A stretch of DNA of 64,000 nucleotides from Paludibacterium sp. B53371 (GTDB taxonomy: Bacteria; Pseudomonadota; Gammaproteobacteria; Burkholderiales; Chromobacteriaceae). Each line of letters begins with the position of its first letter. The stretch's first letter is position 1. The translations under genes were made by a program, and so were the position numbers. Below, in pieces: positions 1 through 64,000 of this stretch. The stretch spans positions 3,482,311 to 3,546,310 of the forward strand of contig NZ_CP069163.1 of the NCBI RefSeq assembly GCF_018802765.1, written 5' to 3'. The notes under the pieces are model-generated. The model was given only the letters and a program-made list of their open reading frames with translations, searched no databases and was not told the DNA's origin.

Positions 1-2
1 TG

Positions 3-407
3 ATCGACATGCATTTCATGCTGCAGAAAGAGGTGGTGGACCGCATGGTGGCCGAGCCTTCCTGCGCCGACTACGGCCGACTGAGTGTGATGCTGCAGTA
101 TCGTTTCGAAATGGAAAGCCTGATCGACGTCCCGCCGGAATCGTTCTGGCCGCCGCCCAAGGTGGATTCGGCCGTGGTTCGCATGATGCCGGCTCCGGGT
201 CGCTGTGGCCTGGCCAAGGATGAAACCTTGCTGGAGAAGTTGGTCAGTCAAGCATTTGCCCAGCGTCGCAAAACCTTGCGCAACAATCTCAAGGGCCTGC
301 TGAGCGACGAGGATTTTGCCGCTGCGGGTGTGGACCCGACCTTGCGTCCGGAGAACATTCGCGTCGAACAGTATGTGGTGATGGCGAATCTGCTGGCTGC
401 GCGGTAA
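3..407 (+). CDS. ksgA: 16S rRNA dimethyladenosine transferase KsgA/RsmA, 3' part
   Basis: C-terminal part of the enzyme that uses S-adenosylmethionine to dimethylate two adjacent adenines in the 3' hairpin of 16S rRNA, late in small-subunit assembly. The frame is open from the window edge, so the start and the methyltransferase core are missing. What remains includes the [15 protein letters not shown] segment, [10 protein letters not shown], the [12 protein letters not shown] loop, and the C-terminal [10 protein letters not shown] and PENIRVEQY segments, all characteristic of KsgA. The stop codon is followed directly by a strong palindromic terminator that also contains a parS-like sequence. 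Identity is sure; only the 5' end is unseen. Confidence 0.96.
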
Positions 408-424
408 AGCAGCGAATCGTCCTG

Positions 425-460
425 AAACCGGCTGTTTCACGTGAAACAGCCGGTTTTTTC
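425..460. terminator. Bidirectional terminator between ksgA and the PilT-like gene
   Basis: A perfect 32-bp palindrome with two 16-base arms (425-440 and 441-456) is followed by a T-run to 460. It lies between two convergent genes and should terminate both, more strongly on the plus strand. The centre of the stem is a perfect parS consensus, listed separately. Confidence 0.85.
433..448. promoter_or_regulatory. parS: parS-like ParB-binding site, perfect consensus
   Basis: The sequence TGTTTCACGTGAAACA matches the widely conserved bacterial parS consensus (TGTTNCACGTGAAACA) at every position. ParB/Spo0J loads on such sites to organise origin segregation. Three weaker copies occur at 10056, 25961 and 38665. 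Function is inferred from the motif alone. Confidence 0.75.
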
Positions 461-1493
461 ATGTGGTTGACCATGCAGGCTGCACCTCGCCGACTTCCTG
501 GCGGTCGAGAACATGCTGCGCAATCAATGAGTCAATGCATTGCTGCAGGGTGTGCATGCCCTGATGCCTGCCGGTCTGCAGAATCGATGTCAGCTGATCG
601 AGGCGGTTTTCCCGGATGATGTGTCGAACAGCGGCCGTGGCTTGCAGGACTTCATGCGCCAGAATCCGGCTCTGACCGGCTGAATGGGGGAAAAGATGCT
701 GCGCCAGGATGGCATGCAGGCACTGCGCCAGTTGCAGGCGGATGGCGGGCTGAGCCTCGGCCGGCATGATGCCGCACAGTCTGGCGACGGCATCGGCGCA
801 ACTGCGGGTATGCAGGGTCGACAGGACCAGATGACCGGTCTCTGCGGCCTGCAGTACCAGTTGCAGGGTGTCGGCATCACGAATCTCGCCCACCATGATG
901 ATATCCGGATCTTCGCGCAGTGCACTGCGCAGCAAGGGAGCGAACCCTCCCTGCCCGTGCAGGACTTCGCGCTGGGTGACCAGGGCCGTGCGACTGGGGT
1001 GGTGAAATTCGATCGGGTCTTCCAGGGTGAGGATATGGCAGGCACGCTGCAGATTGATTTCATGCAATATCGCCGCCAGTGTGGTGCTTTTACCGCTGCC
1101 GGTGGCACCACACACCAGAATCAACCCGCTGGTCAGCGTCAGCCAGTGCGCCACGGCATCAGGCAGCCCCAGCGTGGCCAGTGCCGGTGGTGACGCTGGC
1201 AGCAGCCGGATGGCTGCGGACAGCCCTTGTTGCTGCCAGTACAGATGAACTCTGGCCTGCACGCCGGCCAGCTCCAGCCGCAGATCACAGGCCTGATGTT
1301 GATGCAGGGTGTGTCGCTGTGAGCGGCTGAGCAGCCCCTCGAACAGGACTGGCAGGCTGGTGGCAGACAGGGCTTCGCCTGCCAGCCGCTGCAATCGGCC
1401 ATGGATGCGCAGGATGGGGGGCTCGCCCGGTGAGAGATGCAGATCGGATGCCTGCCGGGCGGAGCAAAGCTTAAGGAGTGCCGCCAATTGCAT
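459..1493 (-). CDS. pilT: PilT-like type IV pilus retraction ATPase
   Basis: 344-residue hexameric secretion ATPase of the PilT/PilU family, which powers pilus retraction from the inner-membrane base. Visible motifs are Walker A GATGSGKST (129-137), the Asp box LTLEDPIE (155-162), Walker B with VGEIRD (195-206) and the His box TGHLVLSTLHT (219-229). The N-terminal SDLHLSPGEPP segment and the C-terminal LTSILQTGRHQGMHTL segment fit PilT. Residues 30-120 look more diverged than in typical PilT. The gene is divergent from yggS, a neighbourhood I recall for pilT in other proteobacteria. An AGGAG ribosome site lies just upstream of the start. PilU is the alternative, but the length favours PilT. 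Confidence 0.85.
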   Translation of the reverse strand: MQLAALLKLCSARQASDLHLSPGEPPILRIHGRLQRLAGEALSATSLPVLFEGLLSRSQRHTLHQHQACDLRLELAGVQARVHLYWQQQGLSAAIRLLPASPPALATLGLPDAVAHWLTLTSGLILVCGATGSGKSTTLAAILHEINLQRACHILTLEDPIEFHHPSRTALVTQREVLHGQGGFAPLLRSALREDPDIIMVGEIRDADTLQLVLQAAETGHLVLSTLHTRSCADAVARLCGIMPAEAQPAIRLQLAQCLHAILAQHLFPHSAGQSRILAHEVLQATAAVRHIIRENRLDQLTSILQTGRHQGMHTLQQCIDSLIAQHVLDRQEVGEVQPAWSTT

Positions 1494-1559
1494 TTATAAT
1501 CTCCTGGCCGGCTACCTTCCGGATGGTTTGCCGGCCGTTCAACAACCACAGGAATTGCG

Positions 1560-2270
1560 ATGTCCCAATCTGTCAGCATGGCGCTGGACCACGTCCGCCA
1601 GCAAATTCGCACGGCTGAGTCACAGGCGGACCGGCCGGCCGGTTCGGTACGGCTGATCGCGGTAAGCAAGACGTTTCCCGCGGATGCCATTCGTGAAGCG
1701 GTGGCCGCCGGTCAGCAGGCTTTCGGTGAGAATTACGTGCAGGAGTTTGCGGGCAAGGCCGCCGAACTGACGGCATTGGGGATCGAGTGGCATTTTATTG
1801 GCCCGATTCAGTCCAACAAGACCCGTATCGTGGCAGAATATGCTCATTGGGTGCATTCGGTCGACCGGATCAAGATTGCCGAGCGGCTTTCCGCTCAACG
1901 CCCTGCCGGGATGCCGCCACTGAACGTGTGTCTGCAGGTGAATGTGTCCGGAGAGGACAGTAAGAGCGGCTGCGCACCGGCGGATTTGCCCGGGCTGGCG
2001 CAACAGGTTGCGACCCTGCCGAATCTGCGCCTGCGCGGCCTGATGTGCATTCCCGAACCGACGCCGGACAGCGATCTGCTGGCAGCGCGTTTTCGTACCC
2101 TGCGCAGCCTGCGCGACGAACTGAACGGCCGGGGCCTGGCGCTGGAAGAATTATCGATGGGCATGTCGTCGGACATGGTGCTTGCAGTTCAGCAAGGTGC
2201 CACCATGGTAAGGGTGGGCACCGCCATTTTCGGCGCACGTGATTACAGCCACAGACAGATCGGAAACTGA
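1560..2270 (+). CDS. yggS: YggS family pyridoxal phosphate homeostasis protein
   Basis: 236-residue single-domain PLP carrier of the YggS/PROSC family, cytosolic, which keeps free PLP low and balances amino-acid metabolism. The PLP lysine sits in LIAVSKTF (K37). Other family blocks are FGENYVQE, WHFIGPIQSNK, HSVDR, LRGLMCIP and the phosphate-binding stretch LSMGMSSD followed by VRVGTAIFG. It begins the run yggS-proC-yggT with only 4 bases before proC, an arrangement widely conserved in proteobacteria. The ATG at 1560 has a GGAA element upstream. Confidence 0.96.
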   Translation: MSQSVSMALDHVRQQIRTAESQADRPAGSVRLIAVSKTFPADAIREAVAAGQQAFGENYVQEFAGKAAELTALGIEWHFIGPIQSNKTRIVAEYAHWVHSVDRIKIAERLSAQRPAGMPPLNVCLQVNVSGEDSKSGCAPADLPGLAQQVATLPNLRLRGLMCIPEPTPDSDLLAARFRTLRSLRDELNGRGLALEELSMGMSSDMVLAVQQGATMVRVGTAIFGARDYSHRQIGN

Positions 2271-2274
2271 ATCC

Positions 2275-3078
2275 ATGCAGATTACTTTCATCGGCGGCGG
2301 CAATATGGCCGCCGCCATCATCGCCGGTCTCAGCCAACAGCCGGGACATCATATCCGGGTGCTGGATCGCAATCAGGACAAGCTGGATCGCCTGGCTGCC
2401 CAGTACGGCACAGAAGGCTTGCGCGACTTGCCGGCCACCTTTGATACGCAGGATGTGGTGGTGCTGGCCGTCAAGCCGCAGCAGCTGAAAGCGCTGTGCC
2501 GGGAGCTGGCGCCGCGCCTGGGCGGCGCGCTGGTCATTTCCATTGCCGCCGGTATTCGCAGCGAAGCGCTGGCACGATGGATGTCGAATGCCAGACTGGT
2601 TCGCGTCATGCCCAACACGCCTTCCATGGTGGGCAAGGGGGTTTCCGGTCTGTATGCCGCACCCTCGGTGTCGGCTGCCGACCGCGAGGCGGCGGCCACC
2701 GTCATGGCTGCTGTGGGTCAGGTGGTCTGGCTGGCGCAGGAAAGCGGTATCGATGACATCACCTGCGTCAGCGGCAGTGGCCCGGCCTATGTGTTCTATT
2801 TCATCGAGTCAATGATGCAGGCGGCACGCCAGGCGGGCTTCGATGAAAGCAGTGCCCGCAATCTGGTACTGGCTACGTTCGACGGTGCCATCGAGCTGGC
2901 CCGTCAGTCGCCCCTGCCCATCGACCAGTTGCGCAGCAATGTGACGTCTAAGGGGGGTACCACCGAACGGGCCATCGCCCGCTTCGAGCAGGAGGGGGTC
3001 AAGGCGGCCATTGTCGCCGGTGCCATGGATTGTCGCGCCCGTTCCATCGAAATGGGCCAACAGCTGAGTCAGGACTAA
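2275..3078 (+). CDS. proC: Pyrroline-5-carboxylate reductase
   Basis: 267-residue cytosolic enzyme that reduces pyrroline-5-carboxylate to proline with NAD(P)H, the last step of proline synthesis. The Rossmann motif FIGGGNMAAAI opens the protein. VRVMPNTP and the C-terminal signature GSGPAYVFYFIE and TSKGGTTE are clear. The ATG at 2275 is preferred over in-frame codons further upstream because those lie inside yggS and because the nucleotide fold begins here. It is translated 4 bases after yggS and one base before yggT. Confidence 0.97.
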   Translation: MQITFIGGGNMAAAIIAGLSQQPGHHIRVLDRNQDKLDRLAAQYGTEGLRDLPATFDTQDVVVLAVKPQQLKALCRELAPRLGGALVISIAAGIRSEALARWMSNARLVRVMPNTPSMVGKGVSGLYAAPSVSAADREAAATVMAAVGQVVWLAQESGIDDITCVSGSGPAYVFYFIESMMQAARQAGFDESSARNLVLATFDGAIELARQSPLPIDQLRSNVTSKGGTTERAIARFEQEGVKAAIVAGAMDCRARSIEMGQQLSQD

Positions 3079-3079
3079 C

Positions 3080-3661
3080 ATGATCTTCGAAACGCTGCAG
3101 TTTTTGATCAAAACCCTATCCGACCTGTTTGTGCTGGTGTTGTTGCTGCGCTTCTACCTGCAGGTGGCTCACGCACCTTTCCGGCATCCCCTGTGTCAGT
3201 TCTCCATGGCGGTCACCAACTTCCTGGTCTTGCCGATGCGTCGGCTGGTACCCAGCTACCGCAGCTATGACATTGCTACCCTGCTGGCTGCCTGGGTCGT
3301 CGGTCTGATTGCCAATGGCCTGCTGCTGGCACTCAACCCCCTGCCCTATAATTTTGCCGCCCCGCAGACCCTGCTGGCGCTGGCACTGCTGACCGTACTG
3401 TATCTTTTCAAACAGTCTCTGTTCCTGCTCATGGGCGCCGTGATCGTGCAGGCCGTGATGAGCTGGATCAACCCCTACAACCCGCTGGCGCCGATCCTCG
3501 ATTCGCTCACCCGCCCCTATCTGCGGCCTTTCCGCCGTGCCGTGGTGGGCGGGGTGGATCTGTCGCCGATCATCTTGTTCCTGATCATCCAGGTGATTCT
3601 GATGTTGCCGGTCAGACTGCTGGAGAATGGTTTGTTGATGCAACTCAAGATTCTTGTCTAG
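3080..3661 (+). CDS. yggT: YggT family membrane protein
   Basis: 193-residue inner-membrane protein made of two copies of the roughly 95-residue YGGT module. Each module has hydrophobic helices and a P-hydrophobic segment (FLVLPMRRLVP in the first, RPYLRPFRRAV in the second). The start is one base after the proC stop, so the two are translationally linked. The family has been linked to osmotic shock tolerance and cell-envelope processes, but no biochemical function is firmly established. Confidence 0.9.
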   Translation: MIFETLQFLIKTLSDLFVLVLLLRFYLQVAHAPFRHPLCQFSMAVTNFLVLPMRRLVPSYRSYDIATLLAAWVVGLIANGLLLALNPLPYNFAAPQTLLALALLTVLYLFKQSLFLLMGAVIVQAVMSWINPYNPLAPILDSLTRPYLRPFRRAVVGGVDLSPIILFLIIQVILMLPVRLLENGLLMQLKILV

Positions 3662-3728
3662 CATTTATGGTTATTTGTCATATTCTGCGGATAGATTTGA
3701 TTGTGCAAACCAAAAAGGGAGAGAACAG

Positions 3729-4040
3729 ATGTTGAAAAAAATTCTGTTGGCAACGGTCGTCAGCGGTGTGATGGCTGCACCGGCGATGGCTGATATCGTT
3801 CCGATGGCGCAAAAAGACGGCTGCTTCGCCTGTCATGCGATTGACCACAAACTGGTTGGTCCGGCCTGGAAAGATGTTGCCAAGAAGTACAAGGGCGACA
3901 AGGGTGCCGAAGCCAAGCTGGTCGCCAAGGTCAAGGCCGGTGGTGTAGGCGTCTGGGGCCAGGTCCCGATGCCGCCGAACAGCCAGGTCAGCGACGCGGA
4001 CATCAAGACCCTGGTCAAGGGTATCCTGGCACTGAAATAA
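3729..4040 (+). CDS. Small periplasmic c-type cytochrome (c551/c8 family)
   Basis: 103-residue precursor. A signal peptide (residues 1-21, ending APAMA) is followed by one haem-binding motif CFACH (C32, C35, H36). Methionine 81 in VPMPPN is the expected distal haem ligand. This is the fold of cytochrome c551/c8, a soluble electron carrier to terminal oxidases or nitrite reductase. The ATG at 3729 is chosen because it gives the complete signal peptide and follows a GGGAGAG ribosome site. Which partner it serves cannot be read from the neighbours. It is monocistronic, with its own terminator. Confidence 0.9.
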   Translation: MLKKILLATVVSGVMAAPAMADIVPMAQKDGCFACHAIDHKLVGPAWKDVAKKYKGDKGAEAKLVAKVKAGGVGVWGQVPMPPNSQVSDADIKTLVKGILALK

Positions 4041-4066
4041 GCCAGTTGCTGGGCAAGAAGAAAACG

Positions 4067-4096
4067 GAAGGCGGCCATGGCCGCCTTTCTTTTGAT
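4067..4096 (+). terminator. Terminator after the cytochrome c gene
   Basis: GC-rich hairpin (AGGCGGCC/GGCCGCCT) around 4069-4086 followed by a T-rich stretch. Confidence 0.75.
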
Positions 4097-4244
4097 GAAA
4101 AACCTTGTAGCCGAAGCGGAATCACGCTATACAAGTTCTCAGCAGCAGGAATGTTACAGGGCTTTGGCAAGATAGTTGCACAAAGCCGGAGCTGTAGGTA
4201 ATCTTCTCCGCCTGTCTGCCAACTCTATGCTGGAAGCACCAATT

Positions 4245-4655
4245 ATGGCCAAGCTGACCGAACAGGATATTCTCAACTGGGACGGCGACGATTACATGAA
4301 CGCCGACCATCTTGAGTTCTTCAAAGACCGTTTGTTGCAGATGCAGCAAGAATTGCTGATCAACGCCAGCGCAACGGCGAACCATCTGCAGGAGCAGGAG
4401 GCCACCCCTGACCCGGCAGATCGTGCCACGCTGGAAGAAGAGTACGCGCTGGAGCTGCGCACCCGGGATCGCGAGCGCAAGCTGCTGCAAAAGATCCAGG
4501 CGTCGCTGCGTCAAATCGAGGACGGGTCCTACGGCTTCTGTGAAGATACCGGCGAACCGATCGGCCTCAAGCGTCTGATTGCCCGTCCGACCGCAACCTT
4601 GTCTGTCGAGGCCCAGGAACGCCGGGAGCGCATGAAGCGCCAATACGCTGACTGA
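4245..4655 (+). CDS. dksA: RNA polymerase-binding transcription factor DksA (zinc-independent type)
   Basis: 136-residue secondary-channel factor that works with ppGpp to retune transcription. The coiled coil ends in DPADRA (56-61), keeping the acidic tip, and is followed by the ELRTRDRERKLL helix. The zinc-finger region is altered. Where E. coli DksA has four cysteines, only C99 remains; the others read T102, S120 and A123. The fold therefore cannot bind zinc in the usual way, as in Neisseria DksA and Pseudomonas DksA2. The ATG at 4245 matches the MAKLTEQDILNW start I recall from relatives and has GGAAG upstream. A hairpin terminator follows. Confidence 0.93.
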   Translation: MAKLTEQDILNWDGDDYMNADHLEFFKDRLLQMQQELLINASATANHLQEQEATPDPADRATLEEEYALELRTRDRERKLLQKIQASLRQIEDGSYGFCEDTGEPIGLKRLIARPTATLSVEAQERRERMKRQYAD

Positions 4656-4677
4656 TCAGCCCCATGCTGCATCCCGA

Positions 4678-4710
4678 AACGCCACCCTCGCGGTGGCGTT
4701 TTTGTTTTTG
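4678..4710 (+). terminator. Terminator after dksA
   Basis: Stem AACGCCACC/GGTGGCGTT (4678-4700) followed by a T-rich tract. Confidence 0.85.
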
Positions 4711-4737
4711 CACTGCCGCATCGGGCAGGGAAAAGGC

Positions 4738-4767
4738 TTGTCCTGATTATTCAAAAAAGGGTATCTT
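4738..4767 (+). promoter_or_regulatory. Candidate sigma70 promoter for the DAHP synthase gene
   Basis: TTGTCC (4738-4743) and TATCTT (4762-4767), 18 bases apart, lie 40 bases before the start codon. Pattern match only. Confidence 0.4.
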
Positions 4768-4807
4768 GCTGTAAATCGATATAAAAAACAGAGACCAAGG
4801 GATTGCC

Positions 4808-5866
4808 ATGCAACACCAGACAGACGATGTACGCATCCGGGAGATTAAAGAGCTGTTGCCACCGATTGCGCATTTGTACGAGCTGCCGATCAGCGACATG
4901 GTATCCGAGCTGATCTTCAATACCCGTCGCGAGATTGCCGACATTCTGCGCGGTGAGGACGATCGTCTGCTGGTCGTGGTCGGCCCCTGCTCGATCCACG
5001 ATATCGAGGCGGCAGAAGACTATGCCCGCCGTCTGCTCACCCTGCGCAAGGCCTATGAGCGCGAGCTGGTGATCGTGATGCGGGTCTACTTCGAGAAGCC
5101 GCGCACGACGGTGGGCTGGAAGGGCATGATCAATGATCCGCACCTGGACGAGTCTTACGACATCAACGCCGGCTTGCGCCTGGCTCGCCGCCTGCTGCTC
5201 GATCTGAACCAGATGGGCATGCCGGCTGCGACGGAATTCCTCGACATGATCACGCCGCAGTACTTTGCCGATCTGATTTCCTGGGGTGCCATCGGTGCCC
5301 GTACGACAGAGTCCCAGGTGCACCGCGAGCTGGCCTCGGGCCTGTCCTGTCCGGTCGGCTTCAAAAACGGCACGGACGGCAATCTGCGCATTGCCATCGA
5401 TGCCATCCGTGCGGCCAATCAGCCGCACCATTTCCTGTCTGTCACCAAGACTGGCCATTCCGCCATTGTCTCGACCGGTGGCAATCCCGATTGCCACGTG
5501 ATCCTGCGCGGGGGCAAAGAGCCGAACTACAGCGCCGAGCACGTCAAGGCAGCGGCCTCCGAACTGGGCGCAGTCGGCCTGACGCCCAAGCTGATGGTCG
5601 ACTTCAGTCACGCCAACAGCCGCAAGGATTACCGTCGCCAGATGGAGGTGGCGCAGGATGTGGCGGCCCAGATGGCCGCCGGCGACCAGCACATCTTCGG
5701 CGTGATGGTCGAGAGCCATCTGGTCGAGGGGCGTCAGGATCTGAAGCCCGGTTGCGCACTGCAATATGGTCAGAGCATCACCGATGGCTGCATCGGTTGG
5801 GAAGATAGTGAAAAGCTGCTGGCCCTGCTGGCCGAGGCCGTGCAGCAGCGTCGCAGCAAGCGCTGA
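4808..5866 (+). CDS. aroG: 3-deoxy-7-phosphoheptulonate synthase (class I DAHP synthase)
   Basis: 352-residue cytosolic enzyme that condenses phosphoenolpyruvate and erythrose-4-phosphate, the entry step of the shikimate pathway. Hallmarks are LLVVVGPCSIHD, the KPRTTVGWKG substrate loop, GARTTESQVHRELASGLSCPVGFKNGTDG, and the C-terminal metal-site segments DFSHANS and GVMVESHLVEG. The N-terminus (DDVRIREIKELLPP) resembles the Phe-sensitive AroG isoenzyme, but which amino acid inhibits it cannot be settled by eye. It sits alone between two terminators. The neighbouring transketolase produces its substrate erythrose-4-phosphate. Confidence 0.95.
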   Translation: MQHQTDDVRIREIKELLPPIAHLYELPISDMVSELIFNTRREIADILRGEDDRLLVVVGPCSIHDIEAAEDYARRLLTLRKAYERELVIVMRVYFEKPRTTVGWKGMINDPHLDESYDINAGLRLARRLLLDLNQMGMPAATEFLDMITPQYFADLISWGAIGARTTESQVHRELASGLSCPVGFKNGTDGNLRIAIDAIRAANQPHHFLSVTKTGHSAIVSTGGNPDCHVILRGGKEPNYSAEHVKAAASELGAVGLTPKLMVDFSHANSRKDYRRQMEVAQDVAAQMAAGDQHIFGVMVESHLVEGRQDLKPGCALQYGQSITDGCIGWEDSEKLLALLAEAVQQRRSKR

Positions 5867-5885
5867 GTCTCTCCCCCGGCAAAAG

Positions 5886-5918
5886 AAAACGGCAGCGCTC
5901 CAGAGAGGCTGCCGTTTT
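5886..5918. terminator. Bidirectional terminator between aroG and fba
   Basis: Inverted repeat with arms AAAACGGCAGC (5886-5896) and GCTGCCGTTTT (5908-5918), so each strand ends in a T-run. The two genes converge here. Confidence 0.85.
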
Positions 5919-5940
5919 GCATTGACCCGGGACGAAGGGC

Positions 5941-7005
5941 TTACTTGATGATCTGCGACAGTTCGCCCTTGGCATAGCGAGTGGCCATGCTGTCGAGGCT
6001 GATGGCCTTGATCTTGCTGGCCTGGCCGGCGGAGCCGAAGGCCTCGTAGCGCGCGATACAGATGTCGCGCATGGCCTTGATGGTCTCGGCCAGATACTTG
6101 CGCGGGTCAAATTCGGCCGGATGCGTCGCCAAGAAACGGCGGATGGCACCGGTACTGGCCAGACGCAGGTCGGTGTCGATATTCACCTTGCGCACGCCAT
6201 GCTTGATGCCCTCGACGATCTCTTCCACCGGTACGCCATAGGTTTCCGGAATCTCGCCGCCATACTGATTGATGATGGCCAGCCAGTCCTGCGGTACCGA
6301 GGAGGAGCCGTGCATCACCAGGTGGGTGTTGGGAATGCGCGCATGGATTTCCTTGATGCGGTCGATACGCAGCACATCGCCGGTCGGCTTGCGGCTGAAC
6401 TTGTAGGCACCATGGCTGGTACCGATGGCGATAGCCAGCGCATCGACGCCGGTATCGCGCACGAAGCGGGCGGCTTCTTCCGGATCGGTCAGCAGCTGGC
6501 TGTGATCCAGCGTGCCTTCGGCGCCGACACCATCTTCTTCACCGGCCTTGCCGGTTTCCAGCGAACCCAGGCAGCCGATCTCGCCTTCTACCGACACGCC
6601 GCAGGCGTGGGAGAAGTTGACCACGGTACGGGTCACTTCAACGTTGTAGTCGTAATCGGCCGGGGTCTTGCCATCGCTCTTGAGCGAGCCATCCATCATC
6701 ACCGAGCTGAAACCCAGCTGGATCGAGCGCTGGCAGATGTCCGGGCTGGTGCCGTGATCCTGGTGCATCACGACCGGGATATGCGGAAACTCTTCCACGG
6801 CCGCCAGAATCATGTGACGCAGGAAAGGTGCGCCTGCGTATTTGCGTGCACCGGCCGAGGCCTGCACGATCACCGGTGCGTCGACCTTGTCGGCGGCTTC
6901 CATGATGGCGCGCATCTGTTCCAGGTTATTGACGTTGAACGCCGGCAAGCCGTAACCGTATTCGGCCGCATGATCCAGCAGTTGACGCATCGAAACGAGT
7001 GCCAT
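5941..7005 (-). CDS. fba: Class II fructose-bisphosphate aldolase
   Basis: 354-residue zinc aldolase that interconverts fructose-1,6-bisphosphate with dihydroxyacetone phosphate and glyceraldehyde-3-phosphate. The zinc and catalytic motif HQDHG is at 81-85; [12 protein letters not shown] and the substrate-binding HGSSSVPQ and [11 protein letters not shown] segments follow. Length and motifs place it in the Calvin-type class IIB group. The ATG at 7005 is chosen because it gives the canonical [11 protein letters not shown] start and has GGGAG upstream. It is the last gene of the minus-strand tkt-gap-pgk cluster. Confidence 0.96.
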
Positions 7006-7065
7006 GAATTTCTCCCTCAGGGCGCAGATGGTTATCACGCCGGCCGCGTGGCCGGCGAAGCTTCT

Positions 7066-7689
7066 TCAGTGGTGTGAAACACCGGTCAAAATGATGCCGG
7101 CACAAACGAATGCCCCGCCCGACAGGCGGTTGACCAGACGAATGTGCCGCGCCGATTGCAGCCAGCCCGACAGACGGGCACCGCCACTGGCGTAGACAAA
7201 CTGCCAGCCGGCTTCAATCAGATAAAACGAGGCAGTCAGGATCAGCAACTGCGGCAATTGGGCACGTTGCGAATTCATGAACTGCGGAAACAACGCCGTG
7301 AAAAAAATCACCGCCTTCGGATTGCTCAGGGCCACCAGAAAGCCATGGCGGAAGCGCTGCAGGGCATTGAGCGTCTGATTGTCGCGTCGTTCGGATGGCG
7401 TCACGGGCGCCGCCCGCCAGGTGCGGATGCCCAGATAGACCAGATAGGCTGCCCCCAGCCAGGTGATGGCGGTGAACAGTCTGGGCGAGGTACTGAGCAA
7501 GGCCCCCAGCCCGGCTGCCGAGACCAGGATATAGAGCAACAAGCCGGCCATCAGGCCAAGACAGGTGATGAAGGTCGCCCTGACCCCGTAATGAATGCCA
7601 TGGGTCATGGCCAGCAGCATGTTGGGGCCGGGCGTGGCAGACACGAAAAAGGTGGTGGTGACGAACAGCAGCCAGATGTTGAGCGTCAT
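7066..7689 (-). CDS. LysE/RhtB family amino-acid exporter
   Basis: 207-residue inner-membrane exporter of the LysE/RhtB superfamily with about six hydrophobic segments. The family start MTLNIWLLF, the TPGPNMLL motif in helix 1, and the NPKAVIFFTALFPQF motif in the middle are plain. Members export amino acids such as homoserine, threonine, leucine or lysine; the substrate here is not predictable. The ATG at 7689 is preferred to a GTG 12 bases upstream because it matches family starts and has a GGGG element upstream. It is inserted between pgk and fba, probably co-transcribed with them, with no obvious metabolic link. Confidence 0.88.
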   Translation of the reverse strand: MTLNIWLLFVTTTFFVSATPGPNMLLAMTHGIHYGVRATFITCLGLMAGLLLYILVSAAGLGALLSTSPRLFTAITWLGAAYLVYLGIRTWRAAPVTPSERRDNQTLNALQRFRHGFLVALSNPKAVIFFTALFPQFMNSQRAQLPQLLILTASFYLIEAGWQFVYASGGARLSGWLQSARHIRLVNRLSGGAFVCAGIILTGVSHH

Positions 7690-7720
7690 GATGTCAGCCA
7701 CCCCTTTTCTTCATACACGA

Positions 7721-8899
7721 TCAACCGCGAGCGCGTTGTTCCAGAATGGCAACAGCCGGCAGTTCCTTGCCTTCAAGGAATTCCAGGAAGGCGCCGCCAC
7801 CGGTGGAGATATAGCTGATGCGGTCGGTGATGCCGAACTGGGCAATCGCCGCCAGGGTGTCTCCACCGCCGGCGATCGAGAACGCGTCAGCATCGGCGAT
7901 TGCCTGCGCCAGCGTGCGCGTGCCATGGCTGAAGGCTTCAAACTCAAACACACCGACCGGGCCGTTCCAGACCACGGTGCCGGCCTTGGCAATCAGCTTG
8001 CCCAGCTCGGCGGCCGAATCCGGGCCGATATCCAGGATCATGTCGTCAGCGCTGACATCCTTGATGTTCTTCAGCGTGGCCGGTGCCGATGCCGAGAACT
8101 CGGTCGCGCACACCACATCGCTCGGCAGCGGCACATTGCCACCGCGGGCGCGGATCTTGGCGATCACGGTACGGGCCTGATCGACCAGATCCGGTTCGCA
8201 CAGCGACTTGCCGATATTGTGGCCTTCTGCCAGCAGGAAGGTATTGGCAATGCCGCCACCGACGATCAGTTGATCGACCTTGTCGGCCAGCGCTTCGAGG
8301 ATCGTCAGCTTGGTCGAGACCTTGGAGCCGGCCACGATGGCCACCAGCGGATGGGCCGGGTGTTCCAGGGCCTTGCCCAGGGCATCCAGCTCGGCCGACA
8401 GCAGCAGGCCGGCGCAGGCCACCGGCGCCGCCGCGGCAACGGCATGTGTCGAGGCCTCGGCACGGTGAGCGGTACCGAAGGCATCATTGACGAAAATGTC
8501 GCACAGGGCGGCATAGGCGCGGCCCAGGTCGGCATTGTTCTTTTTCTCGCCCTTGTTCAGGCGTACGTTCTCCAGCATGACCACTTCGCCAGCCGCGACG
8601 CTGACGCCGGTCTGCCAGTCGGCCACCAGTCGTACCGGACGGCCCAGCAGTTCGGACAGACGTACGGCCACCGGTGCCAGGCTGTCTTCCGGCTTGGGCT
8701 CGCCTTCCGTCGGCCGGCCGAGGTGGGTCATCAGCAGCACGCCGGCCCCCTGGCCCAATGCATGCTCGATGGAAGGCAGGGAGGCACGGATGCGGGTATC
8801 GTCGCCGAGTACGCCATCCTTGACCGGTACGTTCATGTCTACGCGGATCAGCACGCGCTTGCCGTGCAGATCCAGATCAGTCAGTTTCTTGAATTCCAT
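7721..8899 (-). CDS. pgk: Phosphoglycerate kinase
   Basis: 392-residue glycolytic and gluconeogenic kinase that transfers phosphate between 1,3-bisphosphoglycerate and ADP. The first block [13 protein letters not shown] is diagnostic. Others are LMTHLGRP, the substrate-binding [17 protein letters not shown], and the nucleotide-binding [13 protein letters not shown] and [12 protein letters not shown]. Length is normal. It lies 94 bases after gap on the minus strand. Confidence 0.97.
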
Positions 8900-8993
8900 T
8901 TTTCAGTCCTGGTTGTTCAGATGAGACAAACGTCTTTGCGCCCCGCCAGATCCGGACCTGCCGAGACAGATCCGGTCATCGAGCTACATAGGC

Positions 8994-10004
8994 TCAGGCG
9001 GCAAACATGGCGCGCGCGGTATTCAGCATTTGACAGCTGAAACCCCACTCATTGTCGTACCAAGCGAGGACTTTCACCATATTTCCGTGAGTGACCTTGG
9101 TCAGTGTGGCATCAAAGGTCGACGGCTCGGTGGTGTGGTTGAAGTCCATGGAGACCAGCGGCAGGGTGTTGTAACCCAGAACCCCCTTCATCGAACCTTC
9201 CGCCGCGGCTCGCACCACGGCATTGACTTCGTCCTTGCTGGTCTTGCGGGCCGACTCAAAAGTCAGGTCGATCAGCGAGACATTGATGGTTGGTACGCGA
9301 ACCGAGAAGCCGTCCAGGCGACCTGCCAGTTCCGGCAACACCAGGCCCACGGCCTTGGCGGCGCCGGTCTTGGTCGGGATCATGTTCTGGACTGCCGAGC
9401 GGGCGCGACGCAGGTCCTTGTGACGGACGTCGGTCAGTACCTGGTCATTGGTAAAGGCGTGGATGGTGGTCATCAGCCCCTTGACGATGCCGATCTCGTC
9501 GTGAAGCGCCTTGGCGACCGGCGCCAGGCAGTTGGTGGTGCAGGAAGCATTCGACACGACCGTCATCTCGGGCCTGAGCACGGCATGGTTGACGCCATAC
9601 ACCACGGTGGCGTCGACATCGTCCCCGCCCGGTGCGGAAATCAGCACTTTTTTGGCACCGGCCTGCAGGTGAGCCTGGCACTTGGCCTTGCTGGTAAATG
9701 ACCCGGTACATTCCATCACCAGATCGACATTCAGTTCCTTCCAGGGCAGCAGCGACGGATCGCGCGTGCTGAAAAACGGAATCGCCTTGCCATTGATCAG
9801 CAGGTGATGTTCGTCATGGCCGATGTCGGCCGGGAAGCGTCCGTGAACCGTATCAAATTTGGTGATGTGCGCGTTGGTGGCAAGGTCTCCGCTGGCATTG
9901 ACGGCTACAACCTCGAATTCCTTGTCAAGGTCGTATTCGTAGATGGCGCGCAGTACCTGACGGCCGATACGGCCGTAGCCATTGATCGCGATACGGATGG
10001 TCAT
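8994..10004 (-). CDS. gap: Glyceraldehyde-3-phosphate dehydrogenase, type I
   Basis: 336-residue tetrameric dehydrogenase that converts glyceraldehyde-3-phosphate to 1,3-bisphosphoglycerate. It opens with [12 protein letters not shown]. The catalytic cysteine is C155 in [12 protein letters not shown], and [12 protein letters not shown] closes the fold. At the end of the second beta strand, where NAD-specific enzymes usually have Asn-Asp, the sequence reads V-N-A-S-G-D (35-40). The acidic residue that selects against NADP is therefore displaced, and relaxed cofactor use is possible but unproven. It is downstream of tkt and upstream of pgk. Confidence 0.96.
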
Positions 10005-10055
10005 TTCTTTTAATCTCCCGGAAGTGCAGTGAAGGCTCCCTCAACAGAGCCCTCA

Positions 10056-10071
10056 GGTTTCACGTGAAACC
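10056..10071. promoter_or_regulatory. parS: parS-like site (12-bp core intact)
   Basis: GGTTTCACGTGAAACC keeps the TTTCACGTGAAA core and differs from consensus only at the two outermost bases. It lies between gap and tkt inside a longer palindrome (CAGGTTTCAC/GTGAAACCTG). Confidence 0.6.
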
Positions 10072-10077
10072 TGGTGT

Positions 10078-10105
10078 AAAAAAGCCGCCCGGTCAGGGGC
10101 GGCTT
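10078..10105 (-). terminator. Terminator after transketolase
   Basis: On the minus strand, an AAGCCGCC/GGCGGCTT-type stem followed by a six-T run. It lies between tkt and gap, so gap may depend on readthrough or its own promoter. Confidence 0.75.
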
Positions 10106-10114
10106 GCAGACAAC

Positions 10115-12103
10115 TTATTGCTCGATCAACGACAGGGTCTTGGCGACCACGTTGTCGACAGTGAAGCCGAACAGTTTGAACAGCTCGCCGGCCGGCGCCG
10201 ATTCGCCGAAGCGGTCGATGCCGATCACGTCGCCTTCCAGGCCGACATACTGGCGCCAGAAGCTGCTGACACCGGCTTCGATGGCCAGGCGCGGTACGCC
10301 GGCGGGCAGCACCGAGGCGCGGTAGGCCTTGTCCTGCTGGTCGAAGGCATTGGTGCACGGCATGGAGACCACGCGAACCGCCACGCCCTGGCTCGCCAGC
10401 TGCTCGGCTGCCTTGAGCGCCAGTTCGACTTCCGAACCGGTCGCCAGCAGAACGGCGCGCGGGCTGGCGGCATCGCGAATCACATAGCCGCCGCGCTTGA
10501 TGTTGTCGATGGTGGCCTGATCGCGGGCAACGAAAGGCAGGTTCTGACGGCTGAAGATCAGGCAGCTCGGATGATCCTTGGCCGACAGTGCCTCGGCCCA
10601 CGCCACCATGGACTCGACGGTGTCGCAAGGACGCCATACGGCCATGTTCGGGATCATGCGCAGGGTCGAGATCTGTTCTACCGGCTGGTGGGTCGGGCCA
10701 TCTTCGCCCAGACCGATCGAATCGTGGGTAAACACGAATACCGGATTGATCTTCATCAGCGCGGCCATGCGCAGCGCATTGCGCGCATATTCGCTGAACA
10801 TCAGGAAGGTAGCGCCGAACGGCTTCAGACCACCATGCAGCGTCATGCCGTTCATGATGGCGGCCATGCCGAACTCGCGCACGCCATAGTGGAGATAGTT
10901 GGCGGCACCTTCCCCGGTGAACGACTTGGCTGCCGGCCAGTTGGTCAGATTCGACGGCGTCAGGTCAGCCGAACCACCGACCAGCTCCGGCAGCGCTTCG
11001 GCCAGGGCGGCGATGGCATTCTGCGAGGCCTTGCGGGTGGCGATGGTCTCTGCCTTGGCATTGGCCTGCTCGATCTTGGCGGCGACATGGTCGGTCCAGC
11101 CTGCCGGCAGCTCGCGCTGCATGCGGCGTTCGAATTCGGCGGCCTCCTGCGGGAAGGCGGCGCGATAGGCGGCAAAGCGCTGATCCCACTCGGCCACACG
11201 GGCCTTGCCGGCTTCTTCCGCGTTCCAGGCCGCGCGGATGTCGGCCGGGATCTCGAACGGCGCGTGCGGCCACTTGAGGTACTCGCGGGCGGCGCTGATT
11301 TCTGCGGCACCCAGCGGTGCGCCATGCACATCGTGGCCACCCTGCTTGTTCGGTGCGCCAAAGCCGATCTTGGTCTTGCAGCAGATCAGGGTCGGGCGGT
11401 CCGATTTCTTGGCGGTATCGATGGCAATGGCGATTTCCTTCGGGTCATGGCCATTGACGTTGGGGATGACCTGCCAGCCGTAGGCAGCGAAGCGCCCCGG
11501 GGTGTCGTCGGTGAACCAGCCGTCGACGTCGCCGTCAATCGAGATGCCATTATCGTCGTAGAAGGCGATCAGCTTGTTCAGACCCCAGGTGCCGGCCAGC
11601 GAGCAGGCTTCGTGCGAAATGCCTTCCATCAGGCAGCCGTCGCCGAGGAAGACCCAGGTGTGGTGGTCGACAATGGTATGGCCCGGGCGGTTGAACTCGG
11701 CGGCCAGCATTTTTTCTGCCAGCGCCATGCCGACTGCATTGCAGATGCCCTGGCCCAGCGGGCCGGTGGTGGTCTCGACGCCTTCGGCATAGCCATACTC
11801 CGGGTGACCCGGGGTTTTGGCATGCAGCTGGCGGAAGTTCTTCAGGTCGTCGATCGAGAGGCGGTAACCGGTGAGATGCAGCAGGCTGTACAGCAGCATC
11901 GAGCCGTGGCCGTTGGACAGCACGAAACGATCGCGGTTGGCCCACAGCGGTTGGGTCGGGCTGTGTTTCAGGTGGTCGCGCCACAGGACTTCGGCGATAT
12001 CGGCCATGCCCATCGGCATGCCGGGGTGGCCGGATTTAGCTTTTTCCACCGCGTCCATGGCAAGGAAACGGATGGCATTGGCGAGCTCGGTTCTGGAGAC
12101 CAT
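10115..12103 (-). CDS. tktA: Transketolase
   Basis: 662-residue thiamine-diphosphate enzyme that moves two-carbon units between sugar phosphates in the pentose phosphate pathway (and in a Calvin cycle where one exists). Visible signatures are [11 protein letters not shown] near the N-terminus, the thiamine-diphosphate motif GDGCLMEG ending at FYDDN, the [14 protein letters not shown] pyrimidine-domain motif, and the C-terminal [10 protein letters not shown] region. It is the first gene of the minus-strand tkt-gap-pgk-lysE-fba run and supplies erythrose-4-phosphate for the nearby DAHP synthase. No RuBisCO or phosphoribulokinase is in the window, so a Calvin cycle is not implied. Confidence 0.97.
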
Positions 12104-12372
12104 GCGGAAGAAACCTCGAGACTGTGAAGAACGTGAACAAAGACCGGCTCCAGGGAGCCAACCATTGAAAAATCATGCAATTATCGCCGATTTTACCCTG
12201 ATCAGGCAACCGGCAGGCTGGGGAAAGCCGAGAAAACCGCGCTGCCATGCCGGTGTGCTAAAGGGCTTGGCGGCGCGGGTGCAGAGGGGAAAATGCGCTA
12301 CGATATTGTCATGTAGTTGAAAAATTACAGGCTTTTGGATTGTCTTTACGTGAAGATACTGCGGCGGCGAGC

Positions 12373-12837
12373 TCAGTGTACGGCCCGCGTCATGTCGCAA
12401 TGCATGATGCCGCCGTCGTCATAAGGCGCGGAAGCCACGACGAACCCAAAGGACTCATAAAATGCCAGCGCCGAAACCTGGGCCGACAGCTTTTGCATCA
12501 CCGTCGGAAAACGCTGTTCAGCCTGGCGCAGGGATTCGGCCAGCAACTGGCGCCCCACGCCCTGTCCGCGCAGGGACGGGTCGACCACCACCCGGGTGAT
12601 GGCCACGGCGTGTTCATATTTATCGCCCGGTGCCAGCAGGCGGGCATAGGCCAGCAGCTGTCCCCTGGCATCGTGACCACAGACATGCCAGGCCGGCTGG
12701 TCGAGATTATCGAGGTCACCGTAGATCGACTGCTGCTCCAGCACGAATACCTGATCGCGCAGCCGCAACATCGCGTACAGCCCCTCCAGGGAAAAATCGT
12801 TGAAGCGGTGACATTGCCAATTCAGTAAGCTTGCCAT
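12373..12837 (-). CDS. ElaA-like GNAT acetyltransferase
   Basis: 154-residue single GNAT domain. The acetyl-CoA loop appears as VVVDPSLRGQGVGRQLL, followed by the C-terminal LAFYESFGFV strand-helix. The N-terminal LYAMLRLRDQVFVLEQQSIY segment matches the ElaA subgroup (MYELLRLRVDVFVVEQ type). Substrate unknown. The ATG at 12837 has AGGA upstream; a TTG six bases earlier is less likely. It reads toward tkt but is separated from it by about 270 bases, and is divergent from parC. Confidence 0.85.
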   Translation of the reverse strand: MASLLNWQCHRFNDFSLEGLYAMLRLRDQVFVLEQQSIYGDLDNLDQPAWHVCGHDARGQLLAYARLLAPGDKYEHAVAITRVVVDPSLRGQGVGRQLLAESLRQAEQRFPTVMQKLSAQVSALAFYESFGFVVASAPYDDGGIMHCDMTRAVH

Positions 12838-12894
12838 GTACAATCCTGCTCTTAAGAATGTTTACCGTTGGCCACATGATTGCGACCAAGCCCA

Positions 12895-15264
<2,370 letters not shown>

Positions 15265-15293
15265 GCACGGCGTCCGGCCATGAGCCTGCCATC

Positions 15294-15328
15294 ATCCGGC
15301 AAGTCGAAAGGCTTGCCGGATTTTTTTA
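15294..15328. terminator. Terminator between parC and the metalloprotease gene
   Basis: Stem ATCCGGCAAG/CTTGCCGGAT followed by seven T. It serves convergent genes but is strongest for parC. Confidence 0.85.
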
Positions 15329-16789
15329 GCCGCGTGCCTGGGTGCAGCTCACCCCTACTTCGGCAAATGCGGACGTGACGGCCTGCTGATCATAGCCGCG
15401 TTCGCTGGCCGCACGAATCACCCCGCAAGACGCCTGGTTGTAGTCACTATTGGGGTTCCAGTAGAGCCGGTTGGCATCGGCGAAGACTTCGAAGCCACGG
15501 CGCACCGTCCAGCCCTTGCTTTGCACCAGCAGATAGAACGCCCGGTTGAAGACGCCGCTGCTTTCATGCGGGTCCATGCCTTCACGGAAATCCTCGGCCT
15601 TCTCGATCGATTGCCCGTCTGCGGCAGGGTGATCCATGAAGCGCAGCGGTTTCTTGCCCTTGGTGATGTCCATGCCGATCAGCCAGCTGTTGCTGCCCTT
15701 GACGAAATACTCGGTAGCCGCCCCGGCGATGTCCGAAAACGCCTCGTTGATGCCGCCGGACTGTCCCTCGTAAACCAGCCCTGAATTCTGTTCGGTAAAG
15801 CCATGGCTGATCTCGTGGCCGGTGACATCGGCCGAGACCAGGGGGAACAGCTCGCGGCCACCATCGCCGAAATTCATGCTGCTGCCATCCCAGAAGGCGT
15901 TTTCATAGCGTTTGCCGTAATGCACATGCAGATATAGCGGCCCTTTCAGCGGATCCAGTCCCAGCCAGCTCCGGTACATCTTCACCACGGCATTGCCGAA
16001 GTAGTAGGCATCATTGATCGGACCGTAACTGCCATTGATCTGGCGATCGGCCGTATTACGCGGGCAGGTGAAGTGAAACGGGGTCTGCAGGCTGGTGTTC
16101 TCGGTGTTCTGCAGATCAATGGCCTTGACCGTGCCGTTATCCATATTGCAATCATCGCTGACCGGCAGATAGCCATAGCGCTGGCCGAACTCATACTTGC
16201 CGGTCTTACGATTGCCGCCGGGGCCCGTGGCATCCAGATGGGTCAGGCCATTCCATTGTTTGAGCACGCTGCCACTGTGAGCATCGATGATGAAATACGG
16301 ACGGCTCGGCTTGCTGGCCGGGATGAAGTACGACACCAGATACACCAACTGGGCGTTCTGGTGCCGGTCCAGCCGGACCAGCAACTGGGCACTTTCATTG
16401 ATCACCGGCTGTCCAGCCGCCTGCATGGCACGGGCTTGCGCCAGTACCTGACTGGCCGACAGGGTCGGCTTTACCGAGGGCAGCTCTTCGTTCAGACCTG
16501 TCACGGCCTGTCCGTCAAATCGGTTGCTGGAACCAACCATTTGCGGCTGGCGCACCCCGATGACCGCCTGACCCCACACCGGAACCCCTTGATAATATTG
16601 CTGATAGCGGGTGACGACCTTGCCGCCCGGCAGCGACTGGCTGCGTACCGGCTGAAAATCCGCCGGCAAGTTCTGGGCAGGACGAACCCCCTGGCGCAGC
16701 AGCGTCTGGATATCCACCAGCCGGGCAGCCAGCGCCGGCTGCAGCATGCTGGACAAGGACAGGGCAATACAAACCGACATTTTCTTCAT
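15326..16789 (-). CDS. Secreted M4 (thermolysin/pseudolysin) zinc metalloprotease, prepropeptide form
   Basis: 487-residue precursor of an extracellular neutral protease. A signal peptide (1-21) is followed by an FTP/PepSY-type propeptide to about residue 185, which folds and inhibits the enzyme, then the catalytic domain. Zinc ligands are H325 and H329 in HEISHG and E349 in GGINEAFSD; E326 is the catalytic base. The second catalytic His is expected in the DPHESSGVFNRAFY segment. The protein ends just after the peptidase domain with no C-terminal pre-peptidase domain. It resembles Pseudomonas elastase LasB in layout. It is monocistronic. Confidence 0.93.
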   Translation of the reverse strand: MKKMSVCIALSLSSMLQPALAARLVDIQTLLRQGVRPAQNLPADFQPVRSQSLPGGKVVTRYQQYYQGVPVWGQAVIGVRQPQMVGSSNRFDGQAVTGLNEELPSVKPTLSASQVLAQARAMQAAGQPVINESAQLLVRLDRHQNAQLVYLVSYFIPASKPSRPYFIIDAHSGSVLKQWNGLTHLDATGPGGNRKTGKYEFGQRYGYLPVSDDCNMDNGTVKAIDLQNTENTSLQTPFHFTCPRNTADRQINGSYGPINDAYYFGNAVVKMYRSWLGLDPLKGPLYLHVHYGKRYENAFWDGSSMNFGDGGRELFPLVSADVTGHEISHGFTEQNSGLVYEGQSGGINEAFSDIAGAATEYFVKGSNSWLIGMDITKGKKPLRFMDHPAADGQSIEKAEDFREGMDPHESSGVFNRAFYLLVQSKGWTVRRGFEVFADANRLYWNPNSDYNQASCGVIRAASERGYDQQAVTSAFAEVGVSCTQARG

Positions 16790-16981
16790 TACGGTCTCCG
16801 CTAGCGATAGCCCCGGAACCAGCCGCTCGAATCGCGACGGGTCAAATCGGGGTGGACTGGTACACGACCGGCGGTCGTGCAGGCCTACTATCTAGCGGGA
16901 TGAAGTGACAGCCTGACAGCTGTCCGATGGGCGGGAATGGGGAACTACCCGCCAGCCCGGAAGGACAGGCGGGCGGCAAGA

Positions 16982-17623
16982 TCAGGGCGCCAGGCGTACC
17001 TTCTGCCAGTTGCCATCTGCCTGCAGGGTATACAGCACACGATCATGCAGGCGGCTTGGCCGGCCCTGCCAGAACTCGATGCGATCAGGAATGACCGCAT
17101 AGCCCCCCCAGTGCGGAGGGCGCGGCACCTTGAAGGGATAGCGCACGCCAAACATGGCGGCACGTTTCACCAGCTCGGCCTTGGACGGGATTTCCGTGCT
17201 CTGCTCGGATGCCCAGGCGCCGAGACGGCTGGTATACGGGCGACTGGCAAAATACTCGTCCGAAACCTCGCCAGGCAGCGGTCTGGCCTGACCCTCAATA
17301 CGGACCTGACGTTCCAGCTCCGGCCAGAAAAAGGTCAGCGACACAAAGGGGTTGCCGGCAATCTGCTGACCCTTGCGACTAAGATAGTTGGTATAGAACA
17401 GAAACTGTCCGGCTTCCACGCCCTTGAGCAGCACGATGCGGGCACTCGGGCGGCCATCGCCATCCACCGAGGCAACATGCATGGCGGTTGGTTCCGGCAC
17501 TTCGGCACTGATCGCTTCGTTGAGCCAGACTTCAAACTGAGCCACGGCATCCGGCAGGCATTCCTCCGGCGATAATTCCTTTTTGCTGTAATCCAGGCGG
17601 ATGTCAGCGAGCTTGAGCGACAT
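16982..17623 (-). CDS. pdxH: Pyridoxamine 5'-phosphate oxidase
   Basis: 213-residue FMN enzyme that oxidises pyridoxine or pyridoxamine phosphate to pyridoxal phosphate. The FMN/PLP-binding segments [31 protein letters not shown] and [11 protein letters not shown] are present, as is the C-terminal [24 protein letters not shown] signature, so the protein appears complete. The ATG at 17623 has an AGGAGG site upstream and is clearly right; in-frame codons further upstream have none. The product is the cofactor of the histidine decarboxylase at 45.3 kb and the ligand of YggS. Confidence 0.96.
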
Positions 17624-17873
17624 GTCAAATCCTCCTGCCCGTATCTTACCGCCGGAACGATGCCGGATGCGACAAACTCGATGGCCGGCGTTGCGCTGGA
17701 TCATGGCTCGCCAATGCCGTTTGCATGACCAGTAATGATGTGAAAACAGGGGTTTATCTTCGCGTCAAGACAAGGTAGCATAGCCGCTTTTTTTGCGCCG
17801 CCCGGACCTACCCCCTCGACCGGGTTCTGCTGTTCGCCTCGTGCCCTGATATCCGAAAGCCGTCACTAGAATC

Positions 17874-19055
17874 ATGCATATTGTCCAGTTTCTCCTGGGT
17901 TTGCTGGTCGTCCTCGTCCTGACCCAGCTGGTTGCCCGCGACCGCAAAAACATCAAGATCCGTTATGTAGTGCAATTATTGCTGGCCGAAGTGGCCATTG
18001 CTTACGTGCTGTTGCATACCGATTATGGCCTTGCCGCCGTCGGAGGCATGGCCGAAACCTTCGACCAGTTGATGAACTTTGCCGGCGAGGGCACCCGCTT
18101 TGTCTTTGGCGGCCTGCTCAATCAGGGCGACTTCAGCTTCTTCCTGATGGTGCTGATGCCCATTGTCTATATCTCGGTACTCATCGGTATCCTGCAGCAT
18201 CTGCGTGTCCTGCCCTGGGTTATCCGCGGCATTGGCCTGGTGCTGGCCAAGCTCAGCGGCATGGGCAAGATCGAATCCTTCAATGCCGTAGGCGCCATGA
18301 TCGTCGGCCAGTCGGAAAACTTCATCGCCTACAAAAACATCATCGGCAGCTTCAGCGAAAAACGCATGTACACCCTGGCCGCCACGGCGATGTCCACGGT
18401 CTCGATGTCCATCGTCGGCTCCTACATGCAACTGATCGCGCCGCGCTTCGTGGTGACCGCACTGATCCTCAATCTGTTCAGCACCTTCATCATCCTGTCG
18501 CTGATCAACCCCTACGATGCCAGCGTAGATGAAGACAAGCTGATCACCAGCCATGTGGCGCGCATGTCGTTTTTCGAGATGCTGGGCGACTATATTCTGG
18601 CCGGCTTCAAGGTGGCGGTGATTGTCGGGGCCATGCTGATCGGCTTTATTGCCATCATTGCCACCGTCAACCATGTGTTCACCTGGTGCTTTGGCGTCGA
18701 TTTCCAGCATGTGCTGGGCTATGTGTTCTATCCCCTGGCCTGGCTGATGGGCATTCCGGGGGGCGAGATTCTCCGTGCCAGCAGCATCATGGCCACCAAA
18801 CTGGTCACCAACGAATTCGTGGCCATGATGGCGCTCAAGAAGGAGGCCGCCCAGTTGTCGCCCTATACCCTGGGGACACTGTCGGTATTCCTGGTCTCTT
18901 TCGCCAACTTCAGCTCGATCGGCATCATCGCCGGAGCCGTCAAAGGCCTGGATGAAGAGCGCGGGAATATGGTGTCGCGATTTGGTCTGAAACTGGTCTA
19001 TGGCTCGACCCTGGTCAGCATTCTGTCGGCCATGGTCGCCGGGCTGGTGCTGTGA
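17874..19055 (+). CDS. nupC: NupC-type nucleoside:proton symporter
   Basis: 393-residue concentrative nucleoside transporter (CNT family) of the inner membrane. The match to E. coli NupC runs end to end, for example [47 protein letters not shown] and [19 protein letters not shown] hallmark residues for nucleoside and cation binding lie in these stretches. It transports pyrimidine nucleosides and probably adenosine. It is transcribed alone; a GC hairpin without a T-run (about 19063-19083) follows. Confidence 0.95.
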
Positions 19056-19062
19056 AGTGAAC

Positions 19063-19083
19063 GGCACGCCGGCTAGGCGTGCC
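19063..19083. repeat. Inverted repeat after nupC
   Basis: GGCACGCC/GGCGTGCC hairpin just after the stop codon without a T-tract. It may act as an mRNA 3'-end stabiliser or an imperfect terminator. Confidence 0.45.
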
Positions 19084-19164
19084 GATAGCCGTCGGGCTCT
19101 GACAGGACGAGTGATACAAGATCAGTTAAACTAACGCCTTTCATTCGCGGTCCGGCACGTTCGC

Positions 19165-20415
19165 ATGCATCTCCTGGCCTTCGGTCTCAACCATCAAACC
19201 GCCCCGCTGGCAATCCGGGAAAAGCTGGCGTTTCCGGCAGATATCCTGCCGGAAGCCCTGCGGCTGCTGACGCAAAGCCAGGCCGCCAGCGAAGCGGCCA
19301 TCGTCTCGACCTGTAATCGCACCGAAATCTACTGTGCGGCACCGGATCCGGCGGCGGCCATTGCCTGGCTGGCCCAGTTCCATCATCTGTCTCCGGCCGA
19401 AATCGAACCGTACCTGTACCGGCTCGATGCGGCCGACGTTGCCCGCCACGCCTTTCGCGTCGCCAGCGGCCTGGATTCGATGGTACTGGGGGAAACCCAG
19501 ATCCTGGGGCAGCTTAAGGATGCCGTGCGGGTGGCCCAGCAGGCCGGTACCCTGGGGACCCAGCTCAATGCCCTGTTCCAGCAGGCGTTTTCCGTGGCCA
19601 AAGAGGTCCGCAGCAAAACGGCTGTCGGTGCCAGTTCGGTATCGATGGCTGCCGCCGGCGTGCGTCTGGCCGAGCAGATCTTCCCGGCCATCGGCGAGCT
19701 CAACCTGCTGTTCATCGGCGCTGGCGAAATGATCGAGCTGGTGGCAACTCACTTTGCTGCCCGCCAGCCTGCCGGCATTACCGTCGCCAACCGCACCCTG
19801 GAGCGCGGACGAGCCCTGGCGGCGCAGCTCAATGGCCAGGCCATCACCCTGGCCGAGCTGCATGAGCAGCTCGAACGCTTCGATGTGGTCGTGACCTCCA
19901 CCGCCAGCCCGGTGCCCATTGTCGGCAAGGGCCTGGTGGAGCGAGCCATCAAGCGCCGGCGTCACCGGCCGATGTTCATGCTGGATCTGGCTGTGCCGCG
20001 CGACATCGAACCCGAAGTGGCCAGTCTGTCCGATGTCTTCCTCTATACCGTCGACGACATCGCCGAGGTGGTCGAGGTCGGTCGTGAGGCGCGACAGGTG
20101 GCCGCCGAACAGGCCGAGGGCATTATCGTGTCGCGTGTCGACGAGTTCGGCCAGTGGTTGCGCCAGCGGCAGAGTGTGCCGCTGATCCGCGCCCTGCGCG
20201 ACGAAGGCGAACGGTTACGCCGCCATGCGCTCGAGGCTGCCCTGAAGCAGCTCGCCCGAGGCGAGTCACCCGAAAAAGTGCTGGAAGCCTTCTCGGTCCA
20301 GCTCACCAACAAATTGATGCATCCGCCGACCCAGGCACTGTCGCAGCGTGGCGAAGACCACGAGGCCATGCGCCAGGCTGTCGCGCGGATTTACCGCTTG
20401 CACCCGGAGTCCTGA
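19165..20415 (+). CDS. hemA: Glutamyl-tRNA reductase
   Basis: 416-residue NADPH enzyme that reduces glutamyl-tRNA to glutamate-1-semialdehyde, the first committed step of haem synthesis. The catalytic cysteine is C50 in [24 protein letters not shown], the [18 protein letters not shown] site and the C-terminal dimerisation helix are all present. Its stop overlaps the prfA start (TGATG), the hemA-prfA pairing found in many proteobacteria. No clear Shine-Dalgarno sequence is visible before the ATG. Confidence 0.97.
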
Positions 20416-21491
20416 TGAAACCGTCGATCGCAGCCAAACTGTCGCAACTGGCCGACCGGCTTGAAGAAGTGACCCAGCTGCTGGGTCAGCCCAGTGTCAC
20501 CAACGATATGGATCAATATCGCCGGCTGACGCGCGAGCATGCCGAACTGACCCCCGTGGTCGAGGCCTGGCAGGCCTGGCTGCAGTGCCAGACCGACATT
20601 GCCACCGCCGAAGACATGTTGTCCGATCCGGACATGAAAGCGTTTGCCCAGGCCGAAATCGACGCCGCGCGCGAGCGCATGGACCAGCTGGACATCGACC
20701 TGCAAAAGCTGCTGTTGCCGAAAGACCCGAACGACGAACGCAACATCTATCTGGAAATCCGTGCCGGAACCGGCGGTGACGAAGCGGCGCTGTTCGCCGG
20801 CGACCTGCTGCGCATGTATACCCGCTATGCAGAACGCAACCGCTGGCAGGTGGAGATTGTGTCCGCTTCCGAGTCCGATCTGGGGGGGTACAAGGAAGTC
20901 ATTGCCCGCATCATCGGTGCCGGTGCCTATTCGCGCCTGAAATTCGAGTCGGGCGGACATCGCGTGCAACGCGTTCCCGTCACCGAGACCCAGGGCCGCA
21001 TCCATACCTCGGCCTGCACCGTGGCGGTGATGCCGGAAGCCGATGAAGTGGCTGAAGTCGAGATCAATCCGGCCGATATCCGGGTCGATACCTTCCGCGC
21101 ATCCGGCGCCGGTGGTCAGCACATCAACAAGACGGACTCGGCGGTGCGCATTACCCACCTGCCGACCGGCATCGTGGTCGAATGCCAGGATGACCGCTCT
21201 CAGCACAAGAACAAGGCCCGTGCCTTGTCGGTGCTGGCCGCCCGCATCATGGATGCGCGCATGCGTGAGGCACAGGCGAAAGAAGCCGCCACGCGCAAGA
21301 GCCTGGTCGGCTCCGGGGATCGCAGCGAGCGCATTCGTACCTATAATTTCCCGCAGGGGCGCATCACCGACCACCGCATCAACCTGACCCTGTACAAGCT
21401 GGAATATGTCATGGATGGCGATCTGGGCGATCTGACCGACGCCCTGACGGCTGAACATCAGGCCGAACTGCTGGCCGCCATGTCCGAATGA
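20415..21491 (+). CDS. prfA: Peptide chain release factor 1
   Basis: 358-residue release factor that recognises UAA and UAG. The codon-recognition tripeptide PVT is at 188-190 in [12 protein letters not shown] (PAT in E. coli), and the catalytic GGQ is at 233-235 in [15 protein letters not shown]. The ATG overlaps the last base of the hemA stop. An open frame extends upstream inside hemA in another frame but is not coding. prmC, which often follows and methylates the GGQ glutamine, is not next to it here. Confidence 0.97.
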
Positions 21492-21529
21492 ACCGGGCCC
21501 CGCCACGGGGCACAAGCGGAGTAAGCAGC

Positions 21530-21721
21530 ATGCAACGCAATGTAGGCAAGGCAGAGCGCATCATCCGGGTCCTGATCGGCGCCGGCATCGTCAGTCTGGC
21601 GCTGTTCGGCCCGCAGACGCCCTGGGCCTGGTTCGGACTGGTACCCTTGCTGACCGGTCTTTCCGGCTGGTGTCCTGCCTACTGGGCACTGAAACTCAGC
21701 ACCCACGAAGAAACCCGCTAA
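21530..21721 (+). CDS. DUF2892 (YgaP-type transmembrane) small membrane protein
   Basis: 63-residue protein with the DUF2892 pattern: N-terminal MQRNVGKAERIIRVLIGAG, then two hydrophobic hairpin helices and a GWCPAYWAL motif with one cysteine. In YgaP this domain is fused to a rhodanese and anchors it in the inner membrane; stand-alone copies are common and uncharacterised. The ATG at 21530 has GGAG upstream. It follows prfA by 38 bases and may be co-transcribed. Confidence 0.82.
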   Translation: MQRNVGKAERIIRVLIGAGIVSLALFGPQTPWAWFGLVPLLTGLSGWCPAYWALKLSTHEETR

Positions 21722-21748
21722 AGGTTGTTCAAGGCAATCGATGGCCGT

Positions 21749-23170
21749 TCACAGCTTGCGCTGCGAGGATTGCAGCTCATGCGCTACCCGGCGGAAGCGC
21801 AGCATCAGCAGCACCGTGACCACGCCCAGGCCACTGGACATGCCTGCCCAGACCCCCATCGCGCCGATCAGATGATGTGACAGCCACCAGGCCAGCGGCA
21901 TGCCGATGCCCCAGCAGCCAAAGGCAAAGATCACCAGGGTACTGTGAGCGTCCTTGAGTGCGCGCAGCACCCCGCTGGCAATCGTCTGCCAGCCATCGAA
22001 GATCAGCAGCAGTGCTACCATCGGCGTCAGCGTCACCGCCACGGCGCGGGCCTCCTGAGCCCCGGGATGACTGAGTGGCAGAAACAGCGCCAGCACCAGT
22101 TGCGGGAACAGCAGCAGAATCAGCGACATCAACCCGCCCCACAGCACCGCCAGCATCTGACCGAGACTGCCCAGATGGCGCACCCGGACGAAATCGCCGG
22201 CACCGGCCGCCTGCCCCACACACATCGACGTGCCCTGCATCAGCCCCATGGGGATGATGAAACAGGCAATCACCATCTGCATCATGCTCTGATGCGCAGC
22301 CAGATCGGCGGTGCCCAGCGCACCCATCAGATAGGCGGCGGCGGAAAACAGCCCACTCTCCATCGCCAGCGTGCCCGAGGTGGGAATGCCGAGCTTCAGC
22401 AGCGGCCGGATCGTGGTCAGGTCACATCGCTCCAGACCGGCAAACAGCTGATAGCGGGCAAAAACCGGGTTCTTCACAATGACCAGCATGAAGGTCAGCC
22501 CGGTGTAGGCGTAAGTGATGACTGAGGACACGGCGATGCCATTCAGGCCCAGACCCGGCCATTGCCCCACGCCCTGGGACAGCACAAAGCCGATCACGGG
22601 AGCGACAAACAGCGACGAAACCGTGATGAAGGGGACCGGCCCCGGATTGCTGATGCCGGAGGCAAAGCTGCGCAGGGTCAGAAACAGAATGCTGAACGGC
22701 ATGCCCCACAACAGGATGCGCAGAAAGCCGGCGGCACGGTGTGCATTATCGGCCTGCTGGCCAAGCAGCAGCATGATGGGCTCGGCATGCCACAACAGCG
22801 TGCCGATCAACAGGCAAAGCAGGGTACTGACCAACAGACCCGCCCGCGTGGCAGCCACCACGGCACGCCGATCGCCACGGCCATGCGCCAGGGCCACCAG
22901 ATTGCCTGCCGCCGAGGTGATTCCCACAATCAATACCAGACAAAAGAAGTAGCTGGAGAGCGCCAGAGCGCCACTGGCCAGCTGCTCCGGGCCAAGCCGT
23001 CCCATCAGTACCGAGTCGATGAACATGATGCCGATTTGCGCGGCCTGCGACAGGATCAGTGGCGCTGACATGGTGATAATCGGTCGCAATTCGCCAAACC
23101 AGACACGGGTGTGCCCCAGGCCAATCGGACGCAACAACGAGAAAAACAGATTTTTGACCAGCACCAGCAT
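21749..23170 (-). CDS. MATE family multidrug/Na+ antiporter
   Basis: 473-residue, about 12-helix inner-membrane efflux protein of the MATE superfamily (NorM branch). The N-terminal half holds PLILSQAAQIGIMFIDSVLMGRLGPEQLASGAL, the classic MATE helix 1-2 region (quoted in pieces: PLILSQAAQI, FIDSVLMGRLG). The second half repeats the module with GIPTSGTLAMESGLF. It would expel cationic drugs or metabolites in exchange for sodium ions or protons. Substrate not predictable. It is monocistronic on the minus strand, convergent with prfA-DUF2892. Confidence 0.9.
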   Translation of the reverse strand: MLVLVKNLFFSLLRPIGLGHTRVWFGELRPIITMSAPLILSQAAQIGIMFIDSVLMGRLGPEQLASGALALSSYFFCLVLIVGITSAAGNLVALAHGRGDRRAVVAATRAGLLVSTLLCLLIGTLLWHAEPIMLLLGQQADNAHRAAGFLRILLWGMPFSILFLTLRSFASGISNPGPVPFITVSSLFVAPVIGFVLSQGVGQWPGLGLNGIAVSSVITYAYTGLTFMLVIVKNPVFARYQLFAGLERCDLTTIRPLLKLGIPTSGTLAMESGLFSAAAYLMGALGTADLAAHQSMMQMVIACFIIPMGLMQGTSMCVGQAAGAGDFVRVRHLGSLGQMLAVLWGGLMSLILLLFPQLVLALFLPLSHPGAQEARAVAVTLTPMVALLLIFDGWQTIASGVLRALKDAHSTLVIFAFGCWGIGMPLAWWLSHHLIGAMGVWAGMSSGLGVVTVLLMLRFRRVAHELQSSQRKL

Positions 23171-23261
23171 GCTTCACCACCAACGGATTTATTTTGTATA
23201 TGGATATTCAAACAGGATACAGATTATGCCGGTGACTGGCAAAAACGGGCTGGAAATATCT

Positions 23262-23297
23262 GAAAGAAAAAAGAAAAGAGCCGGCTGTGCCGGCTCC
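23262..23297 (-). terminator. Terminator after the DUF4337 gene
   Basis: On the minus strand, stem GAGCCGGC/GCCGGCTC (23278-23296) followed by a T-rich tract. Confidence 0.8.
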
Positions 23298-23319
23298 TTG
23301 CCAATGACAACCATCTGAT

Positions 23320-23856
23320 TCACATGAACAGGAAAAAGCCATCAGCGAAATACAGCAGACCCAGCAAGCCGACCGGCAGTGCGGCAAACCAGATCTGGCG
23401 CTGCTTGAACAAACCGGCAATCGAGGAAATCAGGATCGCTACCTGCAGGAAAATCACGGCCACGCCAAATGGCCGGCCCTGCTGCTGGGCATGATCTCGT
23501 GCCGCTTCCAGCGCCCGTGCCTGCTGCATGATCTGGGCTTTCTCGCCGGTGTATTTGGCGATCTTCTTGTCGTACTCGGCCATTTTGTCCTGATAGACCT
23601 TGCGTGCGGCGGCCGGCGCATTGGACGGCAGGGCATCCAGCGTCACTTTCAAGGCATCGCGGTTCACCTGATACAGATCCCCCTTGATGGCCTTGGCCTG
23701 ATAAAACGCCCACTGATCTGAAGCCTGCGCCTGACTGATGACACTCTTGGTGGAATAGCCGCCCCCCTTGAACGTCGACAATGTGGCGGCTACGGCAAAA
23801 ATCACCGTGGTCAGCGCCAGATAATTGAGCCAGGGCTCCTTCTTCTCTTCAGCCAT
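23320..23856 (-). CDS. DUF4337 family membrane protein
   Basis: 178-residue protein with one N-terminal membrane helix (about residues 11-28), a soluble segment with a predicted coiled coil (about 95-120, KMAEYDKKIAKYTGEKAQIM), and two closely spaced C-terminal helices (about 128-177). The SDQWAFYQAKAIKGDLYQ stretch is the recognisable DUF4337 core. Function unknown. It lies between uppP and the MATE gene on the same strand with its own terminator. Confidence 0.75.
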   Translation of the reverse strand: MAEEKKEPWLNYLALTTVIFAVAATLSTFKGGGYSTKSVISQAQASDQWAFYQAKAIKGDLYQVNRDALKVTLDALPSNAPAAARKVYQDKMAEYDKKIAKYTGEKAQIMQQARALEAARDHAQQQGRPFGVAVIFLQVAILISSIAGLFKQRQIWFAALPVGLLGLLYFADGFFLFM

Positions 23857-23886
23857 AAAACATCACACCTCGGATAAAACGATTGA

Positions 23887-24714
23887 TTACGGAAGTCGCA
23901 GCAACAACCCGACCAGCCCCAGGCCGATGCAATACCAGCCGAATGGCCGCAGGGCCTGAATCTCGTGCTTGTTGAAATAGCGCATCAGCGCCCAGGTGCT
24001 GAGATAGGCACAGATGCCGGACAGCAGACCACAGCCCAGCGCCAGGCCAATGGCAATCTGGCTGCCCTGATGCAGCAGCTTCGGTACTTCCAGTACGCCG
24101 GCCGCCAGAATGATCGGCGTCGCCAGCAGAAAGGAAAACCGTGCGGCGGCGGCATAGCTCAGGCCTTCGTTCAGACCGGCAATCAGCGTCACGCCGGAGC
24201 GCGAAATCCCGGGGATCAGCGCCAGCGCCTGAATCAGGCCGATTTTCAGTGAGCCGAAGAAGCTCAGCTCATCCAGCGAACGGCCTCGGCCTCCCCGGCG
24301 CAACATGTCACCGGCAATCAGGATGATGCCGTTGATGATCAGTACCACCAGCACCAGCGTGGTCGAACCGAACAGGGCGCGCAGTTTTTTCTCCAGCAAC
24401 AATCCGATCAGCCCGGCCGGCAACGTCCCCCCTACCAGTAGCCAGACCAGGCGTGATTCCGGCGTCACCGGGCGCCCGCCGGCACGCACAAAACCGCCCA
24501 GCAGGTCCAGCCAGTCGCGGCGGAAGTAAACCAGCAAGGCCAGCGCTGTGCCCAGATGCAGCATCACCATAAAGGCCAGAAAGGCGGGATCCTCACGATT
24601 CAGCCCCCAGTGCAGCAAGTCGGGCAGTACGACACCGTGACCCAGGCTGCTCACCGGGAACAGCTCACTGATCCCCTGCATGATGGCAAAAAGAATGGCA
24701 TGGATGGTGGACAT
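23887..24714 (-). CDS. uppP: Undecaprenyl-diphosphatase UppP/BacA
   Basis: 275-residue polytopic phosphatase that recycles the undecaprenyl carrier lipid for peptidoglycan and O-antigen assembly and confers bacitracin tolerance. The two active-site motifs are QGISELFPVSSLGH (the usual form is EFLPISSTGH) and LIPGISRSGVT. The first motif is slightly unusual (SELFPVSSLGH). The ATG at 24714 gives the family-typical MSTIHAILFAIMQG start, with AGGAA upstream. It reads toward the DUF4337 gene. Confidence 0.93.
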   Translation of the reverse strand: MSTIHAILFAIMQGISELFPVSSLGHGVVLPDLLHWGLNREDPAFLAFMVMLHLGTALALLVYFRRDWLDLLGGFVRAGGRPVTPESRLVWLLVGGTLPAGLIGLLLEKKLRALFGSTTLVLVVLIINGIILIAGDMLRRGGRGRSLDELSFFGSLKIGLIQALALIPGISRSGVTLIAGLNEGLSYAAAARFSFLLATPIILAAGVLEVPKLLHQGSQIAIGLALGCGLLSGICAYLSTWALMRYFNKHEIQALRPFGWYCIGLGLVGLLLRLP

Positions 24715-24855
24715 GGAATTCCTGACATTAGGCAAAACAAGCAATGGGCGATTATATGTCAGTGTTAAATATTTACGATAATTTAAGCTAATGAGATATA
24801 CATCAGCCAACTGCTACAATCAGACGTCTCCTTCCCTTGCAGAGGCCGGTGTGTC

Positions 24856-25956
24856 ATGAGCAGCGACAAGCAACAGGCCGCACGACTGAGTACCCAGGTC
24901 AGTGTCGTGGTCAATCTGCTGTTGACTTGCGGTCAGATCCTCACCGGCGTGCTGGCGCACTCCAGTGGCCTGATCGCCGATGGCATTCACTCCCTGTCCG
25001 ATCTGCTGGCCGATTTTGTCGTGCTGATCGCCAATCGATACAGTCACAAGGCCGCTGACCAGGATCACCCCTACGGCCATTTCCGTTTTGAGACCGCCGC
25101 CTCGCTGGTGCTGGGCACCCTGTTGCTGGTGGTCGGGGCCGGCATGTTGTGGAGTGCCGGCCACAAACTGCTCGATCCGGCCCTGATCCCGCGCGTTCAT
25201 CTGGTGGCCCTCTGGGTGGCACTGGTGGCCTTGCTGGCCAAAGAAGGCCTGTTCCGCTACATGCTGCTGGTAGCGCGCCGGGTGAACTCGGGCATGCTGA
25301 CGGCCAATGCCTGGCATGCCCGTTCCGATGCGGCGTCTTCGCTGGTGGTGGCGGTTGGGATCATCGGCAACCTCAGTGGCTGGCCATTGCTGGATCCGCT
25401 GGCTGCCGGGGTGGTTGGCCTGATGGTGGCACGCATGGGCTGGCATTTCGGCTATGACGCCCTGCAGGATCTGATGGATCGCGGGCTGGCTCCCGAACAG
25501 CTGGCGGCGATGCGCCAGACGCTGTTGCAGACCGAGGGGGTGGTAGATGCCCATGACCTGCGCACGCGGAAAATGGGCGACTCGGTCATCGTCGACGCCC
25601 ATTTGCTGGTGGGGGGGCATATCAGTGTCTCCGAGGGGCACCAGATCAGCCTGCGGGCACAGCAGCGCCTGATGCAGGCGTTTGATCTGACCGATGTCAC
25701 CATCCATATTGACGCCGATCAGGAGGATGGTGGTGCCAATCTTGCCCTGCCATCCAGGCAGTCGGTGCTGGCGCCCTATGCCGCGGCACTCGGCGCTCAG
25801 GCGGGTCTGTTACAGCAGGCGTGGTTGCACTATCTCGACGGCATGATCGAAATCGAATTGCGTCTGCCGGTCGACCAGGCCGGCCTGGTCGATCGACTGC
25901 GCGCGGTGCCGCTACCGCCCCATGTTTCGGCCGTGCGGATTTACCTGGCCGTCTGA
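24856..25956 (+). CDS. Cation diffusion facilitator (CDF) metal efflux transporter
   Basis: 366-residue inner-membrane proton/metal antiporter. Six helices are followed by a cytosolic domain. Metal-site residues are visible in helix 2 (ADGIHSLSDLLAD; D42, H45, D49) and helix 5 (HARSDAAS; H154, D158). The histidine in helix 2 instead of the YiiP aspartate argues for zinc, iron or manganese over cadmium, but the exact metal is uncertain. The C-terminus extends about 70 residues past the usual ZT-dimer fold. Its stop is followed by a parS-like palindrome. Confidence 0.88.
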   Translation: MSSDKQQAARLSTQVSVVVNLLLTCGQILTGVLAHSSGLIADGIHSLSDLLADFVVLIANRYSHKAADQDHPYGHFRFETAASLVLGTLLLVVGAGMLWSAGHKLLDPALIPRVHLVALWVALVALLAKEGLFRYMLLVARRVNSGMLTANAWHARSDAASSLVVAVGIIGNLSGWPLLDPLAAGVVGLMVARMGWHFGYDALQDLMDRGLAPEQLAAMRQTLLQTEGVVDAHDLRTRKMGDSVIVDAHLLVGGHISVSEGHQISLRAQQRLMQAFDLTDVTIHIDADQEDGGANLALPSRQSVLAPYAAALGAQAGLLQQAWLHYLDGMIEIELRLPVDQAGLVDRLRAVPLPPHVSAVRIYLAV

Positions 25957-25960
25957 ACGC

Positions 25961-25976
25961 GGTTTCACGTGAAACC
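25961..25976. promoter_or_regulatory. parS: parS-like site (12-bp core intact)
   Basis: GGTTTCACGTGAAACC, identical to the copy at 10056, inside a 20-bp palindrome (GCGGTTTCAC/GTGAAACCGC) just after the CDF stop codon. Confidence 0.6.
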
Positions 25977-26109
25977 GCATAGTTGGTGCAATTAAAGAAT
26001 GTTAATCAAGCAGGGTCATTCTCGCGCAATCCGCACATAACACCGTCATGATGCTCAGTTATCATTTCAGCATCTTCAACCTGTCACGCCGCCTTGAGCC
26101 GTTATCGAT

Positions 26110-27324
26110 ATGTCCGCTACCCCTCAGCAGGGAAATCCCGTCCTGTTCAAGCAAAAGAAATTCTGGATCCTGATGTTGCTGGTATGGCTGGTCGGCGGGC
26201 TGATCTGGCATCAGTCCGCCAGCCCGTCCGGTGATCGCCAGCGCAACAAGCCGTCGACGCAAGTGGTGACCGTGGCCAGCGTGGTCAGTCGCGACATGAC
26301 GATCTATCTGACCGCACTGGGGACGGTGACGCCCAATAATACGGTCACGGTGCGCAGTCGGGTCGACGGGCAACTGATGAAGCTGGGATTCTCCGAGGGG
26401 CAGATGGTCAGGCAGGGGCAAATGCTGGCGCAACTCGACCCGAGACCTTTCCAGGTAGCGCTGACTCAGGCGCAAGGACAACTGGCGCGTGATCAGGCGC
26501 AGCTGAAAAATGCCCAGATCGATCTGGCCCGCTATCGCACCCTGCTGGCGCAAAACTCGATTTCACAGCAGCAGGTCGCGACGCAGGAGGCGCTGGTAGC
26601 GCAATATCAGGGCACAGTGACCAGTGACCGCGGGGCGGTCGATAACGCCAGACTTCAGCTGAGCTACAGCCAGGTGACGGCGCCGGTCTCCGGACGTGTC
26701 GGTCTCAAGCAGGTTGACCTGGGCAATATCGTGCATGCTTCGGACAGCAACGGCATCGTGGTCATCACCCAGATGCAGCCAACCAACGTCTTGTTCTCCC
26801 TGCCGCAAGACCAGGTTGCCCGCGTGTTGCCCGCGATTCGCGCCAACGCCACGCTGCCGGTGGATGCCTATGACCGCGACAATCGCACCAGGCTGGCCAG
26901 CGGGCGCTTGCTGACCGTCGATAATCAGGTTGATACCACGACGGGCACGGTCAAGCTCAAAGCGGTCTTTGCCAATCAGGATAACGCGCTGTTCCCCAAC
27001 CAGTTTGTCAACGTGCGACTGGGCACCGAAGTGCGCAAGGGCGCGCTGGTGATTCCGCTGGCGGCAATGCAGCGCGGGCAGCCGGGCATCTTTGTCTATC
27101 TGCTGCAGCCGGATAATACGGTCACGCTGCGTGTGATCGAGCCCGGGCCGAGTGAGGGCGATCAACTGATCGTGAATCGCGGACTGAAAGCAGGCGACCG
27201 GGTGGTGACCGATGGCATGGATCGCTTGCGCGAAGGGAGCAAGGTCAGCGTGGCCACGGCCAGCCCCGAGGCGGCAGGTGCTCAGGGCAAGCCGCACAAG
27301 CATGACGGAGCCCGCAACGGATGA
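26110..27324 (+). CDS. mdtA: RND efflux periplasmic adaptor, MdtA type
   Basis: 404-residue membrane-fusion protein joining the inner-membrane pump to the outer-membrane channel. One N-terminal helix (about 19-34) anchors it. The lipoyl halves surround a helical hairpin ([24 protein letters not shown] and the [19 protein letters not shown] return). [18 protein letters not shown] and the beta-barrel [18 protein letters not shown] are typical of MdtA. The stop overlaps the mdtB start by 4 bases (ATGA). It is the first gene of mdtA-mdtB-mdtC-oprM. Confidence 0.93.
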
Positions 27325-30300
27325 ACCCGTCCCGCCTGTTCATTCTGCGTCCGGTGGCGACCTCGCTGGCCATGCTGGCGATCCTGCTGGTCGGGCTGAT
27401 GTGCTACCGCTTCTTGCCGGTTTCCGCCTTGCCGGAAGTCGACTATCCGACCATCCAGGTGGTCACGCTCTACCCCGGTGCCAGCCCGGATGTGATGACC
27501 TCTTCGGTGACCGCCCCGCTGGAGCGGCAGTTCGGCCAGATGCCAGGACTGGACCAGATGACCTCGTCCAGCTCCGGCGGCGCCTCGACCATTACGCTGC
27601 AGTTTGGCCTGGAAGTCGGCCTGGATGTGGCCGAGCAGGAGGTCCAGGCGGCCATCAATGCTGCCTCCAACCTGTTGCCCTCGGATTTGCCGGCTCCGCC
27701 GATCTACAGCAAGGTCAATCCGGCCGACACCCCCATCGTCACACTGGCCATCAGCTCGAAAACCCTGCCCCTGCCGACCCTGACCGATCTGGTGGATACC
27801 CGTCTGGCACAGAAATTGTCCCAGGTGCCGGGCGTGGGTCTGGTAAGTATTGGCGGCGGTCAGCGTCCGGCGGTGCGTATCCGCGTCAATGCACCTGCTC
27901 TGGCGGCGACGGGTCTGAGTCTGGACGATGTGCGCACTGCCGTCGGCAATGCCAACGTCAATCAGGCAAAGGGCAGCTTTGACGGGGCCCTGACGGCATC
28001 GACCATCGATGGCAACGATCAGCTGACTTCGGCCGACGACTATCGCCAGCTGGTGCTCAGTTACAAGAACGGCGCACCGCTGCGTCTGAGCGATGTGGCC
28101 TCGGTCGAGAGCGGAGCGGAAAACAATCGTCTGGCGGCCTGGGCCAACGAGACCCCGGCGGTGATCCTGAACATCCAGCGTCAGCCCGGTGCCAACGTCA
28201 TCGAGGTGGTCGATCGCATCAAGCGGCAACTGCCGCTGCTGCAGGCTACCCTGCCCGGCAGTGTCGATGTTCGTGTGCTGACCGACCGCACGGTCACGGT
28301 GCGCGCCTCGGTGGCTGACGTGCAGTTTGAACTCCTGCTGGCCGTGGCGCTGGTGGTGATGGTGATTTTCCTCTTCCTGCGCAGTGTGCCGGCGACCATT
28401 ATCCCGGGCGTGGCGGTGCCCCTGTCGCTGGTGGGCACCTTCGCTGTGATGTATCTGGCGGGTTTCAGCATCAATAATCTCACCCTGATGGCGCTGACCA
28501 TTGCCACTGGCTTTGTGGTCGACGACGCCATCGTGATGATCGAGAACATCGCCCGTTACATTGAGGAGGGCGAAGCGCCCTTTGCCGCCGCGCTCAAGGG
28601 CTCGCAACAGATTGGTTTCACCATCATCTCGCTGACCTTCTCGTTGATCGCTGTGCTGATTCCACTGTTGTTCATGGGCGATGTGGTCGGACGGCTGTTC
28701 CGCGAGTTTGCCGTCACCCTGGCGGTGTCGATCCTGATTTCGGCCTTTGTGTCGCTGACGCTGACGCCAATGATGTGCGCCCGTTTGCTCAAGCATGTGC
28801 CGGAAGAGAAGCAGGGCTGGTTCTATCATGCCAGCGGCCAGTTCTTCGAGCGGGTGATTGACCGCTACGGCCGCATGCTGCGCTGGGTGCTCGACCGGCA
28901 GCGCCTGACCTTGCTGGTGGCTTTCGGCACTTTGCTGCTGACCGGTTTGCTTTATGTCTGGGTTCCCAAGGGTTTCTTCCCGCAGCAGGATACCGGTGCC
29001 ATTCAGGTCATCACCGAGGCGCCGCAATCCATCTCGTTCTCGGCCATGGCACAACGCCAGCAGGCCGTGGCCCGTGTGCTGTTGCAGGACCCGGCGGTGG
29101 AGAGCCTGTCCTCGTTCATCGGGGTGGATGGCAACAATCCGACACTGAATAACGGTCGCATGCTGGTCAACCTCAAGCCGGAAAACCGGCGCGAGGCGCT
29201 GAGCACCATCCTGCCACGCCTGTCCGACCGGCTGGCGCAGGTGCCGGGCATCGACAGCTATCTGCAGCCCGTGCAGGACCTGACCATCGATTCCGGCATC
29301 AGCCGCTCGCAGTATCGCTTCATCCTGCAGGCGAATACTCAGGAGGATCTGAGCCTGTGGGTACCGAAGCTGGTCAGCCGGCTGCGCCAGGATGCGCAAC
29401 TGAAGAACGTGGCCAGCGATCTGCTCGATCGCGGTCTGCAGGCCTATCTGTCGATTGATCGTGATAGCGCTGCCCGACTGGGCATCACGCCGGCGGCCAT
29501 CGACAATGCCCTGTACAACGCGTTCGGTCAGCGGCAGATTTCCACCATCTTCACCCAGACCAGCCAGTATCGTGTGGTCCTTGAGCAGCGTGCCGGTGAA
29601 GTGGGGCTGGCGCAGCTCAATGCCGTCTACCTGCCGACGGCCAGCGGGACACAGGTGCCGTTGTCGACCGTCGTGCACGTCGAGGAGCGCAATACCCCGC
29701 TGACGGTCAACCACCTGGGACAGTTTCCTTCCGCAACCATTTCCTTTGATCTGGCCCCCGGTGCCTCCCTTGGTAAAGCGGTGGAAGCCGTGCAGCAGGC
29801 CGAGGCCGATCTGGGGTTGCCGCTATCGATCCAGACCCACTTCCAGGGGGCGGCGGCGGCCTTCCAGGCCTCCTTGTCCAATACCCTGTGGCTGATCCTG
29901 GCGGCCATCATCACCATGTATATCGTGCTGGGGGTGCTGTACGAGAGCACCATTCACCCGGTGACCATTCTGTCCACCCTGCCCTCGGCCGGTGTCGGTG
30001 CGCTATTGTCCTTGCTGGTGTCCGGTAATGACCTGGGGGTGGTGGCGATCATCGGTATCGTGCTGCTGATCGGCATCGTCAAGAAGAATGCCATCATGAT
30101 GATTGACTTCGCCCTGGAGGCGGAGCGGGTTCAGGGCATGGCACCGCGCGAGGCCATCTACCAGGCCTGCCTGCTGCGTTTCCGCCCGATCCTGATGACC
30201 ACCATGGCGGCCCTGCTGGGCGCCTTGCCGCTGATGCTCGGTACCGGGGTCGGGTCGGAGTTGCGTCATCCGCTGGGTCTGACCATGGTCGGGGGGCTGC

Positions 30301-30389
30301 TGGTCAGCCAGGTGCTGACCCTGTTCACCACGCCGGTGATCTACCTGGCGTTTGACCGCTTGTCGTCCCGCTGGCGGAAACCGGCATGA
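27321..30389 (+). CDS. mdtB: RND multidrug efflux permease, MdtB type
   Basis: 1022-residue, 12-helix proton-driven pump. The N-terminus ([20 protein letters not shown]) matches MdtB. The helix 4 proton relay Asp-Asp is in [14 protein letters not shown]. The gene pair overlaps mdtC by 4 bases. In E. coli MdtB and MdtC form a B2C heterotrimer that exports bile salts, novobiocin and similar compounds; the same assembly is expected here. Confidence 0.94.
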
Positions 30390-33300
30390 ACCTGTCCTCT
30401 CCCTTCATCCGGCGTCCGATCGGCACCGCCCTGCTGACCCTGGCGGTGGTGCTGGCCGGGACGCTGGCATTTAAACTGTTGCCGGTCTCGCCGCTGCCAC
30501 AGGTTGATTACCCGACCATCTCGGTTTCGGCCAAACTGCCCGGCGCCAGCCCGGAGACGATGGCCTCCAGCGTGGCGACCCCACTGGAACGCTCGCTGGG
30601 CCGCATTGCCGGTGTCAACCAGATCACCTCCACCAGTGCGCTGGGCTCCACCCGCATCACGCTGCAATTCGACCTCGACCGTGACATCAATGGCGCGGCA
30701 CGCGATGTGCAGGCAGCCATCAATGGTGCGCGTGCCTTGCTGCCCAGCGGGATGCCGAGTAATCCGAGTTATCGCAAGGTCAACCCGTCCGAAGCGCCGG
30801 TGATGATTATCGCGCTGACCTCCAGGGCTTTCAGCAAGGGGCAGATGTATGACATCGCCTCCACCATGCTGGCGCAGAAGCTGGCCCAGGTGCCTGGCGT
30901 GGGCGACGTCACGGTCGGCGGCAGCTCCCTGCCGGCCGTACGGGTCGAGTTGCAGCCCCAGGCCCTCAATCAATATGGCATCAGCCTGGAGCAGGTGCGC
31001 ACGGTGCTGACGGCCAACAATGCCAATCGCCCCAAAGGGGCGCTGGAGGATGGCGACAAGCACTGGCAGATTCTGGCCAACGACCAGTCGGTACAGGCCA
31101 GCGATTACCAGCCCTTGATCATCCACTATGGCAATGGTGCTGCCGTACGGCTGAGCGATGTGGCTCAGGTGGTCGATTCCGTGCAGGATCTGCGCAACGC
31201 CGGCTCAGTCGACGGCAAGCAGTCGGTCCTGCTGGTGGTGACCCGCCAGCCGGGTGCCAACATCATTGACACCGTCGACCGGGTCCGTGCTTTGTTGCCA
31301 CAGCTGCAGGCCTCGATCCCCCAGGGGATTCAGCTGGACGTGCCGCTTGATCGTACGCCGACCATCCGTGCTTCGCTGGCCGATGTCGAACGCACCCTGC
31401 TGATCTCGGTCGCCCTGGTGATCATGGTGGTGTTCCTGTTTCTGCGGAACGGCCGTGCGACGCTGATTCCCGCCATTACCGTGCCGGTGTCGCTCATCGG
31501 CACCTTCGGCGTGATGTATCTGGCCGGCTTCAGTCTCAACAACCTGTCGCTGATGGCGCTGACCATTGCCACCGGCTTTGTGGTCGATGACACCATCGTG
31601 GTACTGGAGAACATCGCCCGGCATATCGAGGAGGGCATGAGCCCGATGGCGGCGGCCTTCAGGGGGGCTCGAGAGGTAGGTTTTACCGTGTTGTCGATGA
31701 GTTTGTCGCTGATCGCGGTATTTATCCCTATCCTGCTGATGGGGGGCATCATCGGGCGCCTGTTCCGCGAGTTTGCCATCAGTCTGTCGGTAGCGATCCT
31801 GATTTCGCTGCTGGTGTCGCTGACCACCACGCCCATGCTGTGTGCCCGCTGGCTCAAGCCGCATGATGCCCAGGCCCGGCACGGCTGGCTGATTGACTGG
31901 GCTCAGCGCGCCTTGCTGTGGATGCAGCAGGGCTATCGCCATACGCTGACCTGGGCACTGGCGCACGGTCGTAGCATGATGCTGTTGCTTTTGGCAACCA
32001 TATGCCTGAATGTCTACTTGTATCAGGCTGTCCCAAAAGGGTTTTTTCCCCAGCAGGATACCGGCAGACTGATGGGTATGCTGCGTGCCGACCAGCAGAC
32101 GTCCTTCCAGGCCATGAAGGTCAAACTGGACCGATTCATGACGATCGTGCGGCGCGACCCGGCCGTGGCCTCGGTGGTCGGCTTTACCGGAGGGGCACAA
32201 CTCAATACTGCCAATATGTTCATCGTGCTCAAGCCGTTGTCTGAGCGGCATGACAACGCCGAGCTGGTGATTGCCCGACTGCGCAAGTCACTGGCCCATG
32301 AGCCGGGAGCCACCCTGTTCCTGCAGTCGGTGCAGGATATCCGCATTGGTGGTCGTGCCAGCAATGCCCAGTATCAGTACACCCTGCAGGGGGACGATCT
32401 GGCGACATTGCGCGAATGGGAGCCGAAGGTGCGGCGCGCCATGATGCGCTTGCCAATGCTTGCCGATGTCAACTCTGACCAGCAGGACAAGGGGCTGCAG
32501 ACCACCCTGGTGTTTGACCGCGATACCATGGCGCGACTGGGCGTCACGCAGAAGGCGGTCGACAGCACCCTCAATGACGCCTTCGGCCAGCGGCAGGTTT
32601 CAACCATCTATCGGCCGCTCAACCAGTATCACGTGGTGATGGAGCTGGCGCCGCCATACTGGCAGAACCCGGACGCCCTGCAGTGGATCTATGTGCCCTC
32701 GACCAGCGGCAAGATGGTGCCGCTCTCGGCCTTCAGCCGCTATCAGCCCGGCAACACCGCGCTAGCGGTCAACCATCAGGGCCAGTTTGCCGCCGTGACC
32801 ATCTCCTTCAACCTGCCGGTCGGGGTGTCGCTCAGCGATGCGACCAAGGCGATCGACAGCACCATGCACCAGATCGGCCTGCCATCGTCCATTATCGGCA
32901 GCTTCCAGGGCTCGGCCGCTGCCTTCCAGAGTTCCCTGTCCACTCAGCCCTTGCTGATTCTGGCGGCCATCCTGGCGGTGTATATCGTGCTGGGCATGCT
33001 CTACGAGAGTGTCATCCACCCGCTGACCATTCTGTCCACCCTGCCATCGGCGGGTGTCGGCGCTTTGCTGGCGCTGCTGGTGTGCCAGACCGAATTTAGC
33101 GTGATTGCCATGATTGGCGTGCTGTTGCTGATCGGTATCGTCAAGAAGAATGCCATCATGATGATCGACTTTGCCCTTGAGGCAGAGCGCCAGCAGGGGC
33201 TGTCGACGCGTGATGCCATCTTCCAGGCCTGCCTGCTGCGTTTCCGGCCGATCATGATGACCACCATGGCGGCACTGTTCGGCGCCATACCGCTGGCGCT

Positions 33301-33484
33301 CGGCCACGGTGATGGTGCCGAGATGCGCCAGCCGCTGGGGATTGCCATCGTGGGTGGCCTGGTGGTCAGCCAGGCGCTGACCTTGTACACCACGCCGGTG
33401 ATTTATCTGTATCTGGATCGTTTCCGACTGTGGTGTCAGGCCTGGCGCCGCCGGGTGCCGGCACCTGCAGAAGCGGACAATTGA
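30386..33484 (+). CDS. mdtC: RND multidrug efflux permease, MdtC type
   Basis: 1032-residue partner of MdtB. It starts [20 protein letters not shown], has the relay Asp pair in [14 protein letters not shown], and repeats the C-terminal [16 protein letters not shown] block found also in MdtB. The two pumps are paralogues in direct tandem, each about 1,030 residues. Translation is coupled to mdtB by an ATGA overlap. Confidence 0.94.
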
Positions 33485-33485
33485 C

Positions 33486-33545
33486 ATGAACTTAGTGATT
33501 GAGCGAAGCAATATGATGGACCGGACAACGAGGACGCAGGCATGA
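33486..33545 (+). CDS. Possible 19-codon leader ORF coupling mdtC to the outer-membrane gene
   Basis: A short frame starts one base after the mdtC stop, has 19 sense codons and ends in TGA inside an ATGA overlap with the next start at 33542. The arrangement would allow translational coupling across the gap. No protein family can be assigned, and the frame may be fortuitous. Confidence 0.25.
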   Translation: MNLVIERSNMMDRTTRTQA

Positions 33546-34957
33546 ACAGGCGCTGGCTGTGTGGTTTGAGTGCATTGGCGCTGGCCGGTTGTGCCGTGGG
33601 GCCGGACTATGTGCGCCCCCAGGTGGTCATGACCAGTCAATACAAGGAAAGCCAGGGCTGGCAGCCCGCTGCGCCGGCAGATCATCTGGCCCGGGGGGCC
33701 TGGTGGGAGGTGTTCAATGACCCGGACCTCAACCGGCTGGAGACCGAGCTCAATGCCGCCAATTTGAGTATTGCGCAGGCCGAGGCTCAGTATCGGCAGT
33801 CGACGGCCCTGCTGCGCGAAGCCCAGGCCGGTTTTTTCCCTACCATCGGCGCCTCGGCGGCTGAATCGACCGGTCGCAGCGTCGGCAGCGGTAATGCGGC
33901 CAGTACCATCAGCACCTCTTACAACGCGGCACTGAGTGCCAGTTGGGAGGTCGATTTGTGGGGACAGGTGCGGCGTAATGCCGAGGCCGGGCAGGCCAAG
34001 GCCGAATCCAGTCTGGCCAGTCTGGAAAATGTAAGGCTCAGCGCCCAGGCTCAGCTGGCGATTGCCTATTTTCAGCTGTATGTCGCAGATGCCCAGAAAC
34101 GCTCGCTCGATGACAGCGTCGCCGCCTACCAGCAGCAACTGACCATTACCCGCAATCGCTACGCGGCCGGCGTCGCCGGACAGGCGGACGTGGCTCAGGC
34201 TCAGAGCCAGTTGCAGACTCTCCAGGTCCAGGCGATCGACAAGGGCCTGCAGCGCGACAAGCTGCAACATGCCATTGCCGTCCTGATCGGTCGCTCGCCG
34301 TCGGATTTCGACCTCAGCCAGCGTCAGACCCGGCCGCATGTGCCAACCATTCCACCGGGCGTGCCCTCGGATCTGCTGCAGCGTCGTCCGGACATTGCCG
34401 CCGCCGAACGCCTGGTGGCGCAGGCCAATGCCCAGATCGGCGTGGCCAAGGCCGCCTGGTTCCCATCGCTGACCCTGGGGGCCAGTGGTGGGTATCGCAG
34501 CAGTAATCTGGCCGACTGGTTTACCTTGCCCAGCCGTGTCTGGTCGGTCGGGCCGACCCTGGCGGCCACGCTGTTTGATGGCGGCTTGCGCAGCGCACAA
34601 AGCGATGCTGCCCAGGCCAACTATGACCAGACCGTGGCGGCTTACCGCCAGACCGTGCTGAGTGCCTTCCAGGATGTCGAAGATAACCTGGCCGCCTTGC
34701 GCATTCTCAGTCAGGAGGCCGAGTTGCAGCACCAGGCGGTGCTGGCGGCGCGCCAGTCCGCGCAGATCACCTTCAATCAATACCAGGCCGGTATTGCCAG
34801 CATGCTCAACGTCGCGCAGGCGAATGCCACGCAACAGGCCAGCGAGCGCAGCGAGTTCGACATCCTCAACAGTCAGCTGACCGCAGCGGTCGGTCTGATC
34901 AAGGCGCTGGGCGGTGGCTATCAGGTCGGACACAGCAGCGATTCTGCCGCTCGCTGA
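33542..34957 (+). CDS. Outer-membrane efflux lipoprotein, NodT/OprM family
   Basis: 471-residue TolC-type channel. It has a lipoprotein signal peptide with lipobox LAGC (acylated Cys about residue 17), then two repeated outer-membrane-efflux domains. Characteristic stretches are WWEVFNDPDLNRLE, ASWEVDLWGQVRRN, RRPDIAAAERLVAQANAQIGVAKAAWFP (read in pieces) and LFDGGLRS. It completes a self-contained MdtABC-OprM tripartite pump; E. coli mdtABC lacks its own channel gene and uses TolC. A GAGGAC ribosome site precedes the ATG. Confidence 0.93.
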   Translation: MNRRWLCGLSALALAGCAVGPDYVRPQVVMTSQYKESQGWQPAAPADHLARGAWWEVFNDPDLNRLETELNAANLSIAQAEAQYRQSTALLREAQAGFFPTIGASAAESTGRSVGSGNAASTISTSYNAALSASWEVDLWGQVRRNAEAGQAKAESSLASLENVRLSAQAQLAIAYFQLYVADAQKRSLDDSVAAYQQQLTITRNRYAAGVAGQADVAQAQSQLQTLQVQAIDKGLQRDKLQHAIAVLIGRSPSDFDLSQRQTRPHVPTIPPGVPSDLLQRRPDIAAAERLVAQANAQIGVAKAAWFPSLTLGASGGYRSSNLADWFTLPSRVWSVGPTLAATLFDGGLRSAQSDAAQANYDQTVAAYRQTVLSAFQDVEDNLAALRILSQEAELQHQAVLAARQSAQITFNQYQAGIASMLNVAQANATQQASERSEFDILNSQLTAAVGLIKALGGGYQVGHSSDSAAR

Positions 34958-34993
34958 CGGGGTTCCCTGCCGGCGACAGATCGGCGAAAATAG

Positions 34994-35022
34994 CGGGCCA
35001 GCATCAAGCTGGCCCGTTTTTC
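34994..35022 (+). terminator. Terminator of the mdt efflux operon
   Basis: Perfect 9-bp stem CGGGCCAGC/GCTGGCCCG (34994-35016) followed by five T. Confidence 0.9.
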
Positions 35023-35162
35023 ATGCCAAAGCGTCGAAATGTCATCGAAGCAGGCTAGACTGTCAGATCGAGCCCGGCTCGAGTCCGGGTCCCGTCGCTT
35101 TGGCCGTTGAACCTTGTTTATCCAGAGGCTGATATGAATAACAACATGCTGGGAGTCGGTCG

Positions 35163-36893
35163 ATGCGTCTGATCTTGCCGCCGCTCTTCAACGCCTCCGC
35201 GCGGCGTTTGCTGCCCAATCGCTGGGATGTCATCGCCTTTCCGCTGATCCTGAGTCTGATCGTACTGGGCAGTACCGGCTTCCACGAGACGCTGGCCCCG
35301 ATGTCGACGCTCAAGACGCAGGCGATTTCGCTTGATCCGACCAGTCTGCCGGAGTACTCACTGCGCACCATCCTGCGCATGCTGGCCGCCATGGTGGCTT
35401 CGCTGCTGTTTACCCTGGTGTACGGCACCCTGGCCGCCAAGAGCCGGCGCGCGGAAAAAGTGCTGATCCCGATCCTCGATATCCTGCAGTCGGTGCCGGT
35501 GCTGGGTTACATCTCCTTCACCGTCACCTTCTTCATCGCCCTGTTTCCAGGACGGGTGATCGGTGCCGAATGTGCGGCGATCTTTGCCATTTTCACCAGC
35601 CAGGCCTGGAACATGACCTTCAGCTTCTACCAGTCGCTGCGCACGGTGCCGCGCGATCTGGTCGAAGTGTCGCAAGGCTTCCAGCTGACCGGCTGGCAGC
35701 GTTTCTGGAAGCTGGAAGTCCCGTATGCCATGCCCGGCCTGATCTGGAACATGATGATGAGCATGTCCGGCGGCTGGTTCTTCGTGGTGGCGTCCGAGGC
35801 GATAACCGTCGGCAACAACACCGTCACGCTGCCCGGGGTCGGCTCCTATCTGGCGCAGGCCATCGCTGAAGGCAATCTGACGGCGGTCGGCTGGGTGATT
35901 CTTACCATGACGGTCGTTATCCTGGCCTACGACCAGCTGCTGTTCCGCCCGCTGGTGGCCTGGGCGGACAAGTTCCGCTTGGAAGATACCGCTTCGCAGA
36001 ATGAGCCGGAGTCCTGGCTGCTGGACATGATCCGTCGTACCCGCCTGATTCAGGCCCTGCTCAAGCCCTTTGGTCTGCTGATCACCGGTGTGGCCCGCAT
36101 GCCCCTGCGCCTGCCGCGACCGACCGGCGGCAGCGCGGCCCCCTCGCGTGGCAACCGCTACGGCGACTGGCTGTGGAATGCGCTGGTACTACTGGGGACC
36201 GCCTATCTCAGCTGGCGCGTGCTCAGTTACGTCGCCAGCGAAGTCAGGCTGGGGGATGTCTGGCATGTCATCACCCTGGGTCTCATCACCTTGCTGCGCG
36301 TGACCATCCTGATCCTGCTGGCTTCGCTGGTGTGGGTACCGCTGGGCGTGCTGATCGGCCTGCGTCCGCGTCTGGCGGAGAAATTTCAGCCGCTGGCACA
36401 GTTCCTGGCGGCCTTTCCGGCCAACTTGCTGTTTCCGGTCTTCGTCATTCCCATCGCCTACTTCGGCGCCAATCCCGATATCTGGCTGTCTCCGCTGATC
36501 GTGCTGGGCACGCAGTGGTACATCCTGTTTAACGTGATTGCCGGCGCGACGGCCTTCCCGAATGATTTCCGCGAAGCGGCCGCCAATTTCCGCATCCGCG
36601 GCTGGCAGTGGTGGCGCAAGGTGATCCTGCCGGGGATCTTTCCCTATTACGTCACCGGCGCGATTACCGCCTCCGGTGGCGCCTGGAACGCCAGCATCGT
36701 GTCGGAAATGGTGCAATGGGGACATATCAAGCTCAAGGCGCATGGCCTGGGGTCCTATATTGCCGAAATGACGGCTGCGGGCGATTTCCCGCGCATCATC
36801 CTGGGGATCGCCGTGATGTCGCTGTTCGTCGTGCTGTTCAACCGCTTGCTGTGGCGCCCGATGTACGCCTATGCCGAAAACCATCTGCGTTGA
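35163..36893 (+). CDS. ABC transporter permease with two fused membrane domains (nitrate/sulfonate/taurine-type)
   Basis: 576-residue protein containing two BPD_transp_1 domains in tandem (about 80-270 and 370-560), joined by a 100-residue cytosolic linker. Each has its own ATPase-contact loop (DLVEVSQGFQLTGWQRF and FREAAANFRIRGWQWW). The single polypeptide therefore supplies the whole membrane pore. GGGAG precedes the ATG. A 12-codon frame (35134-35172, good GAGG site) overlaps the start out of frame and might be a leader. The next gene encodes the matching ATPase. No substrate-binding protein is adjacent. Substrate unknown. Confidence 0.88.
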   Translation: MRLILPPLFNASARRLLPNRWDVIAFPLILSLIVLGSTGFHETLAPMSTLKTQAISLDPTSLPEYSLRTILRMLAAMVASLLFTLVYGTLAAKSRRAEKVLIPILDILQSVPVLGYISFTVTFFIALFPGRVIGAECAAIFAIFTSQAWNMTFSFYQSLRTVPRDLVEVSQGFQLTGWQRFWKLEVPYAMPGLIWNMMMSMSGGWFFVVASEAITVGNNTVTLPGVGSYLAQAIAEGNLTAVGWVILTMTVVILAYDQLLFRPLVAWADKFRLEDTASQNEPESWLLDMIRRTRLIQALLKPFGLLITGVARMPLRLPRPTGGSAAPSRGNRYGDWLWNALVLLGTAYLSWRVLSYVASEVRLGDVWHVITLGLITLLRVTILILLASLVWVPLGVLIGLRPRLAEKFQPLAQFLAAFPANLLFPVFVIPIAYFGANPDIWLSPLIVLGTQWYILFNVIAGATAFPNDFREAAANFRIRGWQWWRKVILPGIFPYYVTGAITASGGAWNASIVSEMVQWGHIKLKAHGLGSYIAEMTAAGDFPRIILGIAVMSLFVVLFNRLLWRPMYAYAENHLR

Positions 36894-36923
36894 TCGACAG
36901 CTTACTCTGGAAGAATGCAATTT

Positions 36924-38216
36924 ATGGAAAACACCAATTCAACCATTCTCGAAGCGCGCGAAGTCTGCTGCGGATTTGAAAAGGCACAGGGTGAGCTCAA
37001 GGTTCTCGACGGCGTCAACCTGACCCTCAAGGAGGGCGAGATCGTCGGCCTGCTGGGTCGTTCCGGCTCGGGCAAGTCCACCCTGCTGCGCATCATCGCC
37101 GGCCTCATCAAGGCGACGGAGGGCGAGGTCAGCTATTGCGGCAAACCGGTAGACGGCCCCGTTGAAGGCGTCTCGATGGTGTTTCAGACCTTTGCCCTGT
37201 TTCCCTGGCTGACGGTGCTGGAGAACGTCGAGGCCGGACTGGAGGCGCTCGGCGTGCCGGCCAAGGAGCGGCGCGAGCGGGCGCTGAAGGCGATCGACCT
37301 GATTGGTCTGGACGGCTTTGAAAGCGCCTACCCGCGCGAGCTGTCCGGTGGCATGCGCCAGCGTGTCGGCTTTGCCCGTGCCCTGGTGGTCAACCCTACC
37401 CTGATGCTGATGGACGAGCCGTTCTCCGCACTGGACGTGCTGACCGCCGAAACGCTGCGTACCGATCTGCTCGACCTGTGGAACGATGGCGGCCTGCCGA
37501 TCAAGTCCATCCTGATCGTGACCCACAATATTGAAGAGGCGGCGTTCATGTGCGATCGCATCATGATCCTGTCCTCGAATCCGGGACGGCTGATTGCCGA
37601 GGTGAAGGTGCCGTTTGCCCATCCGCGCAATCGCCTGGATCCGGCCTTCCGACAGTTCGTCGACGATATCTATGCCAAGATGACGCGCCGCCCGCAGACC
37701 GATGCCCAGCGCAAGGTCGGTCTGGAACTGCGCAGCTGGCTGCCGCAGGTATCGACCAACCTGATTGCCGGTCTGATCGAGACGCTGGCTGCCGCACCCT
37801 ACAATGGCCGTGCGGACATGCCGGAAATCGCCCAGCAATTGCACATGGAGGTCGACGATCTGTTCCCGGTGGCGGAATTCCTGCAACACCTGGGCTTTGC
37901 CGAGATTTCCGAAGGTGACATCACGCTGACTTACTATGGTCGCCAGTATTCCGATTTCGGCACGCAGGAGCGCAAGCAGCTGTTCGCTGACTGCCTGTTG
38001 CGCGGCGTGCCGCTGGCCGCCCATATCAAGCAGGTGCTGAACGAACGTCCGAAGCAGCGCGCGCCGCGCGATCGCTTCAAGCAGGAGCTGGAAGACTATC
38101 TGAGCGACGAGGCCGCAGAAGAGACACTGGACTCCGTCATCAACTGGGGCCGTTACGCAGAAATCTTCTCCTACGATGACCAGGCCGAAATGTTCGGTCT
38201 GGAAGATGTCGCCTGA
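36924..38216 (+). CDS. ABC transporter ATPase with C-terminal AAA-associated domain
   Basis: 430-residue ATPase partner of the preceding permease. The nucleotide-binding domain occupies about 1-250: Walker A GRSGSGKS (45-52), Q-loop VFQTFALFPWL, signature LSGGMRQR, Walker B LMLMDEPFSALD, H-loop VTHN. A second domain of about 170 residues follows and resembles the AAA-associated C-terminal domain found in some nitrate/sulfonate-type ATPases; it may be a regulatory or sensory module. The ATG at 36924 is preferred to one 9 bases earlier because it is correctly spaced from the GGAAG site. Confidence 0.88.
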   Translation: MENTNSTILEAREVCCGFEKAQGELKVLDGVNLTLKEGEIVGLLGRSGSGKSTLLRIIAGLIKATEGEVSYCGKPVDGPVEGVSMVFQTFALFPWLTVLENVEAGLEALGVPAKERRERALKAIDLIGLDGFESAYPRELSGGMRQRVGFARALVVNPTLMLMDEPFSALDVLTAETLRTDLLDLWNDGGLPIKSILIVTHNIEEAAFMCDRIMILSSNPGRLIAEVKVPFAHPRNRLDPAFRQFVDDIYAKMTRRPQTDAQRKVGLELRSWLPQVSTNLIAGLIETLAAAPYNGRADMPEIAQQLHMEVDDLFPVAEFLQHLGFAEISEGDITLTYYGRQYSDFGTQERKQLFADCLLRGVPLAAHIKQVLNERPKQRAPRDRFKQELEDYLSDEAAEETLDSVINWGRYAEIFSYDDQAEMFGLEDVA

Positions 38217-38222
38217 ACGCCC

Positions 38223-38672
38223 TTACTGACCGCAGGCGGCGGGCGCATACAGCGCCTGCCGCAACGCGGTGCCCAGATTGCTGCGCGGCCTGAGGCCGCG
38301 CACACAAGTCCGCAACGTCAGATGCGTTTCACCAACGCTGTAGGCATCAGCCGCCAGATAACCGCCACTGCCGGCGCTTTGCATGGTGACCACCACCATG
38401 GGCGCGTTGTGCGGGTCGAGCCGCATCACACTGACCCTGGACAGGGTGCCATCCCGCGGGCGGATCAGCCCACTGAGAAAGTTGTCGAGCGCGAAGGCCG
38501 GGGTGCTGGCTGGGGCATACAGGCGGATGCTGTAACTGCCGATGGATTGCGGCTCGCCTTGACCGCTCGCCACGACCACGGTTTGTCCCGACGCCAGCCT
38601 CACGGTGTGCGGGGCCGCCACGGCCGTTGTCATGGTCAGGAGGGCCATCAGGCCGGACTGCCAGTGTTTCAC
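38223..38672 (-). CDS. PliI-like periplasmic lysozyme inhibitor
   Basis: 149 residues with a clear signal peptide (MKHWQSGLMALLTMTTAVAA) if translation begins at the GTG at 38672, with an AAGG site upstream. The mature part resembles the I-type lysozyme inhibitor family: VVVASGQGEPQSIGSYSIRLY, an IRPRDGTLSRV strand, and the SGGYLAADAY loop that fits the SGxxY inhibitory motif. Such proteins block host or invertebrate lysozyme. The assignment rests on motif recall, so it is moderate. The gene converges on the ABC ATPase gene with a 6-base gap. Confidence 0.6.
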   Translation of the reverse strand: MKHWQSGLMALLTMTTAVAAPHTVRLASGQTVVVASGQGEPQSIGSYSIRLYAPASTPAFALDNFLSGLIRPRDGTLSRVSVMRLDPHNAPMVVVTMQSAGSGGYLAADAYSVGETHLTLRTCVRGLRPRSNLGTALRQALYAPAACGQ

Positions 38673-38680
38673 GTGGAACG
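38665..38680. promoter_or_regulatory. parS: parS-like site, 15 of 16 positions
   Basis: TGTTTCACGTGGAACG matches TGTTTCACGTGNAACA except for the last base. It overlaps the start codon of the PliI-like gene, so the match could partly reflect coding constraint. Confidence 0.4.
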
Positions 38681-38761
38681 CCTTTCTGTCATCGCTGGTC
38701 AAGTATTGCGATGAATCAATAGATGTGAGGTGAATATTTAAGACTTTTCTTAATTCATGGC

Positions 38762-38767
38762 TATAAT
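38762..38767 (+). promoter_or_regulatory. -10 element upstream of the Nramp-type gene
   Basis: A perfect TATAAT with only a weak -35 (TTAAGA-like, 18 bases upstream). It would start a transcript near 38774, about 400 bases before the coding start. Confidence 0.55.
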
Positions 38768-39067
38768 TCGCCCGTTATCAATGACATAAGGGCTCCGACG
38801 TGGGCAGTAGTTCCCAGAGTTGCATGCTGGCTTGGGCCAGCGAAGTACTGGTGAGTTAGCCACGCACGGCCTTTCCCTGCCGCTGACTCGCTGCAACGGG
38901 TTAGCGCGCTTCGAGTACCGGTCAGCATGACCGGCTGCATCACCCCCAGCGCTCTACACATATCGGATCACTGAAATCAATCCGTCGGGATGGATGGGGG
39001 CCGCTGTGCCCGACCTCTCATCCTGACAATGCCTGGTATGAGCCAAGGATCGACGATGGGTCGCCGG

Positions 39068-39112
39068 GCTTCCATTCGCCACATCCGTACGCCGGGAGTG
39101 GCGAATGGAAGC
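39068..39112 (+). promoter_or_regulatory. Long leader hairpin before the Nramp-type gene
   Basis: Perfect 15-bp stem (39068-39082 with 39098-39112) closing a 15-base loop, 60 bases before the ribosome site and without a T-run. It is probably an mRNA structure affecting stability or translation; the ligand, if any, is unknown. Confidence 0.55.
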
Positions 39113-39173
39113 GTGTTCGGCCATTTGCCATCAGGATTCTGCCACCAGGCGCCATACCGGTCTGGAGAGAACG

Positions 39174-40808
39174 ATGGACATGAGCAAAAACGACGCCAAT
39201 GCAGCCGTGCTGGACAGCGCACACCTGGGCGATATTCAGGGGGCGCTGGGTACCATCCGGCATGATGATCTGGCGGCTCGTCGTGGTTGGCTGGCCAAAT
39301 TGAAAACCTTGCTGGCGATTCTGGGGCCTGGACTGATTGTGATGGTCGGTGACAACGATGCCGGTGCCTTCAGTACCTATACCCAGGCTGGCCAGAATCA
39401 TGGTACTGCCCTGCTGTGGACCCTGGCGCTGCTGATCCCGGTGATTTACGTGAATCAGGAGATGGTGCTGCGCCTGGGGGCGGTGACGCGTGTCGGCCAT
39501 GCCCGCCTGATTCTCGAACGTTTCGGCAAGTTCTGGGGCGCTTTCAGCGCCATCGATCTGTTCCTGCTCAATGCCCTGACCATCGTCACCGAGTTCATCG
39601 GTATCAGCCTGGGCATGGACTATCTCGGTGTGCCCAAGGTGCTGGGCGTGGTACTGGCCGCCTTGCTGATCATGGGCTCGGCGGCCACGGGTGATTTCCG
39701 TCGCTTTGAGCGCTTTTCGCTGTTGCTGGTGGCGGGCAGTCTGATTCTGGTGCCCATCCTGGTCATGATTCATCCGCCAGTCGGCCAGATCGCTCATGAT
39801 TTTCTGGTGCCGCAAATGCCTGCCGGAGGCAAGACCGCCGATGTCATGCTGCTGGTCATTGCCATTGTCGGCACCACCGTGGCGCCCTGGCAGTTGTTCT
39901 TCCAGCAGAGCTATATCATCGACAAACGCATTACCCCGCGTTTCATCAAATATGAGCGGGCCGATCTGTGGCTGGGGATCGTGCTGGTGATCGTCGGGGC
40001 CGTCGCCATGATCGCCTTTACCGCCCAGGTGTTCACGGGGCATGCCGAATTCGGCCACTTTCAGGATGCCGGTGCCGTGGCGCAGGGGCTGGGCAAGTAT
40101 TATGGCCGCCTGCCCGGCGTGCTGTTTGCCATCGCCCTGATCGATGCTTCCCTGATCGGTGCCATGGCGGTGTCGCTGTCGACTGCCTATGCCCTGGGCG
40201 ACGTCCTGAGTCTCAAGCATTCGCTGCATCGCAAGCCCACCGAAGCGATCGGGTTTTATGCCATGTATTGCGGGCTGATCGTGCTGGCCGCCGTGCTGGT
40301 GCTGTTGCCGGGGGTGCCACTGGGTCTGCTGGTCAATGCCGTTCAATCGCTGGCCGGGGTGCTGCTGCCCAGTGCCACGGTGTTCCTGCTGTTGATGTGC
40401 AATGACCGGGCAGTGCTGGGGCCCTGGGTCAATTCCCGCCGCACCAATGTCTTCACGTCTTTGATCGTGGCCTTGCTGGTGCTGATGTCGGTCATTTTGA
40501 CCGCCGCCGTGCTGTTTCCCGATCTGTCCGAGCACACGATCCTGACCATCCTCATCACGGGGGGCGGCGCCAGTGTACTGATTGTGCTGCTGGGGCAGCT
40601 CATCGGCCTGCGCCAGGAAGCCAGGCAAGGTTCGATGCCCATCGCCCGGCCGGATTCGGCCGAATTGTATGGTTGGCGCATGCCGGCGCTGGCCAATCTG
40701 CCACCCATGGTGATGTCCGGACGCAGCAAGCTGTGGATGGCCTTGTTGCGTGGCTACCTGCTGCTGGCCATGGGCATGGTGATTTACAAGGTGGTGGTGT
40801 CGATCTAG
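39174..40808 (+). CDS. Non-canonical Nramp (SLC11) family divalent metal transporter
   Basis: 544-residue, roughly 11-helix inner-membrane protein of the Nramp fold. The metal-site motif of helix 1, DPGN in Mn/Fe transporters, reads DNDA (60-63, within VGDNDAGAFSTY). In helix 6 the MPHN motif reads APWQ (237-240, within TTVAPWQLFFQQS). The methionine that selects for soft transition metals is therefore an alanine. Nramp-related magnesium transporters show this kind of change, so magnesium or another hard cation is plausible, though other Nramp branches also carry DNDA-like motifs. GGAGA precedes the ATG. It is monocistronic behind a long structured leader. Confidence 0.85.
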   Translation: MDMSKNDANAAVLDSAHLGDIQGALGTIRHDDLAARRGWLAKLKTLLAILGPGLIVMVGDNDAGAFSTYTQAGQNHGTALLWTLALLIPVIYVNQEMVLRLGAVTRVGHARLILERFGKFWGAFSAIDLFLLNALTIVTEFIGISLGMDYLGVPKVLGVVLAALLIMGSAATGDFRRFERFSLLLVAGSLILVPILVMIHPPVGQIAHDFLVPQMPAGGKTADVMLLVIAIVGTTVAPWQLFFQQSYIIDKRITPRFIKYERADLWLGIVLVIVGAVAMIAFTAQVFTGHAEFGHFQDAGAVAQGLGKYYGRLPGVLFAIALIDASLIGAMAVSLSTAYALGDVLSLKHSLHRKPTEAIGFYAMYCGLIVLAAVLVLLPGVPLGLLVNAVQSLAGVLLPSATVFLLLMCNDRAVLGPWVNSRRTNVFTSLIVALLVLMSVILTAAVLFPDLSEHTILTILITGGGASVLIVLLGQLIGLRQEARQGSMPIARPDSAELYGWRMPALANLPPMVMSGRSKLWMALLRGYLLLAMGMVIYKVVVSI

Positions 40809-40827
40809 GCACCTGACCGCAGGGCGA

Positions 40828-40838
40828 ATCACTTGTTC
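40828..40838. repeat. Short repeat ATCACTTGTTC, copy 1
   Basis: The same 11 bases occur at 44846-44856, upstream of the histidine kinase gene, flanking the two signalling genes. Significance unknown. Confidence 0.3.
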
Positions 40839-40847
40839 TGCGGGTCG

Positions 40848-42995
40848 CTAAGGTCTCTGAGACCCGGTGTCGCCGACTCGGCGTGCCAGCTCGGCCAGTT
40901 GCTCCGGGGCCATTGGTCTGGCACAGAGAAAGCCTTGTACATAGTCACAGCCCAACTGGCGCAACAGGTTTAGCTGGGCGATGGTCTCCACCCCCTCGGC
41001 AACCACCTTGAGTCGCAGGTTATGCGCCAGCTGAATGATGGAGGCGGTAATGGCCGCATCCTTTTCGCTGGTGTCGATGTGGTCGATGAACGATTTGTCG
41101 ATTTTCAGCGCATCGATGTCAAAATCCATCAGATAGGCCAGCGAAGAATAGCCGGTACCGAAGTCATCGATCGAAAGCCGCACCCCCAGTTCGCGCAATT
41201 GCTCCAGCACCTGATGATTGTCGCTGGTGTTTTCCATCAGGATCCCTTCGGTGACTTCCAGCTCCAGCAAGCAGGGGGGAAGTGCATTGTCCTTCAGGAT
41301 GCGCGCCACCGTGGATACCAGTTGCGGATTGCCAAATTGCCGTGGCGAAAGATTAATGGCGACCGGACAGTCGTCGGGCAGGACGGCCGCCTGTTGCCAG
41401 AGGCGACGTTGCCGGATGGCCGTTTCCAGCACCCATTCCCCCACACGGTTGATCAGTCCGGTCTGCTCCATCAGGGGAATGAAGACATCCGGCTGTACGG
41501 TGGTATTGGCTCTGCGCCAGCGCATCAGGGCTTCCAGGCCGATCAGCCGCTGGCCATCGACATCGAACTGCGGCTGATAATCCAGATAAAACTCATGCTG
41601 ATCCAGACCGCGGCGAATGCCCTGCTCCAGCAGCATGCTGGCCTGCGCACGCGCATTCAGTTCCGGGGTAAAGAATTCGAAGGTATTGCGCCCCAGGCTT
41701 TTGGCGCGATACATGGCCAGATCGGCGGCCAGCATCAGATTGTCGGTATCGCTGCAGTTGTCGGGGAACAGGGCAATCCCGATGCAGGCACCCAATGAGA
41801 GGGTGTGATTGCCGAGCTCAAAGGGCGCCTCCAGGCTTTGCAGCAGTTTGCGTGCCACCAGTGCGCCATGTTCGACCTCTTCCAGATCATCGACAATCAC
41901 CGTGAATTCGTCCCCGCCCAGACGCGCTACCACATCCTTGGCGCGCAGGGCGAGCTGCAGTCTTTGTGCCACCGCCTGCAGGACACGGTCACCCAGCTCA
42001 TGGCCCAGCGTGTCGTTGATATCCTTGAAATGATCCAGATCGATGAAGAACAGGGCCAGGTGCTGGCCGGAGCGCGCCGCCCGCAAGACCGCTCCGGCCA
42101 GCGTCTGTTTGAGGCCATGACGGTTGAGCAGGCCGGTCAGCGCGTCGGTGACGGCCTGTCGGCGCAGTTGCTCTTCCAGTTTCTTGTGATGGCTGATGTC
42201 CTGGAAAACGATGACCGAGCCACTATGTTCACCGGGCAGCGGCGCACAGCTCAGTGCCACCGGCAAGGTATCGCCGTCCAGCCGGCGCAGCATGGTGTCG
42301 GTGAGTCGCAGAGCACGACGCGATTTCCAGTAGCTATAGAAAACCGTGTTCTCCCAGGCCGGCTCTTGCGCACCATGAACATGGCCGATTTCGGTGAAGT
42401 GCAGGCCAAGCAGCCGTTCTGGCTCGGCTGCCAGCAGTCGCAGTGCTGTCGGATTGGCGAAGTCCACTCGGCCATCCGGGGTCAGCCCCAGCACGCCCTC
42501 GTCGGCGGCGTTGAGCATCGACTCGTAATATTGTTTTTGTGCCCCCAGCAGCTGATTGACCCGATGCAGGTCGCGCTTGTATTGATCCAGGGCCAGAAAC
42601 TGTTTGACCTTGCCGCGCAGGATGGCGGCACTGATGGGTTTGAGAATGAAGTCGATGGCACCATCGCGATAGCCATCAATGATCAGTTTTTCATCCCGGG
42701 CATAGGCGGTGACAAAAATGGCCGGGACATCACTGGTGCGACGATTCGAGCGCATGGCACGCAGGACTTCGAAACCATCCATGCCCGGCATGCTGACATC
42801 CAGCAGGACCAGCGCCACGTCTTCGCTGTAAAGAATTTCCAGGGCGGTTTCACCCGACTCGGCCAGCAGGAGGTTGGCGCCGCACTCCTGCAGGATTGCC
42901 TGCAGGACCACCAGATTATCCTGACGGTCATCGACCAGCAGGATCTGTGGGGGGGACGGGGCGGCCAGATGACCCCAGTCAATCGCATCGTTCAT
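40848..42995 (-). CDS. Response regulator with PAS, GGDEF and EAL domains (cyclic-di-GMP turnover)
   Basis: 715 residues: REC (about 16-135, phosphoacceptor Asp in LVLLDVSMPGMDG), PAS (about 155-285), GGDEF (about 290-450) and EAL (about 465-710). The GGDEF motif (RLGGDEF) is intact. EAL residues are also intact: LEALMRW, NLSPRQF, LEVTEG, IDDFGTGYSSL, LKIDKSF, VAEGVE. It could therefore make or degrade cyclic-di-GMP, switching by phosphorylation. It starts 8 bases after the hybrid kinase, its probable phosphodonor. Confidence 0.92.
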   Translation of the reverse strand: MNDAIDWGHLAAPSPPQILLVDDRQDNLVVLQAILQECGANLLLAESGETALEILYSEDVALVLLDVSMPGMDGFEVLRAMRSNRRTSDVPAIFVTAYARDEKLIIDGYRDGAIDFILKPISAAILRGKVKQFLALDQYKRDLHRVNQLLGAQKQYYESMLNAADEGVLGLTPDGRVDFANPTALRLLAAEPERLLGLHFTEIGHVHGAQEPAWENTVFYSYWKSRRALRLTDTMLRRLDGDTLPVALSCAPLPGEHSGSVIVFQDISHHKKLEEQLRRQAVTDALTGLLNRHGLKQTLAGAVLRAARSGQHLALFFIDLDHFKDINDTLGHELGDRVLQAVAQRLQLALRAKDVVARLGGDEFTVIVDDLEEVEHGALVARKLLQSLEAPFELGNHTLSLGACIGIALFPDNCSDTDNLMLAADLAMYRAKSLGRNTFEFFTPELNARAQASMLLEQGIRRGLDQHEFYLDYQPQFDVDGQRLIGLEALMRWRRANTTVQPDVFIPLMEQTGLINRVGEWVLETAIRQRRLWQQAAVLPDDCPVAINLSPRQFGNPQLVSTVARILKDNALPPCLLELEVTEGILMENTSDNHQVLEQLRELGVRLSIDDFGTGYSSLAYLMDFDIDALKIDKSFIDHIDTSEKDAAITASIIQLAHNLRLKVVAEGVETIAQLNLLRQLGCDYVQGFLCARPMAPEQLAELARRVGDTGSQRP

Positions 42996-43002
42996 GGTGT
43001 TC

Positions 43003-44763
43003 TCATGTCGCAGAGGGTTGCAGCAGCTTGCTGAGCAGCGTCAGCAATGCCTGCCTTTGCACCGGTTTAGCCAGATAGTCATCGGCACCGGCCGCCAGAC
43101 ATTTTTCCCGGTCGCCTTTCATCGCCAGGCCGGTCAGGGCCAGTATCGGTTTGTGAAAACACAACTCCTGCCGCAATGCTGTTGTGGCCTGATAACCATC
43201 CAGCACCGGCATCATCATGTCCATCATCACCAGTTCGATATCCGGTTGCTGACGGACGATATCCAGCGCCTCCTGGCCATTGCGGGCCACGCAGACGTTC
43301 ATCCCGGCCTCTTCCAGCAGGCTGCTCATGGCAAATACATTGCGGATCTCGTCATCGACCAGCAGCACTTTGCGTCCTGAGAGTTCGGGAGGAAGCGCCA
43401 GGGGCATATCGGCAGACGATTTTGTCTCGTCAAGCCGGCGCAGGGGCGTGTCAGCCAGTTCGTCGGGCAGCAGCGGCAGTCGCAGGGTGAAGGTACTGCC
43501 AAGCTGTGGTTCACTGCGCACCTGCAGGTCGCCACCCAGCAGCGTGGCGAGCTGTCGGGCGATGGCCAGTCCCAGACCCGTGCCGCTGAACTTGCGGCTG
43601 GCACTGCCATCCAGCTGGACAAAGGCTTGAAAGATTTCTTCCTGCTTGTCCGGCGGGATGCCGCAACCCGTGTCGGCGACAGAAAAGCTCAGCCAGGGCT
43701 CGGCGAATGCCAGGCGTATGTGGATTTGCCCGCCCGCGGGGGTAAATTTGCAGGCATTGGAAAACAGGTTTTTCAGAATCTGATAGGTGCGCTTGAAGTC
43801 CAGTACGATGCTATCGGGCAGATCGGGCGCCATCTCACATTGCAGCGACAGCTGGCGTGACTCTGCCATCGGGGCGAAGGCGCGCTGCAGGTAGCTGCAC
43901 AGCTCCGACGTGAGCATCTGCTCCTTGTGCACCTCCAGTTTTCCCGCCTCGATGCGCGACAGATCGAGAATGTCTTCGATCAGTGCCAGCAGATCACAAC
44001 CCGACTGATGGATGATTTCTGCATAGTTGATCTGGCGTGGCAGCAAATTGTGTTGCGGGTTGGCACACAATTGTTCGCTGAGGATCAGGATACTGTTCAG
44101 CGGTGTGCGCAGTTCGTGCGACATATTGGCCAGAAACTCGGATTTGTAGCGGCTGGCTCGCTCTACCTCGGCCGCCTGGGCGTGAAAACGCCCTTCCACG
44201 GCCCGGCGCTCCGAGATGTCGATGATGGAGCTCAATACCATCGTGCCCTTGCTGGTTGCCAGCGGGTTAAGACCGATCTCGACCGGAAAGACGCTGCCAT
44301 CGCGGCGGCAGGCGAACAGCTCCCGGCCCTGGCCCATGGCACGGCTGGTCATCGCCTGCATGAAGCCCTGGCGCAGCATGACATGCTTGCCTCGCAACGC
44401 GGGGGGCAGCAAGGTTTCGACCGGTGCGCCGATCAGTTCCTGCTGGCTATAGCCGAACCACGCTTCAGTGCGGGCATTGAGTGCGGCGATGCGGCCATCG
44501 CGGTCGATCACGACGACGGCGTTGGGGATGGCCTCAATGAAAGGGGCCAGACGGGCACGGAAGTGAGCCCAGGATTGCAGACGAAACGACAGCCACTGCA
44601 GTGGCGCGGGAAAAATGAGTACCGTCAGCCCGATGAGCAGCTGCAGCCATAACCAGTCATGACGATGACCGACCATCAGCAGGCCGGCGACTGATAGCAG
44701 ACACAGGATGACCCAGGCGGCAGACAAACGCCCCAGTATGGTGGGTGGTGCTGGACCCGGCAT
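43003..44763 (-). CDS. Membrane hybrid sensor histidine kinase (PAS-HisKA-HATPase-REC)
   Basis: 586 residues: two closely spaced membrane helices (about 14-31 and 38-56) with almost no periplasmic loop, PAS (about 75-190), HisKA with phosphoacceptor H216 in NMSHELRTP, an ATPase domain (FSNACKF, DTGCGIP, GTGLGLAI), and a C-terminal receiver (MMDMMMPVLDGY). The small sensor region suggests a membrane-state or cytosolic cue. The ATG at 44763 with a GGAGGGAG site is the likely start; upstream in-frame codons are unsupported. It is co-transcribed with the GGDEF-EAL regulator. Confidence 0.9.
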   Translation of the reverse strand: MPGPAPPTILGRLSAAWVILCLLSVAGLLMVGHRHDWLWLQLLIGLTVLIFPAPLQWLSFRLQSWAHFRARLAPFIEAIPNAVVVIDRDGRIAALNARTEAWFGYSQQELIGAPVETLLPPALRGKHVMLRQGFMQAMTSRAMGQGRELFACRRDGSVFPVEIGLNPLATSKGTMVLSSIIDISERRAVEGRFHAQAAEVERASRYKSEFLANMSHELRTPLNSILILSEQLCANPQHNLLPRQINYAEIIHQSGCDLLALIEDILDLSRIEAGKLEVHKEQMLTSELCSYLQRAFAPMAESRQLSLQCEMAPDLPDSIVLDFKRTYQILKNLFSNACKFTPAGGQIHIRLAFAEPWLSFSVADTGCGIPPDKQEEIFQAFVQLDGSASRKFSGTGLGLAIARQLATLLGGDLQVRSEPQLGSTFTLRLPLLPDELADTPLRRLDETKSSADMPLALPPELSGRKVLLVDDEIRNVFAMSSLLEEAGMNVCVARNGQEALDIVRQQPDIELVMMDMMMPVLDGYQATTALRQELCFHKPILALTGLAMKGDREKCLAAGADDYLAKPVQRQALLTLLSKLLQPSAT

Positions 44764-45252
44764 GACGATTCCCTCCCTCCAGGGACCCTCTGAACAAGGG
44801 ATCTCCCTCGCATTCCTGCCCGGCAGGGCAAGGCCCGCCGGGGAAATCACTTGTTCAGAAGGTGCCGGTCAGGATACGCAGCGACACGAATCAAATTCAC
44901 CGGAAAGATGCGTTCAGGAGCCTGCGGCGATGGTCATCCAATATGGATAGATATACAGATGAAATATTGACTTAGCCTAATGATATTGCAAGTCATTTTT
45001 CCGTCGGCCTGCCCTCTCGGACAGGCGAAGGTGCCCAGTTAGTGTTTCTTGAAAAAGGGGACGGGGTAAAGTTTCGCCCGTCAGGGAAAAAAGTGTGCCT
45101 TGAAGGGGAAAAAAGCTCTCTATATCGGGGCATATTTGCCTTGCGTGTCTTTTCAGCGCCGATGAGGGGATTACATTACCCCCTTTCTTGAAAATGCACG
45201 TCAGGACCACCTGGAGGAATTCAGGGACGGCTGGCTCCGAAAGGAAAACAAA
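44764..45252. other. Intergenic region between the kinase operon and hdc
   Basis: A divergent promoter region without a gene. Near the kinase there is an inverted repeat (CTGAACAAG at 44790-44798 with CTTGTTCAG at 44850-44858). Nearer hdc are short G/C stems (GACGGG/CCCGTC at 45060-45082; GGGG/CCCC at 45166-45182). The hdc promoter could use TTGAAG at 45100 with TATATC at 45121, but that spacing is short. Confidence 0.5.
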
Positions 45253-46389
45253 ATGCCTCTGTCCATCGAAAACCAGAACAAGCTGGATGCTTTCTGGGCT
45301 CATTGTGTCAAGAACCAGTACTTCAATATTGGTTACCCTGAGTCGGCCGACTTCGATTACGGCAGTCTGGAGCGCTTCATGCGCTTTTCCCTGAACAATT
45401 GCGGCGATTGGGGGGAGTACTGCAACTACCTGCTGAATTCTTTCGAGTTCGAAAAAGACGTCATTCGCCATTTTGCCCAGCTGTATCGCATTGCGTTCGA
45501 TCAAAGCTGGGGTTACGTCACCAATGGCGGCACCGAAGGCAATATGTTCGGCTGCTATCTGGCACGCGAGCTGTATCCGGACAGCACCCTGTTCTATTCG
45601 CGTGAAACCCATTACTCGGTAGCCAAGATCGTCAAAATGCTGCGCATCAAATCCCAGGTGGTGGATGCCTTGCCCAATGGCGTAATTGACTATCAGGATC
45701 TGATGCGCAAGATCAGCCAGAGTGGTGATCGTCATCCCATTCTGTTTGCCAATCTGGGAACCACGGTCAAGGGAGCGATCGACGACATCGGCCGGATTCA
45801 GCGCCTGATGCAACAGGCCGGCTTTGCCCGCGAGGATTACTATATTCATGGCGATGCCGCACTGAGCGGCATGATCCTGCCCTATGTCGACGAGCCGCAG
45901 CCCTTCAATTTTGCCGACGGCATCGATTCGATCAGTGTGTCGGGCCATAAAATGATTGGCACCCCCATGCCTTGTGGCGTGGTGCTGGCGCGCAAGGCCA
46001 ATGTGGACCAGATCTCGGTTGAAATCGACTATATCGCCGCGCACGACAAGACCATCACCGGCTCGCGTAATGGTCATACGCCGCTGATGTTGTGGTACGC
46101 CATTCATGCGACCCGGTTTGACGAGCAGAAACGCCGTATCGGACATTGCCTGCAAATGGCCCAGTATGCCGTGGATCGTTTCCAGGCCTGCGGCATTGAT
46201 GCCTGGCGCCACCGCAACTCGATCACCGTGGTCTTCCCTTGCCCGTCCGAGGCCGTGTGGAAGAAGCATTGCCTGGCGACCTCGGGTGAGTATGCCCACC
46301 TGATCACCACGGCCCATCATCTGGATACGCAGGCCATTGATGCGCTGATTGATGATGTCGTGGCCGATCTGGCTGCAGTGGCTGCCTGA
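45253..46389 (+). CDS. hdc: Pyridoxal-phosphate-dependent histidine decarboxylase
   Basis: 378-residue group II decarboxylase that converts histidine to histamine and CO2, consuming a cytosolic proton. By recall it matches the Morganella/Raoultella enzymes along its length: [65 protein letters not shown]. The PLP lysine is K233 in VSGHKMIG; H120 stacks on the ring and D201 holds its nitrogen. The start follows AAGGAAAA. The next genes are two HisRS-like proteins, then a PotE/CadB-like antiporter. With the hisJQMP-type importer at 58-62 kb it forms a plausible histidine-driven acid-resistance or energy system. Confidence 0.95.
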
Positions 46390-46453
46390 TCACGGTGGTA
46401 AATCTGTCACAATGACGCCAGGAACATGAGTTTGGCGCCAGGAGACGGAGAAC

Positions 46454-47485
46454 ATGATAGCCAGCGATGCAGCATATGGCCGTACGCCAGAGGTGAGTCA
46501 TCTGCGTTACCGGGTCGAAAGCCAGATCCGTACGGTCATGCATCGCTATGGCTATCAGGAGTTGCGCCTGCAGGCGCTGGAGGAGGATGTCCTGCGCGGC
46601 GATGTCTCGCCCAGTCTGCGCCCGGATGGCCTGCCCTCTTGCGTGCGCGCGGTGCTCGCCATGCATCAGCCCCCGCGGCGTACCCCCGAACGACTCTGGT
46701 TCATCGGCCCGGTGCTCTGGCACAGTCCGCAAGGACCGCGTCAGACCGTGCAGTTTGGCATTGTGACCTTCAATATGCCCACCCCGGCCATCGAGGCCGA
46801 ATTGGTGCTGCTGGTGCGGGATGTGTTCCGCATGACCGGCCTGGCCCACCTGCTGTCGCTGTCGGTGCACAATCTCGGCTCCTGGCAGGAGCAGGCCCGG
46901 TCCGGTGCTCAGCGGCTGGGCGTTGCCAGCCGGCAGCATTTTGCCGAATGGACCCGGCTGCTCGATCAGCTGGGGGTCCGTTGGCAGCCTGCCGCTGATC
47001 CTTCGGTCGGCAAGCATTACTTCAATCATTCGGTCTTCGACTGGCGCTGGCGGGATGCCACGCAGGAAGACAGTCTGTGTATCGGCGGTCGCTGCGATGA
47101 CCTGGCCACCCAACTGAGCGGACGGCCATTGTCTGTGGCCGGTCTGGCCATTGATGTCGAACAACTGATGCAGGTGCTGTGCGAACACCATTTGTCGGAT
47201 AGCCGTGCGGTGCCCCGGGTGTCGCTGAGGGCAGAAAGCCGTGAGCAGGCGACCGATCTGGTGTTGCTGGGGCATGCCCTGCGTGACCAGCTGCCCGGTT
47301 TTCGTATTCGTACCCTGCTGTCCGGCATGGCGCTGGATGAGATCCCTGATCCGGTGGACTGGCGGCTGACCCTGTTGCCGGATGGCCGTTTGTCGGTCTG
47401 GTCGCTGGCGCAGGGCCCGCTGGGCATCCTGTCGCAGCCGGCGCTGCTGCAGCGCATGCAGTCCCTGTCCGCTGCGGGAGACTGA
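46454..47485 (+). CDS. Degenerate histidyl-tRNA synthetase-like protein (no RAYT domain)
   Basis: 343 residues with a class II HisRS-like core. Recognisable are motif 1 (RYGYQELRLQALEE), the ATP/histidine-site stretch SLRPDGLPSCVRA, motif 2 (LWFIGPVLWHSPQGPRQ, about 81-97), the HYFNHSVFDW strand (188-197), IGGRCDD (210-216) and motif 3 (VAGLAIDVEQLM). Key residues are missing: the motif 2 Phe-Arg is Leu-Trp, the catalytic Arg of the RGLDYY loop is Val, GGRYD is GGRCD, and the motif 3 Glu-Arg is Glu-Gln. It should not charge tRNA. Like HisZ it may be a regulatory paralogue, but no hisG is near. It is followed after 2 bases by the RAYT-HisRS fusion. Confidence 0.8.
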   Translation: MIASDAAYGRTPEVSHLRYRVESQIRTVMHRYGYQELRLQALEEDVLRGDVSPSLRPDGLPSCVRAVLAMHQPPRRTPERLWFIGPVLWHSPQGPRQTVQFGIVTFNMPTPAIEAELVLLVRDVFRMTGLAHLLSLSVHNLGSWQEQARSGAQRLGVASRQHFAEWTRLLDQLGVRWQPAADPSVGKHYFNHSVFDWRWRDATQEDSLCIGGRCDDLATQLSGRPLSVAGLAIDVEQLMQVLCEHHLSDSRAVPRVSLRAESREQATDLVLLGHALRDQLPGFRIRTLLSGMALDEIPDPVDWRLTLLPDGRLSVWSLAQGPLGILSQPALLQRMQSLSAAGD

Positions 47486-47487
47486 GC

Positions 47488-49329
47488 ATGCCGCGCAAGG
47501 AAAGACTGCTGGTCACCGAACTGCCCCAACTGATCGCGCTGCGCGGCAACAACAGTGAGCTGTTGTTTCACGACGAAGCGGATCATCGGACCTTTGTCGG
47601 CCATCTGCGCCAGGCCTGTGAGCGATCGGGCATCCGATTGCATGCTTTCGGGCTGTTGCCCTCCCAGGTCTATCTGTTGCTGAGCACCGATGACAAAACC
47701 ACGCTGGCGCGGTTTTCCCAATATCTCGGCCGGGTCTACGTGCCCTACTTCAATCGTCGTCACGGGCGTAGCGGCGTGTTGTGGGAGGGCCGATATCGCA
47801 GTGCAGGCATCGAACCTGCGGGGTATTTTCTGCTGTGTCAGAAGTACATTGAGTTGCGGGCGCAGGAAGCCGGCAGCGAGGTTGATCCTGTCTGGCTGAG
47901 CAGTGCGCCGGCGCATCTCGGCATGCACCGGCTGGATTTCCTGACGCCTCATCCTGCCTGGCTGGCGCTGGCGCCGGATGATTCCGGCCGTCAGGCCCGC
48001 TACCGACAGTTTCTTTCGGTGGCACTCGGTGCCACCTTTATCCACCGGGTGGAAACCTGTCTGAGACAGAATAGTGTCCTGGCCAATCTGAATGATTGCC
48101 TGGCACTGGAGAGTCGTCTGCAGGTGCCGGTGCGGCCGCGTCCTGCCGGACGACCGCGCAAACACTACCCCGACCGGCTCGAATACTGGACCAGGCTGGA
48201 AGGCGTGGCACGTCAGGTGATGCAGGGTGAGGACTACCGGGAAATTCGCCTGCCTCTGCTGGATGAGAGCAATGAAGCCGATGACTGGGCCGCGAGACTG
48301 CTGAGCGATGGCACCATGGGCTGTCTGCAGGCGATTGCCGAACAGCATCTGACCGAACTGCCGGCACGGCTGTGGTATCAGGGGCCGATGTTCCGCACGC
48401 ATCATCTGGACGGCCGTCAGCTGGAGCAGTTCCATCAGATCGGCGCCGAAGCCCTGGGTTACGATGATGTCGATATCGAGCTGGAGCAATTGCTGCTGGA
48501 GCATGCGCTGCTGCAGCGGCTGAAGCTGCTGCCCTGGGTCGAGCTGCAGATCAATAGTCTGGGTACGCCGCGCGAGCTGGCTCGATATCGGGCCTTGCTG
48601 CGGCAGCATTTTGCCCCGGTGCTGGCCGGACTCGACCCGCTGGCGCAAGGTAGTCTGGCCTCTGCCCCAGAGGTGCTGCTGGGCGGTCGCCTGGCCGGCG
48701 TGCCGCGCGAGCTGATCGAGACCGCTCCCGGCATCATGAATTGTCTTTCCAGTGCCAGTCTGGTCCGGCTGGAGCGCCTGACGTCCGCCCTGACCCAGGC
48801 GGGCTTGCCGCATAGTGTCCGCACCGATCTGTTCCCACACCGACCCTTCTATCAGCAGAGCTTTCATGAATGGCAGACGGCTGCGCTGGAGGAACATTCG
48901 GTGGTCTGTCGTGGTGGCCGATATGACGAGATGGCGGCGCGCATCATTGGCCGACCTGTGCCGGCCTGCGGATTTGCCTTCATGGTCGAGCCATTGTTGC
49001 AATTGGCTGAGAAGGCCCGCAGCCAGCCACTGGTGACCCACGTCCGCCGCGACATTGTCATCTTGCCGGCAGAAAGCCATGACATCGCCTTTGCCCTGCA
49101 GGTGGGCAGTATGCTGCGTGAAACCTTTGCTTTCCTGGCGGTAGAGAACGACTTGTCCACCGGGGGACTGGCTGCCCGGCAGCGCCGCGCGAGCGGGCAT
49201 GGCACCCGCCTGCTGTTGACCGTCTCGGCGCTCGATGACCGGATCGAAATCCTGGAGGTCGCCGAACAAATCCGCTCGGGCTGTCGTCGCGAGTCCCTGA
49301 TCAGCAAACTCAGATTGCTGCTGGCCTGA
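47488..49329 (+). CDS. RAYT (Y1 transposase-like)-HisRS-like fusion protein
   Basis: 613 residues in two parts. Residues 1-225 are a full-length REP-associated tyrosine transposase: RGNNS (19-23), HAFGLLPSQVYLLL (52-65), FNRRHGRSGVLWEGRYRS (88-105), the tyrosine helix QKYIELRAQEAG (Y120), the SVLANLNDCLALESRL segment and the AGRPRK end (220-225). The HUH metal motif, normally NHVH, reads SQVY (59-62), so DNA cleavage is unlikely. Residues 230-613 are HisRS-like: RLWYQGPMFRTHHLDGRQ (motif 2, Arg kept), FHQIGAEALG, INSLGT, FYQQSFHEW, CRGGRYDE and CGFAFMVEPLL. The catalytic Arg of RGLDYY and the motif 3 Arg are lost. It probably binds nucleic acid and/or histidine as a regulator. Confidence 0.85.
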   Translation: MPRKERLLVTELPQLIALRGNNSELLFHDEADHRTFVGHLRQACERSGIRLHAFGLLPSQVYLLLSTDDKTTLARFSQYLGRVYVPYFNRRHGRSGVLWEGRYRSAGIEPAGYFLLCQKYIELRAQEAGSEVDPVWLSSAPAHLGMHRLDFLTPHPAWLALAPDDSGRQARYRQFLSVALGATFIHRVETCLRQNSVLANLNDCLALESRLQVPVRPRPAGRPRKHYPDRLEYWTRLEGVARQVMQGEDYREIRLPLLDESNEADDWAARLLSDGTMGCLQAIAEQHLTELPARLWYQGPMFRTHHLDGRQLEQFHQIGAEALGYDDVDIELEQLLLEHALLQRLKLLPWVELQINSLGTPRELARYRALLRQHFAPVLAGLDPLAQGSLASAPEVLLGGRLAGVPRELIETAPGIMNCLSSASLVRLERLTSALTQAGLPHSVRTDLFPHRPFYQQSFHEWQTAALEEHSVVCRGGRYDEMAARIIGRPVPACGFAFMVEPLLQLAEKARSQPLVTHVRRDIVILPAESHDIAFALQVGSMLRETFAFLAVENDLSTGGLAARQRRASGHGTRLLLTVSALDDRIEILEVAEQIRSGCRRESLISKLRLLLA

Positions 49330-50056
49330 GTGCACGGAAATCGTTAAAGCAATAATCGTGCCAATTTATTGTTATTTGCCCATGTGGTGATCAGGGTTGT
49401 TTGCGCGTCAAAAACAATAAGTCGTTGAATTTGTGAATACTTAAGTAAACTCTGATGTTGTTTGCGTGGCTGAGTTATGCTCATTTACGACGTTTTTCTG
49501 ATGTTCGGCTGTTTTCCCCTTGTCGCCCGTTCGTGCCGACAAATCATGCCCCTTGCGCTGAACGCAAATCGACTTCTCTGTAGTGTTTTTCGCTGACTGA
49601 TCGCGGTGAATCATTCTGTTTTATCAGGAAAAACAGCATTTTACGGCCAAAATCAGGAAGATTTCCCCATGTGAGCTAAGTCAAAAGTGCTGTCAGACAG
49701 GCTGGTGTTGTCTTGCGCCTGTGCTATAACGCAAAAAATTCTCTGCGACTGTTAATGATTTTGGGCCCAGTGCTGGTTTCTGCGCGATATTGAACGGTCG
49801 TTCTGCTGTCATGTCCCGTATTTACTATGGCGGGATCGTCCCTGACGCGGTCGGATAGTGGTCACAGTTGGCGCGCATGATTAGAAAATTGCCTTATCTA
49901 TCCGGCATGTGCAGCGCTTGTTTTATTTTTGCCAGTAATTTGAGCGTCAGAATGCCAGGTGCGTGACTGGGCAAAATTAATTCGAACTGCATGTCTCGAT
50001 TATTCTTTCGTCATTGCATTTATGCTGCAGCGCAATGTGCGGAATTGAATTGGAAC

Positions 50057-50070
50057 TTGATGTGCATCAA
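50057..50070. promoter_or_regulatory. FNR/ANR-type binding site upstream of the antiporter gene
   Basis: TTGATGTGCATCAA is a perfect TTGAT-N4-ATCAA box. About 30 bases downstream is an AT-rich -10-like stretch (50095-50103), which puts the box near -41.5, the class II activation position. This predicts induction at low oxygen from a promoter about 300 bases before the start codon. Confidence 0.6.
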
Positions 50071-50333
50071 GTAGTGAAGTTGTCATCGGAAGCACATTAT
50101 ATACAATTCTGAATATTACCAATTTCTCATATTTGTGACGTGAAGCAGTGGGCTTCAGCTTGTAGCGATTCTGGTTGGGCAAACGCATGGTGTGCCTGAC
50201 CGATGGCGTAACCCGGTAGTTTCGGGGGTTGTACAGAATCCCGGTCTTATCGTAACGAGAGTCCGGGCGCATGCCGGATCAAGGAGGTTGTCGGGCAACT
50301 GGCGATCACCAGGGATGCGAAAGCCAATTGGTC

Positions 50334-50368
50334 GGCGTCAACGGGTGTGGATTTATCCACATGACGCC
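50334..50368 (+). promoter_or_regulatory. Nested hairpin in the antiporter leader
   Basis: Outer arms GGCGTCA (50334-50340) and TGACGCC (50362-50368) enclose TGTGGA/TCCACA. There is no T-run, so it is not a terminator. It lies about 30 bases before the ribosome site. The inner arm also reads as a DnaA box (TTATCCACA, 50353-50361), probably by chance. Confidence 0.5.
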
Positions 50369-50409
50369 ATACCGATTAATGTTCGTTGCAGTACATTGGG
50401 AGCAATAAT

Positions 50410-51750
50410 ATGTCTTCTAAGTCGTCGAAAATGGGGTTGTCCGCGCTGACAATCTTCGTTGCGCTGAACATGATGGGGTCCGGGATTTTCCTGCTGCCCG
50501 CCAGTTTGGCCAAAGTCGGTTCGATCAGTATCTTTGGTTGGATCTTGTCCACCGGTGGGGCGATTGCCCTGGCTGTTTCCTTCTCCAAGCTGAGTTTCCT
50601 GTGCCCGAAAGAGGGCGGTATGTACGCTTACGCCCGTGACGGCGTTGGCGAATATGCGGCATTCACCGAAACCTGGTGCTACTGGCTGTCGCTGTGGGTC
50701 GGTAACGTGGCCATTGCCATTGCCGGTATCGGTTACATGTCCTACTTCTTCCCGGCACTGAAGGACCCGATGACGGGTGCGATCGCCTCCATCGTCGCGA
50801 TCTGGTTCTTCACCTTCCTGAACTATCCGGGTGCCGGCTTCATCGGCAAGATCCAGAAGTTCACTTCGCTGGGGATGCTGATTCCGGTAGCTGGTATGGC
50901 CGTTCTGGGCTGGTTCTTCTTCCATCCGGAATACATCAGCGCCAACTGGAACGTGTCCGGCAAGAACAGCTGGGATGCCATCATGTCGGCTTCTTCCCTG
51001 ACCCTGTGGGCATTCCTGGGTCTGGAGTCCGCTTGCGTCGTGAGTGGCGTGGTGGAAAACCCGAAGAAGAACGTGCCGATCGCTACCATGCTCGGTACCC
51101 TGTTCGCTGCCGTGGTGTACATCCTGTCGACCTTCGCCATCATGGGCGTGGTACCGGCCAAGGAACTGGCTGCTTCTGCCGCACCGTTCAGTACCGCCGC
51201 TCAATACATGTTCGGCAGCTGGGCCGGCTCGTTCGTCAGCTTCTGCGCCGTAGTGGCCTGCCTGGGTTCGCTGAACGGCTGGGTACTGACCACTGGCCAA
51301 GTGTCCAAGGCTGCTGCTGATGACGGCATGTTCCCGAAGATCTTCTCGGAAACCAACAAGTATGGCACGCCGTTCAAGGGCATGATCCTGACCGGCCTGC
51401 TGATGACTTTCCTGGGCTATATGACGGTTTCGCCTGACCTGGCTTCGCAGTTCCAGATCATCACCCTGCTGTGCGTGTTCACCAACGTGGTACCGTACAT
51501 CCTGGCTGTGGCCGGTATCTATCCGATCATGAAGGAAAACAATGTCAGCAAGGCAGAGTTCTCCAAGTATGGTCTGATCGCCCTGCTGGCAATCGTTTAC
51601 TGCTTCTACGTACTGGCTGGCTCCGGCAAGGACATCGTGTTCTACGGCGCGCTGACCATGCTGCTGTCCGTGCCGATGTATGGCTGGATCGCTCATTCGG
51701 TCAAGCAAAAGCGCAAGGCTCAGGCTGCTGAAGCCCAGGCCAACGCTTAA
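50410..51750 (+). CDS. APC-family antiporter, probable histidine/histamine exchanger
   Basis: 446-residue, 12-helix inner-membrane antiporter of the basic amino acid/polyamine group (PotE, CadB, AdiC). The substrate-binding motif MMGSGIFLLPASLA in helix 1, the GGMYAYARDGVGEY loop, TLWAFLGLESACVVSGVVENPKKNVPIA (read in pieces) and the GSLNGWVLTTGQVSKAAA region align with PotE by recall. It lies downstream of the hdc cluster, and Gram-negative hdc clusters carry related transporters (hdcT), so histidine-in/histamine-out exchange is the best guess; ornithine/putrescine exchange is the alternative. The ATG at 50410 has GGGAG upstream. Expression is probably FNR-dependent. Two terminators follow. 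Confidence 0.82.
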   Translation: MSSKSSKMGLSALTIFVALNMMGSGIFLLPASLAKVGSISIFGWILSTGGAIALAVSFSKLSFLCPKEGGMYAYARDGVGEYAAFTETWCYWLSLWVGNVAIAIAGIGYMSYFFPALKDPMTGAIASIVAIWFFTFLNYPGAGFIGKIQKFTSLGMLIPVAGMAVLGWFFFHPEYISANWNVSGKNSWDAIMSASSLTLWAFLGLESACVVSGVVENPKKNVPIATMLGTLFAAVVYILSTFAIMGVVPAKELAASAAPFSTAAQYMFGSWAGSFVSFCAVVACLGSLNGWVLTTGQVSKAAADDGMFPKIFSETNKYGTPFKGMILTGLLMTFLGYMTVSPDLASQFQIITLLCVFTNVVPYILAVAGIYPIMKENNVSKAEFSKYGLIALLAIVYCFYVLAGSGKDIVFYGALTMLLSVPMYGWIAHSVKQKRKAQAAEAQANA

Positions 51751-51788
51751 GTAAAGATCAAGTACCTCAGCTTCTATCAAGCTGACTT

Positions 51789-51816
51789 TGGCCGGTCGCA
51801 AGACCGGCCATTTTTT
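51789..51816 (+). terminator. Terminator after the antiporter gene
   Basis: 9-bp stem TGGCCGGTC/GACCGGCCA (51789-51810) followed by six T. Confidence 0.9.
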
Positions 51817-51819
51817 AAG

Positions 51820-51853
51820 CCCCTGCCGAGCCAAGTGCACGCCAGGGGTTTTT
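51820..51853 (+). terminator. Second, tandem terminator after the antiporter gene
   Basis: CCCCTG (51820-51825) pairs with CAGGGG (51843-51848), followed by five T. Confidence 0.6.
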
Positions 51854-51933
51854 GCTGTGTGTGCCTGCCGCATGAGCCGGCGTGCGCCGACAGGATGGGC
51901 TGCGGGTGAAGACCACTGGCGAAGGAAGGGATG

Positions 51934-51968
51934 AAAAACCCCCTGGCGACGACGTGTCGGCAGGGGGT
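51934..51968 (-). terminator. Terminator of the MarR-GNAT gene
   Basis: On the minus strand, ACCCCCTG/CAGGGGGT stem followed by a T-run (A-run at 51934-51938 on the plus strand). Confidence 0.75.
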
Positions 51969-51990
51969 GTGGGATGACCGTGGTGTCTGC

Positions 51991-53661
51991 TCAGAGGATC
52001 AGGCGCAACGCCGTGGTGGAGCTGGAGCTGGCACCTTGCAGTTCGGAGGACACATACAGCTTGGTCGGCATGTCTGCCCGGGCCATCTTGTCGAAGCCAT
52101 GGGCGAAGAACAGACCGTCGGTTGGACCGGACAACAGGTACAGCGCACCGATCTGCTTGGCGCGGGCTCGTTCAATCAGCGCTCGCAGCAGCCGCTTGGC
52201 CACCGACTTGCCGCGCATGTGCGACGACACGACCAGCGAGCGGATCAGGCCGATATCGCCATACACTTCCATGCCGATGGCGCCGATGACGCGACCATTC
52301 TCGGTGGCTACGACAAAATTCATCAGGTGATTCAGCGCACCCTGCACCGGCAGACGATTGGCGGTCAGCAGATTGCGAATCTCGTTCCAGTCGGTGGGGG
52401 AGGCGGCCTGAAACAGAATGCCGTCCTCCGGTTCGACTTCAGCGGGGGCCGGTTGCTCTTCGACCTCCGCTTCCTGCATCTGCTCGCGCTGCAGCAGCTT
52501 GTTGAACAGCGAGCCCTGAGACAGCAGTTTCTGGAACAGCGATCCGGTGCGTTGCGGTTCGCCGGCCATGCTTTGCGGCATGGCTGGCGTGACGGGCGCG
52601 GCGGGTCGGCTGGCCGTGGCACGCTGTGCCGGCTGAGTGCTGACCGGTGTCACTGGCGTACGGGGATTGGTTGTCGCTGCCGGCGGGACCGCCCGGGTGC
52701 TGCTGATGGTCGGACGAACCACCGGTTCGCTCGGCGGGGTGACCGGGGCGCGGGACTGGGCATCGAGCGCTTCCTGCTGGCGGTCTTCTCCTTTTTGCGC
52801 CGCACGCGACAAGGGCGTGCGCGGCGTGGTGCGGGATAACAGCGGACGTGTCGGCAGGGTCTTGGAGCCAACAATCCGGGTATGCGCAACCGGCACCGGA
52901 GGACGGACCTTGTCCGCCAGGGGGGAGTGTGGCCGTGTCGCTGCAGGGGTTTCTGCCTTGGCAACCGGCGCCTCGACGGCAGACGCCGCCGTGACCGTTT
53001 CCACTTCCACGGCGACCGTCTCGGCGACGGCTTCCGTGACAACTTCAGGCTGTTCGTCGGCGATGGTCGCTGCGGTGGCCTCGACAGCTTTCACCGGCTC
53101 GGCCATGGCTTCTTCGCCGACGGGAGCGGCCGCCTCTTGCGCTGTCTCGGTGGTCCCGGCAGGCATGGGCTCTTCGCTTGCGGCTGACGTGGCGGACACC
53201 GGTGCGGCGGCCAATGCTGCCGCGGCAGCTTCCGGCTGCTCGTTGCCCTGCATGCCGGCGATCAGCATGGCAAGCGCCTTGCGGATCTGCTCGCGCTGCG
53301 CGGCATCCAGCGTTTGCATCCATTGTTCTGCGTGGCTGTCGAGCGACACATTCAAGGCCTGGTAGCGTTTGCGGCCTTTGGCCGTCAACTCCAGCCAGCG
53401 GCTGCGCCGGTCGTTGTCATGGCGGGATTTGGCCACCAGCTCTGCCTGCACCAGGCTTTCGACGGCCCGACTGACCCAGCCCTTGTCCAGGCTGAGGCGG
53501 CGACCGAGTTCCTGCTGGGTCAGCAGGCCGGCCTGACCAAGCTCCATCAGCACATGGCTTTGGGTTGATGAGGTGTCATGGCCACTGGTTACATGCTCGC
53601 GCTGTGCCTGGTTGTAGAGGCGGGTCAGCTCGCGCAGCAAGTTTCCGATTGAGGGCTGCAT
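51991..53661 (-). CDS. MarR regulator-long linker-ArsN2-like GNAT fusion
   Basis: 556 residues. A MarR-type winged helix (about 1-138: TQSHVLMELGQAGLLTQQELGRRLSLDKGWVSR read in pieces, wing SRHDNDRRSRW) is joined by a low-complexity Ala/Pro/Thr/Glu-rich linker (about 145-410) to a GNAT domain (about 412-556). The GNAT part resembles the ArsN2 group: LPVQGALNHLMNF, GDIGLIRSLVV, the acetyl-CoA loop MRGKSVAKRLL and LLSGPTDGLFFAHGF. MarR-GNAT fusions exist, but a 265-residue linker is unusual. Translation is placed at 53661, with AGGA upstream. A palindrome overlapping its -35 suggests autorepression. The acetylation target is unknown. Confidence 0.8.
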   Translation of the reverse strand: MQPSIGNLLRELTRLYNQAQREHVTSGHDTSSTQSHVLMELGQAGLLTQQELGRRLSLDKGWVSRAVESLVQAELVAKSRHDNDRRSRWLELTAKGRKRYQALNVSLDSHAEQWMQTLDAAQREQIRKALAMLIAGMQGNEQPEAAAAALAAAPVSATSAASEEPMPAGTTETAQEAAAPVGEEAMAEPVKAVEATAATIADEQPEVVTEAVAETVAVEVETVTAASAVEAPVAKAETPAATRPHSPLADKVRPPVPVAHTRIVGSKTLPTRPLLSRTTPRTPLSRAAQKGEDRQQEALDAQSRAPVTPPSEPVVRPTISSTRAVPPAATTNPRTPVTPVSTQPAQRATASRPAAPVTPAMPQSMAGEPQRTGSLFQKLLSQGSLFNKLLQREQMQEAEVEEQPAPAEVEPEDGILFQAASPTDWNEIRNLLTANRLPVQGALNHLMNFVVATENGRVIGAIGMEVYGDIGLIRSLVVSSHMRGKSVAKRLLRALIERARAKQIGALYLLSGPTDGLFFAHGFDKMARADMPTKLYVSSELQGASSSSTTALRLIL

Positions 53662-53718
53662 TACAGATTCCTGAAGATAATTTACTGCTCCAGAAAGCAA
53701 GATATAATTCGAGTATGC

Positions 53719-53735
53719 GGTTGTCAACAACAACC
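53719..53735 (-). promoter_or_regulatory. Operator-like palindrome over the MarR-GNAT promoter
   Basis: GGTTGT-CAACA-ACAACC. On the minus strand it contains a TTGACA -35 (53722-53727) followed by an AT-rich -10 region (TTATATC near 53704). The overlap is typical of MarR autoregulation. Confidence 0.5.
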
Positions 53736-53988
53736 AACAAAAATTAATCACTTTTGATACAGCAACAATCAGATTGACGTAAAAAAGCCATCAGTCGATT
53801 CTGATGATTGTTGTAAATCAACTATATTTCATGCGCAGGGAGAGTGAAAGCAAAGAAGAGAAAATTAATTGTCTGGCGAAGGAAAGTGTCGCTAATTTCT
53901 CGAAAATCCCTGTGACATAAGATGTCCAGGTGTTCGAGGAAAAATGTTGCCTTGTGCAACTAAATGAAATTTATTTCCAGGTAAATCA

Positions 53989-54020
53989 AAGGCATGCCCG
54001 TTGCGGGCGTGCCTTTTGCC
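53989..54020 (-). terminator. Terminator after the chemoreceptor gene
   Basis: Stem AAAGGCATGCCCG/CGGGCGTGCCTTT (one mismatch) with short T-rich flanks on both strands. Confidence 0.6.
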
Positions 54021-54028
54021 GGATGTTG

Positions 54029-55654
54029 TCAGGTGTGGAATCGTGAAACCAGCGCATGTAACCGTTCAGCCAGCCGTTCCAGCTCTTCGGCCGCTTCGAC
54101 GGTATGGCGAATTGAGGCGTCATTCTCCAGTGCATGCTCGGCAATACTGTCGATGTTGCGTGCAACGGCATTGCTGACCTGCTGTTGTTGTTCGGTGACA
54201 GACACAATCTGCGCCAGACCATCACACACTTCGGCCGCTGAGGCATTGGCGCTGTCCAGCACGCCGGCGACCCGGTCGGCCGACTGATGGCTGGACGACA
54301 GGTAGTCGAGGCTGGTCATGACCGTCTGGCGGACCATCTCGGAGCGCTGGCCCAGGGCACGGGTGACCTCGTCAATTTCCCGGGCGGACAGTGCCGACTT
54401 CTCGGCCAGCTTGCGCACCTCATCGGCGACCACGGCAAAGCCGCGTCCGGCCTCCCCCGCGCGCGCAGCTTCAATCGCGGCATTCAGGGCCAGCAGATTG
54501 GTCTGATCGGCAATTTCCCGCACTTGCTGCGTCATGCCGGTAATGGCGCTGGTCGATGCCATCAATTCGCTTTCGGCTTCTGCCATGACCTTGACGGCGG
54601 TTTCCACCTGGCCGAGATCCTTTTGCAGCGTCGCCAGACTCTTCACACCCTCTTCCGCACGGGACAGGCTTTCCTTGGCCCGGTCATTGACCTGATTGGC
54701 ACTGGCGGCGATATCGCTGATGTGCCCGGCCAACTCCACCACCGAGTCGGCCGCCACATGCGACTGACTGCTCTGCTGGCGTGAGCTCTCGCTCAGGCTG
54801 GCGGTCTGAGCCGACAGTGTATGCACCGCCTCGTTCACCTCATTGGCCGAGTTGCCCACCTGGCGTACCAGATCCGCAATGGTGCCGAGCATTTGATTGA
54901 AACGTCGCGCGGTACGACCGATTTCGTCCATATGCTGGTCATGCAGGCGCTGGGTCAGGTCACCTTCCCCCTTGGCGATGGTGGCCAGTCGGTGCTCCAT
55001 GGACTGCAGGGGACGGGTGACGAAACGACGGACAAACAGGAACACGATCAGCACCAGCGGCAGCGACAGCAACATGGCAAACACGATGCACTGATTGCGG
55101 AAACTGGCGACCGAGTCGTAGGTCTTTTTCAGCGAGATCCGCATGCTGACCAGACCAAGCGGCGTTTTCTCCGCCACCATATGACAGCTGATGCAGTTCT
55201 TGCCGAGATATTGCGTCGAGGCCAGTGCCGGATAAATGATGCGCAGGTGTTCGCCAATTTCGGGAGAAGACTCGATACGAATGACCGGCTTGCCGTCTAT
55301 CAGCGCCTGGCGCTCGGCTTCGTCCCGCGGCTGGGCCTCAGACCCGGCGCCGGGACCGAACTGCTTGACCACCGCACTGCCCCGGACCACCCGCAGATCG
55401 CGCACGGCAGAGAGTTCTTTGATCTGATCCAGAAACACATTGCGCTGATTGACCGTGCCGGTGATCATCATGCCGGTCAAACCCGCCAGCGTCATTTCGT
55501 TGATCGAGTGGGCCATGTCGGTTGCCTGGTCGATGGCAATCTCGCGGCTGACCTTGGTCTCCCAGCCGATCATGGCGCCCCATGCCAGCACCAGACATAG
55601 CCAGATCGCCCCTGTCAGGCGCAACCAGATCGGCCAATCGGAAAATCTGCGCAT
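54029..55654 (-). CDS. Methyl-accepting chemotaxis protein with a periplasmic c-type haem motif
   Basis: 541 residues: membrane helix (about 13-30), periplasmic sensor domain (31-185), second helix (about 187-208), HAMP, then a cytoplasmic signalling domain with the conserved hairpin ([34 protein letters not shown]). Inside the sensor domain is NCISCH (C154, C157, H158), a canonical CxxCH haem c attachment motif facing the periplasm. It is therefore a candidate redox, oxygen or nitric-oxide chemoreceptor, as described for haem-c sensors in Geobacter. There is no C-terminal CheR-tether pentapeptide. A near-FNR box lies upstream. GGAG precedes the ATG. Confidence 0.9.
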
Positions 55655-55760
55655 GTTGTCTCCGGCCCCCTTGGGTAGCCGCTCCCTGATGTATTTATAT
55701 GTTGAGCGATGACATCCGCATTATTGTGTCCAGCATATCCCAGATAGTTAACAGCTTCCA

Positions 55761-55774
55761 TTAATTGAGATCAA
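55761..55774. promoter_or_regulatory. Near-consensus FNR-type site between the chemoreceptor and SUI1 genes
   Basis: TTAATTGAGATCAA differs from TTGAT-N4-ATCAA at one position. It lies in the divergent promoter region of the haem chemoreceptor. Confidence 0.3.
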
Positions 55775-55853
55775 GGTTTTGGCCGCGAGGGAAGGATTGC
55801 CGTGGCGGACAGCAAGTTCTATGCTTCGCAGCGGTTCAAATCAGGAAGGCAAA

Positions 55854-56210
55854 ATGAAAACCTCAGCTGGTGGTCTGGTGTACTCGACCGAACACGGGCG
55901 CATGTGTCCGCAATGCCGCTTGCCGCAGGCGCAATGCCAATGTGGCAAGGTTCCCGCTGTGCCTGCCGGTGACGGCGTGGTACGCCTGCGTTGTGAAACC
56001 AAGGGGCGCAAGGGCAAGGGTGTGACGGTGATCAGTGGTATTCCGCTGGCGGGGGAGGCACTGGCCAGCTTTGCCAAAGGGATGCGCCAGCGCTGCAGTA
56101 GTGGTGGCACGGTCAAGGATGGGGTGGTAGAGATCCAGGGAGATCATGTGGCGGCGTTGCTGCCCTGGTTGCAGCAACAGGGGTGGGTGGTGAAGAAAAG
56201 CGGCGGCTGA
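55854..56210 (+). CDS. yciH: SUI1/YciH family translation factor
   Basis: 118-residue homologue of eukaryotic eIF1. A short N-terminal cysteine cluster (CPQCRLPQAQCQCG) may bind zinc. The SUI1 core follows: VRLRCETKGRKGKGVTVISG, the LAKLLK-equivalent FAKGMRQRCSSGGTVKDGVVEIQGDH (in pieces) and a C-terminal helix-strand. The bacterial role is thought to be start-site fidelity, but it is not well defined. The ATG at 55854 has a perfect AGGAAGG site. Confidence 0.9.
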   Translation: MKTSAGGLVYSTEHGRMCPQCRLPQAQCQCGKVPAVPAGDGVVRLRCETKGRKGKGVTVISGIPLAGEALASFAKGMRQRCSSGGTVKDGVVEIQGDHVAALLPWLQQQGWVVKKSGG

Positions 56211-56219
56211 GGCCGTCTC

Positions 56220-56555
56220 TTAGTCGCCATGCGGCTGCTCGTCCGGTGCCCAGGCCAGCGCGCGCATATCCAGTCGGCCGTTCTGGTCGAAGGCGATTCC
56301 CTCTTCCTCCAGCAGCAGCCGCTGCAGCGCTTCATCGCCCGTCAGGCCGCGTACCGGAATGCTGCCCCGGGCGTTCAGCACACGAAACCAGGGTAATGGC
56401 GACGGCGCGCACGCCAGCGCCCTGGCGACCAGACGGACATGGCGTGGAAAGCCCGCTGCGCGGGCCACGGCGCCATAGCTCATGACCCGCCCGGCGGGGA
56501 TTTCAGCCACGACGCGCTGCATGGCCTGCAGGATAAGGGTGGTTGATGCTTGCAT
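56220..56555 (-). CDS. Alkyltransferase-like (ATL) DNA-damage recognition protein
   Basis: 111 residues with the MGMT/Ogt DNA-binding domain: VVAEIPAGRVMSYGAVARAAGFPRHVRLVARAL (arginine finger and helix-turn-helix, in pieces). The alkyl-acceptor motif PCHR is replaced by PWFR, so the protein cannot transfer alkyl groups. It should instead flag O6-alkylguanine for nucleotide excision repair, as ATL proteins do. The usual replacement is PWHR, so Phe for His is a further change. It starts 4 bases after copD and so appears to be the third gene of the copper-resistance operon. Confidence 0.88.
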   Translation of the reverse strand: MQASTTLILQAMQRVVAEIPAGRVMSYGAVARAAGFPRHVRLVARALACAPSPLPWFRVLNARGSIPVRGLTGDEALQRLLLEEEGIAFDQNGRLDMRALAWAPDEQPHGD

Positions 56556-56559
56556 GCGC

Positions 56560-57369
56560 TCAGTTTGGCATGGTCGTGGACAAGCGGGTAGCACAAAGCA
56601 GCAACAGGACCAGCACCGCAGACTCCAGTCGCAGAATGGTCCAGAAGCGCGTGACGGCATGGGTCACATGCTGCTCAATGGCCGGCAGATACTGCCAGCG
56701 ATTCATGGCACCGAGCAGGATGGCAACCGTGGCCAGGGCGAGCTTGATGCCCAGCCAGGTCAGGTATTCCGGGTTCGCATGCGCCGGTATGCCGTCGGTG
56801 ACGCGCAGCAGATTCATCACACCGCTGACGGCCAGTATTCCCAGTGCCCAGCTGGCCAGGACGGACAGGCGTCGTGCCTGTCGTGCCGCCTGAACGCCCT
56901 GTGGTGCTGCGCAGCGCGCCGCCAGCAACACGGGTCCCAGCCAGAGCGCCATGCCCAGCAGATGCCCCATGTGGATGGTGACAGGCAGCGACAGCATGCC
57001 GGCAGAAGCGGCATGGCCAGTCGCCGCACGTGACCACAACAGCAGTCCCAGACCCGGCCAGGCGAGGCGGGGCAGCTTGTCGGACAGCATGAGGCAGGCC
57101 ATGCCGGCCAGCGCCAGCCACTGCATATGACCGAAGTGACTGTGTTGCATGACCAGACTGAGTGCCGCGGGCAAACCGGCCAGTCCGCACGCCGTCATGA
57201 CCAGGGTGGCACTGACGATGTATCCGCCGAGCCCGAGTGCCATCAGTCGCCGGCTGCCACGCAGCCTGGTGGTCAGGCCCGGCAGGCGAAGGGCCAGTTG
57301 CAGCGCCAGCATGGCGTCCAGCAGCGTGGCAGACAGTACCCCGATCCAGTCAATCCAGTCGCTGCTCAT
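56560..57369 (-). CDS. copD: CopD-family copper resistance membrane protein
   Basis: 269-residue, about eight-helix inner-membrane protein. The CopD domain is seen in HMQWLALAGMACLML, SRAATGHAA (histidine conserved), the IHMGHLLGMALWLGPVLL helix with conserved histidines, and the C-terminal WLGIKLALATVAILLGAMNRW. CopD works with periplasmic CopC in copper uptake or delivery. Its start overlaps the copC stop (ATGA). E. coli yobA-yebZ is the same pair. Confidence 0.87.
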   Translation of the reverse strand: MSSDWIDWIGVLSATLLDAMLALQLALRLPGLTTRLRGSRRLMALGLGGYIVSATLVMTACGLAGLPAALSLVMQHSHFGHMQWLALAGMACLMLSDKLPRLAWPGLGLLLWSRAATGHAASAGMLSLPVTIHMGHLLGMALWLGPVLLAARCAAPQGVQAARQARRLSVLASWALGILAVSGVMNLLRVTDGIPAHANPEYLTWLGIKLALATVAILLGAMNRWQYLPAIEQHVTHAVTRFWTILRLESAVLVLLLLCATRLSTTMPN

Positions 57370-57728
57370 TGGACCTGGAAGCGGAATTTGCCCTGTGTGC
57401 GATGACCATCGGTGGCCACGGCAGTCCATTTGACGACATAGCGACCGTGTGCGAGGACAGGCAGGCTGACATGCATGGTATCCGGGGTGGCGGGGTCGAC
57501 CGTGGTCGCTGCCTGATTGACCTTTTTGCCTTGTTCATCCGTGACTTCCAGCGTGCTCAGCGAGGGCTCCAGTGTTTCGGTAAAGCGCATGCTGACTTGC
57601 TTGGGGGCCGTGACCGAGGCCTCGGCAGCCGGCGACTGGGAGACGGGATGGGCATGGGCCCAGGCGGCTTGCTGGGTGCACAGCAACAGGGCGCAGATGG
57701 ACAGCAGGCGTAACGGCAGACGTGACAT
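57366..57728 (-). CDS. copC: CopC-family periplasmic copper-binding protein
   Basis: 120-residue precursor: signal peptide (1-23, ending AAWA) then HAHPVSQSPAAEA. The near-N-terminal histidine is the family copper ligand. MRFTETLEPSLSTLEV and the C-terminal GRYVVKWTAVATDGHRTQGKFRFQV (in pieces, with the second histidine ligand DGH) complete the fold. The pattern fits the type binding Cu(II) only, since the Met-rich Cu(I) loop is absent. GGAG precedes the ATG at 57728. A Fur-box-like palindrome lies upstream. Confidence 0.88.
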   Translation of the reverse strand: MSRLPLRLLSICALLLCTQQAAWAHAHPVSQSPAAEASVTAPKQVSMRFTETLEPSLSTLEVTDEQGKKVNQAATTVDPATPDTMHVSLPVLAHGRYVVKWTAVATDGHRTQGKFRFQVQ

Positions 57729-57791
57729 GAGAACTCCGCAATGAGGGTTGAGCAGCATCGCAGCCCGAATGGCTGAATGCGAACAGGTGTC

Positions 57792-57806
57792 ATTATCAAT
57801 GATAAT
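57792..57806. promoter_or_regulatory. Fur-box-like palindrome upstream of copC
   Basis: ATTATCA-A-TGATAAT, a perfect 7-1-7 palindrome made of the hexamers used by Fur/Zur-family repressors, overlapping a plausible -10 (GATAAT) on the minus strand about 65 bases before copC. Confidence 0.4.
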
Positions 57807-57961
57807 TAGGTGTATAGTCCCCGCCCTGTGGCGATATGTCGCACGCATGGCTGTCGCGGGCTGTGCATGGTGCATGAACTTGCATAGTGTGTGCATGTCG
57901 CACAAGCAATGACCAATCAGTCGTCAGAAGATTGGCAGGGTTTATTCAGGAGAATGGAAGA

Positions 57962-58747
57962 ATGAAAAAAAACATCGTGGTTTCGCTGGCGGCACTGGGC
58001 TTGCTGGCTGTTTCGTCGTTTGCCTCGGCCAGTCAGTGGAAGGATATCCGCTTTGGCGTCGAAGCCAGCTATCCCCCGTTCGAGTCGAAGACTGCCGACG
58101 GCAAGCTGGTGGGGTTTGACATTGATCTGGGCAACGAGATCTGCAAGCGCCTGCAGGCACGATGTGTCTGGGTGGAAAACGATTTCGACGGTCTGATCCC
58201 GGCCCTCAAGGCGCGCAAGTTCGACGGCATCCTGTCGTCGATGTCGGTCACCGAAGCGCGCCAGAAGCAGATTGCCTTCTCCAGCCGGCTGTTCAATACC
58301 CCGACGCGCATGCTGGCCAAGGCGGGCTCCGGTCTGCAGCCGACGGCCGCCTCGCTCAAGGGCAAGCGCGTGGGCGTGCAGCAGGGGACCATCCAGGAGG
58401 CTTACGCCAAGGTGCACTGGGCGGTTGCCGGGGTGGAGGTGGTGCCCTACCAGAGCCAGAACCAGGTACTGGCCGACCTGAAGAGTGGTCGTCTGGATGC
58501 CTCGCTGCAAGATGCGGTGCAGGCTGACCAGGGTTTCCTGCAGAAGCCGGACGGCAAGGGCTTTGCCTTCGCTGGCGCCGCACTGAATGACCCGCAAACG
58601 CTGGGTATCGGCTCGGCCGTGGGGCTGCGCAAGGAAGATACCGCGCTCAAGGCGGCCATCGACCAGGCGATTGCCGCCATGTTGAAGGACGGGACATACA
58701 AGAAAATCGAGGCACGCTACTTCCGCTTCGATGTTTACGGGCACTGA
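57962..58747 (+). CDS. Histidine/lysine/arginine ABC transporter binding protein, copy 1
   Basis: 261-residue periplasmic binding protein of the HisJ/ArgT type: signal peptide (about 1-23), then RFGVEASYPPFESK, GFDIDLGNEICKRL, SSMSVTEARQKQI, KGKRVGVQQGTIQEAYA, DASLQDAVQADQGF and a terminal FRFDVYGH. Ligand residues known from ArgT (Tyr in SYPPF, Ser and Arg in SSMSVTEAR, Asp in QDAV) are kept. At the HisJ Leu52/ArgT Phe52 position it has Phe (ENDFDG), favouring lysine/arginine over histidine. About four in five residues match copy 2. The enterobacterial argT-hisJ-hisQMP order is reproduced. A terminator follows. Confidence 0.9.
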   Translation: MKKNIVVSLAALGLLAVSSFASASQWKDIRFGVEASYPPFESKTADGKLVGFDIDLGNEICKRLQARCVWVENDFDGLIPALKARKFDGILSSMSVTEARQKQIAFSSRLFNTPTRMLAKAGSGLQPTAASLKGKRVGVQQGTIQEAYAKVHWAVAGVEVVPYQSQNQVLADLKSGRLDASLQDAVQADQGFLQKPDGKGFAFAGAALNDPQTLGIGSAVGLRKEDTALKAAIDQAIAAMLKDGTYKKIEARYFRFDVYGH

Positions 58748-58756
58748 GCCCTGCTG

Positions 58757-58790
58757 AAAAAGCCGCCGGCGCATGCGCTGGCGGCTTTTT
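58757..58790 (+). terminator. Terminator after binding-protein copy 1
   Basis: Stem AAAAAGCCGCC/GGCGGCTTTTT (58757-58767 and 58780-58790). Confidence 0.9.
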
Positions 58791-59209
58791 CATTGTAAAA
58801 CTGCAACAGTACGCCGATTTTTTTCCCGCTAAATGTTAATGATCGATTGTCTGACTGATCGATTGTTGTCTGTATCGCTAACAGCATGAGCGATAACTGA
58901 TATTTCCCGTATATCGAACGATCAGGCCAAGTGTCATCTGCCTGCCAGGGCCATGGCAGGCAAACTCACGCTGAAAAACAAGATGTGAATAGGAATGCCA
59001 CTACCTTATCCGCAAAATAAATTCTATAGACATAGCGTCACATTTATATAACATTCAAACCCATAAGCTTCCGCACACAGGGAAGCAAGATTCAGCACAG
59101 AGGGGCGCCAGACCCCGGAGATAGCGAGCAGTCCATCCCGATACCCGGCCAGATGATGGTGCGGGTTTTTTCATCGTTGCAGTGAATGTGGTCTCTTGAG
59201 GAGAAACAA
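58791..59209. other. Intergenic region with promoter and structured leader of binding-protein copy 2
   Basis: No gene seen. It holds a direct repeat TGATCGATTGT (58840-58850, 58857-58867), a GCCTGCCA/TGGCAGGC inverted repeat near 58939-58962, an AT-rich promoter-like stretch near 59045-59052, and the leader listed separately. Confidence 0.5.
59067..59171 (+). promoter_or_regulatory. Attenuator-like leader of the second binding-protein gene
   Basis: Two exclusive pairings share bases. GCTTCC (59067-59072) can pair with GGAAGC (59081-59086), or CCGCAC (59071-59076) with GTGCGG (59159-59164). The latter competes with a small terminator stem ACCCG/CGGGT (59143-59147, 59162-59166) that ends in six T. 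It could be an attenuator, a riboswitch-like element, or a small RNA with its own terminator. No known class recognised. Confidence 0.45.
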
Positions 59210-59992
59210 GTGAAAAAAGCATTTGCAACTGTTGCAGCCTTTGGCCTGATGGCCGCTTCCATGGGGGCATGGGCAGGTCAATGGCAAGAAGTCCGTTTTG
59301 GTGTCGATGCCAGCTATGCACCGTTCGAGTCGAAGGCGGCCGATGGCAAGCTGGTGGGCTTTGACATCGATCTGGGCAACGAGATCTGTAAGCGTCTGCA
59401 AGCCAAGTGTGTGTGGGTGGAGAATGACTTTGACGGCATGATTCCGGCGCTCAAGGCCAAGAAGTTTGACGGCATTCTGTCTTCGATGTCGGTGACGGAT
59501 GCACGCCTGAAGCAAATCAACTTCTCCACCAAGCTGTTCAATACGCCGACCCGCATGGTGGCCAAGAGCGGTGCCGGTCTGCAGCCCACTGCCGCCTCGC
59601 TCAAGGGCAAGCGTGTCGGGGTGGAACAGGGCACCATCCAGGAGGCCTATGCCAAGGCACACTGGGCGCCGTCCGGTGTAGAAGTGGTGCCGTACAAGGA
59701 TCAGAACCAGGTGCTGTCCGACTTGCAGGCCGGTCGTATCGATGCCTCGCTGCAAGATGCCGTGCAGGCTGACCAGGGCTTCCTGCAAAAGCCGGAAGGC
59801 AAGGGTTTCGCTTTTGCCGGTCCGGAAGTCGTGGATCCGAAGACCCTGGGCACTGGTGCCGCCATTGGCCTGCGCAAGGAAGATACCGCGCTGAAAGCGG
59901 CGATCGACAAGGCGATTGCCGCCATGCTGAAGGACGGGACTTACAAGAAAATCGAGAAGAAATATTTCTCCTTTGACGTTTACGGCAAATAA
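59210..59992 (+). CDS. Histidine/lysine/arginine ABC transporter binding protein, copy 2
   Basis: 260-residue paralogue of the preceding protein. The start is the GTG at 59210 because it has a perfect GAGGAG site and gives the signal peptide MKKAFATVAAFGLMAASMGAWA; an ATG 24 bases earlier would add a charged tail before the signal peptide and has no ribosome site. The HisJ/ArgT motifs are conserved (SYAPFESK, SSMSVTDARLKQI, QGTIQEAYAKAHWAP, FSFDVYGK). Phe is again at the ArgT-type pocket position. It lies 160 bases before hisQ. Keeping two near-identical binding proteins suggests separate regulation. Confidence 0.9.
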   Translation: MKKAFATVAAFGLMAASMGAWAGQWQEVRFGVDASYAPFESKAADGKLVGFDIDLGNEICKRLQAKCVWVENDFDGMIPALKAKKFDGILSSMSVTDARLKQINFSTKLFNTPTRMVAKSGAGLQPTAASLKGKRVGVEQGTIQEAYAKAHWAPSGVEVVPYKDQNQVLSDLQAGRIDASLQDAVQADQGFLQKPEGKGFAFAGPEVVDPKTLGTGAAIGLRKEDTALKAAIDKAIAAMLKDGTYKKIEKKYFSFDVYGK

Positions 59993-60154
59993 GTGTGCCG
60001 GGGCGAAGCCTGCCTGCCGCAGGCTTCGTCCGGTATTGCCTGACGCCCTGCAGGCCGGAAGCGATCCGGCTTTCGGGTAGTCAGTCACTGGAGAGAAGCA
60101 TCAGGATGCGGCAAGGCGGGACGTCGCGGTGCAGGTCCTGAGAAGGAGAACAAT

Positions 60155-60844
60155 ATGTTTTTGTACGGATTCGGTCCCATGATCTGGGACGGAACCATGG
60201 TGACACTCGAGCTGGCCGTGTTGTCACTGCTGCTGGCCTTTGCCATCGGGCTGGTCGGTGCGGCTGCCAAGTTGTCCAGCAATCCCTTGCTGAGCATGGT
60301 GTCGACGGTCTACACGACCCTGATTCGCGGTGTGCCCGACCTGGTGTTGATGCTGCTGATCTTCTACAGCCTGCAAATCGGACTGAATCATCTGACCGAC
60401 TGGCAGCACATGGATCAGATCGACCTCAACCCGTTTGCTTCCGGCGTGATCACGCTGGGATTCATCTATGGCGCCTACTTTACCGAGACCCTGCGCGGGG
60501 CCTTCATGGCCGTGCCGCCGGGGCAGATCGAAGCTGGCCGTGCCTATGGCATGAGTCACTGGCAGGTTTTCCACCGCATCCAGTTTCCCCAAATGATGCG
60601 CTTTGCCCTGCCCGGCATTTCCAATAACTGGCAGGTGATGCTCAAGGCCACCGCGCTGGTGTCCATCATCGGTCTGGCCGATGTGGTCAAGCTGTCGATC
60701 GATGCCGGCAAGAGTACCTACAAAGTGTTTTTCTTCACGGTGGTGGCCGGCGTGGTGTACCTGTTGTTGACCACAGTCTCCAATCTGGTCCTGATGTGGC
60801 TGGAGCGTCGTTATTCGATGGGTGTGCGGGAGGCCGAACTGTGA
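60155..60844 (+). CDS. hisQ: Amino-acid ABC transporter permease HisQ
   Basis: 229-residue permease of the polar amino-acid (HisQ/ArtQ) group. About five helices; the ATPase-contact loop is PGQIEAGRAYGMSHWQVFHRIQFPQMMR (in pieces) with EAGRAYG intact, and RGVPDLVLMLLIFYSLQ is diagnostic. An AAGGAG site precedes the ATG. The stop overlaps the hisM start (GTGA). Forms a heterodimer with HisM. Confidence 0.93.
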   Translation: MFLYGFGPMIWDGTMVTLELAVLSLLLAFAIGLVGAAAKLSSNPLLSMVSTVYTTLIRGVPDLVLMLLIFYSLQIGLNHLTDWQHMDQIDLNPFASGVITLGFIYGAYFTETLRGAFMAVPPGQIEAGRAYGMSHWQVFHRIQFPQMMRFALPGISNNWQVMLKATALVSIIGLADVVKLSIDAGKSTYKVFFFTVVAGVVYLLLTTVSNLVLMWLERRYSMGVREAEL

Positions 60845-61557
60845 TTGAGATCATTCAGCAATACTGGCGCCAATTCCTGTGGACTGACGGCTATCATCTG
60901 TCCGGCCTGGCCGTGACCATGTGGCTGCTGTCCCTGTCGATTGCCATGGGCTTCATCGCTTCGATTCCGCTGGCGGTGCTGCGTGTTTCCAAGGTCAGGT
61001 GGGCGGCTCGCCTGGTCGGCCTGTATACCTATGTGTTCCGTGGCACCCCGCTCTATGTGCAGCTGCTGTTTTTCTACACCGGGGTGTACAGCCTGGATGT
61101 CGTGCGCGAAACCGACCTGCTCAACGCCTTTTTCCGCGATGGCTACCATTGCACGATTCTGGCCTTTGCCCTGAACACCTGTGCCTATACGACGGAAATT
61201 TTCGCCGGCGCCATCAAGGCTACGCCGTATGGCGAGATCGAGGCCGGTCGTGCCTACGGCATGAGCAAGTTCACCCTTTATCGTCGCGTCATCATCCCTT
61301 CCGCCCTGCGCCGGGCCTTGCCGGCCTACAGCAACGAAGTGATTCTGATGCTGCACTCGACGACCGTGGCGTTTACCGCCACGGTGCCGGACATCCTCAA
61401 GGTGGCGCGTGATGCTAATTCCGCTACCTATGACTCGTTCAATGCCTTCGGCCTGGCTGCACTGATTTATCTGTGCGTGACCTTTGTTCTGGTCGCCCTG
61501 TTCCGCAAGGCCGAAAAGAAGTGGCTCGCGCACCTGCGCCCGGCCAGCTCACACTAA
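60841..61557 (+). CDS. hisM: Amino-acid ABC transporter permease HisM
   Basis: 238-residue partner permease starting at a GTG that overlaps the hisQ stop by 4 bases. Motifs: FRGTPLYVQLLFFYTGVYSL, TCAYTTEIFAGAIKATPYGEIEAGRAYGMSKFTLYRRVIIPSALR (in pieces). The upstream in-frame codons lie inside hisQ and are not used. It is followed 12 bases later by hisP. Confidence 0.93.
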   Translation: MIEIIQQYWRQFLWTDGYHLSGLAVTMWLLSLSIAMGFIASIPLAVLRVSKVRWAARLVGLYTYVFRGTPLYVQLLFFYTGVYSLDVVRETDLLNAFFRDGYHCTILAFALNTCAYTTEIFAGAIKATPYGEIEAGRAYGMSKFTLYRRVIIPSALRRALPAYSNEVILMLHSTTVAFTATVPDILKVARDANSATYDSFNAFGLAALIYLCVTFVLVALFRKAEKKWLAHLRPASSH

Positions 61558-61569
61558 CTGGATTGCACA

Positions 61570-62337
61570 ATGGAAAAGTTGATTATTCAGAACATTCACA
61601 AGCGTTTTGGCGACCACGAAGTGCTCAAGGGCATTTCTTTGACCGCCAAGGCAGGCGACGTGATCAGCATCATTGGTTCGTCCGGTTCCGGCAAGAGTAC
61701 CTTCCTGCGCTGCATCAATTGCCTGGAAAAGCCGCATGAGGGCAGTATCCGCCTCAATGGTGAAGAGCTGCGCATGCAGCGCGTCAAGAGTGGCGAGCTG
61801 ATTCCGGCCGACCATGACCAGCTGCAGAAAATGCGCACCAAGCTGGCCATGGTGTTCCAGCATTTCAATCTGTGGGGCCACATGACCGTACTGGAAAACG
61901 TCATTGAGGCGCCGGTGCATGTTCTGGGCATGAGCAAGGCCGAAGCAACCGAGCGTGCCATCAAGTATCTGCGCAAGGTCGGACTGGATGAGCGGGCACA
62001 GAACAAATATCCGGCCCACCTGTCCGGTGGCCAGCAGCAGCGTGTGGCCATTGCCCGTGCCCTGGCCATGGAGCCGGAAGTCATGTTGTTCGACGAACCT
62101 ACTTCGGCTCTCGATCCGGAACTGGTGGGCGAAGTGCTCAAGGTCATGCAGGCACTGGCGGAAGAAGGCCGTACCATGATCGTGGTGACGCACGAGATGG
62201 GCTTTGCCCGCAACGTCTCCAACCACGTGATGTTCCTGCACCAGGGGCTGGTGGAAGAAGAAGGTTCGCCGCAGGAAGTCTTCGGCAACACCCGCAGCGA
62301 ACGCCTGAAGGCCTTCCTCTCCGGCAGCCTGAAATAA
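61570..62337 (+). CDS. hisP: Amino-acid ABC transporter ATPase HisP
   Basis: 255-residue ATPase of the HisP type. Walker A GSSGSGKS (36-43), Q-loop [22 protein letters not shown] (HisP-like), signature LSGGQQQR, Walker [16 protein letters not shown]-loop VTHEMGFAR. The HisP-specific insertion with the charged [20 protein letters not shown] stretch is present. It drives uptake of histidine, lysine and arginine with HisQM. A two-way terminator follows. Confidence 0.95.
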
Positions 62338-62350
62338 GCCGCCGCCGGAC

Positions 62351-62381
62351 AAAAAAAGGCCACCCTTGCGGTGGCCTTTTT
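62351..62381. terminator. Bidirectional terminator after hisP
   Basis: GGCCACC/GGTGGCC stem (62358-62376) with an A-run on the left and a T-run on the right. It also serves the convergent AstE-like gene. Confidence 0.9.
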
Positions 62382-62392
62382 GATTGTCCGTC

Positions 62393-63520
62393 TCAGGCAG
62401 TCAGCAGCTTGCCCTGCTTGAAGGCATCCTGGCTGGCCACCTTGGCGATTTCCATGCCTGCCGTGGCATAGGTGCGGTGACTGGTGGCATAGAGCATGCC
62501 GGGGCGCTGGGCGCGCACCTCGCTGCAGCGGTCGCTGATCGGATCAAAGATTTCGGCGATCAGGTCGCCACTTTTCACCGGCCTGCCGACCGGGGCGTGA
62601 TAGACGATCACCCCGGCCTGGGGCGCGTACAGATCCTCCGAGCCAGCCAGCGGCGTGGCGGGGAAGGGCAGTTCCGGCAGCGGCGGGACCACATCGTCGA
62701 TCACCCCGCGCAGACGCAGAAAGTTGAGTATTCCCTCGGCATCCTGCTCGGCCAGGGCGTGCTGCACCTCGCTCTGACCCCGCAACTCGACGGTGACCGC
62801 CAGGCAGGCCATGTCGATGTTGACCTCCAGCCCCTCTGCCTGCGCCATGTCGCGCAACTGCCACCACGGCTGGCTGCAGGCTTCGTCAAAGGGATGGTCC
62901 CCCGAGTCGGTCGCCAGCAGGCTGGCACAGGCGCCAAGGTAGTGTGCCAGCGGCTTGCACTGCGGCCAGAGCGGTGTGCCGGTGTAGAGATGCAGGCCGG
63001 CGCGGAAGTCACAATGCAGATCCAGCACCACATCGGCATCCACGGCCAGCTTCATCAGCGTCAGGCGCAGAGACTGCAGTTCGCTCTGGGCATCCAGCCG
63101 GGCCAGATGCTGACGCATCTGGCGGCGGATCAGACTGGTGTTGGCCGCGGCATCCTTGCCCAGCTGCGTGCGGATTTCGGGATAGATCACCTGGGCCAGT
63201 GCCGGGTAATGGCGGTTGAAATTCTGTCCGCTTTGCAGATCAAAACGACCGAGCAGGTTCAGGCTCTGGTTCTGGTTCAGACCGATCGGATTGGCCACCG
63301 GCACCAGGACGATTTCTCCCCGGATCTGACCGGAGGACTCCAGCGCCAGTAGCTGTTGCTTCAAATGCCAGGCCACCAGCATGCCCGGCAATTCATCAGC
63401 GTGCAGACTGGCCTGGATGTAAATTTTTTCTCCCTGACCAGGCTGACCGAAGTGGAAGCTGGTGACGGATCGCTGGCTGCCCAGGCTGGGGGACAGCAAC
63501 GGATGGTGATGGGTGTACAT
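62393..63520 (-). CDS. Succinylglutamate desuccinylase/aspartoacylase (AstE/AspA) family zinc hydrolase
   Basis: 375-residue member of the M14-like AstE/AspA family. Zinc ligands are expected in SLHADELPG (HxxE) and in VVLDLHCDF (His). [11 protein letters not shown] and NFNRHYP (substrate Arg) are also typical. The C-terminal beta-rich part contains [28 protein letters not shown], which looks like the barrel of deacylases. True AstE acts in the arginine succinyltransferase pathway, but astA/B/D are not adjacent, so the substrate is open. The start has AGGAG upstream. Divergent from a TetR regulator. Confidence 0.82.
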
Positions 63521-63664
63521 GATTTCTCCTCTTGCCCGCTCTTTTCGCTTTTGTGCTGTACATGGTATGTCAATTGCACGGTCTTGTGGTGGCGCAAGAT
63601 GCTGTCATGTGGTGTGCAGCGCGGTGGTAAACTCTGAGTGTCTTTTGTTCCCCTGATGGTTGCC

Positions 63665-64000
63665 ATGGCCAGAAAAGCCCTGACAGATGAACAGCGCCGG
63701 GCACGACGCACCACGCTGTTGCAAGCCGCACAGCGGCTGTACCGCCAGACCGGCCAGTTGCCGACGGTATCGCAGATTGCCGAGACCGCCGGTGTCGCCA
63801 AGGGCAGTGTCTATCTGTCGTTCCGGACCAAGGAAGCCATCTTCATTGCCTTGCTGGAGGCCGGTTTCGATCGCCTGCTGGACGGCTTTACTCCCCTGCT
63901 GCAAGCCATGCCCACCGAGCCGGTGGCGGCGGCCCGGCATATTGCCCCGGCCTTGTCGGCCTATCTGGAGCAACAGCGCGAGCTGCTGTCGCTGGCCGGC
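63665..64000 (+). CDS. TetR family transcriptional regulator, 5' part
   Basis: The frame is open from the ATG at 63665 to the window end (112 codons), so the protein is cut off. Residues 12-60 form a TetR DNA-binding domain: RTTLLQAAQRLYRQTG, then LPTVSQIAETAGVAKGSVYLSFRTKEAIF (in pieces), with GSVY as recognition-helix hallmark. The ligand-binding part is incomplete. It is divergent from the AstE-like gene and may control it. Confidence 0.9.
   Translation, partial: MARKALTDEQRRARRTTLLQAAQRLYRQTGQLPTVSQIAETAGVAKGSVYLSFRTKEAIFIALLEAGFDRLLDGFTPLLQAMPTEPVAAARHIAPALSAYLEQQRELLSLAG

Follow-up and report, generated by a model that had tools for sequence, protein, structure and literature searches.

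The window, i.e. the whole stretch of DNA analysed here (64 kb), carries a cluster in which a histidine decarboxylase gene (hdc) is followed on the same strand by a second gene related to histidyl-tRNA synthetase (HisRS), by a fusion gene and by an antiporter gene (Table 1). The fusion gene joins a Y1 transposase domain of the RAYT/TIRYT type to a HisRS-like domain. For the antiporter, the list of open reading frames gives a start at TTG in position 50386, the start in Table 1 being the in-frame ATG. Directly upstream of the fusion, the 343-residue HisRS-like protein occupies the slot held by an intact second HisRS gene (hisRS2) in genomes G004 and G005. Because Thr85, Arg113, Glu131 and Tyr288 are gone in 3 of 3 such proteins, it is doubtful that this protein binds histidine in the same manner. 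It is also placed on a long branch (3.1).

Table 1 Features of the hdc cluster, with positions in the window
Feature	Positions	Strand	Evidence or occurrence
TIR-like element AAAAGGGGACGGGGT, proposed operator	45053..45067	+	
-10-like hexamer TACATT, 115 bp from start of element core	45172..45177	+	
Strongly conserved block immediately 5' of hdc, probable 5' UTR	45191..45235	+	G000, G002, G003
PLP-dependent histidine decarboxylase hdc	45253..46389	+	NF002748, 576 bits, cut-off 305
Second HisRS-like gene, 343 aa, degenerate, pocket residues lost	46454..47485	+	
RAYT/TIRYT-HisRS fusion gene, 613 aa	47488..49329	+	open frame; ten fusions aligned
Y1 transposase (RAYT/TIRYT) domain, residues 1-225, HUH = S-Q-V-Y, Tyr120, GRPRK tail	47488..48162	+	
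HisRS-like domain, residues 228-613, Arg259/Arg311 to Pro, several histidine-site residues retained	48169..49329	+	
FNR-type box TTGATGTGCATCAA upstream of hdcP	50057..50070	+	
Conserved block upstream of hdcP, promoter-like	50090..50134	+	G000, G002, G003
HdcP-like APC antiporter, probable histidine/histamine exchange	50410..51750	+	

On either side, the cluster is bordered by genes on the complementary strand. A hybrid histidine kinase with PAS, HisKA and receiver domains (43003-44850) is divergent from hdc and shares the upstream region with it; G003 and G002 each have a relative in the corresponding position. At the other end, a protein composed of a MarR domain, a long Ala/Pro-rich linker and a GNAT acetyltransferase (51991-53751) is conserved in G002 and G003 (66-68%).

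Domains and active-site residues of the fusion

The fusion gene is a single uninterrupted reading frame of 613 codons that begins at ATG, as the original prediction had it. An assembly error as its source was rejected, and the frame is unbroken in all ten loci in which the fusion was found. Residues 1 to 225 had been assigned to a RAYT reaching as far as a GRPRK motif, and this motif indeed forms residues 221-225. By Pfam, the transposase half is weak: Y1_Tnp matches the window protein with E 0.0014 and 19.2 bits, under the 23-bit cut-off, and is matched by nine of the ten fusions at E ≤ 0.1 (best 2e-6). The relationship is clear, however, against 19 free-standing RAYT proteins, for which phmmer gave E-values from 1e-16 to 5e-41 in searches inside single loci and, hence, tiny databases; RAYT homology spans the full domain. 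No HTH family is present among the Pfam matches of the ten fusions at E ≤ 0.1.

The assignment of the C-terminal part to HisRS was likewise borne out. Pfam tRNA-synt_His covers residues 228-503 of the window fusion (E 6.7e-23), and a profile of the ten fusions, searched against solved structures, finds E. coli HisRS at 3.6e-78, with the alignment extending to the HisRS C-terminal end. With 145 bits, the window fusion remains below the 286.75 cut-off of TIGR00442 (hisS), and with 84.7 bits compared to 271.65 it fails the hisZ equivalog cut-off, by which membership in HisZ was rejected.

In the transposase domain, the HUH position of the window protein reads SQVY and Tyr120 is present, both as predicted. 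None of the ten fusions has both HUH histidines, and each of the two occurs singly in one fusion. The claim that the catalytic tyrosine is kept holds for the window protein and seven further fusions (8 of 10), but not universally, since Phe takes its place in the other two. His at window position 15 is found in 16 of 16 free-standing RAYTs counted and is absent from all ten fusions; three of the 19 free-standing proteins were left out of this count, L048 and L052 being HUH-degenerate themselves and L044_5968 divergent. In contrast to these losses, R3, R6, P13, G20, N89, G96, R102, L161 and G221 are present in 10 of 10 fusions and the GRPRK tail is invariant.

The HisRS part is homologous to HisRS over residues 228-613 and retains several residues of the histidine site, while it lacks the N-terminal stretch of HisRS and has the next stretch reduced. 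The predicted absence of the RGLDYY Arg and the motif 3 Arg was confirmed in the window protein, and throughout the ten fusions Arg259 and the motif 3 residue Arg311 are replaced by Pro and Arg121 is lost. Arg121 and Arg311 presumably serve ATP. The histidine site, on the other hand, we take to be lined by Thr85, Gln127, Glu131 and Tyr264. Thr85, Gln127 and Tyr288 are retained in 10 of 10 fusions; for Tyr264 the count depends on gap placement, being 10 of 10 in the alignment of the ten fusions and by ungapped counting from Glu270 towards the N terminus, and 5 of 10 in the alignment of 53 rows. Among the nine charged residues described as conserved among HisRSs (PMC8558854), Glu131, Glu270 and Arg287 are retained and Glu47, Glu83 and Asp141 remain acidic in all ten fusions, Arg113 is kept in nine, and Arg259 and Asp13 are gone. 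A set of 40 HisRSs has 89 invariant columns, of which 21 are retained in all ten fusions, 27 are lost in all and 41 are mixed. The HisZ-like row PalG002_x_2 was excluded from the table of HisRS residues. Judged by its residues, the pattern fits histidine binding without chemistry, although with 27 of 89 columns lost the histidine pocket might be dead as well. Both enzymes of the fusion look catalytically dead, and as an enzyme the fusion belongs to neither parent family.

Distribution, gene order and origin

Ten fusions were found, namely in five of six Paludibacterium genomes, in four Enterobacteriaceae-type genomes and in one Klebsiella aerogenes record, and every one of them lies inside an hdc cluster. 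The architecture expected to be conserved in databases and to co-occur with hdc was thus recovered, and neither a frameshift nor absence from related genomes, both considered in the original prediction, applies. Among 61 genomes (the own genome and relatives), a full-length fusion is carried by G000, G002, G003, G004 and G005, all of one genus, while G001, the sixth genome of the genus, has neither fusion nor hdc. In 61 family genomes, hdc occurs in 11, comprising the five fusion carriers and six genomes of another genus; no HisRS, HdcP or RAYT was found in the stretches fetched around hdc of the latter six. A class sample of 369 genomes (E ≤ 1e-45, best few candidates per genome) gave the fusion only in the own genome. 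Here, hdc occurs in 15 genomes, and the fetched stretches of the 14 others, some of them short, contain no HisRS, HdcP or RAYT. No fusion was obtained from the order of G199 (394 genomes, E ≤ 1e-55, best few candidates per genome) in a scan without positive control; in some rows of the class and order scans, the best three candidates per genome were scored.

In the K. aerogenes plasmid-collection record LR134122.1, antiporter, hdc, hisS_2 and hisS_3 follow one another, and hisS_3, annotated as HisRS, is the fusion (36% over 99%). The family of G467, taken as Enterobacteriaceae since part of the G467 rpoB is 95% identical to that of E. coli, is represented by 109 genomes from 108 genera; a close hdc occurs in four, each of which has the fusion in that cluster. 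Both genomes from the G459 family have hdc. G459 is the only well-covered genome with antiporter-hdc-hisRS2 that lacks the fusion, giving no match in the order scan (best few candidates); the 4.2 kb of contig available for G484 are too little for a judgement. Among phages, 16 records matched the fusion, none covering 80%; a DNA search for the RAYT part in E. coli genomes and a search of IMG/VR with patterns from the K. aerogenes protein did not find it.

The gene order antiporter-hdc-hisRS2-fusion is shared by G004, G005, K. aerogenes, G852, G861 and G864, with a second antiporter between hdc and hisRS2 in G861. In G854 (locus L114), the fusion and the first antiporter gene (hdcP) are transcribed divergently, with the upstream element described below situated between the two, and in G000, G002 and G003 the order is hdc, degenerate HisRS, fusion and, after ~1 kb, antiporter.

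In a tree of the HisRS part (53 rows) the ten fusions form one clade with support 100/100, and they do so in a tree of the RAYT part (29 rows) with support 97/98; conflict between the two trees in the inner order of the fusions was not seen. For four Paludibacterium pairs, dN (NG86) amounts to 0.13-0.30 and dS to 1.2-1.8 in both domains, as under purifying selection; no dS was computable for the enteric pair. Since both domain trees unite the fusions and dN is well below dS, the sequences indicate that the two parts were joined once and then kept. That the fusion might be a chimeric or decaying gene without function is hardly credible: the long branches, with 1.77 changes per site preceding the HisRS part, would agree with decay, but the frame is intact in all ten loci, dN is well below dS and, with 35-77% of residues identical to the window protein, the aligned fusions still have 101 invariant columns in common.

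The element upstream of the operon

Upstream of the first gene of the operon lies an element, first noticed by eye, with the consensus GGGGACGG(A/G)GT following an A-run. When the regions upstream of hdc in G000, G002 and G003 are aligned, AAAAAGGGGACGGGGT is conserved and its surroundings are poorly so. Upstream of the antiporter, GGGGACGGAGT follows an A-run in G005, K. aerogenes, G852, G861 and G864, and G854 has TGGGACAGAGT with two core mismatches. The exact core is present in 8 of 9 testable fusion loci, G004 being excluded with only 150 bp upstream on its contig. In all nine, the distance from the start of the core to the first operon gene, measured to its first in-frame ATG, is 165-200 bp (in K. 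aerogenes, where the gene start is unsure and the record annotates a later one, it is 200 bp to the ATG chosen). In the window, the element falls inside the stretch from 44.9 to 45.25 kb which had been named as a candidate target.

A -10-like hexamer follows the start of the core at 115 bp in seven of the nine loci and at 114 and 116 bp in one each, this distance being similar in hdc-first and hdcP-first loci. Summed over the loci, the TATAAT match at 115 bp is 34, while 85 distances average 15.2 (s.d. 5.0), with weak hexamers (AAAAAT) in K. aerogenes and G852. Where hdcP comes first (six loci), the element is followed by an FNR/CRP-like box at 81 bp in five and at 80 bp in one, the box pattern having been chosen after viewing the sequences; no such box was found before hdc in G000, G002 and G003. 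In the window, the FNR-type box before hdcP would point to anaerobic control of histidine/histamine exchange.

Several searches bear on the specificity of the element. In a word test with seven loci, which excluded G002 and G003 because they nearly duplicate G000, it is the most shared 11-mer, present in 6 of 7 (not in G854), while 20 shuffles, which do not remove shared ancestry, reach 3-4. Allowing up to 3 mismatches, the element occurs once in the 64-kb window, with 0 mismatches, against 0.43 expected. In 800 kb (22%) of G000, the 15-mer has no match with up to 2 mismatches, and the bare exact core without A-run is found once (L159). Among 25 control hdc loci, most of which are other kinds of hdc locus, the core within 1 mismatch is present in none over up to 600 bp upstream of hdc, the best match having 2 mismatches in 7 and 3-4 in 18; the exact core is absent from 354,966 bases of control hdc loci. 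The G854 element rests on place and spacing, as 7 of the 25 controls also reach 2 mismatches. In G459, the 15-mer was not found with up to 3 mismatches, the best site upstream of hdcP having 4. Each of the nine testable loci has a conserved site upstream of the putative regulated promoter. Five of these nine sequences belong to two close groups (G000/G002/G003 and K. aerogenes/G852), so that fewer than nine cases are independent.

Some TIRs flanking TIRYT genes are described as sharing the core GGGGWSAS (PMC3733652), from which the element differs by one base. Around the 19 free-standing RAYTs, all kept for a scan of 150 bp outside the genes and some bases inside, GGGGWCRGA with up to 1 mismatch occurs in inverse orientation at the downstream end of 12, the opposite orientation giving 7, and in direct orientation at the upstream end of 7, the opposite one giving 4. 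The strand controls are modestly exceeded, and the free-standing relative in L049 has exact GGGGACGGAGT at its gene end. On the basis of this TIR core, the RAYT flank motif and the L049 gene end, the proposed operator resembles a transposon end of the class to which the fused transposase belongs.

No inverted partner of the element was found downstream of the fusion in the window (up to 3 mismatches). Beside the element, no consistent fold of a REP-like hairpin was obtained, 3 of 18 stretches, from three loci, giving z below -2.2. In view of the homology to RAYTs and of the patchy distribution in Neisseriales and Enterobacteriaceae, the fusion could be seen as an active or relic mobile element, i.e. 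a transposase fused by chance to a synthetase and travelling with the hdc cluster. This is very improbable given that no fusion keeps both HUH histidines, that two lack the tyrosine, that there is no second element downstream and that dN is well below dS in both domains; an active transposase was rejected.

The predicted nucleic-acid-binding regulator gains a candidate DNA target in a TIR-like element whose distance from the promoter is almost constant. As this element lies upstream of the inferred promoter, DNA is more likely to be the target than RNA, so that this part of the prediction stands in narrower form. Post-transcriptional control, in which translation or stability of the mRNA would respond to binding of the fusion to uncharged tRNA-His or to a leader hairpin of hdc or hdcP, is unlikely. 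Hairpin binding is described for TnpA-REP proteins (PMC8266576) and uncharged tRNA is reported to activate Gcn2 via its HisRS-like domain (PMC4335047). Moreover, the fusion profile aligns to HisRS through its C-terminal end, both leaders are well conserved in G000, G002 and G003, the three close genomes compared, and the fold of the hdcP leader beats those of 99 out of 100 shuffled sequences (z -2.43). However, the element of all nine testable loci is upstream of the inferred -10 and, hence, outside the mRNA, a structured hdc leader is not supported by folding (z 0.14 against shuffles) and Rfam gave no match in 44800-50500. In the leader upstream of hdcP (50120-50420), a GTAG is located in a small hairpin.

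Proposed role and comparison with known systems

The fusion is probably a one-component regulator of the hdc operon with a DNA-binding half from a dead transposase and a histidine-sensing half from a dead HisRS. The original view of two enzymes turned into binding modules, perhaps regulating the hdc cluster, is supported at the sequence level by the 10/10 hdc linkage, the lost catalytic residues and the 9/9 occurrence of the element.

With respect to DNA binding, ligand, dimerisation and sign of regulation, we infer the following. The N-terminal half, a catalytically dead Y1 transposase of the TIRYT class, would serve as DNA-binding domain and recognise one relic transposon end, GGGGACGG(A/G)GT, ~125 bp ahead of the point at which transcription of the first gene of the hdc operon presumably begins. 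The C-terminal half would act as a sensor and is probably dimeric; HisRS relatives form dimers. While lacking the arginines needed for histidyl-adenylate, it would probably still hold histidine, the substrate of the operon. Histidine binding would then alter the seating of the paired transposase domains on the site and turn the promoter, often of FNR/CRP type, up or down. Contact with the promoter complex is suggested by the almost constant distances to the -10 and to the FNR/CRP-type site. Activation is slightly preferred over repression, since a decarboxylase system is usually induced by the amino acid on which it acts. More generally, we lean towards a transposon recognition pair domesticated as a switch, in which the transposase became the DNA-binding domain, the terminal repeat the operator and the dead HisRS the histidine sensor.

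A role as accessory subunit of the hdc-linked HisRS2 (or of the degenerate HisRS-like protein), tuning histidine charging while the element serves another regulator, appears rather improbable. The clusters of G004, G005 and five enteric loci do contain an extra intact hisRS2, and HisZ is described as a HisRS paralogue working as a subunit (PMC9437257). Such a role leaves the transposase domain and the transposon-end-like element unexplained, however, and in L114 the fusion lies apart from hisRS2 and divergent from hdcP.

As a regulator, the fusion can be compared with several known systems. With RAYT/TIRYT (TnpA-REP) proteins, which are IS200/IS605-like, it shares the domain, a similar length and the GRP-type tail, and the element resembles their TIR core. 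Unlike them, it never has both HUH histidines together (0/10), is joined to HisRS and linked to a metabolic operon, and has one upstream element, a flanking TIR/REP pair not being found. HisZ, which regulates HisG, is likewise described as a HisRS-derived regulator without adenylation (PMC9437257), but the fusion is hdc-linked, bears a transposase domain and fails the HisZ cut-off. In Gcn2, described as a eukaryotic kinase binding uncharged tRNA, a HisRS-related domain is also a sensor. We know of no DNA-binding partner of this domain in Gcn2. BirA combines a class II synthetase-like fold with a DNA-binding domain in a ligand-responsive repressor, makes its own adenylate and uses a winged helix, whereas in the fusion no sign of adenylate making or of a winged helix was found. 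To our knowledge, a precedent for the two modules together with the operator is lacking in bacteria.

Extra hisRS genes in hdc clusters are already known (PMC12072131, PMC12369411, PMC8465708). The Morganella hdcT1-hdc-hdcT2-hisRS and Photobacterium hisRS-hdc-antiporter clusters (PMC12072131, PMC12369411), compared here by description, represent the same operon type with a HisRS gene; the passages on them mention a single hisRS, and a fusion is not among the genes named. When Y1 transposases were surveyed, a few proteins of unexpected length were excluded as being fusions or errors of annotation (PMC6006769). In line with the prediction that the fusion is undescribed, no description was found among the titles and abstracts listed from open-licence PMC papers, in searches directed partly at the fusion.

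Bacterial histamine production leads to fish poisoning, and among the open-licence titles listed for Gram-negative hdc, none names a regulator of these operons. If the proposed role is correct, the fusion would be such a regulator, and a transcription-factor family made of two dead enzymes would have been hidden in hdc-carrying bacteria under the name of histidyl-tRNA synthetase. It would likewise be a HisRS-derived amino-acid sensor joined directly to a DNA-binding domain, and a bacterial example of a transposase and its terminal repeat turned into regulator and operator, for which transposase-derived transcription factors of plants are a comparable case (PMC6000157). With the fusion, RAYT domestication has a candidate operator that is concrete and can be assayed simply. 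Two free-standing RAYTs are possibly further domesticated: L101:8340-9092 of G045, which lacks HUH (NDSVR) and sits between aroKB-like genes and a gltB-like gene (named by eye from translations), and the HUH-degenerate L052:1724-2419.
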